A stretch of 64,000 bases of DNA. Origin: Thermomonas sp. GTDB lineage: Bacteria; Pseudomonadota; Gammaproteobacteria; Xanthomonadales; Xanthomonadaceae. The notes beneath the pieces were generated by a model that saw only the letters and a list, made by a program, of their open reading frames with translations, made no database searches and was not told where the DNA came from. The stretch is taken from assembly GCF_029945965.1 (NCBI RefSeq), contig NZ_JAQSDO010000020.1, positions 202,907 through 266,906 on the forward strand, read 5' to 3'. Made by a program: the position numbers and the translations under genes. Below, one piece after another: positions 1 to 64,000 of this stretch; positions within the stretch are counted from its first letter, which is position 1; the number at the start of each line of letters is the position of its first letter.

Positions 1-342
1 GTCTTCACGCTCGCCGGCGACGCCTTCGGTTCCGGTCAGGTGCAGCTCACGTCGGGCGCTGCGGCGCGTGTGCGGGCCTTGGGCGTGTACCTGAGGGCGA
101 TCAAGGCCGGCAGCGTGCAGGTGATCGGGCATACCGACAGCCAGGGTGAGTCTGATGCCAACCAGTCCCTCTCGCAGCGACGCGCCGACGCCGTGAAAGC
201 GGGCTTGGTCGATGCGGGTCTGGCCGATGGCCGGATCAGTGCACAGGGCCAGGGCGAAGCTGAACCCATCGCCGACAACATGACCACCGCTGGTCGTGCG
301 AAGAATCGCCGGGTCGAGATCATCGTTTCCAATAAACCATGA
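1..342 (+). CDS. OmpA-family outer-membrane/peptidoglycan-binding protein, 3' end only
   Basis: The reading frame is open from base 1, so the gene starts outside the window; about 113 C-terminal residues are present. They form an OmpA C-terminal domain: the core GHTDSQGESDANQSLSQRRA carries the Asp and Arg used by this family to bind meso-diaminopimelate of peptidoglycan, and the end NRRVEI is the usual closing strand. The protein would tether the outer membrane or a lipoprotein to the cell wall in the periplasm. The N-terminal part, which would separate an OmpA barrel, a Pal-like lipoprotein and a YiaD-like protein, is not visible. The downstream gap has no partner gene, so this is probably the last gene of its unit. 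Confidence 0.9.
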   Translation, partial: VFTLAGDAFGSGQVQLTSGAAARVRALGVYLRAIKAGSVQVIGHTDSQGESDANQSLSQRRADAVKAGLVDAGLADGRISAQGQGEAEPIADNMTTAGRAKNRRVEIIVSNKP

Positions 343-660
343 AAAAACAATTGGTTGGGCTGCAAAGCACGCACGATTGGGTGCCTGCTGATCGTTCGTC
401 GCGATGGCTTGCGGCAGTTTGGGGACAGGAGTAGGGTCGAATACCCAGATGGTTCGAATTCCATGGAACCCCATCTGGCCGGAGACCGGTCGATGCTTGA
501 TCCGTTGGACAACCCGGAGATCGCCGCCGCAAGCAAGGTTGGTGGCGGCCGGTTCGGGCAAGACGGCCGCATCCTGCTCTTGCCCACGTCATCCAAACTC
601 ACATCAACATCAAAATCCAGTCCGCCCCGCGCTGCACACAGCCGGGTGTATGTGTTTTTG

Positions 661-684
661 TGCCGGGCACTCCTGCGCCCGGCA
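661..684 (+). terminator. Hairpin, possible terminator
   Basis: TGCCGGGC pairs perfectly with GCCCGGCA across an 8-nt loop and is followed by TTTACA. The T-run is too short for a strong intrinsic terminator, so the function is uncertain. Confidence 0.35.
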
Positions 685-728
685 TTTACAGGGCACATCT
701 TCACGGCAGGCCCCACCTGCCACCAACC

Positions 729-757
729 GCGCCGCCCGGCTGCAGGCCGGGCGGCGC
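729..757 (+). other. 12-bp GC-only hairpin just upstream of the ydcH ribosome-binding site
   Basis: GCGCCGCCCGGC and its exact reverse complement flank a TGCAG loop. The stem ends 14 nt before the AAAGGAGG Shine-Dalgarno of the next gene and has no T-tract. It could be a 5'-UTR element or a rho-type end of upstream transcription. Confidence 0.5.
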
Positions 758-784
758 ATCGTAGCGACCTGAAAGGAGGTTTCC

Positions 785-997
785 ATGTTCGAAGCACAAC
801 CGCAGGCGGAACTTGAAGCAAAGATGAAATCCAACACCGAATTCCGGCAGCTGTATTACCGGCATCAGGAACTCGACAAGCAGGTGATGGATGCTGAACT
901 CGGCGTATTGCCGCTGGATGACATGACGCTCGGCCAGATGAAGCGCGAGAAGCTCGCCGCCAAGGATCGCCTGATCCGGATGTACGACAGCCATTGA
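785..997 (+). CDS. YdcH-like DUF465 small protein
   Basis: A 70-residue, charged, all-helical protein. The pattern FRQLYYRHQELDKQV followed by LKREK-like MKREKLAAKDRL matches the DUF465/YdcH family: two short helices, about 70 residues, cytosolic, no known biochemical role. The ATG is well supported by AAAGGAGG seven nucleotides upstream. It stands alone between the OmpA end and the transsulfuration pair. The perfect GC hairpin before its ribosome-binding site may affect its expression. Family assignment is firm; function is unknown. Confidence 0.8.
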   Translation: MFEAQPQAELEAKMKSNTEFRQLYYRHQELDKQVMDAELGVLPLDDMTLGQMKREKLAAKDRLIRMYDSH

Positions 998-1075
998 GCA
1001 GCACCGCGGGCGGCGGCGGCCTCTTCGTCGGTCGCCACCGCCCGTTTCACTGCGGGGCGAACCGCGCCCCACTGC

Positions 1076-1081
1076 TAGAAT
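1076..1081 (+). promoter_or_regulatory. Candidate -10 box upstream of cbs
   Basis: TAGAAT lies 30 bases before the cbs ATG. No good -35 hexamer was found at standard spacing, so this is only a suggestion. Confidence 0.3.
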
Positions 1082-1111
1082 TACCAGCTTGCCGCAACGC
1101 GTGTCCTGAGC

Positions 1112-2488
1112 ATGGCGACCCACGATTCCGTTCTTGAACTGGTCGGTGACACACCGATCATCCGTGCCCATCGCCTGGATACCGGCCCGTGCACGCTGTA
1201 CCTGAAGCTTGAAAGCCAGAATCCCGGCGGTTCGATCAAGGACCGGATCGGGATGTCGATGATCGAGGCCGCCGAGCAGCGCGGCGACATCAAGCCGGGT
1301 GACACCCTGGTCGAAGGCACCGCCGGCAATACCGGGATTGGCCTGGCGCTGGTTGCACAGCAGAAGGGTTACCGGCTGATTCTGGTCGTGCCCGACAAGA
1401 TGAGCCGCGAGAAGATCTTCAACCTCAAGGCGATGGGCGCGCAGGTGCTGCTGACCCGTTCGGACGTGGCCAAGGGCCACCCCGACTACTATCAGGACAT
1501 GGCCGAACGCATTGCCCGCGAAACCCCGGGCGCGTACTTCATCAATCAGTTCGGCAATCCCGACAACCCGGCAGCGCATGAATTCGGTACCGGCCCGGAA
1601 ATCCTGCAGCAGATGGCCGATGCCGGCGGCGTGGATGCCATCGTGTTTGGCTGCGGCAGCTCGGGAACGATGACCGGCCTGTCGCGCTGCTTCGCCACGC
1701 AGTCGCCGCACACCGAGTTGATCCTGGCTGATCCAGTCGGCTCGATCCTGGAGGACTACATCAATCGCGGCGCGATTGTCGAGAAATCCGCCAGCTGGAT
1801 GGTCGAGGGCATTGGCGAGGACTTCCTGCCTTCGATCGCCGACTTCACCAGGGTCAAGAAGGCCTATGCGATCAGCGACAAGGAAAGCTTCCTGACCGCA
1901 CGCGAATTGCTGGCAAAGGAGGGCATTTTGGGTGGCTCTTCATCCGGGACCTTGCTGGCCGCGGCGCTGAAATACTGCCGCGAGCAGACCACGCCGAAAA
2001 ATGTCCTGGTCTTTGTCTGCGATACCGGTAACAAGTATCTGTCGAAAATGTACAACGACTTCTGGATGCTGGACAACGGCTTCCTCGAGCGCGAACAAAC
2101 GGGCGACCTGCGCGATCTCATATTGCGTCCCTTCGCCGCGCGCGACACGGTGGTGGTCGGGCAAAATGATCTTCTGATCACTGCGTGGCAGCGGATGAAA
2201 CTCTACGATGTCAGCCAGCTGCCGGTAATGGATGGCGAGCGCATCGTCGGCATCGTCGATGAATCCGATGTGCTGCTGCATGTGTACGGCGACGAATCGC
2301 GTTTCCGCGAACCGGTGTCCACTGCAATGGTCAGCAAGCTCGACAAGGTCGCCGTGCACGCACCGATCGAATCGCTGCTGCCGGTGTTCGACCGCGGGCA
2401 TGTCGCCATCGTGATGGATGGCGAGCATTTCCTTGGCCTGATCACCCGCATCGACCTGCTCAATTTCCTGCGCCGGCGCGTGCAGTAA
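1112..2488 (+). CDS. cbs: Cystathionine beta-synthase (PLP enzyme with C-terminal CBS domain pair)
   Basis: 458 residues. The fold-type II PLP domain covers roughly residues 5-310: NPGGSIKDR contains the Schiff-base lysine (Lys43), EGTAGNTGIG is the substrate/phosphate-side loop, and GGSSSGT binds the PLP phosphate. The EGTAGNTG version, rather than EPTSGNTG of CysK/CysM, favours cystathionine beta-synthase, which condenses serine and homocysteine. Residues about 335-455 form two CBS motifs, an adenosyl-ligand regulatory module. The metB-type gene starts 41 bp downstream on the same strand, which fits a reverse-transsulfuration operon (homocysteine to cysteine). A dual O-acetylserine/serine activity cannot be excluded from sequence. 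Confidence 0.9.
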   Translation: MATHDSVLELVGDTPIIRAHRLDTGPCTLYLKLESQNPGGSIKDRIGMSMIEAAEQRGDIKPGDTLVEGTAGNTGIGLALVAQQKGYRLILVVPDKMSREKIFNLKAMGAQVLLTRSDVAKGHPDYYQDMAERIARETPGAYFINQFGNPDNPAAHEFGTGPEILQQMADAGGVDAIVFGCGSSGTMTGLSRCFATQSPHTELILADPVGSILEDYINRGAIVEKSASWMVEGIGEDFLPSIADFTRVKKAYAISDKESFLTARELLAKEGILGGSSSGTLLAAALKYCREQTTPKNVLVFVCDTGNKYLSKMYNDFWMLDNGFLEREQTGDLRDLILRPFAARDTVVVGQNDLLITAWQRMKLYDVSQLPVMDGERIVGIVDESDVLLHVYGDESRFREPVSTAMVSKLDKVAVHAPIESLLPVFDRGHVAIVMDGEHFLGLITRIDLLNFLRRRVQ

Positions 2489-2529
2489 GCGCGCATCGAC
2501 ACCTGTGCAAAAAATCAAGAGGACAAACA

Positions 2530-3693
2530 ATGAGCGACGACAAGCAACTGGCGCTGGCCACCCGCGCCATCCACGGTGGGCAATCACCGGACCCGAGCAC
2601 CGGCGCGGTGATGACGCCGATCTACGCGACCAGCACCTACGCACAATCCAGTCCAGGCGTGCACCAGGGCTTCGAGTATTCGCGCACGCACAACCCGACC
2701 AGGTTCGCGTATGAGCGATGCATCGCGTCGCTGGAAGGCGGCAGCCGCGGGTTCGCGTTCGCCTCGGGATTGGCGGCGACTTCGACCCTGCTGGAACTGC
2801 TCGACAGCGGCGACCACGTGATCGCGATGGACGACATCTACGGCGGCAGTTATCGGTTATTCGAGGGCGTGCGCCGGCGCAGTGCGGGGCTGGATTTCAG
2901 TTTCGTCGACCTGACCGATGCCGCTGCATTCGAAGCCGCGATCACGCCGAAAACAAAGCTGGTCTGGATCGAAACCCCGACCAATCCGCTACTGAAGATC
3001 GTCGACATCGCCGCGATCGCGGCAATCGCAAAAAAGCACGGCCTGCTGGTTGCAGTCGACAACACCTTCGCCTCGCCGATCCTGCAACGCCCGCTGGAAC
3101 ACGGCGCCGACATCGTCATGCATTCGGCGACGAAATACCTCAACGGTCATTCGGACATGGTCGGCGGCATGCTGGTGGTCGGCGACAATGCCGAGCTCGG
3201 CGAGCAGCTGGCGTTCCTGCAGAACTCGGTGGGCGCGGTGCAGGGCCCATTCGACAGCTTCCTTGCACTACGCGGCCTGAAGACCTTGCACTTGCGCATG
3301 CGCGCGCATTGCGACAACGCGCTGGCGCTGGCGCAATGGTTGCAGATGCATCCGGCGGTCAGCGAAGTGATTCATCCGGGTCTGCCCTCGCATCCGCACC
3401 ACGCGCTCGCTGCGCGCCAGATGGACGGCTTCGGCGGCATGCTCTCGATCCGGCTCAAGGGAGGCTTCGAAGCAGCCAAGCGCTTCTGCGAGCGGCTCGA
3501 ATTGTTCACCCTGGCCGAATCGCTCGGTGGGGTGGAGTCGCTGGTCAATCACCCGGCGGTGATGACCCATGCCTCGATTCCACCCGAGCGCCGGGCCGCG
3601 CTGGGGATTGGCGATGAGTTGGTGCGGCTCAGTGTCGGCATCGAGGATGTCGCCGACCTGCGCGCGGACCTGGATCGGGCGCTGGTAAAGTAA
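2530..3693 (+). CDS. metB: Cystathionine gamma-synthase/gamma-lyase (Cys/Met metabolism PLP enzyme)
   Basis: 387 residues, full length for the family. YSRTHNPTR and the ATKYLNGHSD motif, with the PLP lysine in SATKY, identify a fold-type I transsulfuration enzyme. The C-terminal SLGGVESLVNHPA is the family signature. AAGAGG lies nine bases before the ATG. Because it follows cbs, gamma-lyase activity (cystathionine to cysteine) is more likely than synthase; Xanthomonas annotation calls this gene metB. It matters as a landmark: in Xanthomonas the hypervariable LPS cluster lies between metB and etfA, and the same two genes bracket the surface-polysaccharide genes here. Confidence 0.9.
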   Translation: MSDDKQLALATRAIHGGQSPDPSTGAVMTPIYATSTYAQSSPGVHQGFEYSRTHNPTRFAYERCIASLEGGSRGFAFASGLAATSTLLELLDSGDHVIAMDDIYGGSYRLFEGVRRRSAGLDFSFVDLTDAAAFEAAITPKTKLVWIETPTNPLLKIVDIAAIAAIAKKHGLLVAVDNTFASPILQRPLEHGADIVMHSATKYLNGHSDMVGGMLVVGDNAELGEQLAFLQNSVGAVQGPFDSFLALRGLKTLHLRMRAHCDNALALAQWLQMHPAVSEVIHPGLPSHPHHALAARQMDGFGGMLSIRLKGGFEAAKRFCERLELFTLAESLGGVESLVNHPAVMTHASIPPERRAALGIGDELVRLSVGIEDVADLRADLDRALVK

Positions 3694-3754
3694 TCACGGC
3701 CAGGTAAACTTTACGGGCGATCCACCAGTTGCGTCGTGTGTCGGGATCCGCCGC

Positions 3755-4261
3755 TTACTTGACCACGAAGTCAGCGATCCCGACCGGGACCATATCCTCG
3801 TCGATCTGCACGTTGTATTTGCCCGGGATCATCCCGTCGCCATGCGCAAACGAGAAAGCGACCGGTTGGGTGCCGCCAGACTTCAGTACCCGGGTCTCCT
3901 CCTTGTGGGTCGTGCCATCCTGGTATGTCCAGTACACCGCAACGCTTGCTCCCGGCTTGCCCCGGACGGACGCGCTGGCATACACCGTGTCGCTGGTGGT
4001 GAATTGTGCCTGGGTGGATTTGACTGCCTGATCGTTGGCCAGGGAGGTGCCAACGGTGACCGCCTTGTCGCTGACTTCCGCCGCAACGAGGCTGCCGGGC
4101 CCGGGTTCTGCGGGAAGCTTGACGGTCTCCGGCGCCTTCTGCCCCTCGGCCATCGTGCTGGCGGGAGCCTTGACGTCGACGGGTTCTTCAGCGCCTTCGT
4201 TGCAGGCGGACAACACCAGGGCCATGGCGGCACACAAGGCAAGTACACGGATCGAAGTCAT
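3755..4261 (-). CDS. Predicted lipoprotein of unknown function
   Basis: 168 residues from the ATG at 4261; the longer ORF in the track runs back into the neighbouring sulfotransferase and is not real. The N-terminus MTSIRVLALCAAMALVLSAC is a lipoprotein signal peptide with lipobox LSAC. A Pro/Ala/Glu-rich linker follows, then a beta-rich domain (VAVYWTYQDG, GKYNVQID) of Ig-like appearance. It is the last gene of the leftward group behind two sulfotransferases, 74 bp away. No family name is recognised; an envelope role is inferred only from the signal and context. Confidence 0.75.
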   Translation of the reverse strand: MTSIRVLALCAAMALVLSACNEGAEEPVDVKAPASTMAEGQKAPETVKLPAEPGPGSLVAAEVSDKAVTVGTSLANDQAVKSTQAQFTTSDTVYASASVRGKPGASVAVYWTYQDGTTHKEETRVLKSGGTQPVAFSFAHGDGMIPGKYNVQIDEDMVPVGIADFVVK

Positions 4262-4335
4262 GGAATTCTCGGTTGACGTGGCAGCAGGCCATATGGCGGG
4301 TTCGCCATCGATCCTGCTACAGGGAAGGGAGGCGA

Positions 4336-5130
4336 TTATGCCACTGTCGAGGTGTGCTTGAAGTTGCTGTCGAAGCTGACACCGTGCCGCGAGCGCAGTA
4401 GCGACAGTTCGCGGCGAAAGCGCTGGCGCAAGACCCAACGCACCCATGGGTGCCTGCCCTGGCCTGCATAGCTGCCCTGAAAGACCCGTTCGAATTGCCT
4501 GTCCCCGGTCTGCGGGGCCACGCCGAGAAATGCGTGCACGCGATCCATCGAGTTCGCGGGGTGGGCGAGCAGATCCATGCTCCTGAGTATCAGGACCTGA
4601 TCCTGGGGAAAGTGCCCGTAAAGCGCGTCGAGCTGCCGCGCATAGCGGCCCCGCGCGCAGTAGCTGTGGCGCCGCAATGAGGAGTCGGCGGAAAAGTCGT
4701 CCTGCTTTCCTCGCAGTCGCCAAGGTTCGGCCAGTAGCGCGGCAGCAAGCGAGAGCGACTCCTGCCCACGGTTGCGCTCCATGTAGTAATGCGAAATTGC
4801 GCGCTCGATCGGATCGCGCAGCAGGATGATCCAGCGCATGGCCGGGTTGTAGCGTGCGATTCGTTCGATCAGTGCGGGATGGAAGCAGTAGATCGGCGTG
4901 GCATCGCCGCAAATGCCGGGTCGGGACCCCTGCATGTTCGGGAAATGGCCCTCGTACTCCGCTTCGAAACGCACTGCGGTCCAGTTACTTGCCCGAGGAT
5001 CGTCGAACACGTGCGCTTCCTTCCCGGCGGGCAGGCGAATGTCGGGATGGGACTGGAGATAGCGTGCCAGCGCCGAAGTCCCGCCTTTCTGTACGCCGCC
5101 GATCAGGAACCGAACCGTGGGGCCGTTCAT
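4336..5130 (-). CDS. Sulfotransferase family protein
   Basis: 264 residues. GGVQKGGTSALARYL near the N-terminus is the 5'-phosphosulfate-binding loop of PAPS-dependent sulfotransferases, and LLRDPIERAISHYYM (about residues 103-117) is the 3'-phosphate-binding motif with the conserved Arg and Ser. The expected product transfers sulfate from PAPS to a hydroxyl or amine, here most plausibly of a carbohydrate because wzt and a glycosyltransferase are in the same unit. ATG overlaps the stop of the preceding sulfotransferase (ATGA), so the two are translationally coupled. The acceptor is unknown. Confidence 0.88.
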   Translation of the reverse strand: MNGPTVRFLIGGVQKGGTSALARYLQSHPDIRLPAGKEAHVFDDPRASNWTAVRFEAEYEGHFPNMQGSRPGICGDATPIYCFHPALIERIARYNPAMRWIILLRDPIERAISHYYMERNRGQESLSLAAALLAEPWRLRGKQDDFSADSSLRRHSYCARGRYARQLDALYGHFPQDQVLILRSMDLLAHPANSMDRVHAFLGVAPQTGDRQFERVFQGSYAGQGRHPWVRWVLRQRFRRELSLLRSRHGVSFDSNFKHTSTVA

Positions 5131-5990
5131 GGCATCCCGCGTGCGGCAAGCATTCGCTTGGCGAGCGGCTCGAAGGTTTCAGGGGGATACCAGCGTTGCC
5201 AGCTACCGGCCTGTTTGCCCAGCGCTTCGACAAGTTGCGGAATCAGCGCCTGTGGATACAGCACATTGGCATTACGTTCCGACAGGCCGGTGATTGCGGT
5301 GCCGTGGACACCGGCCAACGCGCACAGCTGTTCGCCCTGCGAACCAATCATGTCTTCGTAGCGCAGGACCTCGCCGATCGGCAGCAGTCGATTGAACCGC
5401 GAGAAGAACCATTCCAGCACCAGCAGCTGCCGCCGCAGTGGATCCGTTTCCTGGTCCAACCGCGCGGCGAGTTCCGGGTCGAAGTGTTCCCCGGCGGGAA
5501 TGCGTCCGGAGCGCACTGGCAGGTCCACTGAGTTCCACGATGCCAGCACCGACAGCGGGTGGCGCACGATCGCCAGCATGCGGCATGTCGTCGACAGCTC
5601 CGGCAGCAGCGCGGCGAATGCTGCGTTGTGCTTGATTACCAGGGTGAAGCCGGGTGCCGGACGCGGCTCGATGCGGACCCGCCCATGCGCTGCGATCATT
5701 GCGCGTGTGCCGTCAGTGCCTACCTCGCTGGCGAAGGGATTGTCCGGCACTGCGCCGCCCACATGCTTGCTGGGTGCGCTGCCATCGAGCAGCAACTGTT
5801 CGCGACAGGCGACGAAGAAACGCTGCACCTCGAGCACGGCCGCACTGCGATCGCGCGGCAATGTCGCCACATCCATTGGCTCGAACAACGCGACTGTGTC
5901 CTGGCATTGCTGCAGTAGCTGGCAGGCGAGCGTCGTCCCACCCCGAGGAACGCCGGTCAGCATGAGGTTCGGCGAGGTCAGTTCGCCCAC
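5127..5990 (-). CDS. Second sulfotransferase family protein
   Basis: 287 residues from a GTG at 5990; an ATG at 5963 (MLTGVPRGG) is an alternative. TGVPRGGTTLACQLL is the 5'-PSB loop and AIVRHPLSVLASW is the 3'-phosphate motif. It is not a close duplicate of its neighbour, so the two probably act on different positions or sugars. The start overlaps the end of the glycosyltransferase gene by 13 nt and its stop overlaps the next ATG. PAPS-synthesis genes are not in this window. Family call is firm, acceptor unknown. Confidence 0.85.
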   Translation of the reverse strand: MGELTSPNLMLTGVPRGGTTLACQLLQQCQDTVALFEPMDVATLPRDRSAAVLEVQRFFVACREQLLLDGSAPSKHVGGAVPDNPFASEVGTDGTRAMIAAHGRVRIEPRPAPGFTLVIKHNAAFAALLPELSTTCRMLAIVRHPLSVLASWNSVDLPVRSGRIPAGEHFDPELAARLDQETDPLRRQLLVLEWFFSRFNRLLPIGEVLRYEDMIGSQGEQLCALAGVHGTAITGLSERNANVLYPQALIPQLVEALGKQAGSWQRWYPPETFEPLAKRMLAARGMP

Positions 5991-6898
5991 AGCCTGTCCA
6001 CTTCGTCGAGGAGCGCGTGGAACCGGACTCGTTCGGCATCCAGACCGAACGCGGCGGCAGTCGCCTGGCCCGCAGCGATCAGCTTCTCCGCGTACCGTGC
6101 ATCATCGAGCTGGGAGATTGCATCGACCAGCGCATCCAATTGAACCGCCGGTGCCAGCGCGTTGACCCCAGGCCGCACATACTCTCGGTTGCCAATGCAG
6201 TCGGGCACCACCGTGGCGCATCCCAGCGCCATGGATTCCAGTCCCGGCAGGAAGAATCCCTCGGTGGGCGACGGCAACAGCACCGCGACCCGGTGTTGCG
6301 CCATCAACGCCAGGTAGCGCTCGCGTGGCATCCACTGATCGATGAGCGTGGCGTCGCGGCCCTGCTCCTGCAGTCGCGCGAGCAGCATCCGACCCAGTTC
6401 GGGTTGCTTGGTTGCGCCGATGAATATCCCTTGGCGCGCAGGCGTGGCCTGCGGCAGGCCGTCCAGGTCGATGGCAGCGGGAATGACCCGTACCGGGCCA
6501 TTGACCAGGCCGGTGCCGCAGATGGCGTCAGCCACTGCCTGGCTGACGCAGATGCGGATGGCGCGCCGCGACAAATGCCGATGAAGGGAATCTGCCGGGT
6601 CGGCGTGCCGTACGTGCTGGATGAGGTTGATCACCGGCTTGGTGGCCTTATCCATCGGGTACGCATTCCAATCCAGCCCGGCCAGGAACAGCACCGACGC
6701 CGACTGCGGGTTCCAATGCAGATCTACCGGCACCGGATGCACCCGCCAGGGGTTGTGTTGATCCAGGCTGCCTGCGGTGAGGTATACCGCAGCTGACCAT
6801 CCCGGGTGCTCGGCTGTGTGGTTGAAGTAGTCCCAGACTTTGCCGTGCCCGCCGGTGTACCCGTGAAAATCGCGGTGAAACAACAGCCGCCGCGTCAT
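5978..6898 (-). CDS. GT-B (GT4-like) glycosyltransferase
   Basis: 306 residues. The C-terminal half has the retaining GT4-type nucleotide-sugar motif EGFFLPGLESMALGC (E-x7-E) followed by TVVPDCIGNREY, and VIPAAIDLDGL is the interdomain hinge seen in this family. The N-terminal acceptor domain is shorter than in most GT4 enzymes. It would add one sugar to a lipid-linked glycan at the cytoplasmic face. Its ATG overlaps the stop of wzt (ATGA), tying it to the ABC exporter. Sugar and linkage cannot be read from sequence. Confidence 0.82.
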   Translation of the reverse strand: MTRRLLFHRDFHGYTGGHGKVWDYFNHTAEHPGWSAAVYLTAGSLDQHNPWRVHPVPVDLHWNPQSASVLFLAGLDWNAYPMDKATKPVINLIQHVRHADPADSLHRHLSRRAIRICVSQAVADAICGTGLVNGPVRVIPAAIDLDGLPQATPARQGIFIGATKQPELGRMLLARLQEQGRDATLIDQWMPRERYLALMAQHRVAVLLPSPTEGFFLPGLESMALGCATVVPDCIGNREYVRPGVNALAPAVQLDALVDAISQLDDARYAEKLIAAGQATAAAFGLDAERVRFHALLDEVDRLWAN

Positions 6899-8232
6899 GA
6901 CTGGATTTGAATCGCCATTGGCACCGGGAACAGGCCGGTGAAGTGCTCGCGGCTGTCGTCGACGATTTCGAACGAGAGCGCGCCTTCCTGGCGCGACAAG
7001 ACGGTCGTCTGCTCAAGGCTGGGTGCATCGACAACGCGCATGCGGATCCGGTAAATGCCCTGCTGGAAGCACGCATCGAAGGTTATCGTCAGCGCCACAT
7101 CAGCCACGTCCGCTACCGGCGGCAGGGCAATCCGTCGGCCGGTCAACTGCAGTCCGCGGCCGTCCAGGACGTCAAAAATGATCCCCGGGTGGCGGATCGA
7201 GGGGTTGAGCCGGATCAGCAATGCGACCGTCACACGCTCGCCGTGCGCCAGGGTGGCGTGCTGGGTATCGTTGAGGCTCGACCGGGACACGTAACCGTCG
7301 GCCACACCGTAGCCATCCGCCAGGCGCTTGAGCTTTGCGGCTTGCGGGTCAAGTTTGGCTTCCAGCGCGCGACGATGGGTACGCAGCAGGTACTCGGTGA
7401 TGACCTCGTCGGGCAGGCCTTCCTCGATGATCCGCCCACCCTCCAGCAGCATCGCGCGATGGCAGAACGCCTTGACTGCATTGAGATCGTGACCTACGAA
7501 CAGCAGGGTGGTTCCGCTGGACAGGATCTGGTCGATGCGTGCCATCGCCTTGGCCTGGAACGCGGCATCGCCGACTGCCAGGGCTTCGTCGACGATCAGG
7601 ATGTCGGGTTCGGTGTGGACCTGCACTGCGAATGCCAGTCGCAACGCCATGCCCGAACTGTAGGTCTTGACCGGTTCGTCGACATACGCGCCGATGTCGG
7701 CAAAGGTGATGATGTCGTCCAGCACCGCCTCCACGCGGGCACGCGACAAGCCCAGGATTGCTGCATTGATGAAGATGTTCTCGCGGCCGCTGAGCTCCGG
7801 GTTGAAACCCGAACCGAGTTCCAGCAACGCCGCGACGCGTCCGTTGACCTCCACCGTGCCTGACGAAGGTGGCAGCACGCCGGCGATGATCTGCAGCAGC
7901 GTGCTCTTGCCGCTGCCGTTGAGCCCGATGATGCCCAAGGCCTCGCCACGCACCAGGGTCAGGTTGATGTCGGTCAGTGCCAGGTGTGTATGCATGCGCC
8001 GGTGCGCCGCGTCGAGCAGGCGCTGCGACAGACGCGCGCTCAAAGGGCGAAGGCGGTTGCCGGCGCGCACCAGTAGCGGAACCAGCAGGCGTGCGCCGGG
8101 GTTCGCCCACATGCGGTAGGTCTTGCTGACGCCATGCACGCGTATGGCGGGTAGGGGATGGCCTTGATCCACGTAGAGACTCAATGAGGCAGGCGCGGAT
8201 GATCGCCGATCAGACGTGCTTTGTCGCGGCAT
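6895..8232 (-). CDS. wzt: ABC polysaccharide/O-antigen exporter ATPase (Wzt type)
   Basis: 445 residues from the ATG at 8232; the track's longer start at 8244 is a TTG next to a terminator T-tract. Walker A GLNGSGKSTLLQ, signature YSSGMALRL (Wzt-style, in place of LSGGQ) and Walker B ILIVDEAL are all present. The region after about residue 270 matches the extra C-terminal module of Wzt proteins that recognises the non-reducing end of the glycan. With Wzm it would export lipid-linked polysaccharide across the inner membrane. It heads an overlapping wzt-GT-sulfotransferase-sulfotransferase unit. No clear Shine-Dalgarno is seen, so the start is uncertain. Its partner permease lies on the opposite strand 1.9 kb away. 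Confidence 0.88.
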   Translation of the reverse strand: MPRQSTSDRRSSAPASLSLYVDQGHPLPAIRVHGVSKTYRMWANPGARLLVPLLVRAGNRLRPLSARLSQRLLDAAHRRMHTHLALTDINLTLVRGEALGIIGLNGSGKSTLLQIIAGVLPPSSGTVEVNGRVAALLELGSGFNPELSGRENIFINAAILGLSRARVEAVLDDIITFADIGAYVDEPVKTYSSGMALRLAFAVQVHTEPDILIVDEALAVGDAAFQAKAMARIDQILSSGTTLLFVGHDLNAVKAFCHRAMLLEGGRIIEEGLPDEVITEYLLRTHRRALEAKLDPQAAKLKRLADGYGVADGYVSRSSLNDTQHATLAHGERVTVALLIRLNPSIRHPGIIFDVLDGRGLQLTGRRIALPPVADVADVALTITFDACFQQGIYRIRMRVVDAPSLEQTTVLSRQEGALSFEIVDDSREHFTGLFPVPMAIQIQS

Positions 8233-8242
8233 CAGGCTGGGC

Positions 8243-8273
8243 AAAAAAAACGGGCGGCCTAAGCCGCCCGTTT
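8243..8273 (-). terminator. Strong intrinsic terminator after the S-layer-like gene
   Basis: Read on the minus strand, ACGGGCGGC and GCCGCCCGT pair around a 4-nt loop and eight Ts follow. The stem lies 21 bp past the stop of the S-layer-like gene and the T-tract ends about 10 bp before the wzt ATG. It should limit, but need not abolish, read-through into wzt. Confidence 0.9.
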
Positions 8274-8293
8274 GTCACGCGTTAGCTAACGAA

Positions 8294-9748
8294 TCAATCG
8301 AACACTTTATTCCATACCTGCTCGCCTTGGCCATCGGCGTCGGTCAAGTTGGTGACCGTGCCGTCGTTGGCGTTGCGGTTCAGGCCCTGCACGCGCATGT
8401 TGCCAAACTCACCGGTGACAATGGCGCGCCACTTGCCCGTGCCGTCACCCCAGGCGCCGGTAAGGCCCTTGGCAGCATTGCCGGCCTCCAGGTCATTGGA
8501 GTTGATCTGCATGGACTTCTTCGGGCCAAGCACGAACTTGATCGGTGTAGCGCCGGCTACGCCCGCGTCATCGATACCTTCCAGGGTGACCGTGCCCGAA
8601 ACGTTGCTCGGGTTGATCACGCGGACGAACGACTGTGCCGTGGAATTGCCGGCCGGGTTGATGTGATAGACCTGCACGACCGAACCGTTGTAGGCGATCG
8701 GTGCCACGTCGCAGGCGTCGGCTTCAAGCGTGCCGTTGATGCCGTTCTGCACGGTGAACGTCTGCGCCGCCACCTGGGTGGTGCCATTGACCGACACGCA
8801 CAGGGTGGCCGAACCGCCGGCGCCGGTGAAGGCACCACCGGCAGTGTTCAATGCCGAGAACGTCTTGCTGAGGTTTGCCTGCGTCTTGGCCGCGTTGATC
8901 GTGTACGAGCCAATGTTGGTTGCGCAGGTGTTGCTGGTGGCCAGGAACACGTTCGTGAACGACGTGAAATCGCCGCCGACGCGCGAGGTCAGGGTGTCAC
9001 CACCGGGGGCCACGTTCAGGGTGAATCCGGCGGTGGCGGCCACGGAGATGGTGCCCAACGGTGCAGTGCTGTGATTGGCGGAGCCGATTGCGTAGCTCGA
9101 GCCAATATCGGTGAAACCGGTTTTGGCGGTCGGGTAGGCGCCGTTGACGCCGACGTCAATCTTGTCGGGGTTTGGCTGTGCGGCGCAGGTGAAGGCCAGG
9201 CCGTCGTCACGTGTCACCAGCTGAATCGTTTTAGTGTGCAGGCCGGTGCCGGTCACTGGATCGATGATCTCGACTGTAGCCCAGACGTTGGCCGGAGCAG
9301 TCGCGAAATTCAGTGGGGCCAGCATGCCGAGAACGCCATTGTTGATCACGGAACCAGGATTGGTCGGCTGGACGCTGTACTGGACGATCGCCGTGCCAGG
9401 GGTGCCGCCTGCGGCAAGGGTGGAGCTCCAACCGCCAACGGTCGCGCTACCGAGGGTGAACGCGCCCGTGTTGGGAACGTTGTTGAACTTCGGACCCCCC
9501 GTGCCAAAGGCGTCACTGGCCAAGGTGATCTTGACCTGGAAGCCGGTGGTGCGGCCGATGATCGCGTCGCCCAGGTCAATATTGACTGAGACGGCTTCGG
9601 TCATGCTGAAGGTTGCGCCCGACTGGGTGGCAACCGTTTCTGGCGTAAGGTCACCGCCGGTCCAGACCGTGTACGCACCGGCAGAGCCGGCCAGTACCAA
9701 GCCGGCCACGAGGGCAGCGGCGAGGACATTTTTCTTGAAAATCGACAT
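8294..9748 (-). CDS. Secreted S-layer-like surface protein
   Basis: 484 residues from the ATG at 9748; ACAGGAG lies 11 nt upstream and the 14-residue extension in the ORF track is not needed. MSIFKKNVLAAALVAGLVLAGSAGA is a Sec signal peptide. The mature part is rich in Gly, Ala, Thr, Asn and Val, predicted all-beta, with only four cysteines, as in surface-layer or fimbrial-type proteins. The C-terminal 110 residues (FVRVINPSNVSGTVTLEGIDDAG ... NDLEAGNAAKGL) resemble a module I recall from other extracellular proteobacterial proteins, but I cannot name the family. A private terminator suggests high expression. It could be a substrate of the adjacent type II system; that is inference. Confidence 0.7.
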   Translation of the reverse strand: MSIFKKNVLAAALVAGLVLAGSAGAYTVWTGGDLTPETVATQSGATFSMTEAVSVNIDLGDAIIGRTTGFQVKITLASDAFGTGGPKFNNVPNTGAFTLGSATVGGWSSTLAAGGTPGTAIVQYSVQPTNPGSVINNGVLGMLAPLNFATAPANVWATVEIIDPVTGTGLHTKTIQLVTRDDGLAFTCAAQPNPDKIDVGVNGAYPTAKTGFTDIGSSYAIGSANHSTAPLGTISVAATAGFTLNVAPGGDTLTSRVGGDFTSFTNVFLATSNTCATNIGSYTINAAKTQANLSKTFSALNTAGGAFTGAGGSATLCVSVNGTTQVAAQTFTVQNGINGTLEADACDVAPIAYNGSVVQVYHINPAGNSTAQSFVRVINPSNVSGTVTLEGIDDAGVAGATPIKFVLGPKKSMQINSNDLEAGNAAKGLTGAWGDGTGKWRAIVTGEFGNMRVQGLNRNANDGTVTNLTDADGQGEQVWNKVFD

Positions 9749-10135
9749 GTCGAATTTAACTCCTGTCAGGAAAATACTTAAGGTTTGCAACTTGAACTGG
9801 ATGCACTACTGTGTCGCCTGGTACCAGTAAGCGTACAGCTTCCGGCAACCAGCTGTTCCCAGGCATATCTGAAAGGCTGTAAAGAAAGGTCCCGATGCAG
9901 AAACTACAGGAACCTTCCCCCAAGGACATCAAGCTGCGGGGAGAACGCTAACTTAGGGTTAAAGTTCCGTCAAGTGTTGGTTTATGAACCCTGCACTTGT
10001 CAAGGCATGCGTGAAAGCTTGTTGACCAGGTCGGCGGGTAGATCAGCAGGCTACCAGCCTGCTGCGTTTACACTGGCCGCCAGTGTGCACCGAGCCGCCT
10101 GGCCGACGTGCCTAGGAATTGTTCTTGGAGGTCGT
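9749..10135. promoter_or_regulatory. 387-bp divergent intergenic region between the S-layer-like gene and wzm
   Basis: No gene is supported here; the long N-terminal extension of the rightward ORF has no homology features. The region must contain promoters for both directions: leftward for the S-layer-like gene, rightward for wzm and the secretion operon. Two perfect hairpins stand side by side at 10044-10064 and 10071-10085. No promoter hexamers could be placed with confidence. Confidence 0.6.
10044..10085 (+). other. Two adjacent perfect hairpins in the wzm leader
   Basis: CAGCAGGCT/AGCCTGCTG with a 3-nt loop (10044-10064) is followed six bases later by CACTGG/CCAGTG with a 3-nt loop (10071-10085). 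They end 50 bp before the wzm GTG. There is no T-tract, so anti-termination, mRNA stability or operator roles are all possible. Confidence 0.5.
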
Positions 10136-10948
10136 GTGTCTCCCAAGCTTGTCGCTTCGCTGGCCCATCCCTGGCGCCACCGTTCGCTTATCCAGATCCT
10201 GACCCGGCGCGAGATGGTCGGGCGCTACCGTGGCTCCCTGTTCGGATCGCTGTGGTCGCTGATGACTCCCCTGCTGATGCTGGGGGTGTACACCCTGGTT
10301 TTCGGTGTAGTCCTGCCTGCGCGATGGCCGGGCGGCTCGGATGTGGGCATAGGAATGGTCGCGCTGCGGTTATTTTCGGGAATCCTGATGCACGGACTGT
10401 TGGCCGAGTCGCTGAATGCTGCGCCCACGCTGGTGGTGTCGCAGCCGAACTACGTCAACAAGGTGGTGTTCCCACTTGAGGTGCTGGGCTGGATCAACCT
10501 TTTATCCGCGCTGACCCATCTGGCCATTGCGCTGGCCCTGCTGATCCTTGCGAACGGTCTGTGGGGGACTGGCTTCGCGGTAGCGCAACTGTCTTTGCCG
10601 CTGCTGGTGTTGCCGTATGCCGCTTTGCTGCTGGGCCTCACCTGGCTGTTCGCGGCATTGGGTGTGTACGTTCGCGACCTGGCCCAGCTGGTCGGGCCGC
10701 TGGTGATGGTCACGATGTTCCTCGGGCCGGTGTTCTTTCCGCGATCGGCGATGCCAGAAGCCCTCCAGCCATGGCTGTCCCTGAACCCGATTACCATCCC
10801 TATCGAGCAATTGCGCATGGTCGTATTCGAGGGCCAGTGGCCCGACTGGAGCGCGCTGGCGGCCTATGCGCTGGTGGCCATGGCGATCTACCTGTTCGGG
10901 CTGTGGGCATTCGCATCGCTCAAGAAGGGATTTGCAGATGTCATCTGA
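10136..10948 (+). CDS. wzm: ABC-2 polysaccharide exporter permease (Wzm type)
   Basis: 270 residues from the GTG at 10136, chosen because GGAGG sits just upstream and because it gives the normal Wzm length; the ORF track adds about 117 junk residues. The sequence begins with the amphipathic LIQILTRREMVGRYRGSLFGSLW typical of Wzm/TagG permeases and has about six membrane segments ending in FLGPVFFPRSAMPEALQPWLSLNPIT. It would form the inner-membrane channel for a lipid-linked glycan with Wzt. The 3' end overlaps the gspE start by 11 nt, linking glycan export and protein secretion in one transcript. Wzt itself is on the other strand. Confidence 0.88.
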   Translation: MSPKLVASLAHPWRHRSLIQILTRREMVGRYRGSLFGSLWSLMTPLLMLGVYTLVFGVVLPARWPGGSDVGIGMVALRLFSGILMHGLLAESLNAAPTLVVSQPNYVNKVVFPLEVLGWINLLSALTHLAIALALLILANGLWGTGFAVAQLSLPLLVLPYAALLLGLTWLFAALGVYVRDLAQLVGPLVMVTMFLGPVFFPRSAMPEALQPWLSLNPITIPIEQLRMVVFEGQWPDWSALAAYALVAMAIYLFGLWAFASLKKGFADVI

Positions 10949-12686
10949 CTTCGCGATGAGCCCGGATACGCCGTTATCGAAGCCGGATCCGGACCCCAGG
11001 CCGACGCCAATGCTTGTGGGCGAGATGCTGGTGGGCGAGATGCTCCTGGAAGAGGGCTTGATCGGGGTTGCCGACCTCGAGCGCGGACTGGATCTGCAGC
11101 GCAAGATCGGCGGGCGCCTGGGCAGCGTGCTGATGCGGATCGGCGCCCTTAGCGAGGACAGCCTCCTGCAGGTGTTGTCGCGCCAGCTGGCACTGCCGGT
11201 GCTGGGGCTGGACCTGCCCTTGCCAGACGAGGATGTGCTGCGCCTGGCGGGCTCGAGCGCGCCGGCAGGGCTGGACTGGCTGGTCGACCAGCAGGCGCTG
11301 GTATGGCCAGACGCCGATGGCGGCATGCTTTGCGCCGCGCGCGACCCCTTGTTGCCAGCATTGCGCGAGGCGGTCCGGCATGCGTTTCCAGGCGTGCCGA
11401 TGCAGTATTGCCTGTGCCGGGCGCAGGATCTGGACCGCATGCTCGACGCCTTGGCGCGTAGCGCGAACACCGGTGGCTTCGACAGTGGCGACGTCCAGCA
11501 CCTGCGCGAGATGGCTGAAGAGGCGCCGGTGGTCGAGCTGGTCAGCAACCTGCTTGCGCAGGCGGTCGAGCAGCGCGCATCGGACATCCACCTCGAGCCG
11601 GAGGAGCGCCAGTTCGCCGTGCGCTTCCGTATCGACGGCGTGCTGCACGCGCGCCTGCAGCTGCCGCGAGAGCGCTTCGACGCGGTTGCATCGCGGTTGA
11701 AGCTGATCTCCGCCATGGACATCGCCGAGCGGCGGCTGCCGCAGGACGGACGCATGTCGACGCGCGTGGGTGGGCAGGAAATGGACATTCGTGTGTCGGC
11801 ATTGCCGGGCGTGCATGGCGAATCGATCGTCATGCGCCTGCTGCCCAAGGAGCGCAAGGAACTCGGGCTGGACCGGCTCGGCTTCGAGGCCGACCACCTG
11901 GCGATGATGCGGTCATGGACCGCGGAAGCCAACGGCATCGTGCTGGTCACCGGTCCGACTGGCTCGGGCAAGTCGACGACGTTGTACGCAGCGCTCGCGG
12001 CAACCAACGATGGCCTCAAGAAGATCATCACCGTTGAGGACCCGGTCGAGTTCCAGTTGCCTGCGATTACCCAGATCCAGGCGCATCCGGACATCGGACT
12101 TACGTTCGCCACCGCCCTGCGCTCGATCCTGCGCCAGGATCCGGACGTCATCATGATCGGCGAAATCCGCGACCTGGAAACCGCCGAGATCGCGGTACAG
12201 GCCGCCTTGACCGGGCACCTGGTGCTGTCGACCCTGCACACCAACGATGCGGTCAGCGCGTTCACACGGCTGATCGACATGGGCGTGGAGCCGTTCCTGG
12301 TCGCCACGCCGATCCGCGCCGTGCAGGCGCAGCGGCTGGTGCGCCGCCTGTGCAGCTGCGCGAAACCGTGCGAAGTGCCGCTGGCACTGCGTGCGGAGGC
12401 GGAAGTTTTTGCGCATGCAGTGATGCCGGGGCAGCCGGCGCAATGGCGCGAAGCGGTCGGCTGCCCGCTGTGCCTGGGCACGGGCTACAAAGGCCGTCTC
12501 GGCATCTACGAGATGATTCCGGTCTCCGAGCAGATGCAGCACCTGATCGTCACCGGCGGCAGCGTCAACGCGATGAAGGCCCTGGCGCGTTCCGAAGGCC
12601 ACCGGTTCCTGCGCGACGACGGCTTGCTGAAGGCGTGGCGCGGGCAGACGACGGTGGAAGAGGTATTGCGCGTGACCGGCAGCTGA
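10938..12686 (+). CDS. gspE: Type II secretion ATPase GspE
   Basis: 582 residues from the ATG at 10938; the track's extra 24 residues overlap wzm and are not family-like. An N-terminal GspE/MshE domain (MLLEEGLIGVADLERGLDLQ, LGSVLMRIG) is followed by the linker LREMAEEAPVVELV and the ASDIHLEP motif. Walker A GPTGSGKSTTLY is near residue 340, the Walker B region DPDVIMIGEIRD near 400, and a Cys-rich element (CSCAKPC ... CPLC) near 470-512 is the zinc site. As the cytoplasmic hexameric motor it would power pseudopilus assembly with GspF and GspL. An 11-nt overlap with wzm suggests translational coupling. Confidence 0.95.
   Translation: MSSDFAMSPDTPLSKPDPDPRPTPMLVGEMLVGEMLLEEGLIGVADLERGLDLQRKIGGRLGSVLMRIGALSEDSLLQVLSRQLALPVLGLDLPLPDEDVLRLAGSSAPAGLDWLVDQQALVWPDADGGMLCAARDPLLPALREAVRHAFPGVPMQYCLCRAQDLDRMLDALARSANTGGFDSGDVQHLREMAEEAPVVELVSNLLAQAVEQRASDIHLEPEERQFAVRFRIDGVLHARLQLPRERFDAVASRLKLISAMDIAERRLPQDGRMSTRVGGQEMDIRVSALPGVHGESIVMRLLPKERKELGLDRLGFEADHLAMMRSWTAEANGIVLVTGPTGSGKSTTLYAALAATNDGLKKIITVEDPVEFQLPAITQIQAHPDIGLTFATALRSILRQDPDVIMIGEIRDLETAEIAVQAALTGHLVLSTLHTNDAVSAFTRLIDMGVEPFLVATPIRAVQAQRLVRRLCSCAKPCEVPLALRAEAEVFAHAVMPGQPAQWREAVGCPLCLGTGYKGRLGIYEMIPVSEQMQHLIVTGGSVNAMKALARSEGHRFLRDDGLLKAWRGQTTVEEVLRVTGS
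11013..11042 (+). repeat. In-frame 15-bp tandem duplication inside gspE
   Basis: Two adjacent 15-bp units, differing at one base, encode LVGEM LVGEM at the start of the GspE N-terminal domain. Confidence 0.8.
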
Positions 12687-12689
12687 CCG

Positions 12690-13889
12690 ATGCCAAAGTT
12701 CAAGTACGAGGCATTGAACAGCGCCGGCCAGAGTTTTTCCGGCGTCATACGCGCGCTGGGCGAGCGCGATGCAATGCGGGTGCTGGAGCGCCGCGGGCTG
12801 GCGGTGGTCGCCTTGAAGTCGGGCGAAGCCAGTGCCGCCGGCAGCGGGCGTCGTCGACGTGTGCAGTCTGTCGACGTGATCCTGTCGATACAGGAACTGG
12901 CGACGATGCTGACCTCGGGCGTCACTGTTGCCGATGCGGTGGGCTCGCAGGCCGCGTCGGCGCATCATCCCGGCATCACCTTGGCGTTCACCACCATGGC
13001 ACGCGACCTGCAACGCGGCGAAGCGTTTTCGGTCACGCTCGCTCGCAGCGGTTTGCCATTGCCCGAGTATGTAGTGCAGCTGGCCAAGGCTGGCGAGCTG
13101 ACCGGTGAGCTGGGCCGTGCACTGACCGATGCTGCACGCCAGCTGGAGTATGAACAACAATTGCGCAATGAAATGCGTAACGCGCTGATCTACCCCACGG
13201 TGCTGGTGCTGGCCGGGGCCGGCGCGGTCGCAATGATGTTCCTGTTCGTGGTGCCGAAGTTCGCCTCGTTGCTGAAGCACTCCGCCGACCTGCCGTTTCT
13301 CGCATGGGCGGTGCTGGGCCTGGGCATGTGGACGCGCAGCCATTTTGGTGCCCTGGTGCTCACGGTTGGACTTGCAGTCGCGGCCTTGACGTTCACGCTG
13401 CGGCGGCCGCAAGTGCGCCGCGACCTGGTGGATCGTGCCGCACGCCTGCCGCTGGTAGGCGCGTGGCTGGTCGAGGCCGACACGTCGCGCTGGGCCAAGG
13501 TGCTCGCGGCATTGCTGGCCAACAGGGTGCCGCTGATGCGCGCCCTGGAGTTGGCGCAGGCCGGGCTTCAGATCCCTCATCGCTTTGCCCGCATGGGCGA
13601 GGTCACCCGTGCGGTGCGTGGCGGCAGCGCCCTGGCAGATGCGCTGGAGGACCACGAAGCGCTAACGCCTACCGGCTACAATCTGGTGCGCGTCGGCGAG
13701 CGCTCCGGCAAGCTGGCCGGCATGCTGCTGTCGCTGGCGAGCCTCTACGAGGAGTCGGGGCGCAACCGCATGAAAAAGCTGCTCATCCTTATCGAGCCGA
13801 TTGCGATTTTGCTCATCGGCAGCGTGATCGGCACTATTATTCTCGGCGTGATCCTGGCGATTACCAGCGCCAACGATCTGGCCATATAA
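12690..13889 (+). CDS. gspF: Type II secretion inner-membrane platform protein GspF
   Basis: 399 residues, the usual size. It starts with the family hallmark MPKFKYEALNSAGQ and contains two T2SSF repeats, each closed by conserved features (LVRVGERSGKLAGML in the second). Three membrane segments are visible: about residues 165-190, 215-235 and 370-395. GspF is the core polytopic inner-membrane component that contacts GspE and GspL. It begins four bases after the gspE stop. Confidence 0.95.
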   Translation: MPKFKYEALNSAGQSFSGVIRALGERDAMRVLERRGLAVVALKSGEASAAGSGRRRRVQSVDVILSIQELATMLTSGVTVADAVGSQAASAHHPGITLAFTTMARDLQRGEAFSVTLARSGLPLPEYVVQLAKAGELTGELGRALTDAARQLEYEQQLRNEMRNALIYPTVLVLAGAGAVAMMFLFVVPKFASLLKHSADLPFLAWAVLGLGMWTRSHFGALVLTVGLAVAALTFTLRRPQVRRDLVDRAARLPLVGAWLVEADTSRWAKVLAALLANRVPLMRALELAQAGLQIPHRFARMGEVTRAVRGGSALADALEDHEALTPTGYNLVRVGERSGKLAGMLLSLASLYEESGRNRMKKLLILIEPIAILLIGSVIGTIILGVILAITSANDLAI

Positions 13890-13899
13890 GAGGTATGCC

Positions 13900-14355
13900 G
13901 TGACTGCAATCCGACCACCCCGTTTTGTCCGCATCCAGAGCGGTTTCACCCTCTTGGAGATGATCGTCGTGCTGGTGATCATCGGCCTGATCATGGGTCT
14001 GGTCGGGCCCAGGCTTTTCGGCCAGGCCGACAAGGCCAAGGTGCAGACCGCCGGCACCCAGATAAAGATGCTCGGCGGCGCGCTGCAGACGCTGCGCCTG
14101 GACATGGGCCGATTTCCAACAGCCGAAGAAGGCTTGGGCGCCCTCGTCACCGTACCCACGGAGCCGCGTGCCGCGAAGTCCTGGGCGGGGCCTTATATCA
14201 ACGACGACGTGCCTGACGACCCTTGGGGAAATCCCTACCATTACGCACCGTCCGCCAGCGGCAGCCAGCCATATTCATTGTATTCACTGGGAGCCGACGC
14301 CAAGCCCGGCGGCGAAGGCATAGACGCGGATATCGGGCGCAAGCCCGCGCAGTGA
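13900..14355 (+). CDS. gspG: Major pseudopilin GspG
   Basis: 151 residues from a GTG preceded by AAGAGGT. The prepilin cleavage site is G-FTLLEMIVVLVIIGLIMGLV, with Glu at +5, followed by the GspG calcium-loop/C-terminal signature DPWGNPYHYAPS ... YSLYSLGADAKPGGEG. It is the major subunit of the periplasmic pseudopilus. Processing needs a GspO prepilin peptidase that is not encoded in this window. The stop overlaps the GTG of gspH. Confidence 0.95.
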   Translation: MTAIRPPRFVRIQSGFTLLEMIVVLVIIGLIMGLVGPRLFGQADKAKVQTAGTQIKMLGGALQTLRLDMGRFPTAEEGLGALVTVPTEPRAAKSWAGPYINDDVPDDPWGNPYHYAPSASGSQPYSLYSLGADAKPGGEGIDADIGRKPAQ

Positions 14356-14759
14356 CCGTGGCGGGATTGCACAGGCGCCGCGGGTTCACCCTGCTGGAGA
14401 TGGTGGTGGTGCTGGCAATCCTCGGTCTCGCTACCGCAATAGTCGCGCCGGCGACCCTGCGCGGCATCGAAACCTGGCAGCGTCGAGGTGAAATCGAATC
14501 GGTGCTGGACCAGGTGCGCGTGCTGCCTGCCGCCGCGCGTGCGCAAGGCCGTGACGTCGTCATCAGTGGCGATACGCTCGCGGCAGATCCGCCAGTGCTG
14601 CGCGTAGGACCCGGGTGGACGGCAACCACAGACGCGCCCTGGACGGTTCGACACAACGGCGTCTGTGACGGCGGGATCATCCGCCTCGCGAACAACGGAC
14701 GCAGCGCAACGATTGAAGCGCGGGCGCCATTCTGCGATCCCGTGATCCGGGCGGAGTGA
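14352..14759 (+). CDS. gspH: Minor pseudopilin GspH
   Basis: 135 residues if translated from the GTG at 14352, which overlaps the gspG stop (GTGA); a second GTG is at 14358. The upstream extension in the ORF track lies entirely inside gspG. Prepilin motif G-FTLLEMVVVLAILGLATAIV with Glu+5 is followed by a beta-rich domain with two cysteines (VCDGG, FCDP) that could form a disulfide. Position after gspG and the coupled start support GspH. Confidence 0.88.
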   Translation: MTVAGLHRRRGFTLLEMVVVLAILGLATAIVAPATLRGIETWQRRGEIESVLDQVRVLPAAARAQGRDVVISGDTLAADPPVLRVGPGWTATTDAPWTVRHNGVCDGGIIRLANNGRSATIEARAPFCDPVIRAE

Positions 14760-15184
14760 CCAGATTGGGTTTGCGCCGGTCAGCCGGTTTTACCCTGCTT
14801 GAAGCCATCGTCGCGCTGGTGATCTTCAGCATGGGCGTGCTTGCGCTGTACTCGTGGCTGGGCGTCAATATAAAGACGTTATCGCGAGTGCAGGAGCGGC
14901 GCGAGGTCGCGGCGTTGACGAGTTCCGCGATCGACGCCTTGCGCTTGGTCAATCCCATGAAAACCCCACGCGGGCGCCGCGAAATCGGACAGCTGGTTAT
15001 TGAATGGGATTCGAAGCCGGTCGAGCCGGCACGCAATGCCGTGTACCAGAACGGGCTGCCGACGATTTTTCAAGTCGAGCTGTACTTGCTCGATGTCCGG
15101 CTTTCGGTCGATGGCGTCGAGGTACAACGCTTCCAGGTGCGGCAGTTGGGCTACAAACAGACTGGCGTGCTGGAGGAGGAATGA
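14756..15184 (+). CDS. gspI: Minor pseudopilin GspI
   Basis: 142 residues from a GTG overlapping the gspH stop. Cleavage motif G-FTLLEAIVALVIFSMGVLALYSW is typical of GspI, and residues 75-130 contain the IEWDSKP ... FQVELYLLDVRL beta sheet seen in the family. With GspJ and GspK it forms the tip of the pseudopilus. The next gene overlaps by four bases. Confidence 0.88.
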   Translation: MTRLGLRRSAGFTLLEAIVALVIFSMGVLALYSWLGVNIKTLSRVQERREVAALTSSAIDALRLVNPMKTPRGRREIGQLVIEWDSKPVEPARNAVYQNGLPTIFQVELYLLDVRLSVDGVEVQRFQVRQLGYKQTGVLEEE

Positions 15185-15783
15185 AGGTGAGCGCACCACG
15201 CTTGCGTGCCGCCAGCGCCGGCTTCACCCTGATGGAGACATTGGTGATGCTGGTGCTGGTGTCGATGGCGGCCACGATGATGTTCCAGATGCTCAACAGC
15301 TACCGCATCGCGCAGCAGAGGATTGCGGCGCAGGCGGGACAAATGGATCGCTCCTCCTTGTTTGAGGTGTGGCTGGTTGACGGCGTGCGTGGCCTGCGGG
15401 CGGACCCTGCGAAGCCTTTCGTCGGCAGCCGCTCGAGCTTCGAAGGCGTCACGCTCAATCCACTGTACGGTTCGGGCGGCGCTCCTTCGGCGATCAAATG
15501 GCAACTTCGTGCAACCGCCGACGGCGGCGAGATCGCTTACGCCGAAGACGGGAAGGATCGCTGGTCAATGCCGCTGCGTGACTTCGACGGAGCGCGCTTC
15601 GTCTATTTCGACCGCGACGGCCAACAGCATGACCAGTGGCCACCCGCCCAAGGTCTGCAGGAGAGCCTGCCGGCCGGTGTTGGATTCGTGCGGGGTACAG
15701 GGGTTGGTGAACGCGTCCGCCTGGCTTCGGTGTCGGGGCCACTGATCGTGCACGATGATCCGTTTGAGCTGGAGCCGGAGTGA
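15181..15783 (+). CDS. gspJ: Minor pseudopilin GspJ
   Basis: 200 residues from the ATG at 15181 (ATGA overlap with gspI); the ORF track's upstream part is antisense-like noise. The prepilin motif is G-FTLMETLVMLVLVSMAATMMFQ. Length about 200 and position between gspI and gspK fit GspJ, a pseudopilus tip protein. The 3' end overlaps the gspK start. Confidence 0.88.
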   Translation: MKVSAPRLRAASAGFTLMETLVMLVLVSMAATMMFQMLNSYRIAQQRIAAQAGQMDRSSLFEVWLVDGVRGLRADPAKPFVGSRSSFEGVTLNPLYGSGGAPSAIKWQLRATADGGEIAYAEDGKDRWSMPLRDFDGARFVYFDRDGQQHDQWPPAQGLQESLPAGVGFVRGTGVGERVRLASVSGPLIVHDDPFELEPE

Positions 15784-16877
15784 TGGGCGCGGCCATGCGC
15801 GGCAGAATGCGCAAACACAGTGGGTTCGTGCTGATCGCGGTGCTGGCAGTACTGGTGATCCTGTCGGTCCTGGCATCGGTTATCGGTGTGATCACGCAAC
15901 GGTTGCGCGACGAGCAGATCGTGCATGAGCGGCAATTGCGTGAACAGATCGCCATGGCCAGCACGCGTGCGACGGTGCTGTACCTGTTGACCAGCCAGCG
16001 CATGACGTTCGGCGGGCTTACGGTGGATGACCGTATCGTGCTGAGCGAAGACGAGCGTCTTTCGCAGCGCAACGGCGACGAGCAGCTCTCATACATGCCG
16101 GTGGGTAACGAGGTGGCACTCGATTCAAGTGCCCACCAAGGTCTCGACGGCACCCGTTTCTCACTGCAGGATGATCGAGGGCTGCTGGCGATCAACTGGG
16201 CACCGCCGGCGCTGCTCGCGAACTATGTCCAGGCCGTGCGGAATGGTCCAAAGCCAGCCGCGAGGCCTTTCGAGACTCTGTTCAATTTGCTGCAGGACTA
16301 TCAGGATCCCGATGACCTGTACCGGCTGAACAGCGCCGAGCGGAGCGAGTATGAGCGCCTCGGGCGATCGCCTCCGAGCAACCGAACGTTGTCGACGCCG
16401 ATGGAGCTGAGGCGGGTGATCGGCTGGGATAAGGCGTTGGCGGGCATCAGCGACAAGGACCTCAACGATTCGCTGACGGTGGTGCGCTCGGCGCAGATCA
16501 ACGTCAACACCGCTCCGGCGCGCGTGCTGCAAACGCTTCCAGGCGTGGACGCGTCGATGGCGCAGCGTGCGGTGGCCGCCAGGACGCTTACCCCATTCAC
16601 CAGCTTGACGGCATTCTATGGCGTAGCGGGGGCGATCCCGGTCAACGAAGACTTGTTGGCGCTGTATCCTATGGCTTCGGGAACTCTGAAGCTGTGGTCG
16701 CCAGAAGGTGGAGCGGTTATGGTCCTGCACTGGACCCTGACCCCCCGCGACGACGGTGGGCGGCCTTGGCGTGAGGACTATGAGTTCATTCATCTTGGTG
16801 ACGAAACAGCAAAGCAAGGCATGGCTCGGCCGGTTGCGGCAAAGGTTTTCGCCGAGCCGCATGCTGCGCCGCAGTGA
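15780..16877 (+). CDS. gspK: Minor pseudopilin GspK
   Basis: 365 residues from a GTG at 15780 or the adjacent ATG at 15783, both overlapping the gspJ stop. G-FVLIAVLAVLVILSVLAS is the non-canonical prepilin segment of GspK, which lacks Glu+5 in this family. The large helical insert and the helix-hairpin-helix-like SAQINVNTAPARVLQTLPG are diagnostic. GspK caps the pseudopilus and starts assembly. The end overlaps gspL, by about 98 nt if the earlier gspL start is used. Confidence 0.92.
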   Translation: MMGAAMRGRMRKHSGFVLIAVLAVLVILSVLASVIGVITQRLRDEQIVHERQLREQIAMASTRATVLYLLTSQRMTFGGLTVDDRIVLSEDERLSQRNGDEQLSYMPVGNEVALDSSAHQGLDGTRFSLQDDRGLLAINWAPPALLANYVQAVRNGPKPAARPFETLFNLLQDYQDPDDLYRLNSAERSEYERLGRSPPSNRTLSTPMELRRVIGWDKALAGISDKDLNDSLTVVRSAQINVNTAPARVLQTLPGVDASMAQRAVAARTLTPFTSLTAFYGVAGAIPVNEDLLALYPMASGTLKLWSPEGGAVMVLHWTLTPRDDGGRPWREDYEFIHLGDETAKQGMARPVAAKVFAEPHAAPQ

Positions 16878-17895
16878 TGGGCTGACGCTGCTGCAAGAAG
16901 GTGGTGTCGGTCAGGAGTGGATCCTGGCGAGGCGCTTTTGTGCATTCACGCTGCTTGATGCCACCGCAATCCCGTTCGTCAGGCGCAAGGCCTATGCGGA
17001 CATCACGGTGCAGCGTTGGTCACCTTTTGCCGACACCCGCCACCACATTGACTGGGTTGGCGCGCATGCGATGGTATGGGCCTGGTCGCAGAGCCAGATC
17101 CTCGAGCTCGGCGATGGCGAGTTGGTGGCGCCGCCTCGTCGGGTTCTGCCCGAAACGCTATATCGCGGCACCCCGCATGCAGGTGAGGCATTTCTCGTCA
17201 CGATGGACGAAGGAATGGAGGGTCGTGTCTGGCGCGACCACGTGATGATCGCCTGCCAGTGGTGGGCTGCCGTGCCGACACTGGATGAGTGGAACGGCTT
17301 TCGCCGCGGAGCCGGCTTGTCCGCGAGCCACGCGATGCCGGTGGTCGAGTCGCTTCCCATGCTGCGCTTGCCATGGACCAGGCAGCGGGTAGCCGGCTTC
17401 ACGGATCTTGCTGGCCGCCATCGGAAGGTGTTGCAGTGTGTTGCGGCCGGATTAGTGGTGGCATTGCTGGCGACGCCACTGACGGCTTCCGTCAAATTGG
17501 CCATCAAGACAGTAATGTTGGAGCGGGTGATCGAAAAGGAGGCCGTGGGCGTAGGCGACACGCTTGCCGCGCGAGAAGCTGCGGAGCGCGACGTGGTGGC
17601 AATCGACAAACTATTGAAGTTGCGCCCTCCCCGGCGGCAACTCCAGCTCATGTCGGCAGTGATTGCCGCAACCCCAGGGGGCAACTGGAAGCTGCTCGAG
17701 TGGCGCATGCCCGACAGCCACTCGCTGGAGGTCGTTGTGCAAATGGCCAACCCCGATCCGACCGCGCTGGTGCGCGGCTGGGAGGCAACGAAGGTTTTCC
17801 GCAACGTTACGGTCGATATAGGCCGTGCCGGTAACGAAGTGATCATCAAGGCCGACATTGCCAGCGCGAACTCCCTCCATGAGACAGCCAAATGA
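16780..17895 (+). CDS. gspL: Type II secretion protein GspL
   Basis: 371 residues from the ATG at 16780, which has GAGG three bases upstream; an ATG at 16861 gives a shorter form and 16756 a longer one. The cytoplasmic N-terminal half is diverged. A single membrane segment lies at about residues 215-240 (VLQCVAAGLVVALLATPLTAS), followed by a periplasmic ferredoxin-like domain (LQLMSAVIAATPGGNWKLLEWRMPDSHSLEV). Topology, length and place between gspK and gspM identify GspL, which links GspE to the inner-membrane complex. Confidence 0.8.
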   Translation: MSSFILVTKQQSKAWLGRLRQRFSPSRMLRRSDGLTLLQEGGVGQEWILARRFCAFTLLDATAIPFVRRKAYADITVQRWSPFADTRHHIDWVGAHAMVWAWSQSQILELGDGELVAPPRRVLPETLYRGTPHAGEAFLVTMDEGMEGRVWRDHVMIACQWWAAVPTLDEWNGFRRGAGLSASHAMPVVESLPMLRLPWTRQRVAGFTDLAGRHRKVLQCVAAGLVVALLATPLTASVKLAIKTVMLERVIEKEAVGVGDTLAAREAAERDVVAIDKLLKLRPPRRQLQLMSAVIAATPGGNWKLLEWRMPDSHSLEVVVQMANPDPTALVRGWEATKVFRNVTVDIGRAGNEVIIKADIASANSLHETAK

Positions 17896-18482
17896 GCGCC
17901 GCCAAGCGCTTGCTGGATCAGGTTCGCCAGGAGCTGGCAAAGAATGCACGCCTGCGCCTGGGCCTTATCGTCATTGCCGCGATCCTGGCGTTTTATTCCG
18001 CGCTTCTATTGATGGACTGGCGTACGGCCCTGCATGCGCATTACGTCGAGCGCAGGCAGTACTTGCACAAGCTGCGTGAAATGGCCAACCAGAATGAATG
18101 GCCTGCTCGTGCGGAAGCTGCAGCGCGGGTTAGAAAGGCGCTTGAAGCGGAAATACCCGAAGTGGCCAGCCTCGGCCTTGCTCAGGCAGGCGCGCAGACT
18201 TGGGCGCGGGACCTGGCCGGTGTGCACGGTGGTGCGATACAGCTCCAGACGCAAGAGCCGCAAGTGGTGGAAGGGCAGCCGGGTCTGATGCGGGTGCCGA
18301 TCGTCCTTTCCGGCGCTTTACCGCCAAGGGCGGTGCTGAACATCATCCAGCAGGTCGAAAAGCGCGGCTCGGTGGCCGTGATCGAGGAGGCGATGTTGCT
18401 CAACCGCGAGAACCAGACCTTCCAATTGACCGTGGTTTCGTATGTGCGGGTGGCGGGGGATCATGCCGATGCGGGCCGCTGA
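17892..18482 (+). CDS. gspM: Type II secretion protein GspM (XpsM-like)
   Basis: 196 residues, ATG overlapping the gspL stop (ATGA). A short cytoplasmic segment, one membrane helix (LGLIVIAAILAFYSALLLM) and a periplasmic domain with a coiled-coil start (YVERRQYLHKLREMA) and a beta-alpha-beta end (VPIVLSGALPPRAVLNIIQQVEK) match GspM. It partners GspL in the inner membrane. Sequence similarity in this family is always low, so the call rests on topology and order. Confidence 0.78.
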   Translation: MSAAKRLLDQVRQELAKNARLRLGLIVIAAILAFYSALLLMDWRTALHAHYVERRQYLHKLREMANQNEWPARAEAAARVRKALEAEIPEVASLGLAQAGAQTWARDLAGVHGGAIQLQTQEPQVVEGQPGLMRVPIVLSGALPPRAVLNIIQQVEKRGSVAVIEEAMLLNRENQTFQLTVVSYVRVAGDHADAGR

Positions 18483-18963
18483 AATAATCCAGAGACATCC
18501 GTTACTGACATGGGCGCTGTCAGGCTTGGTGGCCGGCGCGACACTGGGGCTGGTCTGGCCGGTGATCGTCCCGGCGCCTGGTTCGCAGCGTTTGCAGCAA
18601 TGGAAGCCGCCCCAGGGCCTGGATGACCTGCGTCCGTCGGAGAAGGAATTTGCCACCGCTCGCGATGCACCGGTCTGGGGCGGAGCCGCTGGCAGCGAGC
18701 CGGGTGTTAAGCGTACGGTGTGGAGGCTTGCGGGTATCATCTCCGATCCGTTTCTTGCGGCACTGGTCTTTTCGGGCACGTCGACGGACGCACAGCGCAT
18801 TCGTATCGGCGGGTCGTTGCCTGATGGGGGTGTGATCAAACAGATTGCGGCCTCTGGCGTGGTCTATGCGCTGGACGGGTGCAGCTATGGTCGCGATCTT
18901 TATGCTCCAGCGGAATCTGCGGTCCAGGGATCCTGTGATCCGGGTGCCCCGGTCAAGAATTAA
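18463..18963 (+). CDS. gspN: Type II secretion protein N (XpsN/GspC-like)
   Basis: 166 residues from the ATG at 18463, overlapping gspM by 20 nt; an ATG at 18469 is equally possible. One N-terminal membrane helix (LLTWALSGLVAGATLGLVW) is followed by a periplasmic segment with VWRLAGIISDPFLAALVFSG and IRIGGSLPDGGVIKQIAASGVVY, the homology-region fold of GspC. It lies just before the secretin, where XpsN stands in Xanthomonas and does the job of GspC: connecting the inner-membrane platform to GspD. Confidence 0.75.
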   Translation: MPMRAAEIIQRHPLLTWALSGLVAGATLGLVWPVIVPAPGSQRLQQWKPPQGLDDLRPSEKEFATARDAPVWGGAAGSEPGVKRTVWRLAGIISDPFLAALVFSGTSTDAQRIRIGGSLPDGGVIKQIAASGVVYALDGCSYGRDLYAPAESAVQGSCDPGAPVKN

Positions 18964-18979
18964 GTTCTGGAATCAATAG

Positions 18980-21112
18980 ATGAAAAATTTGCGAGTGCCA
19001 CTGCTGGGCTTGATCATCGCGTTCCTGGCTGGCGCATGCGCGCAACCGGTGAAGGTGAGGTTGCCCGAGCCGCTGGATCCGGTCTATCCAAAGGTTTCGG
19101 CGACGGCACAGGCGTTGGCAACTGGAACGCCGCCTTCAGAGGCGCTCAGACGTAGTCCCACTCCTACTCCGCCGGGTGTGGGTTCGGCTGCTTCGGGTTT
19201 GGGCGTTTATGAAGGCATGCCTCCCGTGAAGGGTGGGCCCGTCAATGCAAACATTGAAGGGGTGCCGGTCCCGGCATTCATCAATGAGTTCTTCGGGAAT
19301 ATCCTGGCCGTCACCTTCCAGATGGACCCTGCCGTCGCCAAACTCAACGACCTCGTCACCCTGCGCACGTCCGGTCCGCAATCGCCTGCCAATTTCTATC
19401 GCTTGGCGGTGCAGGTTCTCAAGGCATACGGCGTGAGCACCAGCTACGAAGACGGTCGTGTACTGTTCAGGCTGAAGTCGCAAGGCGGCGATTTCGAGCC
19501 ACCGCTGGTGCTGAGCGGTCGCACGTTGCCGCAGGTGCCGGTGACTCATCGCCCGATTTTCCAACTGGTGGAACTGCAATCGGTGCGCACCTCCGACGTG
19601 AACCAGTGGCTGAGGACCGCGTTCAAGACCGACGGTCTGGAGATCCAGGATGACCTCAACCGTAACGCGGTTGTGCTCTACGGCAAACCGGACATCGTGA
19701 GGCAAGCCGTTGCCGCCATTCAGGTGCTGGACCGTCCCTATATGAGAGGTCGTGTCAGCACCCGTCTCGAGCCTGCTTTCGTGACGGCGGATGAATTGGC
19801 CAAGCGGCTGGTCGATGTACTGGTGGCCGAAGGGTACGGAGCTTCGATCCATACCGGCCAGGGTGTCATCCAGTCGACAGCCGTGGTGGTCTTGCCGCTG
19901 TCATCCGCCAATACCGTGCTGATCTTCGCGGCCGATGCCGGCGTGCTGGAGCATGCGGTGGAATGGGCACGGACAATCGATCATCCCAACCCGACTGCAG
20001 GCGCCGACAGTTTGTTCTACTACCTTGCCCAGAACACCAGGGCTGAGGATATTGCCAAGACATTGAATGGAGTGCGTGCCGCGGCGGCGCAGCCGGTGGC
20101 TGCCGCAGTGCCTGCACTTGCAGGTCCGGCAGCAGTGGCAGTAACCCCGGCGGCGGCAGGTGGATTGTCCGGGGGACGGCTGGTGGTGGATGAACCGCGC
20201 AACGCGCTGATCTTCCAGGGGCCGGCATCGGATTGGGGCAGGATCCTGCCGCTGGTCAAGCAGATGGACAAGGCTGCGCGCCAGGTGATGATCGAGGTCA
20301 CCATCGCCGAGGTGAGCCTGGACGACAACGAGGAGTTCGGAATTTCGTGGCTGGCAAAGAATGATGTCGGACGTTTCAACGGCACTCTTTCCCAAGGCGT
20401 ATTGGCGGGTGCCACCAGCGGTTCCAGCGGACTCACTTACCTGCTCGACGTAGCGGGCCAGACTCGGGCCCAGTTGCGCGCGTTTGCCGAAGACAACCGC
20501 GTCACGGTGCTTTCGACGCCCAGGTTGATGGTCAAGAGTGGCGCGGAGGCGAGCATCGATGTCGGAACGGAAGTGCCTACGGTTTCCTCACAAAGCACAT
20601 CGCCACAACAGACTCAAGGCACTTCAAACCTCCTGCAGACGATCCAGTACCGCAAGACCGGCATCATCCTCAACATCAAGCCGATCATCTACTCCGACAA
20701 TCGGGTTGACCTCGAAATCCGGCAGGAGGTCAGCGAGGCGCTTCCACTAGGCACGAATTCCGCAGTGCAATCGCCCTCGATCTTCAATCGGGCTGTCAGC
20801 ACGAGCTTGAGCCTGCGCGATGGCAGTTCCATCTTGATTGGTGGCTTGATGTCCTCGCGCATGACCAACGCCGACTCGGGCGTCCCCTATCTCAAGGACA
20901 TTCCGATCCTCGGCAATGTGTTCAAGTCTCAGACTAAACGCAAGAATCGTACGGAGCTGATACTGATGATCGTGCCGTACATCGTCGAGTCCGACGATCA
21001 GGCGACCGCCTTGACCCGCTCACTGGGTGAGCGCTATGAATTGCTGGAGCTACCCAATTCGACGGTGCCTATCAATATCAAAGTGGTACCGAGCACTCCG
21101 TCACCGCCATGA
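18980..21112 (+). CDS. gspD: Type II secretion secretin GspD (lipoprotein)
   Basis: 710 residues. MKNLRVPLLGLIIAFLAGAC ends in a lipobox (LAGAC, Cys20), so this secretin is probably lipidated and may reach the outer membrane without a GspS pilotin. N domains follow (FQLVELQSVRTSDVNQWL; VSTRLEPAFVTADELAKRL). The secretin core has VTVLSTPRLMVKSGAEASIDVG and the signature VPYLKDIPILGNVFKSQTKRKNRTELILMIVPYIV. A long Pro/Ala linker sits near residues 375-395. It is the last gene of the operon, as in the xps cluster. Confidence 0.95.
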   Translation: MKNLRVPLLGLIIAFLAGACAQPVKVRLPEPLDPVYPKVSATAQALATGTPPSEALRRSPTPTPPGVGSAASGLGVYEGMPPVKGGPVNANIEGVPVPAFINEFFGNILAVTFQMDPAVAKLNDLVTLRTSGPQSPANFYRLAVQVLKAYGVSTSYEDGRVLFRLKSQGGDFEPPLVLSGRTLPQVPVTHRPIFQLVELQSVRTSDVNQWLRTAFKTDGLEIQDDLNRNAVVLYGKPDIVRQAVAAIQVLDRPYMRGRVSTRLEPAFVTADELAKRLVDVLVAEGYGASIHTGQGVIQSTAVVVLPLSSANTVLIFAADAGVLEHAVEWARTIDHPNPTAGADSLFYYLAQNTRAEDIAKTLNGVRAAAAQPVAAAVPALAGPAAVAVTPAAAGGLSGGRLVVDEPRNALIFQGPASDWGRILPLVKQMDKAARQVMIEVTIAEVSLDDNEEFGISWLAKNDVGRFNGTLSQGVLAGATSGSSGLTYLLDVAGQTRAQLRAFAEDNRVTVLSTPRLMVKSGAEASIDVGTEVPTVSSQSTSPQQTQGTSNLLQTIQYRKTGIILNIKPIIYSDNRVDLEIRQEVSEALPLGTNSAVQSPSIFNRAVSTSLSLRDGSSILIGGLMSSRMTNADSGVPYLKDIPILGNVFKSQTKRKNRTELILMIVPYIVESDDQATALTRSLGERYELLELPNSTVPINIKVVPSTPSPP

Positions 21113-21191
21113 TTCGTTCAGGTGACCGATGCTGCTGAGCCGGCGACCTGGCGAGTGCTCAACGGCGATACTTCCATGGATTTTGTAGCGA

Positions 21192-24100
21192 ATGACTGAA
21201 ATGGCGACTGGCCCCACGGGATTGGACGGTGTGGCCACTGCATCGCATGGCTTGCTCATCCTTGGCATGCACCGCAGCGGGACCTCGCTTCTCGCGCGCT
21301 TGATCCAGCATTGCGGCATCGACATCGGCACGCGCTTGATCGGTGGCAGCGCCGGCAACGAAGCCGGTCACTGGGAGGATGCGGTGGCCGTTGAGCTGCA
21401 TGAGCGCCTGTTGGCTGCAATGGGGCGACGCTGGCATGACCTGCCGGTCCCCACGCCAGAGGCGATCGCTGCAGCGGCCAGTATCGATGTGCGTCCCACG
21501 CTGGCTGGCTACCTGTCACGAGACAGAGGTACGCATCGCAACTGGGCGGTCAAGGACCCTCGCTTGAGTTTGTTCGCAGGCCTGTGGGTGGATGCGGCGC
21601 GTGCGCCGGGCATCCACTTGGCGGGCTTGCTGATGGTGCGTGACCCTGTGGAGGTTGCCCAGTCCCTCGCAGTGCGTGACGGACTATCGCTTGGGCAAGG
21701 GCAATTGCTGTGGCTGGAGTACACGTTGGCGGCAATGGAGCAGGCCCAGGGCATCCCCTTGGCCGTATCCACTTACGATCAACTGATGGACGAGCCTGGG
21801 CGAGTGCTCGATCGGATTCGCTTGCTGCCGGGCTGGGGCGCTCTGTCATGGGATCGTGAGGCACTGCAGGCAATCATCGAGCCAAGCCAGCGCCACCATC
21901 ACTCTGATGCCGAGCGCAGTGCCGAACTTGTCCCGCTGCCGATCCGGGAACTATGGAAGGCCCTGGTCTCCGTGGCACATGGGGACGGTATCTTGCCGGT
22001 GGGGTTTGCCGCGGAGTGGCGCGAGCGGCTTTCGCCGTTTCTTTCGCTTGCGGGAAGCCTGGCCGCGGCCTGGCGGGTGACCGAGCACAGGCTTTGGGAA
22101 CGCGTGGCCCGAGCCGAGGCAGCGCCGGACGTCCACGCTGCGGTGGAAAGCCGGATCAGCGGATTGGAGCTGGCCCAGCAGAACCATCATCAGGAACTGG
22201 TTCGGGTGCTTTCCCACGATATAAAGGGCATGCAGGAAACCGCAGCCAGGCATCAGGCAGCGGCGGCCACGGCTGCCGCGCATTTGCAGGCTGCGCGGGA
22301 TGCCGGACCAGCGCTTGCGGCGCTGGCGGACCGGCTGGGCGCACTCTCGGACACCTTGGCAAGCTCGCAACAGCAGGCTCTTGAATGGCAGCAGGTAGCT
22401 GTGGAGCAGCGAGAGCGCGCGGACGCACTCGTTGTTCAGCTGGGTGAGCGGCAGCAGAGTTTCCAGGCGCTGGAGCGCCAGCTGGCCGAACGTCAGGCGG
22501 TGGTCGAGGCACACCAGGCGCGGTTGGATAGTCAGGCCCAGGTTGCCGACGAGCTCCAGCGGGAAGTGGGTTCTCTCAAGCTGCGGTCCACCAGTCTGGA
22601 AGGCGAGCTGGAGGATGTGCGGTCTAATAGCGACTCGCTTTCGGCCGAGCTTTCCGCTTTGCGAGCAAAGAACGACTTGCTCTGCCTGGATGCACGCACG
22701 CTTGCATACGTGGTCCGCTCGCGATCCTGGCGATGGACGAAGCCACTGCGGGCAGCGATGCGACTGGTGCGCGGAGACTGGGGTACCAACGAGTCGGCAA
22801 TCCTGAAAAGTTTGGTCCGGCGAGCGCTGGTCAGGCTTCCTGGTCTCTCCAAAGCGACCAGGGTTAAATTGATCGAGCAAAGTTTGCCGATGGGAAGCAG
22901 GGCGATCGCGCCGAGCAGTCTTCCCGATCAAGCCCTCGCAACGGCAATGCACTTGGCCCCGGCAGTGGAAGGCCGTGCTGATGTTTTCGTTTGGGCGGTG
23001 ATCGACTGGCATTTCCGGATGCAGCGTCCGCAGCATCTGGCGCGCTCACTCGCAGCCCGCGGACACCGCGTGTTCTATATGTCCAACAATTTCGTGGACT
23101 CGGCTGTGCCGGGATTCCACCTGGACCCGCTGGACGAATCCGGGCGGCTGTTCCAGGTCCACCTGAAACAGGAAGGCGCACCTGCAATCTACTTCGGGCT
23201 TCCGGACGACAAACAGGCGCAAGCCCTGCATGCGAGCCTGTCCGAGCTGCTGGCTTGGACCCACACGCGCGCGTCGATCTCCCTCGTCCAGCACCCCTAC
23301 TGGCGTCCGCTTCTGCGCAGCCTGCCCAACGCCCGGCTTGTATACGACTGCATGGACCACCACGGCGGCTTTGAAAACAACGCCGCATGCGTGCTTGAAG
23401 CCGAAGGCGCGATCATTCGCGACGCTGATCTGGTCATCGTCACGTCCTCCTGGCTCGAGAAGGAGATCGCGCCGATTGCTCGCGCCAGCGCCATGGTCCG
23501 CAATGCGGGTGAATATGAGTTCTTCAGCGCTGTGCCCGACGAGGTGTTCCGGGATGCGCGCGGCCGCAAGGTGATCGGCTATTACGGCGCCATCGCCGAA
23601 TGGTTTGACCTCGACCTGATCAGAAACCTGGCCCTGTCGCTACCGGACGTGCTGGTGCTTCTGGTCGGAAGCGATACTGCCGGCGCCGCTGCTGCGCTGT
23701 CCGATGTGCCCAACGTGGAGTTCACTGGCGAGGTTGCGTATTCCCGATTGCCATACTACCTCCATGCTTTCGATGTCGCGCTGCTGCCGTTCAAGGTCCT
23801 TCCGCTTACCCTCGCGACGAACCCGGTCAAGGTTTACGAATACCTCGCAGCAGGTAAGCCGGTAGTCACGGTCGACCTCCCGGAAATGGTCCAGTTCGAA
23901 GGGCTGGTGAAAGTGGCAAGTGCTGAGGGCTTCGTTGATGCCGTGGCCGAGCAGCTGACATGTGAAGCTGATCCGACCCAGGTCGCTGCGCGCAGGACGT
24001 TTGCCGCCGGGCAGACGTGGGACCACCGGGCGGCTTCACTCGATCACGCTTTGGCGGTGATCGAGGAGCCAGTCGTTAGCGTGGTGGTGCTGACCTACAA

Positions 24101-24848
24101 CAACCTGGCTTACACCAAGGCCTGCCTTTTCAGCATCGAGGCCTACAGCGACTATCCGGCGCTGGAAATCATCGTAGTGGACAACGCGTCCAGTGATGGC
24201 TCAGCGGAATGGCTGCGCAACTGGGCAGAAGAGCCGTCGGCAGCGGGTCACCGCCGGCGCTTGGTCCTCAACGAGGAAAACCTCGGGTTCTCGGCGGGAA
24301 ACAACGTGGGTCTGGCCGCTGCCACCGGCGAGGTGCTGATCCTGCTCAACAACGACACCTACGTGACGCCGGGCTGGGTCCGCACATTGTGTGCGCACCT
24401 GCGACGCGACCCACGCGTGGGGCTGGTGGGACCGATTACCAACAACATCGGCAACGAGGCCCGAATTGAAATCCAGTATTCGGACATGGTCGAGATGATC
24501 CAAAAGGCCGGTCAGTACACGCGCGCCCATGCGGGCCGATCGATCCCGTTGCACAACGCGGCGTTCTTCTGTGTCGCGATGCCGCGTGAAGTTTACGAGC
24601 GGGTTGGACCCATGGACGAGGACTTCGGCATCGGCTTCTTCGAAGACGATGACTACTGCCGCCGCGTGCATCTGGAGGGTTTCCAGGTGGCTTGCGCCGA
24701 AGACGTGTTTGTCCATCACCATCTCTCGGCCAGCTTCGACAGTCTGGGTGTCGAACGAAAACAGATCCTGTTCGAGAAGAACAAGGCCATCTACGAGGCG
24801 AAGTGGGGGCCATGGCTCCCCCATGTTTACCGTGGTCCAAGACCGTGA
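21192..24848 (+). CDS. Giant fusion: sulfotransferase - coiled coil - GT-B glycosyltransferase - GT2 glycosyltransferase
   Basis: 1218 residues, one uninterrupted frame. Residues about 19-260 are a sulfotransferase: LGMHRSGTSL is the 5'-PSB loop and LLMVRDPVEVAQSL the 3'-phosphate motif. Residues about 300-500 are Gln/Glu/Ala-rich coiled coil. Residues about 595-950 (DVFVWAVIDWHFRMQRPQHLARSLAARGHRVFYMSNNF ... NPVKVYEYLAAGKPVV) are a GT-B fold enzyme. Residues about 960-1218 are GT2: VVVLTYNNLAYT, VVDNASSDGS, LLNNDTY and the acceptor-side GFFEDDDYCRR. One polypeptide could therefore add two sugars and a sulfate. It lies 79 bp after the secretin gene and its stop overlaps the next start. Confidence 0.85.
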   Translation: MTEMATGPTGLDGVATASHGLLILGMHRSGTSLLARLIQHCGIDIGTRLIGGSAGNEAGHWEDAVAVELHERLLAAMGRRWHDLPVPTPEAIAAAASIDVRPTLAGYLSRDRGTHRNWAVKDPRLSLFAGLWVDAARAPGIHLAGLLMVRDPVEVAQSLAVRDGLSLGQGQLLWLEYTLAAMEQAQGIPLAVSTYDQLMDEPGRVLDRIRLLPGWGALSWDREALQAIIEPSQRHHHSDAERSAELVPLPIRELWKALVSVAHGDGILPVGFAAEWRERLSPFLSLAGSLAAAWRVTEHRLWERVARAEAAPDVHAAVESRISGLELAQQNHHQELVRVLSHDIKGMQETAARHQAAAATAAAHLQAARDAGPALAALADRLGALSDTLASSQQQALEWQQVAVEQRERADALVVQLGERQQSFQALERQLAERQAVVEAHQARLDSQAQVADELQREVGSLKLRSTSLEGELEDVRSNSDSLSAELSALRAKNDLLCLDARTLAYVVRSRSWRWTKPLRAAMRLVRGDWGTNESAILKSLVRRALVRLPGLSKATRVKLIEQSLPMGSRAIAPSSLPDQALATAMHLAPAVEGRADVFVWAVIDWHFRMQRPQHLARSLAARGHRVFYMSNNFVDSAVPGFHLDPLDESGRLFQVHLKQEGAPAIYFGLPDDKQAQALHASLSELLAWTHTRASISLVQHPYWRPLLRSLPNARLVYDCMDHHGGFENNAACVLEAEGAIIRDADLVIVTSSWLEKEIAPIARASAMVRNAGEYEFFSAVPDEVFRDARGRKVIGYYGAIAEWFDLDLIRNLALSLPDVLVLLVGSDTAGAAAALSDVPNVEFTGEVAYSRLPYYLHAFDVALLPFKVLPLTLATNPVKVYEYLAAGKPVVTVDLPEMVQFEGLVKVASAEGFVDAVAEQLTCEADPTQVAARRTFAAGQTWDHRAASLDHALAVIEEPVVSVVVLTYNNLAYTKACLFSIEAYSDYPALEIIVVDNASSDGSAEWLRNWAEEPSAAGHRRRLVLNEENLGFSAGNNVGLAAATGEVLILLNNDTYVTPGWVRTLCAHLRRDPRVGLVGPITNNIGNEARIEIQYSDMVEMIQKAGQYTRAHAGRSIPLHNAAFFCVAMPREVYERVGPMDEDFGIGFFEDDDYCRRVHLEGFQVACAEDVFVHHHLSASFDSLGVERKQILFEKNKAIYEAKWGPWLPHVYRGPRP

Positions 24849-26338
24849 TTCTCGCTTCGCATCACATGCCCGCCAGCAGGGTGAAGTTGCTTGTGGTTTT
24901 CGCCGCCTCGTTATTGACGTTCGCAGCGTTTTTCAATGCGGCCGCCTATATTGCCTATGCCGGGAATCCACTGGTTTCATCGGATGCGTGGTACTTCATT
25001 GATGCATTTCTGCAGCATGCATTGGATGTAGGGCCAAGTATTGCGGACTTCTTCGTCAAGCGCGATGTAACGGACCACGCCCAGCCGCTGGTGAAGGCGC
25101 TGCTATTGTTCAATGCACAATGGTTGGGCCTGGACTTCGTGTTCGAGGCGATCATGGGCTTGGTTTTCGCCTTCGCGACCTTCGTGATCCTGGTTGCCGG
25201 CACATGGGCCGATGCACGGAAAATGCAGCCACCGTGGTTGCACGGCCTTGCCATCGCTTCTATTGCAGCCGTACTCGTCACGTTCAACAGCGGGCTTGTT
25301 TTCAGCTGGTCACTGGTCACCCTCAGCTACATCTACTACGCTTTTGCTGCGCTTGGAGGGGTATTTGCCTGGCGAGCGCTGGTACACCGCCGCTACACCG
25401 GGCTCCTCGTCAGTTCGTTGCTGACTGCATTCCTGTTCGATGACGTCGGCATCCTGATATCAACGGCCGTGATCATCGCGTTGGTACTGGCGGCGGCAAA
25501 AACCCATCGATGGCGCAGAGGATTGCTCGCCATCGGGTTGGTCGTAATGAGCGAGCTGGCCTACCTGGCTGTCAGCCATGCATACCTTCAGCCCGCGGCG
25601 TTGTCCCCAGGCGACGACGGAGGGATCTTGGCGGCCGTGCAGCGCATGTGGGCACTGCGAGTTGGTGCGCTGGAGATTGGTCGAATCGTGTTGGGTACGA
25701 CATTGGCGCATGTGTTCCAACTGACTTATTACTTCCCTGGCCGGGAGTGGTCCGTCCAGGCTGGACTGGCGGCCATCGCGTTGCTGGCCCATGGGTGGTT
25801 TTGGTGGCGAGCCTGGCGTTGCACCTGGAACGCGCCGTTGTTCCTTGCTGTGGCCCTGATGCTGTTTTTCTACGCAATGGTTGCGGGGATCATTTACGTG
25901 CGGGTACCCGAGTACGGCATCAACTACCTGCACGACCCGCGCTATGCGGTGATCTACCTGCTCAGTAATGTTTCCTTGATTCTGATGGTATTGGGGCAGC
26001 CACTGCGCACGGCAAATACAATCGTTCGAGCGATGGTCGTGCTTTCGTTGACGTTGCTGATCGCCTTGCAAGTTCTGCTAGCCAACTTCACTTGGTACGA
26101 GGCACCCTTCCTTGCGTCCTACTATCATCAAATGGCCCGTGAGATGCTGGTATTGGGCGAAGGCAGGATGCCGGCGTCCTGCGTGCCGATCCTGACGGTT
26201 TGCCAGATGCCACCGGAGAAACGCGAAGCTGCGATGGCTTTCCTGAAGCAACACCATCTCAACATCTATTCGCGGGAATTCGTATCCCGCTACGGACTGC
26301 AGAAGCTGGTCACGGATACACCGGACTCAGCACGATAA
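24845..26338 (+). CDS. Polytopic membrane protein, unrecognised family
   Basis: 497 residues from a GTG at 24845 that overlaps the stop of the fusion gene (GTGA); an ATG at 24866 is the alternative. The first 50 residues of the ORF track lie inside the upstream gene. About ten hydrophobic segments alternate with short loops. An acidic residue pattern (SSDAWYFIDAF) after the first helix and a C-terminal soluble tail recall lipid-linked-sugar-using membrane glycosyltransferases, but no motif proves it. Coupling to the sulfotransferase/glycosyltransferase fusion suggests a role in the same glycan. Confidence 0.7.
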   Translation: MILASHHMPASRVKLLVVFAASLLTFAAFFNAAAYIAYAGNPLVSSDAWYFIDAFLQHALDVGPSIADFFVKRDVTDHAQPLVKALLLFNAQWLGLDFVFEAIMGLVFAFATFVILVAGTWADARKMQPPWLHGLAIASIAAVLVTFNSGLVFSWSLVTLSYIYYAFAALGGVFAWRALVHRRYTGLLVSSLLTAFLFDDVGILISTAVIIALVLAAAKTHRWRRGLLAIGLVVMSELAYLAVSHAYLQPAALSPGDDGGILAAVQRMWALRVGALEIGRIVLGTTLAHVFQLTYYFPGREWSVQAGLAAIALLAHGWFWWRAWRCTWNAPLFLAVALMLFFYAMVAGIIYVRVPEYGINYLHDPRYAVIYLLSNVSLILMVLGQPLRTANTIVRAMVVLSLTLLIALQVLLANFTWYEAPFLASYYHQMAREMLVLGEGRMPASCVPILTVCQMPPEKREAAMAFLKQHHLNIYSREFVSRYGLQKLVTDTPDSAR

Positions 26339-26434
26339 AGCCTGATGCTCAGCGGACATCGTTCACCTGACTCGCCGTCCGGCCCGCTGCATCAAGGCAA
26401 GTGAGCCGAACGGCGCATCCGGAACGTTGCTGTT

Positions 26435-26863
26435 TCAGCAAGCCTTGCCTTTGATGACGATCGTGTTCAGGACATTCCCGTTCGAATCCTTGAGCTTGAA
26501 CGTCAGTCCAGGCTTGAGCCATGGGCCAGTCTCGAGAGAGCCGACCAAACCCTGTTCCGCAAATGGCGAATCTTTGCCGGCGTCATCGACGACAAAGATG
26601 CCCAGCTTGGTGATCTTGGGGTCGGTGACGTTCCAGTGCAGCGTCGTGCGAACCCCGGCGGCGATGTCGCAAGTGCGCACGAATGCGGGTGACGCGCAGA
26701 AGGCGCAGGTGGCGGTGTCGACTGCCGGCTCGTCGGCAGGTGCCGCGGCGGTTGCTGCGGCGACGGGTGTCTGGTCGCCTGCCGTCGGCGAAGAGGTGTC
26801 CGCGGCTGGGCGGTTGCACGCAGACACGGAGCAAACGAGAAGCAGTGCAAGTAGGACGCGCAT
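26435..26863 (-). CDS. Predicted lipoprotein of unknown function
   Basis: 142 residues from the ATG at 26863, preceded by CAGGAG; the track's longer version invades the upstream aminotransferase. MRVLLALLLVCSVSAC has lipobox VSAC. An Ala/Pro/Asp linker leads to a small beta domain with cysteines (ATCAFCAS, RTCDI, KGKAC) and the pattern RTTLHWNVTDPKITKLGIFVVDD. It ends the long leftward etf-glycan unit, 80 bp after wecE, and faces the rightward membrane-protein gene. Function unknown. Confidence 0.72.
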   Translation of the reverse strand: MRVLLALLLVCSVSACNRPAADTSSPTAGDQTPVAAATAAAPADEPAVDTATCAFCASPAFVRTCDIAAGVRTTLHWNVTDPKITKLGIFVVDDAGKDSPFAEQGLVGSLETGPWLKPGLTFKLKDSNGNVLNTIVIKGKAC

Positions 26864-26943
26864 AAAGTCTCCTGGGAAATTGGGTGGGCTGTTATACAAC
26901 TGGAAACCGGACTCGAACGTGAGGGACCAACGAGACAGTGGGC

Positions 26944-28077
26944 CTAATCGAGCAACAACAGGGCTTTGTCTGCCGCTGCCAGGACCTCGTCCATGTGCTC
27001 TTCGAGGCCCATCCAGAGCGGCATGCGCACCAGTCGGGCGCTCAGGTCGTCGGTTACCGGCAGCTCGCCGGAGGCACGACCGAAGCGCAGGCCGGCCGGG
27101 GACGAATGCAGTGGTATGTAGTGGAAAACCGTGCCCACGCCCGAGTCGTTCATGTGCTGGATGAACGCAGTGCGCTTTTCCAGGCTCGGCAGCAACAAAT
27201 AATACATGTGTCCGTTGTGGGTGCAATCGGCCGGGACGATCGGGCGCCGCAGGCGGCCCGCCGCCTCATGGCCGGTGGCCCACTCGTGGTACCGGTCCCA
27301 AAGCGCAAGGCGCCGCTGCGTGATCTGCGTGCCGGCGTCCATCTGGGCGGCCAGGAATGCCGCGATCAGTTCGCTGGGAAGGTAGGAGGAGCCGATGTCG
27401 ACCCAGGTGTATTTGTCGACCTGGCCACGGAAGAACTTGCTGCGGTTGGTTCCCTTCTCGCGAATCACCTCGGCCCGTTCGGCGTAGTGCGCATCCCGGC
27501 ACAGCAATGCTCCACCCTCGCCCGAAATGATGTTCTTGGTCTCGTGGAAGCTCAGGCAGCCAAGGTCACCCAAGGTTCCCAATGGACGGCCCTTGTAAGT
27601 GGAGAAGATTGCCTGGGCGGCGTCCTCGACGACGGCCAGGCCGTGCCGTGCCGCGATGGCCAGAAGCGTATCCATTTCGCAGGACACGCCGGCGTAATGC
27701 ACCACGCAGATCGCGCGCGTGCGTGGTGTGATTGCTGCCTCCACCAGCGATTCATCGAGGTTGAGCGTGTCCCGCCGAACGTCGACAAACACCGGCACAG
27801 CGCCGCGCAGGGCGAATGCATTGGCGGTCGAAACGAACGTATACGAGGGCATGATCACCTCGTCGCCGGGCTCGAGGTCCAGCAGGAGTGCACTCATTTC
27901 CAGCGCCGCGGTACAGGAATGCGTGAGCAGGGCGCGGGCTGCCCCCGTTTGTGCTTCCAGCCAAGCGTGGCATCGCTTGGTGAAGGGGCCATCGCCCGAG
28001 AGATGGCCGTTCGCGTGCGCCTCTGCGATCAGCTGGAGCTCGCGCCCCGTCATGTACGGCCGGTTGAAGGGAATCAT
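26944..28077 (-). CDS. wecE: DegT/DnrJ/EryC1-type sugar aminotransferase (WecE-like)
   Basis: 377 residues from the ATG at 28077, overlapping the preceding methyltransferase stop. It starts MIPFNRPYMTGREL, like WecE/RffA. PLP-site features are VVEDAAQAI and SFHETKNIISGEGG, the lysine of HETKN forming the aldimine. WecE converts dTDP-4-keto-6-deoxyglucose to dTDP-4-amino-4,6-dideoxygalactose (TDP-Fuc4N). With wecB and a WecD-like acyltransferase domain in the same unit, the pathway to an N-acylated 4-aminosugar is nearly complete; the dTDP-glucose genes are not here. Exact sugar stereochemistry is inferred. Confidence 0.88.
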   Translation of the reverse strand: MIPFNRPYMTGRELQLIAEAHANGHLSGDGPFTKRCHAWLEAQTGAARALLTHSCTAALEMSALLLDLEPGDEVIMPSYTFVSTANAFALRGAVPVFVDVRRDTLNLDESLVEAAITPRTRAICVVHYAGVSCEMDTLLAIAARHGLAVVEDAAQAIFSTYKGRPLGTLGDLGCLSFHETKNIISGEGGALLCRDAHYAERAEVIREKGTNRSKFFRGQVDKYTWVDIGSSYLPSELIAAFLAAQMDAGTQITQRRLALWDRYHEWATGHEAAGRLRRPIVPADCTHNGHMYYLLLPSLEKRTAFIQHMNDSGVGTVFHYIPLHSSPAGLRFGRASGELPVTDDLSARLVRMPLWMGLEEHMDEVLAAADKALLLLD

Positions 28078-28943
28078 GCGGGGATTTTCTCGGCAACAAT
28101 CAAGCGGGTACCTCCAATCGGAAAACGGACACCCATCCGGATCAGGAACCGTTCCACTGCCATGATGCCTCCGAGGGTGCGGTTGAGCCAACCCGGCAGC
28201 CTGAACTCGCGGAACGGATCCTGCTCACGGGCCTTGTTGCCCTTCACCAGGCGGGATGCAGCGAGCGCGGGCAGCAGCAGCGCGACAAAGGAAGTGCTGA
28301 AAATTACCCGGAATCCGTTGCGACGCAACTTGTCTTCCAGTTCCCTGGGCTGGTAGCGGCGGACATGATGCGCGTACTCATCCTGCACGCTCCACAGCCA
28401 TGGATGTTGCGGAACGGTCAACAGGATCCTGCCGTCCGCGCGTAGCGCACTGCGCACCTGCTGGAGCACTTCCTCGTCCTCGGTCACGTGTTCCAGCACG
28501 TCGAATGCCCCAATCGCGTCGAAGTGGTCCACGAACGGGATGTGACGCGCATCCATCTGCATGAACCCCGCTTGCGGCAGTCGCCGCGCTGCGATCTCAA
28601 GGCCTTCCACGAAGATTTCGGAACCTTGGCAGCGCATGCCGGGGTACTCCCGTGCAATCGCCCCAAGCACGAACCCCGTGCCGCAACCAATCTCGAGGAA
28701 ATCCCCCCGAGCAGGTACATAGTCATCGATTGCATCAAGGATCAACGCGTTGCGTGCCTTGAACCAGAAGTTTCCAGCCTCGAGGGTGCTCAGTTCCACA
28801 TAGTGGGCTGGATCGTATCCCGGCGCCTCTCCGGCCAGGATCGGCGCATACGCAGGAAAACCATGGATCGATTCCGGGGCGTACCCGCACTGCGGACACG
28901 TGCCTCCGTCATGCGGGCATCCGCATGGCAAGCACGCGTTCAA
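28074..28943 (-). CDS. SAM-dependent methyltransferase
   Basis: About 289 residues from a TTG at 28943 that overlaps the stop of the ArnE-like gene (TTGA); a GTG at 28982 is the alternative start. The N-terminus has a zinc-ribbon-like CLPCGCPHDGGTCPQCG. The methyltransferase domain follows: motif I FLEIGCGTGFVLGAI, then AFDVLEHVTEDEEVL and LLTVPQHPWLW. Such class I enzymes with an N-terminal Cys cluster often methylate polysaccharide sugars. Its stop overlaps the wecE ATG, which supports a role on the same glycan. Substrate unknown. Confidence 0.82.
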   Translation of the reverse strand: MNACLPCGCPHDGGTCPQCGYAPESIHGFPAYAPILAGEAPGYDPAHYVELSTLEAGNFWFKARNALILDAIDDYVPARGDFLEIGCGTGFVLGAIAREYPGMRCQGSEIFVEGLEIAARRLPQAGFMQMDARHIPFVDHFDAIGAFDVLEHVTEDEEVLQQVRSALRADGRILLTVPQHPWLWSVQDEYAHHVRRYQPRELEDKLRRNGFRVIFSTSFVALLLPALAASRLVKGNKAREQDPFREFRLPGWLNRTLGGIMAVERFLIRMGVRFPIGGTRLIVAEKIPA

Positions 28944-29305
28944 TTCAGCCCTGCGACCACGATGCCGGCCACGATCAGGCACACGCCCAGCATCTTGGCG
29001 GTGCTGATGGGCTCGGCGAACAGCACCCCGCTGCCAAGGACCACAATGACGAACGCGAACGCCGTGAATGGATATGCAACGCTCAACGGGAGTTTAGTCA
29101 GCGCCAGCATCCATGCCACCGATGCCACGAGCGCTGCCAGCAGCCCGCTGGCAATCCAGGGATTCGTCAGCAGGTGGAAAATGTAGATCGCCTTCTGGTC
29201 CAGTCCCGCCGGAATGGGGCCCGCCATGGCGACTTGCCACTTGATCACGAATTGACCGTAGACGGTGAGCAGGACGGTGGTGGCAACCAGCAGGTATCCG
29301 ATCAT
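28940..29305 (-). CDS. Small EamA/DMT-type membrane protein (ArnE/ArnF-like)
   Basis: 121 residues from the ATG at 29305; the extra N-terminal 49 residues of the ORF track are not membrane-like. Four helices are clear: MIGYLLVATTVLLTVYGQFVIKW, an internal pair, and AKMLGVCLIVAGIVVAGL. The GQ..IKW motif and size match the small multidrug-resistance/ArnE-ArnF group, whose members flip undecaprenyl-phosphate-linked aminosugars. Place among aminosugar genes favours a flippase subunit over a drug pump. Confidence 0.78.
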   Translation of the reverse strand: MIGYLLVATTVLLTVYGQFVIKWQVAMAGPIPAGLDQKAIYIFHLLTNPWIASGLLAALVASVAWMLALTKLPLSVAYPFTAFAFVIVVLGSGVLFAEPISTAKMLGVCLIVAGIVVAGLN

Positions 29306-29312
29306 CGATGGG

Positions 29313-30449
29313 TCACCGGTTGGCCAGCAGATCATTGTAAGCCAGCACGCAGGCGCGCCCGTGCGCATCCGTGATCGTCGCCACCGCTTGTGTGGTGCGG
29401 GAACCCGGCGAGGACCGGTAAAGGATGCGAAGCCTGTGCGCCTGGCCAGCAAGCACGGGTCGCAGGAACGTCATGTTGGCTCGCAAGTACAGGGTGCCCG
29501 CGCCTGGAACTTCGGTCCCGAAGATCCTCGAGAGCTCTGCGCCGGCCAGCATGCCATGGGTGATGCGCCCCTCAAAGCCGGCGGCGCGCGCCTTGGCGTC
29601 GTCAAGGTGCAGCGGATTGGTGTCTCCCGATGCCAGGGCGAAGCGTTCCACCTGATCGTTGCTGAACAGTACCTCGCGCTCCACGATGCGGTCGGCGGCG
29701 CTGAGCATGGCGTTGACGTGGAAGGTATCCAGCGCACGCGCCAGCACGAACCCCTCTCGCGCCCAGACTTTCTGCACGGCGTAGTTCCAGACCTGGGTGG
29801 AAACCTCCATCTTGCCGAAGCCGCGCGCCTTGAATTCGGACTGGGTGTGGCGAATGAGGTCGCCATACAGGCCGCCGCCGGCATGGGCGGGATGCACCCC
29901 GTACAACACGCCTTCGCAGGTGCTGGCGTGTTCGTTGAATTTGCAGCAGGCGAACGCGACGATAGCGCCATGCCGCCGGGCGACCCAGGTGATACGGTCG
30001 GTGCTGGAGGTATCAATGTATCCACCCGCCCATTCCAGGTAACCCGCCAGGATCCGTTCGGCCGGAAAGTTCGGGTTGGCGTGGTAGTGACTGGTGTAGC
30101 CGACGAACGTAGTCTCCACCAGTGCCTGCAGTTCCGCGGCATCGGTGATCGTGGCGATGGAGAACGCGAGATCCTGGTTGCGCAGCGCACGCGGTACGTG
30201 AGTGCCGAGGTCCAGCGTGTAGTAAACCAGGGTGTCGGCGTGCAGGGTGGGCAGGCCGTGGCGCGACAGGCGCGACGAGGCCGTCCGCAGGCCCGCGGGC
30301 AGGCGGATGATGGCCACGTCGACGCTGTCGGCAATGATCTGCCCAACCAGCCGCTTTTCCTCCAGGTCGTCCATTTCCGCACGCGATATGCGAAGCCCGA
30401 AGCGTTCAGATTCCAGTGCGGAATGACGCAGCGTGGAGAGCTCACTCAT
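29313..30449 (-). CDS. Fusion of WecD-like GNAT acyltransferase and MaoC-type hot-dog hydratase domain
   Basis: 378 residues from the ATG at 30449 (ATGA overlap with the GT2 gene). Residues 1-95 (ESERFGLRISR ... DVAIIRLP ... ADTLVYYTLDL) resemble the N-terminal half of WecD, the TDP-Fuc4N acetyltransferase. Residues about 100-245 form the GNAT fold with the acyl-CoA loop GVHPAHAGGGLYGDL. Residues about 253-378 are a MaoC/(R)-hydratase domain: SGDTNPLHLDDAKARAAGFEGRITHGMLAGAELS contains the catalytic Asp and His of this family. The fusion could supply and transfer a 3-hydroxyacyl group to an aminosugar, with the wecE product as likely acceptor. The combined function is inferred. Confidence 0.82.
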   Translation of the reverse strand: MSELSTLRHSALESERFGLRISRAEMDDLEEKRLVGQIIADSVDVAIIRLPAGLRTASSRLSRHGLPTLHADTLVYYTLDLGTHVPRALRNQDLAFSIATITDAAELQALVETTFVGYTSHYHANPNFPAERILAGYLEWAGGYIDTSSTDRITWVARRHGAIVAFACCKFNEHASTCEGVLYGVHPAHAGGGLYGDLIRHTQSEFKARGFGKMEVSTQVWNYAVQKVWAREGFVLARALDTFHVNAMLSAADRIVEREVLFSNDQVERFALASGDTNPLHLDDAKARAAGFEGRITHGMLAGAELSRIFGTEVPGAGTLYLRANMTFLRPVLAGQAHRLRILYRSSPGSRTTQAVATITDAHGRACVLAYNDLLANR

Positions 30450-31435
30450 GCCGGATCTTCCGCGTTGGCGGTGCGGTCGGCAACCACGTAGTAAGGACGC
30501 TGCTTGGAGGCATTGAACAGGCGACCGAGATACAGGCCGATGATGCCAACGCAGAAAGTGACCACGCCCCCCAGCAACCAGATCGACGCGATGATGCTGG
30601 TGAAGCCCGCGACGGCAACGTCGCCGATGCTGAAGCGATAGACGCTGACAAGTACGATCACGAGCGCAAACACCGAGAACCACAGGCCGGTCTGCACCAC
30701 CAGCCGCAAGGGTTTGTCGGAATACGACAGCACAATGTCCGTCGCAAGGTTGATCAGCTTGCGGAGGCTGTATCCGCTTCGGCCAGAGGTGCGCGGAGCA
30801 TGTTGCACGGGTACCGTCGTCATCGGCAGGCCGGTCCACTTCACCATCAGGGGAAAGCAGCGATCCCGCTCGGGCATGCGGTTGACGAGATCTATCGCCC
30901 GTCGGCTGAACACCCCGAAGTTGGCGGTAGTGTGGTCCTGGGGTACGCCGGTGAGGTAGCCCAGGACGCCGGAGAACGCGCGCGAAGCAAGTCGCTTGCG
31001 AAGGCCGTCCTGCCGCTGCTCGCGTGACGCGAATACGATGTCGTAGCCTTCGCGCGAACGTGCAAGCAGTCGAGGCATCTCCTCGGGTAGGTCCTGCAGG
31101 TCGCAGTCCAGCAGGGCGACGATGTCGCCACGCGCGTGCTCGATCCCCGCGGCAATCGCGTAATGCTGCCCGAAGTTACGCGACAGGCGCAGGCCCTTCA
31201 CGCTGGAGTGCGTTGCCGCGAGTTCAAGGATGCGCGGCCATGCATTATCCGGGCAGGCATCGTCAACCAGGATGATCTCCACCGCATCGCAGCGGCCATC
31301 AACCGCACGCAGCAGTCGCTCCACCAGGTCTTCGAGACAGGGTGCACATCCGTAGACGGGCGAAACAATGCTCAACAGGTTAGGAATCGCACGCAGATGC
31401 AGCAGTGCGTCGGCATTGACTGGTTGTATCGCCAC
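30446..31435 (-). CDS. GT2 glycosyltransferase with two C-terminal membrane helices (DPM1/ArnC-like)
   Basis: 329 residues from a GTG at 31435 directly abutting the wecB stop. The GT-A domain has SIVSPVYGCAPCLEDL, IILVDDACPDN and the metal-binding LLDCDLQDLPEEM; the RxSGRSGYSLRKLINLA segment is typical of polyprenyl-phosphate glycosyltransferases. Two membrane helices follow (LWFSVFALVIVLVSVY; LLGGVVTFCVGIIGLYLGRLF). It would charge undecaprenyl phosphate with a sugar, matching the neighbouring ArnE-like flippase. Donor unknown. Confidence 0.87.
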   Translation of the reverse strand: MAIQPVNADALLHLRAIPNLLSIVSPVYGCAPCLEDLVERLLRAVDGRCDAVEIILVDDACPDNAWPRILELAATHSSVKGLRLSRNFGQHYAIAAGIEHARGDIVALLDCDLQDLPEEMPRLLARSREGYDIVFASREQRQDGLRKRLASRAFSGVLGYLTGVPQDHTTANFGVFSRRAIDLVNRMPERDRCFPLMVKWTGLPMTTVPVQHAPRTSGRSGYSLRKLINLATDIVLSYSDKPLRLVVQTGLWFSVFALVIVLVSVYRFSIGDVAVAGFTSIIASIWLLGGVVTFCVGIIGLYLGRLFNASKQRPYYVVADRTANAEDPA

Positions 31436-32590
31436 TTAACGACCCCCGCGCCCGGAAGTTGCCAGTATGGTGGCGATCCGCGCCGATGCGTGGCCGTCGC
31501 CGTAGGGATTGTGGGCCAGCGACATGGCCCGGTAAGCGTTGCCGTCGTCGAGCAGGCCGGCCACCGCGTTCACGATGCTTGTGGGGTCGGTCCCGACCAA
31601 CCTGACGGTGCCCGCGGCAACCGCTTCCGGTCGCTCGGTGGTATCGCGCATGACCAAGACGGGCTTCCCGAGTGACGGCGCCTCTTCCTGGATGCCGCCC
31701 GAGTCGGTCAGGATCAGATGCGCTTGCTGCATGAGGTAGACGAACGGCAGGTAGTCCTGCGGTTCGATCAGATGGATGTTGGGACGATCCGCCAGCAGCC
31801 GCAAGACTGGCTCCTGGACATTGGGGTTGAGGTGCACCGGATAGACGATCTGCACGTCGTCGCGGCCAGCCAGCTCCGCCAGTGCCGCGCAGATGCCCTC
31901 GAACCCCGCCCCGAAGTTCTCGCGCCGGTGCCCGGTGACCAGGATCAGCTTGCGCCTGGTATCGAGGAAATCGAACCGCGCTGCCACCTCACGGGCAAGC
32001 CCGGCGTCGGCGTCGAGCAGGGACGCTACTTGCAGCAGTGAATCAATCACGGTATTGCCGGTCACGTGCACGCCAAGGCCGGGAATGCCTTCGCCGAGCA
32101 GGTTGTCGCGTGCGGCGGCAGTGGGGGCAAAATGCAGGGAGGCAAGCGGCGAAGTCAGGCGGCGATTCATTTCCTCGGGCCAGGGAGACTGCAGGTTCCC
32201 GGTACGCAATCCCGCCTCAACGTGTGCCACCGGGATCTTGGCGTAGAACGCCGCGAGCGCGCTGGCGAACGTGGTGCTGGTGTCTCCATGCACCAGCAGC
32301 ACGTCTGGACGTGACGCCGCCAGGACGTCCCGCATGCCCAGCAGGATGCGGGCGAACAAGGACTCCAAATCCTGTCGCGGCTGCATTAGGTTGAGGTCGT
32401 GTTCCGGCACGATGCGGAACAGCGTGAGGACCTGGTCCAGCATCTGTCTATGCTGGGCCGTCACTGCCACGCTGACGCGCACGTCGTCGCGCTCGCGCAG
32501 GGCCAGCACCACGGGCGCCATCTTGATGGCTTCGGGACGCGTCCCCAACACCACCATCGCGTGCAGGCGTGCGTCCACCACCAGACTCAA
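31436..32590 (-). CDS. wecB: UDP-N-acetylglucosamine 2-epimerase (non-hydrolysing)
   Basis: 384 residues if started at the TTG overlapping the etfA stop (TTGA); an ATG 33 bases in ([12 protein letters not shown]) is also possible. Family motifs: [44 protein letters not shown] and [27 protein letters not shown]. It interconverts UDP-GlcNAc and UDP-ManNAc for glycan synthesis. The dehydrogenase wecC is absent here. Direct coupling to etfA is unusual. Confidence 0.93.
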
Positions 32591-33525
32591 AGCGCCGCCT
32601 GCAATTCCGGCAATACGGTGAACAAATCTCCTACCAGACCAATGTCGGCGATCTCGAAAATCGGTGCATCGCCATCTTTGTTGATCGCAACAATCGTACC
32701 TGCATCCTTTATTCCGGTCAGGTGCTGGATCGCGCCACTAATGCCGATCGCGACGTAAAGTTCCGGGGCAATGATCTTGCCGGTCTGGCCAACCTGAAGC
32801 TCGTTCGGCACGTAGCCGGCATCGACCGCCGCGCGCGAGGCGCCAACCGCGGCGCCGAGCTTGTCAGCAAAGTCGTAAATGATCTTGAAATTTTCCTGCG
32901 ATCCGACGCCGCGGCCGCCGGAGACCACGCGCTTGGCGCTCTGCAGGTCGGGGCGTTCGGAACTGCCCGCTGCCAAGCCGATGAAGCGGGTATGCGTGGG
33001 CAAGGCGGCATCGAGGCTGACTGCTTCTACCGATGCGCTACCGCCTCCGGCGGCTTCTGGCCACGAGGCGGCGCGCACGGTGGCGACCACGGTGTGATCG
33101 GCCGGTGCTTCAACCGTAATAATCGCGTTGCCGGCGTAGATCGGACGCTTGAACGTATGTGTGCCCTCGACGCTCATTACGTCCGACACCTGTGCCACGC
33201 CGAGCAAGGCGGCGACGCAGGGCATCAGGTCCTTGCCGAAGGTGGTGCTGGGCCCGAACACATGCGAATAGCCGGCGGCGACCTGCGCCACCTGCGGTGC
33301 GAGTACCTGGGCGATCGGATGTGCATTCGCGGCATTCGCGACGGTCAGCACCTTGGTCACGCCGGTAATCTGCGCGGCTTGCGCGGCGACGGCGGCGGGA
33401 TCCGCAGCCAGCACCACGATGTCGATGGATTCCGCGTTCAGTGCCTGCGCGGCGGACACGCACTTGGCGGTCGCGGCGTTGAGCTTGCCGTGCAGGTGTT
33501 CGGCGACGATGAGAACCTTGCTCAT
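32587..33525 (-). CDS. etfA: Electron transfer flavoprotein alpha subunit
   Basis: 312 residues, normal length. The C-terminal FAD-binding part contains [65 protein letters not shown] and [20 protein letters not shown], the ETF-alpha signature. It forms a cytosolic heterodimer with EtfB, taking electrons from acyl-CoA dehydrogenases to the ETF:quinone oxidoreductase encoded at 36-37.7 kb. It overlaps etfB by one base. In Xanthomonas, etfA is the right border of the LPS cluster. Confidence 0.97.
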
Positions 33526-34271
33526 TACAGCAACCCCTTTGCCTTGAGTGCGGCGACCAGTTCGGCCGCGTCCTTCACCATCACGCCGCGGCTGCGCTTG
33601 GCAGGCGCCGCGTAGTGGGTGGTCTTCAATGTGTCACTGGCATCCACGCCGAGGTCGGCGAATGCAATCGTCTCCATCGGCTTGCTCTTGGCCTTCATGA
33701 TGTCCGGCAGCTTGATGAAGCGAGGCTCGTTCAGGCGCAGGTCGGTGGTGATCACCGCCGGCAGGTCGACTTCAAGCGTCTCCAGGCCAGCATCGACCTC
33801 GCGCACCACGGTGGCCTTGCCGTCGGCGATGTCCAGCTTGCTGGCGAAGGTCGCCTGCGGGCGACCCCACAGCGTGGCCAGCATCTGTCCGGTCTGGCTG
33901 GCGTCGTCATCGATCGCCTGCTTGCCCAGGATCACCAGGTCGGGCTGCTCTTTCTCGATCAGCTTGAGAAAGGTGCGCGCGGCAGTCAGCGCCTGCACCT
34001 GCCCGTCCACCACCACGTGGATGGCGCGGTTGGCGCCCATCGCCAAGCCATTGCGCAGGTGCGGCTGTGCGTCGGCGGGAGCAATGGTGGCGACGATCAC
34101 CTCGGTGGCGATGCCCTTGTCGCGCAGGCGCAGCGCTTCTTCCAGCGCGATATCGTCGAACGGGTTCGGCGACAGCTTGACGCCGTCGGTGACCACGCCG
34201 GAACCGTCTGGCTTGACCTGGATGCGGACGTTGTAGTCCACCACGCGCTTGTAGGCGACGAGAATCTTCAT
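33525..34271 (-). CDS. etfB: Electron transfer flavoprotein beta subunit
   Basis: 248 residues. MKILVAYKRVVDYNVRIQVKPDGSGV and NPFDDIALEEALRLRDKG are the family start; PDLVILGKQAIDDDASQTGQMLA and VVREVDAGLETLEVDLPAVITTDLRLNEPRF are the ETF-beta signature, including the AMP-binding region. It is the first gene of a leftward run of ten genes that continues, with overlaps or tiny gaps, through etfA into the aminosugar genes. The promoter should lie in the 201-bp gap shared with scoA. Confidence 0.97.
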   Translation of the reverse strand: MKILVAYKRVVDYNVRIQVKPDGSGVVTDGVKLSPNPFDDIALEEALRLRDKGIATEVIVATIAPADAQPHLRNGLAMGANRAIHVVVDGQVQALTAARTFLKLIEKEQPDLVILGKQAIDDDASQTGQMLATLWGRPQATFASKLDIADGKATVVREVDAGLETLEVDLPAVITTDLRLNEPRFIKLPDIMKAKSKPMETIAFADLGVDASDTLKTTHYAAPAKRSRGVMVKDAAELVAALKAKGLL

Positions 34272-34423
34272 CGTTCGTGGAATCCTGTGCTTGCAGTTTC
34301 GGCCGGAATGGCCAGCCAGTTATTTTAACGGACGCACGCGTATGTTGCAGGTGAGCCCTGTCAACCCGCTTTGGCGGGTCCCACCTGTCCGAAAGTACGG
34401 TGAGACTGGTGCCATGCAACCGC

Positions 34424-34429
34424 TAGAAT
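34424..34429 (+). promoter_or_regulatory. Candidate -10 box for scoA in the etfB/scoA divergent gap
   Basis: TAGAAT lies 44 bp before the scoA GTG. A small hairpin ACCCGC-TTTG-GCGGGT is at 34364-34379. No convincing -35 was found; the same TAGAAT hexamer precedes cbs. Confidence 0.3.
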
Positions 34430-34472
34430 GGGGATCGTTTTGTACCGCGTCTCAATCAATCAGGAGCATGCC

Positions 34473-35183
34473 GTGGCTGATGCCAAGAGCAAGCACTACA
34501 AAGATGCTGCGACCGCCCTGTCCGGGCTGGTGGCGGATGGTCAAACTCTTGCCGTGGGCGGCTTCGGCCTGTGCGGAATTCCCGAGGCATTGATCGCCGC
34601 GCTGCGCGATTCCGGCGTGAAGGGGTTGACCGTGATTTCCAACAATGCCGGCGTGGACGGCTTCGGCCTCGGCCAGCTGCTGGAGACCCGGCAGATCAAG
34701 AAGATGATTTCCTCCTACGTGGGCGAGAACAAGGAATTCGAGCGTCAGTACCTGGGCGGCGAACTGGAACTGGAGTTCAACCCGCAGGGCACCCTGGCCG
34801 AGCGCCTGCGTGCCGGCGGCGCGGGCATCCCGGCGTTCTTCACCGCCACCGGCTACGGCACGATTGTCGCCGACGGCAAGGAAACCCGTGAAATCGACGG
34901 GCGCTGGTACGTGTTGGAAACTGCGCTGAAGGCCGATGTCTCGCTGGTCAAGGCATGGAAAGCGGACAAGGCCGGCAACCTGGTATTCCGCAAGACTGCG
35001 CGCAACTTCAATCCGGCGGTTGCGATGGCTGGCAAGACCTGCGTGGTCGAGGTCGAGGAGCTGGTCGAGATTGGCGACCTCGATCCGGACCAGGTACACC
35101 TGTCCGGCATCTATGTGGACAGAATCGTGGTCAATGCCACGCCAGAAAAACGCATCGAACAACGCACCGTCAGCATGGGGTGA
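34473..35183 (+). CDS. scoA: 3-oxoacid (succinyl) CoA-transferase subunit A
   Basis: 236 residues from the GTG at 34473, preceded by CAGGAG; the ORF track's earlier start has no ribosome site. The CoA-binding glycine motif GGFGLCGIPEALI, followed by LTVISNNAGVDGFGLG, and the region GRWYVLETALKADVSLVKAWKADKAGNLVFRKTARNFNP define the alpha subunit. With ScoB it transfers CoA between succinate and acetoacetate or other 3-oxoacids, feeding fatty- or amino-acid catabolism whose electrons would enter the nearby ETF pair. Confidence 0.95.
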   Translation: MADAKSKHYKDAATALSGLVADGQTLAVGGFGLCGIPEALIAALRDSGVKGLTVISNNAGVDGFGLGQLLETRQIKKMISSYVGENKEFERQYLGGELELEFNPQGTLAERLRAGGAGIPAFFTATGYGTIVADGKETREIDGRWYVLETALKADVSLVKAWKADKAGNLVFRKTARNFNPAVAMAGKTCVVEVEELVEIGDLDPDQVHLSGIYVDRIVVNATPEKRIEQRTVSMG

Positions 35184-35225
35184 GTCCAGGGCACTTGCGA
35201 GCCACTGGCTCGCGCGCTGGTGAAC

Positions 35226-35247
35226 GCCCAGCCATGGATGGCTGGGC
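35226..35247. repeat. Palindrome in the scoA-scoB gap, with a partial second copy
   Basis: GCCCAGCCAT and ATGGCTGGGC are exact reverse complements two bases apart. A second GCCATGGATGGCTGCC occurs at about 35275-35291. The 135-bp gap is unusually long for subunits of one enzyme and is filled by these repeats. Confidence 0.6.
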
Positions 35248-35318
35248 CGGGGATTCAAGACATCAATGTGTTGTGCCATGGATGGCTGCCATCCACTAAA
35301 CGAAGGGAGAGAAATCGA

Positions 35319-35945
35319 ATGGCCTGGACCCGCGATGAGATGGCGCAGCGCGCCGCACAGGAACTTTCCGATGGCGCTTACGTGAACCTCGGTATTGGGT
35401 TGCCCACGCTGGTGGCCAACTACATTCCCGATGGCATGGACGTCTGGCTGCAATCGGAGAATGGCCTGCTCGGCATCGGCCCATTCCCGACCGAAGATGA
35501 GCTTGACGCCGATCTGATCAATGCTGGCAAGCAGACTGTGACCGCGATGCCGGGCGCCAGCTATTTCGGTAGCCACGATTCGTTCGCGATGATCCGCGGC
35601 GGCCACATCGACTTGGCGATCCTGGGCGCGATGGAAGTCACCGACAAGGGTGACCTGGCCAACTGGATGGTGCCCGGCAAGATGGTCAAGGGCATGGGCG
35701 GCGCGATGGACCTGGTCGCGGGTGTCAAGCGCGTGGTGGTGCTGATGGAGCACACCACCAAGTCGGGCAGCTCGAAAATCCTGCCGGCATGCACGCTGCC
35801 GCTGACCGGGGTGGGCGTGGTCAACCGGATCATCTCCGAGCTGGGTGTGTTCGATGTGACCGCCGATGGCCTGAAGCTGGTCGAGCTTGCCGACGGCGTG
35901 AGTCGTGACGAAGCGGTAGAAAAGACGGGCGTGCCGTTGCACTGA
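35319..35945 (+). CDS. scoB: 3-oxoacid (succinyl) CoA-transferase subunit B
   Basis: 208 residues from the ATG at 35319, with GAAGGGAG upstream; the earlier start in the track is in the repeat region. [17 protein letters not shown] and the catalytic-glutamate motif [12 protein letters not shown] identify the beta subunit; [40 protein letters not shown] is the conserved core. It works with ScoA, encoded 135 bp upstream on the same strand. Confidence 0.95.
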
Positions 35946-36046
35946 AAAATCCCGGGTAGCGACGGCGAGAGCGGGATGTGTCTGCGAAGCGGCATTTAGA
36001 GCCGCGCAGCGGATACATGCCGCTAGGCGCCGGCGCGAGGCTGGCA

Positions 36047-37687
36047 CTACAAATTCTGGTAGTTCGGGCCGCTGCCGCCTTCCGGCGTGACCCAGGTGAT
36101 GATCTCGTATGGGTCCTTGATATCGCAGGTCTTGCAATGCACGCAGTTGGCGGCGTTGATCTGCAGTCGCTTGCCATGGGGCGCTTCGGCGTCGGGCACC
36201 ATTTCGTAGACCGCGGCGGGGCAGAATCGCGTGCACGGGTTGTCGTATTCCACCACGCAGCGGCCGGCGCAGATGTCGGTGTCGGCGACCTGCAGGTGCA
36301 CTGGCTGGTCTTCGTCGTGTTCGGTGGCCGCGTAGTAAACGCTGGCCAGTCGATCACGCGGTGCGAGTGTGCGATCGACATAGTCGCGCTTGGGTTCTTC
36401 GCATTCGCCAAGCTTGTGCAATGACGACCAGTCCGGCTTGTTCTTCAGCGTCCACGGCGAGCGTCCACCGGTCACTGTTTCCCACGCGGCATTGAGGATG
36501 CCGAACCACAGGCCGCGCTTGAAGCCGGGTTTGACGTTGCGTACCGAGCGCAGTTCGGCCATCGCATCCGACGCACGCAACTTCGCGTCAAACCCTTCTG
36601 CAACCAGCTGCGAGCTAACCAGGTGATCAGCGGCGAGCATGCCGCTACGGATCGCCTGGTGGGTACCTTTGACCTTCGGCACGTTGAGCAGGCCGGCGGT
36701 GTCGCCGATCAGCAGCGCACCGGGCATGTCGCATTTCGGCAATGACTGATAGCCGCCGGTGACAATCGCGCGTGCGCCGGCCGAGAGAATGCTGCCACCG
36801 TCCAGCAACGGCTTGACCATCGGGTGATTCTTCCATTGCTGGAAGGCTTCCCACGGCTTGTATTCGGGGTCGCTGTAGTCAAGTCCGCTGACATAACCCA
36901 GCGCGATGCGTCCCTTGTCCATGTGATACAGGAAACTGCCGCCGTAGGTGTTGTTGTCCGCCGGCCAGCCGAAGCTGTGCACGATCTTGCCGGGCGACAC
37001 GCGGTCCTCCGGCAACTGCCACAGCTCCTTGATACCGATCGAATAGCCTTGCGGGTCGCTGGCGGCATCCAGCTTGAAGCGATTGATCAATCGCTTGGTC
37101 AAGTGGCCGCGTGCGCCTTCGGCCAGCACGGTGACCTTGGCGCGAATATCAATCCCGGCGGTGTAGCCCGGCTTGTGCGAACCATCCTTGGCTACGCCCA
37201 TGTCGCCGATGCGCACGCCTATGACGGCGCCCACCTCATCGTGCAAGGTTTCTGCGGCGGCGAAACCGGGGTAAATCTCCACACCCAATGCTTCGGCCTG
37301 CGGTGCCATCCAGGCGCACATTGCACCCAGGCTGACGATCACATTGCCCTTGTTGTGCATGCCCGGCGGCATCGGTAGCTTGCGGCCGCCGGTCTTGCTG
37401 AGCAGCCAGAACTCATCGTCGGTGGCGTCCACGCAAATCGGCGGCGGGCTCTTGCGCCAGTCGGGCAGCAGCGCGTCCAGCGGGCCGGTTTCGATCACCG
37501 CGCCAGACAGGATCTGCGCGCCGATTGTGCTGGCCTTCTCGATGACACACACCGAGATCCCGGGATCCAGCTGCTTGAGCCGGATCGCGAACGCCAGGCC
37601 CGCGGGCCCTGCGCCGACAGTGACAACGTCGTACTCCATCACGTCGCGCTCTGTGACAGCAGGGTTGATCTGTTCGGCTTCGCTCAC
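36047..37687 (-). CDS. Electron transfer flavoprotein:ubiquinone oxidoreductase
   Basis: 546 residues, full length. The Rossmann FAD motif VVTVGAGPAGLAFAIRLKQ is near residue 20. The central region has SFGWPADNNTYGGSFLYHMD and LIGDTAGLLNVPKVKGTHQAIRSGM. The C-terminal ferredoxin part provides the [4Fe-4S] cysteines (RFCPAAVYE; NCVHCKTCDIKDP). It is a monotopic inner-membrane enzyme passing electrons from EtfAB to ubiquinone. It lies 1.8 kb from etfAB with scoAB between, making a compact acyl-CoA/ketone-body oxidation block. Confidence 0.96.
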   Translation of the reverse strand: MSEAEQINPAVTERDVMEYDVVTVGAGPAGLAFAIRLKQLDPGISVCVIEKASTIGAQILSGAVIETGPLDALLPDWRKSPPPICVDATDDEFWLLSKTGGRKLPMPPGMHNKGNVIVSLGAMCAWMAPQAEALGVEIYPGFAAAETLHDEVGAVIGVRIGDMGVAKDGSHKPGYTAGIDIRAKVTVLAEGARGHLTKRLINRFKLDAASDPQGYSIGIKELWQLPEDRVSPGKIVHSFGWPADNNTYGGSFLYHMDKGRIALGYVSGLDYSDPEYKPWEAFQQWKNHPMVKPLLDGGSILSAGARAIVTGGYQSLPKCDMPGALLIGDTAGLLNVPKVKGTHQAIRSGMLAADHLVSSQLVAEGFDAKLRASDAMAELRSVRNVKPGFKRGLWFGILNAAWETVTGGRSPWTLKNKPDWSSLHKLGECEEPKRDYVDRTLAPRDRLASVYYAATEHDEDQPVHLQVADTDICAGRCVVEYDNPCTRFCPAAVYEMVPDAEAPHGKRLQINAANCVHCKTCDIKDPYEIITWVTPEGGSGPNYQNL

Positions 37688-37780
37688 GCAACTCTCCCCG
37701 GCATTCCCGTCAATGCCACGATTTTCCGGGGTTTCGGCAGAGGCAGCAAATCCACGGTCGTGCGCGAGTGTGCGCGTGAC

Positions 37781-38431
37781 TCAATGCTTCTCGCTGGGGT
37801 GCTTCATTTCGTGGGCCTGCCCGGTCGTCAGGATCCAGCCGGCGATGTCATGGGTGGTCGCCCCCAGCGCTTGGGTGAAGGCATCTGCGACCAGCGTGAC
37901 GTCGGTGCCTGTAGCGGGCTGTGCATGGCGGAAGGTCTGGCTACCCACCACGGTCTGGTCGTGCGAATGCAGCAGTTTGACGTTGACCTCGATCACGGCC
38001 GACGGCACCGCAGCGCCTGCGTAATCGGCTTCGAAATCGCGCAGGTCCATGACCAGCCGGTAATCCGCGCCGATCCCGCTGCCCTGGCGTGCGACCGCCG
38101 GGATTTTCCCGGAGTCTTCGAGCGCGCGCAGTACGCCGTCCTCGATCATTTCGGTCGGGGTGCGTGCCCACGATGCATCCTTGTAGACCTGCAGTTCGCC
38201 GGGCTTCGGGCTGACCGCGATGCGCAGACTGTCCATCATCCGCGGTGACGTCGGGCGGGTGGTGCTGAGCTGCCAGCTGACGTTGGGCCAGGACGGGTCC
38301 CCTTCGACGCGCGGATCGGGTGCGTAGATCGTGGACGCATCCTTGGATCCGCCCAGCAATGAGCAGCTACAGAGCATGACCGACAACAATAGCGCGGCCA
38401 GTCTCGCTGCAGGATTTGTTTGCGTGTTCAT
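37781..38431 (-). CDS. ABC-type transport auxiliary lipoprotein of the Mla-like operon
   Basis: 216 residues. AALLLSVMLCSCS provides a lipoprotein signal. The body (SWQLSTTRPTSPRMMDSLRIAVSP, ELQVYKDASWARTPTEMIEDGVLRALEDSGKI, GADYRLVMDLRDFEADY) matches the ABC_trans_aux/PqiC-type family (formerly DUF330). Its start overlaps the MCE-gene stop. It probably sits in the outer membrane and helps the MCE protein move phospholipids across the periplasm. It occupies the place that MlaC has in the E. coli operon. Confidence 0.88.
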   Translation of the reverse strand: MNTQTNPAARLAALLLSVMLCSCSLLGGSKDASTIYAPDPRVEGDPSWPNVSWQLSTTRPTSPRMMDSLRIAVSPKPGELQVYKDASWARTPTEMIEDGVLRALEDSGKIPAVARQGSGIGADYRLVMDLRDFEADYAGAAVPSAVIEVNVKLLHSHDQTVVGSQTFRHAQPATGTDVTLVADAFTQALGATTHDIAGWILTTGQAHEMKHPSEKH

Positions 38432-39354
38432 TCGGGTTTGAACTCCTTGGGCGCGTCGTGGCCCAGGATGTAGCGCGCGGGTCCGCCGTCCAAGCGGTCG
38501 GTGACCCGACGCAGGTCGCTGATCAGGGCGCGCAGCTCGGCCAGGGTTGGCCCCAACTGGGACAGGCCATCGTTGGCGAAGCTCTGCAGCGCCGGGCGGT
38601 TCTCGCTGATCATCGCATTGGCATTGCCGGCAACCGAGTCGAGCTTGCCAACGGTAGCATCCAGCTTGGCCATCAGCGCAGGCAGCTGGTCGACCACGTT
38701 GTGGTCGATCTTGTTCAGCGAGCCATTGGCGGTGGCCAGCGTGAGCTGAAGCGTTTCGGTGGCCTTGCGCGCATTGACGATCAAGGCGGCGATGTCCTCG
38801 CGCTGGCCGGCAATACTGCCCGTGGCCTGTTCCAGATGGTCGATCGTCGCGCTGAGTTTGGCGATGTTTTCTTCGCTGATCAGCTTATCCATGCGCGCGA
38901 CTAAGCGGCTGGCGGTATCGGCGATATTCTGCAGTGCTGAGGGCTCGGTGCGGATGATCGGGATCTCGCCGCTACCGTCCGGTTCCAGCCGCGCGGCTTC
39001 CGGGCTGCCGCCGGTGAGCTGGATGAACGGCACGCCGGTGATGCCCTGCTGCGAGAGCTTGGCGCGGGTATCGACCTTGACCGGCGTGTCGGCCTTGACC
39101 TTGAGCAGGGCGACCACCTTGCGCGCGTCGTCAGGCGCCAGACTGAGTTTGTCCACGGTGCCCACGCTGATGCCGTTGTATTGCACGCCACCGCCCTCGG
39201 TCAGGCCGGTCACTGGTTCGGTGAAGACCACCTCGTACTGGCGCCAGTTGCGTTCGGAGGAGAACTTGGCTGCCCACAGCGCGAACAACAGCAGGCATAC
39301 CGTCGCCAGGATGGTGAAGCCGCCGATCAGCACATAGTTGGCACGGGTTTCCAT
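38428..39354 (-). CDS. mlaD: MCE-domain lipid transport protein (MlaD-like)
   Basis: 308 residues: an N-terminal membrane anchor (YVLIGGFTILATVCLLLFALWAAKF), one MCE domain (YEVVFTEPVTGLTEGGGVQYNGISVGTV ... ARLSQQGITGVPFIQLTGG) and a long C-terminal helical region (residues about 150-300). The helical tail is longer than in E. coli MlaD and resembles MCE proteins that form a periplasmic needle. Transcribed after the ATPase gene, 17 bp away. Confidence 0.92.
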   Translation of the reverse strand: METRANYVLIGGFTILATVCLLLFALWAAKFSSERNWRQYEVVFTEPVTGLTEGGGVQYNGISVGTVDKLSLAPDDARKVVALLKVKADTPVKVDTRAKLSQQGITGVPFIQLTGGSPEAARLEPDGSGEIPIIRTEPSALQNIADTASRLVARMDKLISEENIAKLSATIDHLEQATGSIAGQREDIAALIVNARKATETLQLTLATANGSLNKIDHNVVDQLPALMAKLDATVGKLDSVAGNANAMISENRPALQSFANDGLSQLGPTLAELRALISDLRRVTDRLDGGPARYILGHDAPKEFKPE

Positions 39355-39371
39355 TGCATCCTTCCTACTGT

Positions 39372-40181
39372 TCAGCGGGTGTCACGCGCCGCTCGCCCAC
39401 GTGGGCCGTTGAAGTACTCCTTGACCCACGGATGGTCGAACGTTTCCAGTTCGCGCACAGGCGCCACTGCGACCAGTTTACGGTCTGCCAGCACAGCCAC
39501 CCGGTCACAGATAGCGTATAGCGTGTCGAGGTCGTGTGTGATCAGGAACACGGTCAGGCCCAGCGCCTGCTGCAAGGTCCGGATCAGGTCGTCGAACGCG
39601 GCCGCGCCAATCGGGTCGAGCCCGGCGGTGGGTTCATCCAGGAACAGCAATGGCGGATCCAGCGCCAGCGCACGCGCCAGCCCGGCGCGCTTGCGCATGC
39701 CGCCGGACAGTTGCGAGGGCAGCTTGTCCAGCGCATCGGCCGACAGGCCGGCCAGCTTGATCTTGAGCAGGGCCAGCTCGTAGCGCAGCGAATCCCGCAT
39801 GTCGGGGTAGTACTCCTTGAGCGGCACCTGCACGTTCTCGCCCACGGTCAGCGAGGAGAACAGGGCGCCATCCTGGAACAGCACGCCGGTATTGCGCTCG
39901 ATATGCCGGCGATGCAGCGGATCATCATCGAGCGCATCGACCCCCAGCACCTCGATCTCCCCTGCGTCCGGCTTGCGCAGCGCCAGGATCGAGCGCATCA
40001 GCACCGACTTGCCGGTGCCGGATCCACCGACCACGCCGAGGATCTCGCCGCGGCGCACGTCCAGGTCGATGCCGTCGTGCACGACCTGGTCGCCGAACCG
40101 GTTGACCAGGCCGCGCACGCTGATGACGGGCTGGTCATCGGCCTGCGCGGCTGGCACTTCGGCGTTGCTCACGGAGCCCAT
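39372..40181 (-). CDS. mlaF: ABC transporter ATPase of the Mla-like lipid transport system
   Basis: 269 residues from the ATG at 40181, two bases after the permease stop. Walker A GGSGTGKSVLM, Q-loop FQDGALFSSLTVGENV, signature LSGGMRKRAGLARAL and Walker B LLFLDEPTAGLDPI are those of MlaF/Mkl-type ATPases; the FSSLTV.ENV segment is especially typical. It energises lipid movement by the MlaE permease. Confidence 0.95.
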   Translation of the reverse strand: MGSVSNAEVPAAQADDQPVISVRGLVNRFGDQVVHDGIDLDVRRGEILGVVGGSGTGKSVLMRSILALRKPDAGEIEVLGVDALDDDPLHRRHIERNTGVLFQDGALFSSLTVGENVQVPLKEYYPDMRDSLRYELALLKIKLAGLSADALDKLPSQLSGGMRKRAGLARALALDPPLLFLDEPTAGLDPIGAAAFDDLIRTLQQALGLTVFLITHDLDTLYAICDRVAVLADRKLVAVAPVRELETFDHPWVKEYFNGPRGRAARDTR

Positions 40182-40182
40182 G

Positions 40183-41304
40183 TCAATAATCCATCTGCAT
40201 GAACCACAATGCGGCGAAGGCATCAATCACGATCACCGTCGAGATCGCCTGCACCACGCTCGAGGTGGTGCGCTCGCCCAGCGACTGCGCTGTGCCCTCG
40301 GTCTGCAGTCCTTCCAGGCAACCGATCAAGGCAATGACGATGGCGAAGATCGGTGCCTTGACCATGCCGACCACGAAATTGTCGAGCTTCATCATTTCCT
40401 GCATGCGTGCCAGGTAAGCCACTGCCGGTATGTCGAGGTTGAACGCGCCGACCGCCATGCCGCCGGCCAGGCCGGCGACCATCGCGATGAAGGTCAGCAG
40501 CGGCAGCATCGCCAGCAATGCCAGCACGCGCGGGATCACCAGCAGGTCGATCGGATCCAGGCCGAGCACGCGGATCGCATCGACCTCTTCGCGGTTGACC
40601 ATCATCCCGATCTGCGCTGTGAATGCGCTGGCGGTGCGGCCTGCCAGCAGGATCGCAGTGAGCAGCACGCCAAATTCGCGCAGGAACGCCGCACTGACCA
40701 GTTCGACCACGAAAATCTGCGCGCCGAAATCGCGCAGCACCATCGCGCCAAGGAAGGCGATCACGGCGCCAACCATGAACGACAGCAGCGCAACCAGCGG
40801 GACCGCGTCGAGGCCGACCTGCTCCATGTGGTGAACCGTGGCGGTCAGCCGGAACCGGTGCGGTTCCTTGACCATACGCAGCATCTTGACCATCACCTCG
40901 CCGAGGAAGGCGATCAGCGCCATGACTTCCTTGCCATTGTCGACCACGGCAAAACCCAGGCGTCCCAACGCGGCCTTGAAGCCGGTATCGCGCTTGCGCT
41001 TGGGCCGCTCGTCGTGGACGTCCTCGATTGCCTCGATCAGCGCGTGCTGGTCTTCGCGGAAGCTGAAGCGATGGAAGTCGAGGTCGCGGCGGTCGGCATA
41101 GCGCAGCAGCTGCAACACGCCCAAGGTATCCAGGCGCTCGACGCCGCAGGCATCCACATCGGTGATGCCATTCGGCGCGTCGCGCAGGGCATCGCCGATC
41201 TCGTTGGCATAGCGCAACGTCCAGCGACCAGACAGGCACAGGCGGGTGGCATCGCCGGGATCGACGGATGCACTAGGTGGGTGGTGGTTCGGCGCGTTGC
41301 TCAT
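40183..41304 (-). CDS. mlaE: MlaE-type lipid ABC permease with N-terminal STAS domain
   Basis: 373 residues from the ATG at 41304; the track's 41-residue extension reaches into the divergent ThrE-like gene region. Residues about 15-100 (LCLSGRWTLRYANEI ... VDACGVERLDTLGVLQLL) form a STAS domain, so the MlaB function is fused to the permease. The MlaE domain follows with five membrane segments and the conserved LRDFGAQIFVVELVSAAFLREFGVLLTAILLAGRTASAFTAQIGMM. It heads the four-gene permease-ATPase-MCE-lipoprotein operon. Confidence 0.93.
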   Translation of the reverse strand: MSNAPNHHPPSASVDPGDATRLCLSGRWTLRYANEIGDALRDAPNGITDVDACGVERLDTLGVLQLLRYADRRDLDFHRFSFREDQHALIEAIEDVHDERPKRKRDTGFKAALGRLGFAVVDNGKEVMALIAFLGEVMVKMLRMVKEPHRFRLTATVHHMEQVGLDAVPLVALLSFMVGAVIAFLGAMVLRDFGAQIFVVELVSAAFLREFGVLLTAILLAGRTASAFTAQIGMMVNREEVDAIRVLGLDPIDLLVIPRVLALLAMLPLLTFIAMVAGLAGGMAVGAFNLDIPAVAYLARMQEMMKLDNFVVGMVKAPIFAIVIALIGCLEGLQTEGTAQSLGERTTSSVVQAISTVIVIDAFAALWFMQMDY

Positions 41305-41412
41305 GCAGGCCCTGCGATTGCTCGCGGCAAGCTTACGCAACTCGGCGGCGATGATGCGCGGGACGATGCGCTCGGAGTGCCGAGGGAAAACGGTCGATGC
41401 AGACATGTATGA

Positions 41413-42705
41413 ATGGCAGTCACGCATGCGATCCTAGCCGACATGCAGCCCGCCGACACCCTTGCACCCGCCTATACCGATGCCGGCTATGTCGAGCGCA
41501 TCTCCTTCGTGGTCGACCTGGCTGAACGCCTGCATGCCTACGGCACAACCGTGCAGCGGCTGGAAGGCGCGATCGAATCGGTGGCCAGGCGGCTTGGACT
41601 GGAGTGCGAGCCATGGGTCAATCCGACCGGCATGGTGCTGGCCTTCAGCGACCCGTCGCGGCCCGCCGGCATGTCCGACACCACTCGCGTGGTGCGGCTT
41701 GGATCGGGTGATACCGACCTTTACCGGCTGTGCGAGACCGATCGTATCGCCGAAGACGTCATGGCCGGGACCCTGGACGTGCCGGCTGGGCGTGCTGCCC
41801 TGCGCGCGCTACTGCGCGGGATCGGCTGGCGTGGCCGGGTTTTCCAGGTGCTCGGGTTCGGACTGGCATCGGCGGCGGTTGCCGGTCTGTTGCGGTTGCC
41901 CTGGCTGGATATCGGGACCGCCGGCGTCATCGGCCTGATGATCGGCCTGCTGGATGCCGCCGCGCAGTCGCGCCCGCGGCTGTCGGAAGCATTCGAGGCG
42001 ATTGCCGGCTTGCTGGCAGGCACGGTATCGATCCTGGTGGCCAGCCTGATCGGCCCGCTCAATTTCAATACGGTGATCATCGCTGCCTTGATCGTCCTGC
42101 TGCCCGGCATGGCGTTGACCAATGCAATGAACGAACTGACCAGCCGCCACCTGGTATCGGGCACTGCGCGTTTCGCCGGGGCGATGACCACGATCCTGAA
42201 GCTCACGATTGGTACCGCGATCGCCCTTAACGTGGCGCACATGGTCGGGCTGGACCCGGTCGTGCGCGCGTGGCGACCGCAGCCCGAATGGGTGGTCTTG
42301 AGCGCGCTGGTGATCGGTGCCTATGCATTTGCCGTACTGTTCCGTGCGCATCGTCGCGATTATCCGCTGGTGATGTCGGCCGCCGCCTCCGGTTATCTTA
42401 TTTCACGTTTTGGCGGTGAAGTCTTCGATGCACCCGCCGGCGTATTCCTCGCGGCATTCACGATGACCGCCGCCGGCAATATCTATGCGCGCGTGTTCAA
42501 TCGTCCCGGCGCGCTAGTGCGGTTGCCCGGCATCATCATGCTGGTGCCTGGAAGCGTGGCATTGCGTGGGGTGATCTCGTTGGTGCAGGCACAGGACATC
42601 GGGGCTGGGCAGGACGCGGCGATGGCCGCATTGAATACCCTGATGGCGCTGCTGGCGGGGCTGATGTTCGGCAACCTGCTGGTCACCGCGCGACGCAACC
42701 TCTGA
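41413..42705 (+). CDS. ThrE-family threonine/serine exporter-like membrane protein
   Basis: 430 residues; an ATG at 41443 is a plausible later start. The N-terminal soluble domain (FVVDLAERLHAYGTTVQRLEGAIESVARRLG) is the DUF1212 half, followed by about ten membrane helices including the ThrE_2 half (LPGIIMLVPGSVALRGV). The fused arrangement is that of ThrE, which exports threonine and serine by proton exchange. It is divergent from mlaE and ends at a bidirectional terminator shared with the H-NS gene. Substrate is by family only. Confidence 0.88.
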   Translation: MAVTHAILADMQPADTLAPAYTDAGYVERISFVVDLAERLHAYGTTVQRLEGAIESVARRLGLECEPWVNPTGMVLAFSDPSRPAGMSDTTRVVRLGSGDTDLYRLCETDRIAEDVMAGTLDVPAGRAALRALLRGIGWRGRVFQVLGFGLASAAVAGLLRLPWLDIGTAGVIGLMIGLLDAAAQSRPRLSEAFEAIAGLLAGTVSILVASLIGPLNFNTVIIAALIVLLPGMALTNAMNELTSRHLVSGTARFAGAMTTILKLTIGTAIALNVAHMVGLDPVVRAWRPQPEWVVLSALVIGAYAFAVLFRAHRRDYPLVMSAAASGYLISRFGGEVFDAPAGVFLAAFTMTAAGNIYARVFNRPGALVRLPGIIMLVPGSVALRGVISLVQAQDIGAGQDAAMAALNTLMALLAGLMFGNLLVTARRNL

Positions 42706-42752
42706 CTCGCAGCTTCTGAGTCGAGCTTCGGCCGCAGATTGATCCAGATACC

Positions 42753-42778
42753 AAAACGCCGGCTTGCGCCGGCGTTTT
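42753..42778. terminator. Bidirectional intrinsic terminator between ThrE-like and H-NS genes
   Basis: AAAACGCCGGC and GCCGGCGTTTT pair over 11 bp with a TTGC loop, giving T-runs in both directions. It lies between two convergent genes and can serve both. Confidence 0.9.
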
Positions 42779-42806
42779 GTCATTGCGATGAAGCGTTGAA
42801 CGCCTC

Positions 42807-43202
42807 TTATTTGATCAGGAACTCTTCGAGTTTGCGGCCCTTCGCGGTTTCTGCGGACAGCCAGCGCGGCTGCTTGCCACGGCCAGCCCAGGTTTCCTTG
42901 GCATTGGCCGTGTTGCGGTACTTCGGCGGCACCTTGCCCAGGCTGCGGCCCTTGGTCGACTTGCGTGCCTTCTTGGCCGCAGGTGCAGGGCTGCTCGTCG
43001 CAGCTGCCGCCGCCGGCTTGCTTGGGCCGGTCAAACCATAAAGTTCCTCGAAATCCCAGCCAGTGCTTTTCAGGAACTTGGCCACGGCAGTTTTGACCTG
43101 GGTGGCCGGGCGGCGCTTGGAAAGGATCTTCTTGCGCTTGTTGGCGCGAGTGATCAGGTCAGCCAGTTCCTTGGTGCTGAGGCCTTCGATATCCATGCTC
43201 AT
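42807..43202 (-). CDS. hns: H-NS family nucleoid-associated protein
   Basis: 131 residues. The N-terminal helical oligomerisation part (LSTKELADLITRANKRKKIL) is joined by an Ala/Lys/Pro linker to the C-terminal DNA-binding domain PPKYRNTANAKETWAGRGKQPRWL, the classical H-NS signature; GRGKQPRW carries the AT-hook-like loop that inserts in the minor groove. AGAGGG precedes the ATG. The upstream 99 bp, AT-richer than the surroundings, has a possible promoter (TTGCGC, 17 bp, TAATAT on the minus strand). It likely silences AT-rich or horizontally acquired DNA. Confidence 0.92.
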   Translation of the reverse strand: MSMDIEGLSTKELADLITRANKRKKILSKRRPATQVKTAVAKFLKSTGWDFEELYGLTGPSKPAAAAATSSPAPAAKKARKSTKGRSLGKVPPKYRNTANAKETWAGRGKQPRWLSAETAKGRKLEEFLIK

Positions 43203-43301
43203 ACAGTGATTACCCTCTGGGTTGCCATCGGGAAAATCCCGGTAGGGTATCCATATTAACTTCGGATAATCCGCGGCGCAAACAACATGACTAAACGGTA
43301 A

Positions 43302-45026
43302 TCATCCGATGAGTTTTCCGAGTAGCCGGTCACGGTCGAGTTGTTCGGATTCGGGGGCATTTCGCGCGCGGTATTCAAACGTGCCGGCTTCCAGCCCGCG
43401 CGCGGACACCACCACGCGGTGCGGAATGCCGATCAGTTCGATGTCGGCCAGCATCACGCCGGGGCGCAGGCCGCGGTCGTCGAGCACGGTATCCAGGCCG
43501 GCGGTATTCAATTCCGCATATAGCGCATTGGCCGCATCGATAACCGCCGGATCGTTCTTGGGATTGATGATGCAGACCGCGACCTGCCATGGCGCCATTG
43601 TGACGGGCCATAAAATGCCGCTGTCGTCGTGGTTTTGTTCAATTGCAGCGGCCACGATGCGTGATACGCCGATGCCATAACAGCCCATTGCCGGATTGAT
43701 CGCCTTGCCATTGGCGTCGAGCACCTTGCAGCCCATCGCCTCGGAGTACTTGCAGCCCAATGCGAATACATGGCCGACCTCGATTCCACGGGCGATGCCG
43801 AGCGTGCCCTTGCCATCTGGTGAAGCGTCGCCAGCCACCGCGTTGCGGATGTCGGCGACCTCCGGTTCGGCCAGGTCGCGGCCCCAGTTGACCCCGGCAA
43901 TATGCAAGCCGGGTTTGTTGGCGCCAATCACGAAATCGGCCATCGCCGCTACGCTGCGGTCGGCGATGATGCGGATTGGTTTTGCCGGGTTGAGCGGGCC
44001 AAGAAAACCCGGTTCGCTGCCGAGGTAATCGAGGATTTCCGCTTCAGTCGCCAACCGGTAATCCGCCAGTCCCGGCAGCTTCGCCAGTTTGATCTCGTTG
44101 ACCATGTGGTCGCCGCGCACCAGTGCCAACACGAATTGCCCGTTTTCCCCGGCCACGCCGCCTTCGGCATCGGTGCCCATCAGTGCGACCGATTTGGCGG
44201 TGCGCTGCAAGACAATCCCCATCAATTCCGAGACCTCCTCGCAGGTTTTCTGGGTGGGGGTTTCCACATCGCGCAGGGTTTCGCTGGCGGCGGGACGCTG
44301 CCCGGGCGAAACTGCTTCGGCCAGTTCGATATTGGCGGCGTAGTCCGAACTCTCGCAATAGGCGATCGCATCCTCGCCGGAATCCGCCAGCACGTGGAAC
44401 TCGTGCGAAGCTGAACCACCAATCGCGCCGGTATCGGCGAACACCGCACGGAACTTCAAACCCAGCCGGGTGAAAATCCGCGCGTAAGTGTCGTACATGT
44501 TCTGGTATTCGGCGTGCAGTGAGTCCGCGTCGACGTGGAAGGAATACGCATCCTTCATCAGAAATTCGCGCGCGCGCATGATCCCGAAGCGCGGGCGGAT
44601 CTCGTCGCGGAACTTGGTCTGGATCTGGTAAAAATTCACCGGCAGCTGCTTGTAGCTGGCCAGTTCGTTGCGGGCGAAGTCGGTAATCACTTCCTCAGCG
44701 GTGGGGCCGTAGCAATACTCGGCCTCCTTGCGGTCCTTGATCTTCAGCAACTGGCCGCCGAATTTCTGCCAGCGCCCGGTTTCCTCCCACAGCTCCTTGG
44801 GCTGGATGGATGGCATCAGCATTTCGATCGCGCCGGCGCGGTTCATTTCCTCACGCACGACGCCCTCCACCTTGCGCAGCACGCGCAGGCCCAGCGGCGA
44901 CCAGGTGTACAGGCCGGATGCCAGTTTGCGGATCATCCCGGACTTGAGCATCAGCTTGTGGCTGATGATCTCGGCCTCGGCTGGGGTTTCCTTTTCGGTG
45001 CGGATATGGAACTGCGACAGGCGCAT
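43302..45026 (-). CDS. proS: Prolyl-tRNA synthetase
   Basis: 574 residues from the ATG at 45026 ([27 protein letters not shown]), the standard bacterial start; the track adds ten residues. Class II motifs are present: motif 1/2 region [35 protein letters not shown], and [26 protein letters not shown] with the catalytic arginine. The long insertion of about residues 225-400 is the bacterial-type editing (INS) domain that removes mischarged alanine. A C-terminal anticodon-binding domain ends the protein. Confidence 0.97.
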
Positions 45027-45083
45027 GGCGAGTTTCGCGAAACGAGGAACCGGCATTTTGCCACGCCGAACCCGAGCGAACCT

Positions 45084-45353
45084 TCAGTCGCGGTTGCCGT
45101 GGATCTCGATGCCGTCATCGGGCTGGCGGCCGATGCGCTCGTATTTGCGCCCCTTGGGCGGGGTATCGGTCACTTGCAGGTTGCCGTTGGCGTCGCGCCA
45201 GCGGTACAGCGAATTGGCACGTTCGGCCTTGGCCACCGCCGCCTGTGCGACCCGTGCGCGTTCATGTTCGCGCCGCGGCATCTCGCTGGAGAGCCACCAC
45301 CAAGCAGCTACACCCAGCGCAATGGCGACCAGCAGCATGCCAAGTTGCCTCAT
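45084..45353 (-). CDS. DUF4124-type small envelope protein
   Basis: 89 residues: one N-terminal helix (QLGMLLVAIALGVAAWWWL) that may be an anchor or uncleaved signal, then a DUF4124 core (LYRWRDANGNLQVTDTPPKGRKYERI). The YxWxDxxGxxxxTDxPP pattern defines this family of small periplasmic proteins with unknown function. It is next to a second DUF4124 gene, 12 bp away, and upstream of proS on the same strand. Confidence 0.8.
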   Translation of the reverse strand: MRQLGMLLVAIALGVAAWWWLSSEMPRREHERARVAQAAVAKAERANSLYRWRDANGNLQVTDTPPKGRKYERIGRQPDDGIEIHGNRD

Positions 45354-45365
45354 CTCGCAGCCAGG

Positions 45366-45806
45366 TCAGGTATTGCTGCTGTTGCCAGTGGTGCCATTCC
45401 CGGTGGCTGGAGCGGCACAGTTCGCCTTGAGCATGGCTTCGTTGAGCTCGACCTGGCTGGCGCGCTGTTCAGGGCTCATATTGGCATCCGCCTTGCCGTC
45501 GCCATTGTTGTCGATACCGACGGGACCTTTGCCACGCAGGTTGGCCAGATTTGCCCGGGCGTTGTCGCAGGACACGTCGTTACTGGATTTCTTGGCCTGC
45601 GTCTTCTCGAGGGCAGTGCCTGAGCGCGCATTGATGTCACGCTTCTTGTAGGCCTGCTTAGGCGGGGCATCCGCGTAGTGGGTCACTCCGGCGGAATCCT
45701 TCCACTGGTACACGGTCTGCTGCTGCGCCAGCAACGGGGAGCAGGTCAGGGCCAGGCCGAGCAGGACGATGCCGCGTGCTGGCAGGCGGATGGACATACG
45801 GGCCAT
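45366..45806 (-). CDS. Secreted DUF4124 protein
   Basis: 146 residues from the ATG at 45806 (or 45797). The signal peptide RGIVLLGLALTCSPLLAQ is followed at once by the DUF4124 motif VYQWKDSAGVTHYADAPPKQAYKKRDI. The rest is charged, with a CDNARANLANLRGKGPVGIDNNGDGKAD segment and two cysteines. The longer ORF to 46376 is a shadow of pssA. The pair of DUF4124 genes may be an old duplication with different anchoring. Function unknown. Confidence 0.82.
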   Translation of the reverse strand: MARMSIRLPARGIVLLGLALTCSPLLAQQQTVYQWKDSAGVTHYADAPPKQAYKKRDINARSGTALEKTQAKKSSNDVSCDNARANLANLRGKGPVGIDNNGDGKADANMSPEQRASQVELNEAMLKANCAAPATGNGTTGNSSNT

Positions 45807-45884
45807 GAGATGCTCCGAGGATGTGTTGTGGAGGGGGATTGCAGCACTGCAGTCGCGCCACTGCAAGCGGGCTACACTGCCGGC

Positions 45885-46670
45885 ATGGAACCGCACGACG
45901 ACAAAACTCCGCTCAGGCCGCGTGGCCGCGGCATCTACCTGTTGCCGAACCTGTTCACCACCGGTGGCCTGTTCGGTGGCTTTTTCGCGATTATTGCCGC
46001 CTCCCAGGGGCGGATAGAGGCTGCCTGCGTAGCGATCTTCATCGCCGGCATCCTGGATGGCATCGATGGCCGGGTGGCGCGGCTGACCAATACCCAGACC
46101 GAGTTCGGCGTGCAATACGACTCGCTGGCAGACCTGGTCAGCTTCGGCATGGCGCCGGCATTGGTGATGTACCACTGGTCGCTGGCATCGATGAAGCTGG
46201 ACGGGATCACCCCGGGCAGGCTCGGCTGGCTGGCGGCATTCCTGTACGCGGCCTGCGCCGCACTGCGGCTGGCACGGTTCAATAGCCAAGTGGCGCATGT
46301 CGACAAGCGCTGGTTCATTGGCCTGGCCAGTCCAGCCGCGGCGGGCTTGCTGGCGAGTTTCGTCTGGACCTGCCACAGCCTTGGCCTGGATGGCACCGAC
46401 CTGCGTTATCCGGTGCTGGGCGTGACCGTGCTAGCTGGCCTGTTGATGGTCAGCCGCGTGCGCTATACCAGTTTCAAGGGTGGCAGCGGGCCGAAGTCTG
46501 ACCGGGTGCCCTTCTTCGCCCTGCTAGTGGCGGTGGCTGTACTGGTCGCGCTGGTACTGGATCCGCCCAAGGTGCTGTTGGCGGTGACCGCACTATATGC
46601 GCTGTCCGGGCCGGTGATGTGGTTGCGTCGCGGCAAGGGGACATCGCCGCCGCAGGCGCCGGTGGCGTGA
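45885..46670 (+). CDS. pssA: CDP-diacylglycerol--serine O-phosphatidyltransferase
   Basis: 261 residues from the ATG at 45885; upstream residues in the track are antisense to the DUF4124 gene. It begins GIYLLPNLFTTGGLFGGFFAI. The CDP-alcohol phosphotransferase motif DGIDGRVARLTNTQTEFGVQYDSLADLVSFG supplies the metal-binding aspartates. About eight membrane helices follow. It makes phosphatidylserine, the precursor of phosphatidylethanolamine, and belongs to the membrane-bound (subclass II) type. Its stop overlaps the GTG of the next gene. Confidence 0.93.
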   Translation: MEPHDDKTPLRPRGRGIYLLPNLFTTGGLFGGFFAIIAASQGRIEAACVAIFIAGILDGIDGRVARLTNTQTEFGVQYDSLADLVSFGMAPALVMYHWSLASMKLDGITPGRLGWLAAFLYAACAALRLARFNSQVAHVDKRWFIGLASPAAAGLLASFVWTCHSLGLDGTDLRYPVLGVTVLAGLLMVSRVRYTSFKGGSGPKSDRVPFFALLVAVAVLVALVLDPPKVLLAVTALYALSGPVMWLRRGKGTSPPQAPVA

Positions 46671-46963
46671 GCTGGGATCCGTTCCAGCGAGATGTGCTGG
46701 CCGAACTGGGTCATGTCGTTTATCGACAGGCCGGTGTCGCGATGGCACTCGATGCCGAAGTGATGCGCATCGATGCGCCCGGAGTCGATGCCGCAATGAT
46801 TGATAACCCGATGCTGGCCCACGTTGCGCGTGCGGCAAGCATGACTACTGAAGCCTTGCAGGAGCGCATCGGGGATATGCAAGTGTTCGCTGGCCTGCGC
46901 GGGAATCCAGCAGCCAAGCGCGCCTTGTGGCCGCGCCTGCGTGCACTGCGCAGGCAAGGATGA
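46667..46963 (+). CDS. holD: Candidate DNA polymerase III psi subunit (HolD-like), in the holD-rimI position
   Basis: 98 residues from the GTG at 46667 that overlaps the pssA stop (GTGA). The sequence is short and weakly conserved, but it begins SWDPFQRDVLAELGHVVYRQAG, comparable with RRDWQLQQLGITQWSLRRPG of E. coli HolD as I remember it. DNPMLAHVARAASMTTEALQER can be laid over DPLVSDVLRALTVSPDQVLQL. It overlaps rimI by four bases, as holD overlaps rimI in E. coli, and holC is nearby. The identification is by pattern and synteny, not by a search. Confidence 0.6.
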   Translation: MSWDPFQRDVLAELGHVVYRQAGVAMALDAEVMRIDAPGVDAAMIDNPMLAHVARAASMTTEALQERIGDMQVFAGLRGNPAAKRALWPRLRALRRQG

Positions 46964-47469
46964 GCGCCGTTCGCGCGGCTGATTTCCCTGCGCAGGCCAC
47001 GTTGCGGCCGATGCGCGAAGACGACCTGGACGCGGTGATGCGGATCGAGGACGCGGCGTATCCGTTTCCGTGGACGCGCGGCATCTTCCGCGACTGCATG
47101 CGCGCCGGCTATCCGATGTGGGTGCAGGAACGCGATGGCGGCATCGCCGGCTATGGCGTGCTCAGCATCGCCGCCGACGAAGCCCACGTGCTCAACCTGT
47201 GCACCGCGTCGGGCAATGAAGGCCATGGCCTTGGCCAGCGCATGCTGCAGGCGCTGCTGCGGATCGCGCGCGCTGGTGGCGCGCAGCGGGTGTATCTCGA
47301 AGTACGGCCATCAAACCCGCGTGCAATCACCCTGTACGATCGCAGCGGTTTCAACGAAATCGGCCGCCGTCCGCGCTATTACCCGGCCGCCAACCACGGC
47401 CGTGAGGACGCGATCGTGATGGCGATGGAATTGTTGGTGGGCGACATCGAGAAAATGCCGCCGCTTTGA
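46960..47469 (+). CDS. rimI: Ribosomal protein S18-alanine N-acetyltransferase
   Basis: 169 residues from the ATG at 46960, overlapping the preceding stop. The GNAT fold is clear: LRPMREDDLDAVMRIEDAAYPFPWTRGIFRDCM (RimI start), acetyl-CoA loop SGNEGHGLGQRML, and the RimI signature VYLEVRPSNPRAITLYDRSGFNEIGRRPRYYP. It acetylates the N-terminal alanine of ribosomal protein S18. A perfect 26-bp-stem palindrome follows the stop. Confidence 0.93.
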   Translation: MSAVRAADFPAQATLRPMREDDLDAVMRIEDAAYPFPWTRGIFRDCMRAGYPMWVQERDGGIAGYGVLSIAADEAHVLNLCTASGNEGHGLGQRMLQALLRIARAGGAQRVYLEVRPSNPRAITLYDRSGFNEIGRRPRYYPAANHGREDAIVMAMELLVGDIEKMPPL

Positions 47470-47472
47470 CGA

Positions 47473-47528
47473 CGAAAAGGGGACGGAAGTGGTTAAGGTG
47501 CGCCTTAACCACTTCCGTCCCCTTTTCG
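47473..47528. repeat. Perfect 26-bp palindrome between rimI and valS
   Basis: CGAAAAGGGGACGGAAGTGG... pairs with its exact reverse complement over 26 bp, with a 4-nt TGCG loop. It starts three bases after the rimI stop and ends six bases before the convergent valS stop. The outer arm AAAAGGGG matches two other palindromes at 50.9 and 54.9 kb. It may act as a two-way transcription stop. Confidence 0.92.
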
Positions 47529-47534
47529 CATCGC

Positions 47535-50351
47535 TCAGCCCAACCGCGTGCGCTGCGCTATCAAGGCATCGCGCTGCGCGCTCCATTCGACCAGACGCTG
47601 GCGTTCCTGTTCGACCACCGCGGCCGGTGCGTTCTGCACGAAGGTGTCGCTGGCCAGTTTGTTGGTGGACTTCGCCAGTTCGCCCTCGATGCGCTTGAGT
47701 TCCTTGTCGATGCGTGCACGTTCCGCGTCCAGGTCGACCAGGCCTTCCAGCGGCACGAACAGGTCGAGTTCGCCGACGCGCGCTGACGCTGCTGCCGGCG
47801 GTTCGCCATCAAGCGTCTCGATGCGTTCGATCCGGTTGAGGAAGCGCAGTTGCGAGGCGAAGCGTTGAATGCGTGCAGCATCGTCCGCACTGCCCCCGCG
47901 TGCCAGCAAGGTGACCTTTTTGGCCGGCGACACGCCGAGTTCGCTGCGGATCCGGCGCAGTGCGGAGACCATCGATTTCAGCCATTCGATGTCGGCCTCG
48001 GCTTGTGCGAAGTCGCTGGTGTCGAAGTCGCCTGCGCGCGGATACGACGCGGTCATGATGCTGTCGCCGCTTTTGCCGAGCTTCGGTGCCACCGCCTGCC
48101 AGAGTTCTTCGGTCACGAACGGGACTAGCGGGTGCAACAGTCTCAGCAGCGCGTCGAGTACGTGCAGCAGCGTGTGCCGGGTGCTGTTGGCCGCATCCAC
48201 GTCCTCGCCCTGCAACGCAGGCTTCGCCAGTTCCACGAACCAGTCGCAGAATTGATTCCAGGCGAATTCGTACAGGCATTGCGACAACAGGTCGAAGCGA
48301 TAGCTGGCGTAGTGGGCTTCCGCTTCGGCGCAGGTCTTCACCAGTTGCGCAAGGATCCAGCGCTCGGCATCGGTCTTCGGCTGCGGCGCGCCTACCGCGC
48401 TGAAGCCTTCGGTGTTCATCAACACGAAGCGCGTCGCGTTCCACAACTTGTTGCAGAAATTCTTGTAGCCCTCGGCGCGGGCAAGATCGAACTTGATGTC
48501 GCGGCCCGGCCCGGCCAACGCCGCCATGGTGAAGCGCAGCGCGTCGGCACCGAACGCGGGGATGCCGTCCGGGAATTCCTTGCGAGTGGCCTTGCCGATT
48601 TTCTCGGCCATCTTCGGCTGCATCAGGCCGGCGGTGCGCTTGGCAACCAGATCGTCGAGCGAAATGCCGTCGATGATGTCCAGCGGGTCAAGAATGTTTC
48701 CTTTCGACTTCGACATCTTCTGGCCGTCCTTGTCGCGCACCAGGCCAGTGATGTAGATGTCGCGGAACGGGACCCGCTGGGCGTCAGTGAATTCGGGATT
48801 GTCCTGGCCGACCAGATGGTCGGTCATGAAGATCATCCGCGCGACCCAGAAAAAGATGATGTCGAAGCCGGTCACCAACACCGAAGACGGCACGAAGTAG
48901 GCGAAGCCGCGCTCGCGCATGGCCTCCGCGTCCGGCCAGCCCATGGTACTGATCGGCCACAGCGCGGAGGAGAACCAGGTTTCCAGCACGTCGTTGTCGC
49001 GGGTCAGAATTACATCGTCGGCAATGCTGTTGCGCGCACGCGCATCGGCCTCATCGCGGCCCACGTAACAAGCGCCCTGCGCATCGAACCACGCCGGAAT
49101 GCGGTGGCCCCACCAAAGCTGGCGGCTGATGCACCAGTCCTGGATGTTTTCCATCCAGTGTCGGTAGGTATTGATCCAGTTCGGTGGCACGAAGCGCACG
49201 TCGCCTTGCTCAGCGAGTTTCAGCCCACGCTCGGCCAGACCGTCCATCTTCACGAACCACTGGTCGGTCAGGTACGGCTCGATTGCCTGGCCACTGCGAT
49301 CACCACGCGGCACCTGCAGCTTGTGCGGCTTGGTTTCGACCAATAGTTCGAGCGCTTCAAGATCGGCCAACATCGCCTTGCGCGCGTCGTAACGATCGAG
49401 GCCGCGATACGCCACGGGAACGCCATCGTCATCGACGATCTTTGCATCGGGCGTAAAGATATTGATCAACGGCAGCGTGTGCCGCTGGCCCACCGCGTAA
49501 TCGTTGAAGTCATGTGCGGGCGTGACCTTGACCACGCCGGTGCCGAACTCGCGGTCCACGTAGTCGTCTGCAATCACCGGAATCAAACGGCCGGTCAGCG
49601 GCAGGGTCACGGTCTTGCCGATGAGGTGCGTGTAGCGCTCGTCTTCGGGATGCACCATCACCGCGCTGTCGCCGAGCATTGTTTCCGGACGCGTGGTGGC
49701 GACCACCAAGGTGCCGCTGCCATCGGTCAACGGATACGCAATCGACCACAGGAAGCCGTCCTCTTCCTCATTGACCACTTCCAGGTCGGAGATCGCGGTC
49801 TTCAGCACCGGATCCCAGTTGACCAGGCGCTTGCCGCGATAGATCAGGCCGTCGGCATGCAGGCGCACGAATGCTTCGATCACCGCATCGGCAGCACCCT
49901 TGTCCATGGTGAACACGCTGCGTGTCCAGTCGCCGCTGGTGCCGATTCGGCGCATCTGGCGCTCAATGGTGTCGCCCGACTGCTGCTTCCATTCCCAGAC
50001 TTTTTCGATGAAGGCCTCGCGGCCCAACGAGTCGCGGGTTTCGCCCTTGCCTTCGAGCGTCAAATTGCGGCCGACCACCATCTCGGTGGCGATGCCGGCG
50101 TGGTCGGTGCCCAACTGCCACAGGGTGCGGAAGCCGCGCATGCGGTGGTAGCGGATCAGCGCGTCCTGCAGCGTGTACTGGAATGCGTGGCCCATGTGCA
50201 GGGTGCCGGTGACGTTCGGCGGCGGCAGCAGGATGCTGTAAGCCGGGCCGTCGCCCTGTGGCGCGAATGCGCCGCTGGCCTCCCACTGTGCATACAAGCG
50301 TGATTCGAAGGACTTGGGTTCGTAGCCGGGGGCTAGGGTGGTCATGGTCAT
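47535..50351 (-). CDS. valS: Valyl-tRNA synthetase
   Basis: 938 residues from the ATG at 50351 ([16 protein letters not shown]); an ATG at 50345 is nearly equal. HIGH-type motif [20 protein letters not shown] motif [11 protein letters not shown], a large CP1 editing domain between them, an anticodon-binding domain, and the C-terminal valine-type coiled coil ([29 protein letters not shown]). It charges tRNA-Val and edits threonine. holC lies upstream on the same strand, the conserved holC-valS order of gammaproteobacteria. Confidence 0.97.
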
Positions 50352-50459
50352 GTCTATTGTGTTCGGCCCCCTCCCCGCTGCGGCGCCCAAAGGGTGTGCA
50401 GAGCTGGGAGGGTTGAGGTGGGGGCATCGGCCGGTGCGCCCCCATCCGCCCTTCGGGCA

Positions 50460-50483
50460 CCTTCCCCCGCCAGCGGGGGAAGG
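50460..50483. repeat. GC hairpin in the holC-valS gap
   Basis: CCTTCCCCCG and CGGGGGAAGG pair around a 4-nt CCAG spacer just after the holC stop. The rest of the 135-bp gap is rich in C/G runs with no gene. Confidence 0.6.
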
Positions 50484-50486
50484 AAA

Positions 50487-50912
50487 TTACATGTCGTGCG
50501 CTTTTACATCGAAGCCAAGCGCCAGGTACTGCTTCCAGCGTTCACGCAGCGGCACGCGTGCGGCGGGATCGGCCGGCACGACTTCGAGTACGCGCTCGAA
50601 CTCGCCGCGTGGCGCATCGTCGCGCAAGTTCAGCAGCAACGGGCGCAGCGCAATGTCCATGTCGGGCGTGGCGATCAGCACCGGGCACTCCGCGTCTTCC
50701 TCATCAGCGCCGGCGATCTGGTGCGGCACGTAGGCATCGTCGTCGAACGACCACAGCAGATCGTCCAGCGCCTCGGCCTGCGCGGTATCACGCGCCAGCA
50801 CCAGCGTCCACAGGCCAGCGTCGTGCGCCTTGCGCGCCAGCTCACACACGAGCAGCAAGGGCTGCTCGCGGAAGCGGGGTTTGTCGACTAAATAAAAATC
50901 AGCGCGTGGCAT
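50487..50912 (-). CDS. holC: DNA polymerase III chi subunit
   Basis: 141 residues. MPRADFYLVDKPRFREQPLLLVCELARKAHDAGLWTLVLARDTAQAEALDDLLWSFDDDAYVPHQIAG follows the HolC pattern: N-terminal strand, helix, and the conserved D-x-LW-xFDD-xx-F/Y-x-PH motif. Chi joins the clamp-loader psi subunit to SSB. It lies upstream of valS as in E. coli, and a candidate psi gene is 3.5 kb away. Confidence 0.92.
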   Translation of the reverse strand: MPRADFYLVDKPRFREQPLLLVCELARKAHDAGLWTLVLARDTAQAEALDDLLWSFDDDAYVPHQIAGADEEDAECPVLIATPDMDIALRPLLLNLRDDAPRGEFERVLEVVPADPAARVPLRERWKQYLALGFDVKAHDM

Positions 50913-50940
50913 CGGGGTATCGGTGCTTCATGTCGTGTAG

Positions 50941-51026
50941 CGAAAAGGGGTCAGAGTGAAGTTTCCTCACCAAGATAACGGGTCAAGCATGCCAACCGGC
51001 AGGAAATTCACTCTGACCCCTTTTCG
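50941..51026. repeat. 86-bp palindromic element between holC and pepA
   Basis: CGAAAAGGGGTCAGAGTGAA pairs exactly with its reverse complement at 51007-51026. After a one-base bulge TTTCCT/AGGAAA extend the stem to 26 bp around a 33-base centre. It shares the arm AAAAGGGGTCAGRGTGAA with the element at 54917. Confidence 0.92.
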
Positions 51027-51043
51027 GTATCGCTGCGTTGGTA

Positions 51044-52531
51044 TCAGGCGGTAGCCGAACGATCCAGCAGCCACTGCGAGAGCAGGCCAACCGGGCGGCC
51101 AGTGGACATGCCCATCTTGCCGTCACCACTGGCGACGCCGGCGATGTCCATGTGCACCCAGCGCTGGCCTTCGGTGAAGCGCGACAGGAAGCAGCCGGCG
51201 GTGATCGCGCCGCCCCAGCGCCCGCCGATGTTGTAGACGTCGGCGAAGGCGGAATCGAGCTGGGTCTGGTATTCGTCCCACAGCGGCAGCTGCCAGGCGC
51301 GGTCGAACACGTGCTCGCCGGCATCGATCAATTCACGCGCCAGGTCGTCGTCTTTCTTGGTCATCACGCCGGCGGCGAACTTGCCCAGCGCAACCATGCA
51401 GGCGCCGGTCAGGGTGGCCACGTCGATCAGTGCGGCTGGTTCGAAGCGTTGCGCATAGGTCAGCGCGTCGCACAGGATCAGGCGGCCCTCGGCGTCGGTA
51501 TTGCCGACTTCAATGGTCTTGCCGGACATGCTGGTGATCACGTCGGACGGCCGATAGGCGTTGCCGTCGATGGCGTTTTCCACCGCCGCGGCAATGCAGA
51601 TCAGGTTGATCGGCAACTGCATGCCGACTGCAGACACGAAGGTGCCGAGCACGGTGGCAGCGCCGCACATGTCGTACTTCATCTCCTCGACACCACCCTG
51701 GGTCTTCAGGTTGACGCCGCCGGTGTCGAAGGTGATGCCCTTGCCGACCAATACATACGGCTTGGCGTCGCCGCCACCGTTGTACTTCAGCACGACCAGG
51801 TGCGGCCGGTTGGCCGAGCCGCGCGCGACCGCGAGCAGCGAGCCCATGCCGAGTGCTTCCATCGCCGCTTCGTCCAGCACCTCGCATTCCACGCCGTCAC
51901 TGCGAGCGGCGTAGGCCTGCGCCTGTTCGGCCAGGTAGACGGGCGTGCAGATGTTCGGCGGCAGGTCGCCGAGGTCGCGGGTGAAGGCAACGCCGGCGGC
52001 AATCGCGCGGCCATGCGCCATAGCTGCATCGTCTGTGCCACGGATGGCGAAGTGCGTCAGGCCCTTTTCGTCGCGCTTCTTGTTCTCCGCGCCCAGCGTG
52101 GCGGTGTAGCGATAGCAGGCGTGGTCGGCGGTGACCGCTGCGCTGCGGATCTTCCAGGCGTCATCGCGGCCCTTGACCTCGACCTCATTGAGGGTGAACA
52201 GCGCCGAGCCTACAACGCCGGTTTTCAGCGTACGTGCGGCATCGCCAACCGCCTTCAGGTATTGCGGCACGCCGAACTTGGCGGTTTCGCCCAGGCCGAC
52301 TATCAGTATGCGCGGCGCGGTGATGCCGGCCACGTCATGCAGCAGGGTGGTCTTGCCGGTCTTGCCGCTGATGTCGCCACGATCAAGCAATGCACGCAGC
52401 CGGCCGTCGCTGGCGGTATCGAGCGCAGTGCCGGCGTGCGTCAACTGCTTGTCGGCAAAGGCGCCAACGATCACGCAATCGACCTCCGCGGAGGCGGGGG
52501 CAGTGTGGTTCAGGCTGAATTCGAGGCTCAT
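51044..52531 (-). CDS. pepA: Leucyl aminopeptidase (M17, PepA)
   Basis: 495 residues from the ATG at 52531 ([14 protein letters not shown]). The metal and catalytic region has [35 protein letters not shown] and the M17 signature [22 protein letters not shown] closes the domain. It is a hexameric two-metal exopeptidase; in E. coli PepA also binds DNA in Xer recombination, and xerD is 3 kb away, though no link is shown here. It is divergent from lptF. Confidence 0.95.
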
Positions 52532-52638
52532 CGACCAAAGTTCCCAAAGTAGAGTCACAAGGTGAAGGGGGAGTCGTTCGCAAGGCGCTTCGCGTGAAGT
52601 CCGGCGGCGGCTTCAACGGCACCGCATGCGGCAGTGCT

Positions 52639-52644
52639 TACAAT
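52639..52644 (+). promoter_or_regulatory. Candidate -10 box in the pepA/lptF divergent gap
   Basis: TACAAT lies about 92 bp upstream of lptF in a 205-bp divergent gap. The -35 is not clear. Confidence 0.3.
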
Positions 52645-52736
52645 GCGCAGCCGCGTGTAGATGCGGCCAGCAGCAATCGCACAGTTGCAGAACTAACTCC
52701 CAAGTCTAAAGCAAGTTCCCATTCAAGCAGGGCCTG

Positions 52737-53816
52737 ATGCCGAAGTTGGACCGCTACCTGAGCAGTGAGATCGCCCGTTCCGTGCTCGCGGCGCTGGTGG
52801 TGTTGTCCATGGTCAGCCTGGGCGGCCTGTTCGCCGACCTGCTGGGCGAGATGGCACGCGGCAAGGTGCCGCCGACCTTGTTGATGTCGCAGCTTGGCCT
52901 GCGCATGATCCGCTACCTGCCGATGATCCTGCCGCTGGCCCTGCTGCTGGGCTATCTGATGGCGTTGGGCCGGCTGTATCGCGATTCGGAAATGTACGTG
53001 CTGGCGGCGGTGGGCGTCGGGCCGCGGCGCTTGCTGCGGCCGGTGTTGCTGGTGGCGCTGCCGGCGGTTGCGATCATCGCGTTGAGTTCGATCTGGTTGG
53101 GCCCCTGGGCCGACGGCAAGGCCCGTGGCATGGTCGCCGAGGCCAACAAGAACCTGCTGGTGGCAGGACTCGAACCAGGCCGCTTCACCCTGATGGCCAA
53201 TGGCGGGGTGGCTTACACCGGCACCATGTCCAGTGATGGCACCCGGCTTAGCCGGGTGTTCGTGTATCGCGAGCGCGGCGATCGGATGGACGTGGCCACC
53301 GCGCGCAGCGGTGAGCTGTACCGCGATGAGGGTGCGCGCGTGCTGGCGCTGATGGACGGTTTCCGGGTCGAAGGCCCGCTCGCGGGCAAGGGTTTGGATT
53401 ACCGCCTGATGCGCTATGCGCGTAATGAAATGCAATTGCCGGGGCCCGAGGACAAGCGTCCAAGCGACGACCCCGCGTTCAAGCCGTTCGGACAATTGCT
53501 GGGCGACCCTTCGCCTGCTGCCAATGCGCAGTTGCACTGGCGGATCGCACCGCCACTGCTCGCGTTTGCCTTCGTCTTGCTGGCGGTGCCGTTGTCGCGC
53601 AGTTCGCCGCGGCAGGCGCGCTATGGCTCGATGCTGCTGGCATTTTTGGCCTACCTGGGGGGTATCTTCATGATGCTGCTGGGCACCCAGTGGCTGGCCG
53701 ACGGCACCCTGCCGCGCGCGGCGGGACTGTGGTGGCTGCTGTTGCCGATGCTGGCGCTGGGCGCGTGGCTATACCTGCGTGACGGGCGTATCGCGAAGCC
53801 TTGGTGGCGCCGATGA
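52737..53816 (+). CDS. lptF: LPS export ABC permease LptF
   Basis: 359 residues. It starts LDRYLSSEIARSVLAALVVLSMVSLGGLFADLL; six membrane helices in a 3+3 arrangement surround a periplasmic beta-jellyroll (residues about 130-250). GYLMALGRLYRDSEMYVLAAVGVGPRRLL is the coupling-helix region contacting LptB. With LptG it extracts LPS from the inner membrane. The stop overlaps the lptG ATG. Confidence 0.95.
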   Translation: MPKLDRYLSSEIARSVLAALVVLSMVSLGGLFADLLGEMARGKVPPTLLMSQLGLRMIRYLPMILPLALLLGYLMALGRLYRDSEMYVLAAVGVGPRRLLRPVLLVALPAVAIIALSSIWLGPWADGKARGMVAEANKNLLVAGLEPGRFTLMANGGVAYTGTMSSDGTRLSRVFVYRERGDRMDVATARSGELYRDEGARVLALMDGFRVEGPLAGKGLDYRLMRYARNEMQLPGPEDKRPSDDPAFKPFGQLLGDPSPAANAQLHWRIAPPLLAFAFVLLAVPLSRSSPRQARYGSMLLAFLAYLGGIFMMLLGTQWLADGTLPRAAGLWWLLLPMLALGAWLYLRDGRIAKPWWRR

Positions 53817-54910
53817 ACCTGCGTCCGAAACTGCATGACCACTACATCGCCCGTATAGTCATCGTGAGCGTTCTGGGGACGTGGGGTGTGCTGCTGGGCC
53901 TGGACGTGGTGCTGGCCTTCGCGGGCGAGTTCGGCAGCGTCGGCAAGGGTGGCTACACGATCAACCACGCCATCGCCTCGATCGGTTTGTCGATCCCGTG
54001 GCGCGCCTACAATCTGTTCCCGACCGCAGCGGTAATCGGTGCGCTGCTCGGGCTTGGGCAACTGGCGGGCACTTCGGAACTGACCGCCCTGCGCGCGTTG
54101 GGTCTTTCGCGACGTCGCCTGACGGTATCGGTGGCGTTCTCGCTGACCTTGCTGACCTTGCTCATGGTGGCCAATGGCGAAACCCTGGCGCCGTGGGGCG
54201 AGGAGCGTGGCCAGTCGATCAAGAGCATGCGTAATACCGACATGGTGATGGCGCAATACACCGGCCTGTGGGCGCGTGAGGGCGAGATGTTCCTCAACGC
54301 ACGCAGCGGCGAGCAGAAAGTCAGTGGGGGTGACCATTGGCTGGAGCTGCGTGGCGTGAGCCTGTTCCAGTTCGAGGCAGATGGTCGCCTGCAGTCGATC
54401 GCCAACGTCGAAGTGGCCGAGCACCGCCCGGGCGGCTGGTTGCTACGCAACGTTGAACGCACCACCTTCGGCCCGAAATCAGTGAAGCGCAGCAAGGTCG
54501 CCGAAGAGCGCTGGGAGTCGAAGCTGGACGAAGCTGCCCTGGCCGCCAGCGTGACCAGTCCGTACTACATGGGAAGCCTCGAATTGCGCGACAGTATTGC
54601 CTATCGGGTCCGCAATGGCCTGGAATCGGGCGAGTTCGAGCAAGTCTACTGGGGCCGCTGGTTCTACCCGTTCAACGTATTGGCGCTGTGCCTGGCGGCG
54701 ATCCCGTTCGCATTTGGCACCCTGCGCAGCGGCGGCTACGGCAAGCGCCTGTTCCTGGGTATCGTGTTCGCACTCGGGTTCTGGATGCTGCAGCAGATGT
54801 TCACGCGGCTGGCTGGCATCTACCACTTCGACTATCGCATCGCTTACGCGATGCCGCCGCTGATCATGCTGGGCGTATCGGGTTTACTGTTCAAGCGGCG
54901 GAGTGGCTAG
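53813..54910 (+). CDS. lptG: LPS export ABC permease LptG
   Basis: 365 residues from the ATG at 53813 (overlap with lptF). The same architecture as LptF: N-terminal helices, coupling region LLGLGQLAGTSELTALRALGLSRRRL, periplasmic jellyroll (about 130-265), C-terminal helices RWFYPFNVLALCLAAIPFAFG. LptF and LptG with LptB2C drive LPS to the outer membrane. A palindromic element starts six bases after the stop. Confidence 0.95.
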   Translation: MNLRPKLHDHYIARIVIVSVLGTWGVLLGLDVVLAFAGEFGSVGKGGYTINHAIASIGLSIPWRAYNLFPTAAVIGALLGLGQLAGTSELTALRALGLSRRRLTVSVAFSLTLLTLLMVANGETLAPWGEERGQSIKSMRNTDMVMAQYTGLWAREGEMFLNARSGEQKVSGGDHWLELRGVSLFQFEADGRLQSIANVEVAEHRPGGWLLRNVERTTFGPKSVKRSKVAEERWESKLDEAALAASVTSPYYMGSLELRDSIAYRVRNGLESGEFEQVYWGRWFYPFNVLALCLAAIPFAFGTLRSGGYGKRLFLGIVFALGFWMLQQMFTRLAGIYHFDYRIAYAMPPLIMLGVSGLLFKRRSG

Positions 54911-54916
54911 GCAATC

Positions 54917-55007
54917 GACAAAAAGGGGTCAGGGTGAATTTCCTGCCGACGGTTCCTCGATCGTTTCAGATCCTGGTCAGGAAACTTCCCCCTGACCCCT
55001 TTTTGTC
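54917..55007. repeat. 91-bp palindromic element at the 3' ends of lptG and the RDD gene
   Basis: GACAAAAAGGGGTCAGG pairs exactly with CCTGACCCCTTTTTGTC (17 bp), then with a few mismatches through to TTTCCTG/CAGGAAA. It is the same family as the 50941 element. The RDD gene's stop codon at 54977-54979 lies within it. Confidence 0.92.
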
Positions 55008-55456
55008 TCCTTCGGCATCCTTTCGCGCAGCATCCGCGTTGCGCTGGCGCGGTCATGCCAGGTCAGCCGCTCACGGTCGATCCACGCCCACCAGAAGCCG
55101 GCACCGGCCAGCAGCAACGATGCGCTGCCCACTGCATAGCGCAGCCACAGCTGGCGCCACGAGGCATTCTTGCCATCACCCGCGGCAACCACCCGCATTC
55201 GCCATGGACGCATGCCGATGGTCTGGCCGCCGCGCCGCCAGCTGATCGTCGCGTACAGGCCGGCGACCGCCCACAAGGCCGCGAATTCAACCCCGCCCAG
55301 CCAGCCACCGCGCACCGCATCGCCATGCAGCAGGGTGAATGCGCCGGCGGTCACGAACCACAGCGCCAGCACCGGGAAGAAATCGTAGTTCAGCGCCAGC
55401 AGGCGCCACCCGACCAGCGCAGGCGCGCGCGAGGAAGTGGGTTGGGGCTTTGACAT
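54977..55456 (-). CDS. RDD family membrane protein
   Basis: 159 residues from the ATG at 55456 (MSKPQPTSSRAPALVGWRLLALNYDFFPVLALWF); the longer track ORF is antisense to xerD. Four membrane helices; the RDD hallmark is partly altered (WRLLALNYDFF), with the conserved GGQTIGMRPWRMRVV and C-terminal DRERLTWHDRAS present. The last residues, KETKRGQGEVS, are encoded by the palindromic element, so the original C-terminus has been replaced. Function of RDD proteins is poorly known. Confidence 0.85.
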   Translation of the reverse strand: MSKPQPTSSRAPALVGWRLLALNYDFFPVLALWFVTAGAFTLLHGDAVRGGWLGGVEFAALWAVAGLYATISWRRGGQTIGMRPWRMRVVAAGDGKNASWRQLWLRYAVGSASLLLAGAGFWWAWIDRERLTWHDRASATRMLRERMPKETKRGQGEVS

Positions 55457-55507
55457 CGGCACAGGATACAGGCGACAAGCACGCATCCCGGCGGCTAGTC
55501 TGGATGC

Positions 55508-56476
55508 ATGCCGACCGCCGCGGACCGCCGCCAGTTCGTCCAATCGTTGCCACCGCTGGCGGATGCGGACGCGCTGGTGATCGAGCGTTTCATCGATGCG
55601 ATCTGGGCTGAACGCGGCCTGGCAGTGGCTTCGCTGGCAGCCTATCGCAGCGACCTGCAGGGGCTGGCGCGGTGGGCGGGGCAGCGCACTTCGAAAGGGA
55701 TCCCAACACCTGATCTTAGTCACCTGGATCGTCAGACCCTGTTCGATTACCTCGCGATGCGCACCACGGCTGGCTATACCGCGCGCAGCAATGCGCGGTT
55801 GCTGTCCTCGCTGCGCGCATTCCATGCGTATGCCGTGCGCCGTGGCGAGTGCCAGGATGATCCGACCGCGCTGCTGCAGCCGCCCAGCCTGCCGCGTTCA
55901 TTGCCGAAGGCGTTGTCCGAAGCACAGGTCGAGGCCTTGCTGGCCGCACCCGACATCGCCACTGTCGAAGGCCTGCGTGATCGCGCGATGCTGGAGCTGA
56001 TGTATGCCTGCGGGCTGCGGGTAAGCGAACTGGTGGAATTGCCGGCGACCGCGCTGAACCTGCGCCAGGGCGTGCTGCGGGTGCGCGGCAAGGGTGGCAA
56101 GGAGCGGCTGGTGCCGCTGGGCGAGGAATCCCAGCATTGGCTGCAGCGCTATCTGGCTGAGTCGCGGCCGACGCTGCTGGGGCGGACACGGGATGCCGCG
56201 GTGCTATTTGTCGATAGCAAGGGCCAGGCGCTGACCCGGCAGGCGTTCTGGCGGCTGGTCAAGCGCAGTGCGCAAATGTCCGGCATCGATCCCACACGGA
56301 TCAGTCCACACGGGCTTCGACACAGTTTCGCCACCCATCTGCTCAATCATGGCGCGGACTTGCGCGCGCTGCAGATGCTGCTGGGCCACAGCTCGCTGTC
56401 CACCACGCAGATTTACACCCTGGTGGCGCGCGAACACCTGCGCAGCGTGCATGCCAAGCATCATCCAAGGGCCTGA
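55508..56476 (+). CDS. xerD: Tyrosine recombinase XerD
   Basis: 322 residues. An N-terminal SAM-like core-binding domain ([33 protein letters not shown]) and a C-terminal catalytic domain with Arg in [12 protein letters not shown], Lys in [13 protein letters not shown]-x-x-R in [27 protein letters not shown] and the nucleophile in TTQIYTLV. With XerC it resolves chromosome dimers at dif. xerD followed by dsbC is a conserved gammaproteobacterial pair. XerC is not in the window. Confidence 0.95.
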
Positions 56477-56588
56477 CCGGCCCTCCCTGCTGGACTTCCG
56501 GCACTGCGACCATTCATCTGTGCGTGCGACAATTCGGGGAACCGCGCGGGCCTGACAATGGTCGAACACGCGCCCACCCCAGGATTCC

Positions 56589-57431
56589 ATGATGAAACGT
56601 TTTCTCCTCGCCGCCGTGTTCAGCGCGCTCAGCCTCGGCGCATGCGCACAACCGGCATCGTCCGCGCAATCCAGCGACGCCAGCGCTAAGTCGTCATCCA
56701 CAGCGCAGTCCGATGAAGTGAAGATCGCGACGCCAGCAATCACTGCCGGGACTTCCGAGGCTCGCGTGCGTGACGCGCTGACCAAACTCAATCCGCGGAT
56801 CGGCATTGATCGCATCGGTCCGGCGCCGTTCCCGGGTTTTCGTGAAGTCGTGGCCAGTGGCCAGGTGGTCTACGTCAGCGACGACGGCAGGTATCTGTTC
56901 CAGGGTGGTCTGCTGGACATCGACAAGCGCAAGGACCTGTCCGAGGCCGCGATGTCCAAAGTGCGTACCGAAGTGCTGAAGGCGATGCCGGTCAGCGACC
57001 GCATCGTGTTCGCGCCAGTCGGCAAGCCCAAGCACACCGTGGTGGTGCTGACCGACATCGAATGCGGTTATTGCCGCAAGTTCCACAGTCAGATCGCCGA
57101 CTACAACAAGCTGGGCATCGAGGTCCAATACATGGCCTTCCCGCGCGCCGGTATCGGCAGCCCGGATTTCCAGAAAATGGTTGCCGTCTGGTGTGCAGAC
57201 GACCGCCGCAAGGCCCTGACTGACGCCAAGAACGATCATGTGGTGGCGATGAAGACCTGTGCCAACCCAGTCACCATGCAGCACGCCGCCGGCACGCGCA
57301 TGGGACTGACCGGCACCCCGATGATCCTGACCCCGGATGGCGTGATGTTGGGTGGCTACCTGCCGCCGGAAGCGTTGCAACAGCGCCTCGACCAGCTCGA
57401 CGCCGAGCATGCCGCCCGCAAGGGCGCCTGA
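56589..57431 (+). CDS. dsbC: Thiol:disulfide interchange protein DsbC, predicted lipoprotein
   Basis: 280 residues. MMKRFLLAAVFSALSLGAC has a lipobox-like end (LGAC), followed by a 25-residue Ser/Ala linker, so the isomerase is probably membrane-tethered rather than soluble as in E. coli. The N-terminal dimerisation domain (VRDALTKLNPRIGIDRIGPAPFPGFREVV) precedes the thioredoxin fold with active site CGYC and the cis-Pro loop GLTGTPMIL. It shuffles wrong disulfides in the periplasm. Gene order xerD-dsbC is conserved. Confidence 0.92.
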   Translation: MMKRFLLAAVFSALSLGACAQPASSAQSSDASAKSSSTAQSDEVKIATPAITAGTSEARVRDALTKLNPRIGIDRIGPAPFPGFREVVASGQVVYVSDDGRYLFQGGLLDIDKRKDLSEAAMSKVRTEVLKAMPVSDRIVFAPVGKPKHTVVVLTDIECGYCRKFHSQIADYNKLGIEVQYMAFPRAGIGSPDFQKMVAVWCADDRRKALTDAKNDHVVAMKTCANPVTMQHAAGTRMGLTGTPMILTPDGVMLGGYLPPEALQQRLDQLDAEHAARKGA

Positions 57432-57490
57432 TCAGCTGGCGCCCTGAACCCCTGATTCCCCATGGCGGGCCGCCCAGGTGCCGCCTCGGC

Positions 57491-57496
57491 TACAAT
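57491..57496 (+). promoter_or_regulatory. Candidate -10 box of purL
   Basis: TACAAT ends 29 bases before the purL ATG. The -35 region is GC-rich and not convincing. Confidence 0.35.
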
Positions 57497-57525
57497 CTGC
57501 GGCCCATCCCCAGCAACTCCCGGAC

Positions 57526-60500
57526 ATGATCGTCCTCGAGGGCGCCATCGCCCTGTCGCCGTTCCGGCGCGAACGCTTGCAAGCCCGCCTCAATGCCGTT
57601 TCCCCGGCATTGCGTATCGTCGAATGCTGGCATGGTTACTGGATCCAGCCCGAACCTGGACAGGAACCTGACCCCGACGCCCTCAATCGCATCCTGCAAG
57701 CCCGCCAGGCGCATGCTGAATCTTTGCCAGGAGTAGTTAGCCGTTACGTCGTGCCGCGCCTGGGCACGCTATCGCCGTGGGCCAGCAAGGCCACCGAACT
57801 GCTGCGTGGCGCCGGCTTGCCGGTGCTGCGGGTGGAGCGCGGCATGCGTATCGACGTATACGGTTGGCCCGCCGATGCCGAAGCCCAGACCGCGCTGGCC
57901 AGGCTCCTGCACGACCTGATGACCCAGTCGCTGCTGGATTCACGCGAAGCCGGCGCGGCGCTGTTCGATGCGCTGCCGCGTGGCGATCTCGAAGCGGTGC
58001 CGCTGGATGCGCTGGAGGCAGCCAATACGCGCCTGGGCCTGGCCATGGCGCAGGACGAGATCGACTATCTGCGCGAGCGCTTCGGCGCGCTGGGCCGCGA
58101 CCCGCACGATGTCGAACTGATGATGTTCGCGCAGGCTAATTCCGAGCACTGCCGGCACAAGATCTTCAACGCCAGCTGGACCATTGATGGCCGCGAGATG
58201 CAGCATGCCGGCGCGCCGGTGACGTTGTTCGGCATGATCAAGAACACCCATGCGCATGCGCCTGAACACACGTTGTCGGCCTACAGCGACAATGCTGCCG
58301 TTGTCGCGGGCTATGCCACGTCGCGGTTCCGCCCGGATCCGCATGGCCAGCGTTATCGCGCTGAAGCCATCGCAGACAGCGCGTTTTGCATCAAGGTTGA
58401 AACCCATAACCACCCGACCGCTATCGCGCCGTTCCCGGGCGCATCAACCGGCGCTGGCGGCGAAATCCGTGATGAAGGCGCAACCGGTCGCGGCGGACGC
58501 CCAAAGGCCGGCCTGTGCGGATTCTCGGTGTCGCACCTGCGCATTCCGGGATTGTCACGGCCGTGGGAGCACTTTGGTGAAAAGCCGGAGCGTTCGCTCA
58601 ATCCGCGGATGGCGCCAGCACTGGAAATCATGCTGGACGGGCCACTCGGTGCGGCCGCGTTCAACAACGAATTTGGCCGTCCCAACCTGGTCGGTTATTT
58701 CCGCAGCTTTGAATTGGACGAAGGCAGTACGTCCGATGGCAGCCGCCTGACCCGCGCTTATGACAAGCCGATCATGTTGGCCGGCGGCATCGGCGCGATG
58801 GATCGGCCGATGGTTGCCAAGCGCTTCTTGTCGCCTGGCGATGCAGTGATCGTGCTGGGTGGCCCCGCGATGCTGATTGGCCTCGGTGGCGGCGCTGCGA
58901 GTTCGGTGACTGGCGGCAGTAGCAGTGAGGATCTGGATTTCGCCTCGGTGCAGCGCGACAACCCCGAAATGGAGCGTCGCGCGCAGGAAGTGATCGACCG
59001 CTGCGTCGCGCTGGCCGCTGATAATCCAATCGAGTCCATCCACGACGTCGGCGCAGGCGGCCTGTCCAACGCCATCCCGGAATTGCTGCACGACTCCGGC
59101 GTCGGCGGTGTGATCGACCTCGACAAAATTCCCAAGGACGACCCGTCACTGTCGCCGATGCAGCTGTGGTGCAACGAGTCGCAGGAACGCTACGTGATGG
59201 GCATCCACCCGTCGCGGGTCGAAGAGTTCACCGCGCTGTGCGCGCGCGAGCGTTGCCCGTTTGCAGTGGTCGGCATTGCAACTGCGGAAGAACGACTGGT
59301 CGTCGGCTATGGCGCGCAAGTCAACGCGATTCCTGTCGCAGCTGCCATCGACCTGCCAATGGACGTGCTGTTCGGCAAGGCGCCGAAGATGCATCGCGAC
59401 ACCGCCCACCCCGCAACGCCGCGCTGGCCGGAAATCGACACCGTTGCGCTCGACCTTCGCGAAGCCGGCCTGCGTGTGTTGTCGCACCCGACCGTGGCAT
59501 CGAAATCCTTCCTGATCACCATAGGCGACCGCACCGTTGGCGGCCTGACCGCGCGCGATCAGATGGTCGGCCCGTGGCAGATTCCGGTTGCCGACTGCGC
59601 GATCACCTTGTCCGGCTTCGACGGCAACACCGGTGAAGCCATGGCGATCGGCGAACGCACGCCGCTTGCCCTGTTGGACCCTGCAGCGTCCGCACGCATG
59701 GCCGTGGGCGAGGCGATCACCAACCTGATCGCAGCGCCGGTGGAAGCACTTAACCGGATCAAGCTGTCGGCCAACTGGATGGCCGCCGCCGGTCACCACG
59801 GTGAGGACGCGCGCTTGTTCGATGCAGTGCGTGCGGTGGGCATTGAACTCTGCCCAGAACTGGAGATCGGGATACCCGTCGGCAAGGATTCGCTGTCGAT
59901 GCAGGCGCGTTGGCAGGACGGCGAGCAGGCGCACCAATCGGTGTCACCGGTGTCGCTGATCGTTACCGCGTTCGCGCCAGTGGTCGATGTACGTCAACAG
60001 TTGACGCCGCTTTTGCAGCGGGATGTTGAATCGGAACTTTGGCTGATCGGCCTGGGTGGCGGTCGCCAGCGCCTGGGTGGTTCGGTGCTCGCGCAATGCC
60101 ATCCGGAGCGTGGCGCCAATGCCGCGTTGCCGGCGTTTGGCGGCGAAGTGCCCGACCTGGACGATCCGCAGCGCCTGCGTAGCCTGTTCGAGCTGGTCCG
60201 CGATGCGCGCGAGGACGGACTGCTGCTGGCCTACCACGACCGTTCCGACGGCGGCGCGTTTGCGGCGTTGTGCGAAATGGCATTCGCCTCGCACATGGGC
60301 CTGGACATCCAGCTCGATGGTTGGGGCGATGGCCGCGCGGGTGATGTGTTCCGCGCGTTGTTCAACGAAGAACTGGGCGCGATCGTGCAGGTTCCGGTGG
60401 AAGAACGCGCCGCCTTCGCTGACCTGGTTTCGCGCCATGGCCTGATCGACTGCGCCCAGCGCATCGCGCGGCCCACCAGTGGCAACATGATCCGGGCCAG

Positions 60501-61476
60501 CCAGGAACACATTGTGCTGGCCGAATGGCGCTGGGAAGAATTGTTCGATGCCTGGTGGTCGGTCAGCCATGCGTTGCAGCGTTTGCGCGATAACCCCGAG
60601 TGCGCGGACCAGGAACGCCACGCCACGCGCCGTTTCGATGCATCGCCGCTGACGCCGCTGCTGACGTTCGATGCAGGCGAGAACGTAGCAGGGCCTTTCA
60701 TTGCAACTGGTGCGCGGCCGAAGGTCGCGATCCTGCGCGAACAGGGCGTCAACAGCCAGATCGAAACCGCGGTGGCGTTCGACCGTGCCGGTTTCGATGC
60801 TTACGACGTGCATATGAGCGACCTGATCGCAGGGCGCTTCCAGCTGGCCGACTTCAAGGGCTTCGTCGCCTGCGGCGGCTTCAGCTATGGCGACGTGCTG
60901 GGTGCCGGCCGCGGCTGGGCCACCAGCATCCTGGAACGCAGTGCGTTACGCGATGCGTTTGCAGAATTCTTTACCCGCGAAGATACGTTCTCGCTGGGCA
61001 TCTGCAACGGCTGCCAGATGATGGCGCAACTGCGCGATATCATTCCCGGCGCGGAGCACTGGCCGACCTTCCAGCGCAATGCGAGCGAGCAGTACGAGGC
61101 ACGCCTGGCGCTGCTGGAAGTGGTGCAATCACCATCGCTGTTCCTGCGCGACATGGCTGGATCAAGGATCCCGGTGGCCGTCGCCCATGGCGAAGGCCGT
61201 GCGGTGTTCGCAAACCGCATCGACCAGGCGGCCGTGGACATCGGCCTGCGTTATGTCACCGGCGACGGTAATGTTGCCGAAACCTATCCGACCAACCCGA
61301 ACGGCTCACCCGGCGGGATTGCCGGCGTGACCAGTCGCGATGGCCGCGCCACTATCCTGATGCCGCATGCCGAACGCACCCTGCGTAGCGCAAATTTCAG
61401 TTGGGCGCCAAGCAGTTGGCCAGATGAATCGCCATGGATGCGCATGTTCCGCAATGCGCGGGTTTGGCTGGGGTGA
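57526..61476 (+). CDS. purL: Phosphoribosylformylglycinamidine synthase
   Basis: 1316 residues from the ATG at 57526 ([18 protein letters not shown]), the large single-chain form of proteobacteria. An N-terminal PurS-like domain is followed by two AIR-synthase-like halves ([50 protein letters not shown]). The C-terminal class I glutaminase has its catalytic cysteine in [11 protein letters not shown] near residue 1160. It converts FGAR plus glutamine and ATP to FGAM in purine synthesis. No clear intrinsic terminator was found in the 177 bp that follow. Confidence 0.97.
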
Positions 61477-61653
61477 GAGACATTTTCCATTCTTGAACTC
61501 AGAAGCGGCTGCTCTTCTGGATGGCGGAATCGCTTGGCACGCTATATGCACGCCAGATCTGGATCCACGCCATCAGTACCCCACAGCCCGCAGCACGTAA
61601 GGCTGTGCCCACAGACCTTTTCCAGCCTGCAGTAATCTTATGAAAACGGGCGC

Positions 61654-61680
61654 AAAAAAAGCGCCGGTGGGACCGGCGCC
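61654..61680 (-). terminator. Intrinsic terminator after the first secreted paralog
   Basis: On the minus strand GCGCCGGT and ACCGGCGC form an 8-bp stem with a 3-base loop, followed by seven Ts. The same hairpin sits after the second paralog at 62901-62919, but there the T-run is missing. Confidence 0.9.
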
Positions 61681-61850
61681 TGTGTCACGAAGCTACCTGT
61701 GGTTCATCGTCCGCAGGGCGGGTCTTCTCTGTATGCGGCAATGTACATCCTGATCAAGGCACTCAGGCGAGCGGGGCTCTGCGGGATCTCGCAAACCTGC
61801 TTGCACAGGATAAGTTTGGGTCCTGCAAACCCCTCGGCGGCGCATGTGGT
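61661..61850. repeat. Duplicated ~190-bp block, copy 1
   Basis: Near-identical to 62901-63090 at a constant offset of 1240 bases. It holds the terminator hairpin and the 3' end of the secreted-protein gene; similarity drops sharply beyond both ends. Confidence 0.9.
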
Positions 61851-62552
61851 GAAGCCGCCGCCAGCTGCCAGCGCAACAGCATTTGTCATGAATGCGGTCA
61901 TCCCGGGCCTCGCAACATTGCCCTCGCCGTTACCCCCAGCGAGGTACCAGCTCCACGGAAGCGGGGCATAGACCACCTTGCCACTGCCATAGGAATAAAG
62001 GATGGATACGGTTCGGGCCGGGTCATTCGTTGTGGTCAGTACCTGTACGCCTGCAGGCAACGATGCTGTTGGCGTGGAGCCATGAGCAGAACAGTTGCCA
62101 CCGTCCATGGATGTGTTGTTCAGCGTACCCCCTGGTCCGTTTGTAGCAGGAGATCCTGCAGGCAGATTAATGTCGGAGAGACACCCATCATTGGTGTAGG
62201 AAATTACCGGAGCACCTGGCAATTGTGTGCCGATATTATTAGAGGGGTCCCAATCGGATATGACCAACCCCATGCCGGCGTGGACTGCATTGTTGATGTC
62301 TGCATTTACACCATAGGCACTGCATGTTTCCACCAAGAGCGCGCTAAGCGGTGCCAGTGTCGCCGGGCTGATGCTGGTGATCGCAACAGGTGTGTTGCCA
62401 GAAGCGATGATGGCCGGTGTTTTGTCGCCGGTTCCACTGCAGGTTTGGCCAGTGATGTAGCCAACGTTCCCCGCATGACTGACCGCAGGCAGCGCCAGCG
62501 CGCAAGCACCTGCCAGCAATGACAAACTGAGCATAAGAGGTTTCGAATTCAT
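61704..62552 (-). CDS. Secreted protein, paralog A of a tandem pair
   Basis: 282 residues from the ATG at 62552, with AGGGAG seven bases upstream. MNSKPLMLSLSLLAGACALALPAVSHA is a Sec signal; LAGAC inside it is not retained as a lipobox in the paralog, so signal peptidase I is likelier. The body is Gly/Asn/Thr-rich and includes GMGLVISDWDPSN and VSILYSYGSGKVVYAPLPWSWYLAGG, a pattern that recalls ThuA/glutaminase-like folds, not proven. The C-terminus GPKLILCKQVCEIPQSPARLSALIRMYIAAYREDPPCGR, with four cysteines counting the upstream TTC, is almost identical in paralog B. Function unknown. Confidence 0.75.
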   Translation of the reverse strand: MNSKPLMLSLSLLAGACALALPAVSHAGNVGYITGQTCSGTGDKTPAIIASGNTPVAITSISPATLAPLSALLVETCSAYGVNADINNAVHAGMGLVISDWDPSNNIGTQLPGAPVISYTNDGCLSDINLPAGSPATNGPGGTLNNTSMDGGNCSAHGSTPTASLPAGVQVLTTTNDPARTVSILYSYGSGKVVYAPLPWSWYLAGGNGEGNVARPGMTAFMTNAVALAAGGGFTTCAAEGFAGPKLILCKQVCEIPQSPARLSALIRMYIAAYREDPPCGR

Positions 62553-62681
62553 AGATTTCTCCCTGTGATAGCGACCGAACCCCGGTCGCATGTGCAAGTA
62601 TTAACGAAATTTCAGGTACTACACCGGCCACGGTTCGTCAGGCCATTTTTTTGCGACTGACGCCGATCTAGCCCGCCTGCC
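62553..62681 (-). promoter_or_regulatory. Leader region of paralog A with a hairpin
   Basis: A 7-bp hairpin (GCGACCG/CGGTCGC, 62571-62589) lies just before the ribosome-binding site. No convincing promoter hexamers were placed. Confidence 0.35.
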
Positions 62682-62909
62682 ACCCTGCTGCAGCGCGGCA
62701 AACTGAAAGAGCCTGATCTGGTACGGGCGCGCCGCCTGCAGGAGCAGGCTGGCGCAGCCTGCTGGCACTGCGTTCGGAGATCAACGAGTTGATCGAGCAC
62801 TGGCACGGGCAAGGCCGGAGTGAGATGGAGGGCATCGTGGACAGCGCTGACGGCGAGGAAGGGTTCCACGATGTCGAATACCTGCGATCTGGCTTCGGAA
62901 GCGCCGGTG
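62682..62909 (+). pseudogene. Decayed gspE (type II secretion ATPase) remnant
   Basis: One frame reads TLLQRGKLKEPDLVRARRLQEQAG, the N-terminal GspE domain; a frameshift then gives SLLALRSEINELIEHWHGQGRSEMEGIVDSADGEEGFHDVEYLR, and a further shift gives DLASEAPV, the conserved GspE segment before the ATPase domain. The intact GspE in this window has corresponding LLEEGLIGVADLERGLDLQ and LREMAEEAPVVELV but differs in sequence, so this is not a copy of it. There is no start codon, about 100 codons are missing in the middle, and everything after EAPV is gone where the 190-bp duplicated block begins. It lies antisense between the two secreted paralogs. Confidence 0.72.
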
Positions 62910-63090
62910 GGACCGGCGCTTGTGTCACGAAACTGCCTGTGGTTCAGCGTCCGCAGGGCGGGTTTTCTCTGAATACGGCAATGTAAGCCCTGATCAAGGC
63001 GGTCAGGCGAGCGGGGCTCTGCGGGATCTCGCAAACCTGTTTGCACAGGATAAGTTTGGGTCCTGAAAACCCCTCGGCGACGCAAGTGGT
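62901..63090. repeat. Duplicated ~190-bp block, copy 2
   Basis: Matches 61661-61850. Its left edge coincides with GCGCCGGTG, which is also the EAPV codons of the gspE remnant, suggesting the junction formed at a short shared sequence. Confidence 0.9.
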
Positions 63091-63786
63091 GAAGCCGCTT
63101 TGCGACAGGACATTGACGAAATACGCCTTGATGCCGGGCGCCGTGCCTGCATTGCAACCGCTGAGGTAGCAGTCAAACGGAATCGCCGAATAAACGACGC
63201 TACCGGCACCACTGGAATACTTGAAGGCGACAATCTGGGCGGGATTGGCCGTCGTCAGGTATGCCTGGCTCCCAACCGGTATGGAAGTGGCGTACCCATG
63301 GTTCGAAGAGTTGCCGCCGTCCAGGCTGGCATTAGTCAACGTGCCACCTGGTCCCGTTACGATCGGGCTGCCGGCCGCCAAGTCAATCTGACTGCCAGAG
63401 CCGTATTGGATGGTCGCAGCCGGGGCGCCGGGCAATGCCGCCGCCGTGCCGCCGCCTGGCTCCCAATCGTAGATGACCAGTTTCATGCCCGCAGACACCG
63501 CGGCCTTCACGTCCGCGTTGATCTGGCTACTGATGTCACTACCGTTGCAGTTTTCGATGATCAACGTGCCAAGTGGCGCCAATTGGCTAGCCGTCAAGCT
63601 GGCAACTGCGACAGGTGTGAGGCCAGCTTGTGTGATCAGGGGCGCTTTCGCTGACCCAGCCGAGTAGCACCCAGTGTAGTACCCCACGTTTCCGTTTCCA
63701 ACAGCTGCATGGCTGACAGCCGGCATCGCCAGCGCGCAGACGCCCGCAAGCAACGATAGGCTTAACGTGCAAAATTTTGTATTCAT
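62944..63786 (-). CDS. Secreted protein, paralog B of a tandem pair
   Basis: 280 residues from the ATG at 63786, preceded by AGGAAG. The signal peptide is MNTKFCTLSLSLLAGVCALAMPAVSHA. The body parallels paralog A throughout (VAVASLTASQLAPLGTLIIENC, GMKLVIYDWEPGGG, GGNSSNHG, VVAFKYSSGAGSVVYSAIPFDCYLSGC) with moderate identity, while the C-terminus GFTTCVAEGFSGPKLILCKQVCEIPQSPARLTALIRAYIAVFRENPPCGR is nearly the same. The post-gene hairpin lacks a T-tract, so transcripts may run on into paralog A. A 9-bp tandem array lies just upstream. Function unknown. Confidence 0.75.
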   Translation of the reverse strand: MNTKFCTLSLSLLAGVCALAMPAVSHAAVGNGNVGYYTGCYSAGSAKAPLITQAGLTPVAVASLTASQLAPLGTLIIENCNGSDISSQINADVKAAVSAGMKLVIYDWEPGGGTAAALPGAPAATIQYGSGSQIDLAAGSPIVTGPGGTLTNASLDGGNSSNHGYATSIPVGSQAYLTTANPAQIVAFKYSSGAGSVVYSAIPFDCYLSGCNAGTAPGIKAYFVNVLSQSGFTTCVAEGFSGPKLILCKQVCEIPQSPARLTALIRAYIAVFRENPPCGR

Positions 63787-63802
63787 GACTGCTTCCTAAT
63801 TG

Positions 63803-64000
63803 TTGAGCCAGTTGAGCCAGTTGAGCCAGTTGAGCCAGTTGAGCCAGTTGAGCCAGTTGAGCCAGTTGAGCCAGTTGAGCCAGTTGAGCCAGTTGAGCCA
63901 GTTGAGCCAGTTGAGCCAGTTGAGCCAGTTGAGCCAGTTGAGCCAGTTGAGCCAGTTGAGCCAGTTGAGCCAGTTGAGCCAGTTGAGCCAGTTGAGCCAG
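63803..64000. repeat. Perfect 9-bp tandem repeat, 22 copies, running off the window
   Basis: TTGAGCCAG repeats 22 times without a mismatch from 63803 to the last base. On the minus strand the unit is CTGGCTCAA. It begins about 16 bp upstream of the ATG of secreted paralog B. Five of six frames are open through it (LSQ, VEP, LAQ, WLN and GST repeats), so coding on the far side cannot be excluded. Confidence 0.97.

Follow-up and report, generated by a model that had tools for sequence, protein, structure and literature searches.

A WecD-like acyltransferase fused to a MaoC-type hydratase in an aminosugar operon of Thermomonas sp. and other Lysobacteraceae

WecD is the TDP-Fuc4N N-acetyltransferase of E. 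coli (2FS5/2FT0), a two-part GNAT protein with an N-terminal half-domain; it is partnered by WecE, is not fused to a MaoC domain, and is encoded in an ECA-type operon with Wzx and Wzy. PhaJ (1IQ6, 5CPG) consists of a MaoC domain with a D...N..H motif and an HG loop and is a free enzyme of PHA metabolism. Anthrose is a Qui4N derivative whose acyl group is 3-hydroxy-3-methylbutyryl, and AntA is an enoyl-CoA hydratase of the crotonase type and a separate protein. Within antABCD of Bacillus anthracis, antA contributes to anthrose but is not essential; its loss halves the amount (PMC10050317). The viosamine island of P. syringae (vioA, vioB, vioM, vioR, vioS, acp, and vioT) provides a TDP-4-amino-4,6-dideoxysugar with N-3-hydroxybutyryl and methyl groups (PMC3927599).

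The window, by which we mean the whole stretch of 64,000 nucleotides from Thermomonas sp. that was analysed, contains a gene that joins relatives of WecD and PhaJ. A sequence-only reading of this DNA had described a GNAT acyltransferase fused to a MaoC-type hydratase at 29313-30449 and gave no strand. The fusion is real and its gene lies on the minus strand, with an intact ORF from an ATG at 30449 to the stop at 29313. A long open frame on the plus strand is antisense to the fusion. The gene and its parts are as follows.

29313..30449, minus strand: fusion gene P0002, WecD-like GNAT plus MaoC hydratase, 378 aa (ORF and domain matches)
29718..30449, minus strand: GNAT part, residues 1-244, WecD-like N-terminal half-domain and catalytic GNAT domain (PF00583, NCBIfam WecD, 2fs5)
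29898..29915, minus strand: GNAT strand before the P-loop, residues 179-184 (EGVLYG; register from the WecD alignment)
29763..29765, minus strand: Trp229, aligned to the catalytic Tyr208 of WecD
29313..29717, minus strand: MaoC/PhaJ-like hotdog domain, residues 245-378 (PF01575, PhaJ profile matches)
29607..29627, minus strand: hydratase motif G275-D276-T-N278-P-L-H281 with the catalytic Asp and His (G, D, N, and H invariant in 13/13)

Both domains gave Pfam matches above the cut-offs. Acetyltransf_1 (PF00583) matched only residues 147-234 (E 2.6e-8) and the NCBIfam WecD model NF008212 matched residues 11-236 (E 9.3e-6), which is the two-part layout of WecD, and a GNAT profile built from 20 family members had WecD (2fs5) as its top PDB match (E 3.5e-6). 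The earlier assignment of the N-terminal part to WecD thus held for the fold but not for orthology: the NF008212 score of 25.6 bits is far under the equivalog cut-off of 219, and the position of Tyr208, a catalytic residue near the thioester in WecD (PMC4964394), is occupied by Trp. This Trp is present in 20/20 relatives, fused or not, so the family as a whole must have another way of transferring the proton. The MaoC_dehydratas match (PF01575) covers residues 258-352 (E 2.2e-18; 66.5 bits, cut-off 27), and the best PDB matches of the MaoC profile are the PhaJ (R)-specific enoyl-CoA hydratases 5cpg (E 6.3e-23) and 1iq6 (E 5.4e-22). As the sequence-only reading had noticed, the D-x-x-P-x-H hydratase core is intact (A-S-G-D276-T-N-P-L-H281 ... 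T-H298-G-M). Unlike PhaJ, it stands here in a C-terminal domain on a sugar acyltransferase. An AlphaFold model based on three sequences reached a pLDDT of 58, too poor for judging geometry.

The fusion is part of a compact operon, whose gene order on the minus strand is etfB, etfA, wecB, ArnC-like GT2, fusion, ArnE/F-like SMR, methyltransferase, and WecE.

32587..34271, minus strand: etfA-etfB, housekeeping flank of the surface-polysaccharide slot family-wide, outside the pathway (Pfam and locus comparison)
31436..32590, minus strand: WecB, UDP-GlcNAc 2-epimerase, which only some of the relatives have (TIGR00236, 493 bits, cut-off 210)
30446..31435, minus strand: ArnC-like GT2, resembling undecaprenyl-phosphate glycosyltransferases (PF00535; ArnC-type NCBIfam model NF007986, 176 bits, under the cut-off of 529)
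28940..29305, minus strand: ArnE/ArnF-like small membrane (SMR) flippase subunit, 121 aa (NCBIfam ArnF E 2.3e-12, ArnE E 6.3e-12, both under the cut-offs)
28074..28982, minus strand: SAM methyltransferase, an optional operon member with homologues in some loci only (PF13489)
26944..28077, minus strand: WecE, dTDP-4-amino-4,6-dideoxygalactose transaminase (NF008687, 595 bits, cut-off 375)

The WecE score bears out the earlier identification of this aminotransferase three genes away. The GT2 gene overlaps the fusion start, and the methyltransferase gene the WecE start, by 4 bases each, and the SMR gene starts 7 bases past the fusion stop, a spacing that makes co-translation likely. RmlB, which makes the precursor of the WecE substrate, is encoded on another contig of the same genome. 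The etfAB genes were considered as a functional tie to enoyl-CoA metabolism, and this was rejected; because they also border slot loci without any MaoC gene, they are a landmark only.

A small predicted lipoprotein with a signal sequence and a lipobox Cys (window 26435-27226, minus strand) has counterparts with a similar C-terminal half at L006:9739-10176, L050:13955-14413, and L051:14014-14421, adjoining both types of aminosugar operon described below; the window copy matched no Pfam family above cut-off. A polytopic membrane protein without a Pfam match is encoded near WecE on the opposite strand (24692-26338, plus strand) and may be the periplasmic GT-C glycosyltransferase that acts on the flipped sugar. 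The plus-strand gene at 21192-24848 encodes a 1218-aa protein in which a coiled coil precedes GT1-like and GT2 glycosyltransferase domains; at its N-terminus, LILGMHRSGTS resembles the P-loop of a sulfotransferase, and no such Pfam family was reported.

Full-length fusions were present in 9 of 397 sampled genomes of the family (Lysobacteraceae), including the source genome; Lysobacter lacus (L006) is a culturable carrier. Another fusion-bearing Lysobacteraceae operon came from a contig recorded as the cyanobacterium Tolypothrix campylonemoides (L005, JXCB02000025.1), with an EtfB 84% identical to that of the window; this contig is probably a contaminant in the Tolypothrix assembly. The nine family genomes and the contaminant contig yield 10 distinct fusion sequences. 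The nine others share 49-62% identity with the window fusion and lie in the same operon, which excludes a chance or assembly join. Every fusion locus that was read has the fusion between the GT2 and SMR genes with WecE following, and etfBA adjoins the operon in nearly all 10. More broadly, WecE was present in every GNAT locus of this operon type that was read, and GT2, SMR, GNAT, and WecE occurred together in nearly every one, the SMR gene not being found in L042. Beyond the family, relatives found in an order-level search have the GNAT but no complete MaoC domain, 369 genomes sampled from the class gave no match at E<=1e-20 except the source genome, and none of 72,556 plasmid records covers 80% of the fusion. 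In Pseudorhodobacter, a GNAT relative adjoins rffA/wecE. A second type of methyltransferase (about 206 aa) is encoded between the SMR gene and WecE at L034:10644-11264 and in L036, L038, L039, L041, L043, L046, and L005. Operons with and without the fusion both have it, and methylation therefore varies with no link to the MaoC domain.

In many relatives encoded in the same operon type, the protein is a GNAT alone (about 255 residues), and a few have a C-terminal tail from which the catalytic stretch is missing: L041 and L042 within the family, and L069 and, by eye, L008 outside it. Against the MaoC profile, the tail still gave a match in L041 (E 4e-6) and L069 (E 2.7e-4), barely one in L042 (E 0.05), and none in L008. 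A hotdog shell can therefore outlast catalysis, and the MaoC domain might be a structural, dimerising, or acyl-CoA-binding appendage on a plain N-acetyltransferase making Fuc4NAc, much as WecD itself acetylates TDP-Fuc4N. We consider this improbable. Across 13 complete MaoC domains, comprising the ten distinct fusions and the three separate MaoC proteins described below, the catalytic D, N, and H and the second H-G are invariant, although only 15 columns of the whole domain are and the rest has diverged to 34-58% identity.

The GNAT part also differs between fused and unfused forms, which again speaks against a passive appendage. All ten fusions have G180, Y183, and G184 (GxxYG) on the strand beside the P-loop, whereas twelve unfused relatives have [I/V]xxN[A/G], with I or V at 180, N at 183, and A (once G) at 184. 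In L041, which has lost the MaoC core by deletion, this strand is in the unfused state, yet L042, L069, and L008 have G180 and G184 despite lacking a catalytic MaoC core, so the link between this change and an active hydratase is not strict. In the tree, the fused GNATs and two relatives with degenerate tails form one clade (support 98/96), and because the fused forms share this clade, their G180/Y183/G184 residues are not independent events. These residues suggest a changed acyl donor without proving it.

A third line of evidence against the appendage comes from a second operon type. The sequence-only reading had proposed looking for GNAT and MaoC domains next to sugar aminotransferases. Apart from the fusions beside WecE, split pairs occur in operons of the WxcK-L-M (Fuc3N) type, which fill the same chromosomal slot in L050, L051, and L052. 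These operons encode a VioA/WxcK-like aminotransferase, a WxcL-like GT2, a WxcM-like hexapeptide-FdtA protein, a WecD-like GNAT (E 9e-12 against NF008212 in L051), a MaoC protein, and GtrA. The GNAT and MaoC are separate adjacent genes, located between the wxcM and GtrA genes as follows.

L050:8871-11081: GNAT and MaoC gene pair
L051:8796-11070: GNAT and MaoC gene pair
L052:8808-10821: GNAT and MaoC gene pair

The separate MaoC proteins are 39-43% identical to the domain of the fusion and are extended at the N-terminus by about 80 to 150 residues; in L052 this extension weakly resembles the GNAT N-terminus (35% over 63 residues, E 6e-4). L058 and L059 have an operon of the WxcK-L-M type with a GNAT, and no MaoC gene was found in them. 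The GNAT and MaoC modules thus occur as a pair, in one gene or in two, in both kinds of aminosugar pathway, with the hydratase as the optional part; this is the pattern expected if the hydratase sets the acyl group, and it suggests that Fuc3N in the L050-L052 strains may also bear an acyl group other than acetyl.

We therefore return to the sequence-only proposal that hydratase and acyltransferase act as a pair on an aminosugar. The fusion clade, the split gene pairs, and the altered P-loop strand favour the pair, while the nature of the acyl group is what we infer. With moderate confidence, we predict from sequence that the protein is a bifunctional nucleotide-aminosugar N-acyltransferase whose MaoC domain would make an (R)-3-hydroxyacyl-CoA and whose GNAT domain would transfer the acyl group to TDP-Fuc4N, for a decoration of LPS carried on undecaprenyl phosphate. 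RmlA, RmlB, and WecE would provide TDP-Fuc4N. The substrate that the PhaJ-like domain hydrates would be a short enoyl-CoA (crotonyl-CoA most likely) and its product the (R)-3-hydroxyacyl-CoA (probably 3-hydroxybutyryl-CoA); the WecD-like domain would pass the hydroxyacyl group to the 4-amino group of the sugar. A C4 acyl group (3-hydroxybutyryl) is most likely judging from the nearest MaoC relatives. The ArnC-like GT2 would then load N-acyl-Fuc4N on undecaprenyl phosphate, the ArnE/F-like protein would flip it, and a periplasmic glycosyltransferase would presumably add it to LPS; the methyltransferase may decorate it further. Hydration could in principle follow transfer, the GNAT attaching a crotonyl group and the MaoC domain hydrating the N-crotonyl sugar, since sequence does not separate the order of the two steps and a fusion would hold the product close to the second active site. 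This is very improbable, however: MaoC and PhaJ enzymes act on CoA or ACP thioesters, and an amide is a poor Michael acceptor.

The main weakness of the proposed mechanism is the presence of PhaB and a PHA synthase in the genome. PhaB was found above cut-off; a PF07167 search of the genome returned no PHA synthase above cut-off, and a weak match reads, by eye, as a class III PhaC adjoining a PhaE-like gene. The idea of a cell without another route to 3-hydroxybutyryl-CoA was accordingly rejected, and the hydratase is not the sole conceivable source of the (R)-3-hydroxybutyryl-CoA. The MaoC domain may be a second, local source, or may serve another enoyl-CoA. The same pair might thus handle a different acyl group, with the MaoC domain taking 3-methylcrotonyl-, tiglyl-, or a longer 2-enoyl-CoA, or dehydrating the 3-hydroxybutyryl-CoA of PhaB to crotonyl-CoA, and the sugar receiving a branched hydroxyacyl or an unsaturated acyl group. 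MaoC hydratases are reversible, the anthrose precedent is a branched acyl group, and with phaB present 3-hydroxybutyryl-CoA may need no hydratase. We regard this as unlikely, though less so than an appendage, because the closest solved MaoC relatives are PHA-type (R)-enoyl-CoA hydratases, enzymes that in PHA metabolism usually work in the direction of the hydroxyacyl-CoA, and no gene in the operon supplies a special enoyl-CoA.

Overall, the fusion is real, conserved, and well placed, and the preferred mechanism, in which the MaoC domain supplies the hydroxyacyl-CoA, is plausible. A bolder version is that one polypeptide couples fatty-acid-type chemistry to surface-glycan synthesis, passing the (R)-3-hydroxyacyl-CoA that it has formed from an enoyl-CoA on to its GNAT active site for N-acylation of TDP-Fuc4N, and that Lysobacteraceae change the acyl group on their O-antigen sugar when the hydratase module is gained, split off, or inactivated; we offer this tentatively, as somewhat less probable than not. 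If true, the fusion would be a sequence marker for 3-hydroxyacyl aminosugars of bacterial surface glycans and possibly an enzyme usable for making them from cheap enoyl-CoAs, and a family of bacteria from soil, water, and plants would be able to alter an exposed epitope through a modular change to one gene. The sequence-only reading knew of no described enzyme with this architecture, and we likewise found no description of a GNAT-MaoC fusion in the open-access literature searched.

Among known systems, antABCD is similar in combining a hydratase, an aminotransferase, and an acyltransferase to give a 3-hydroxyacyl-amido-dideoxysugar. The viosamine island of P. syringae shares the set of aminotransferase, acyltransferase, and methyltransferase, but it assembles its acyl group de novo with a ketoacyl-ACP synthase III, a reductase, and an ACP, and uses VioB as the acyltransferase (PMC3927599). 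Its sugar is Qui4N, whereas the sugar of the window operon would be Fuc4N and its acyl group would come from an enoyl-CoA. The mention of 3-hydroxybutyryl aminosugars in Pseudomonas by the sequence-only reading is confirmed for the flagellin of P. syringae (PMC3927599). The wxc cluster of Xanthomonas campestris (wxcK-wxcN) places an aminosugar branch on the O-antigen with a gene set that resembles the window operon, and L050-L052 and L059 have an operon similar to this cluster in the etf-side slot; the reported product of the cluster is FucNAc, and we found no mention of a GNAT or MaoC gene in the description of the cluster (PMC4878081). The Ara4N module (ArnC and ArnE-ArnF) has clear GT2 and SMR relatives co-occurring around the GNAT and WecE, but both score under the NCBIfam equivalog cut-offs; the window operon, which is of this ArnC/ArnE-F type and not of the ECA type, may work like the Ara4N pathway but is not that pathway itself. 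Beside the ACP system of P. syringae and the anthrose hydratase, a third route to 3-hydroxyacyl dideoxy-aminosugars would be the combination of a WecD-like GNAT with a PhaJ-type hydratase, in one protein or as a pair.
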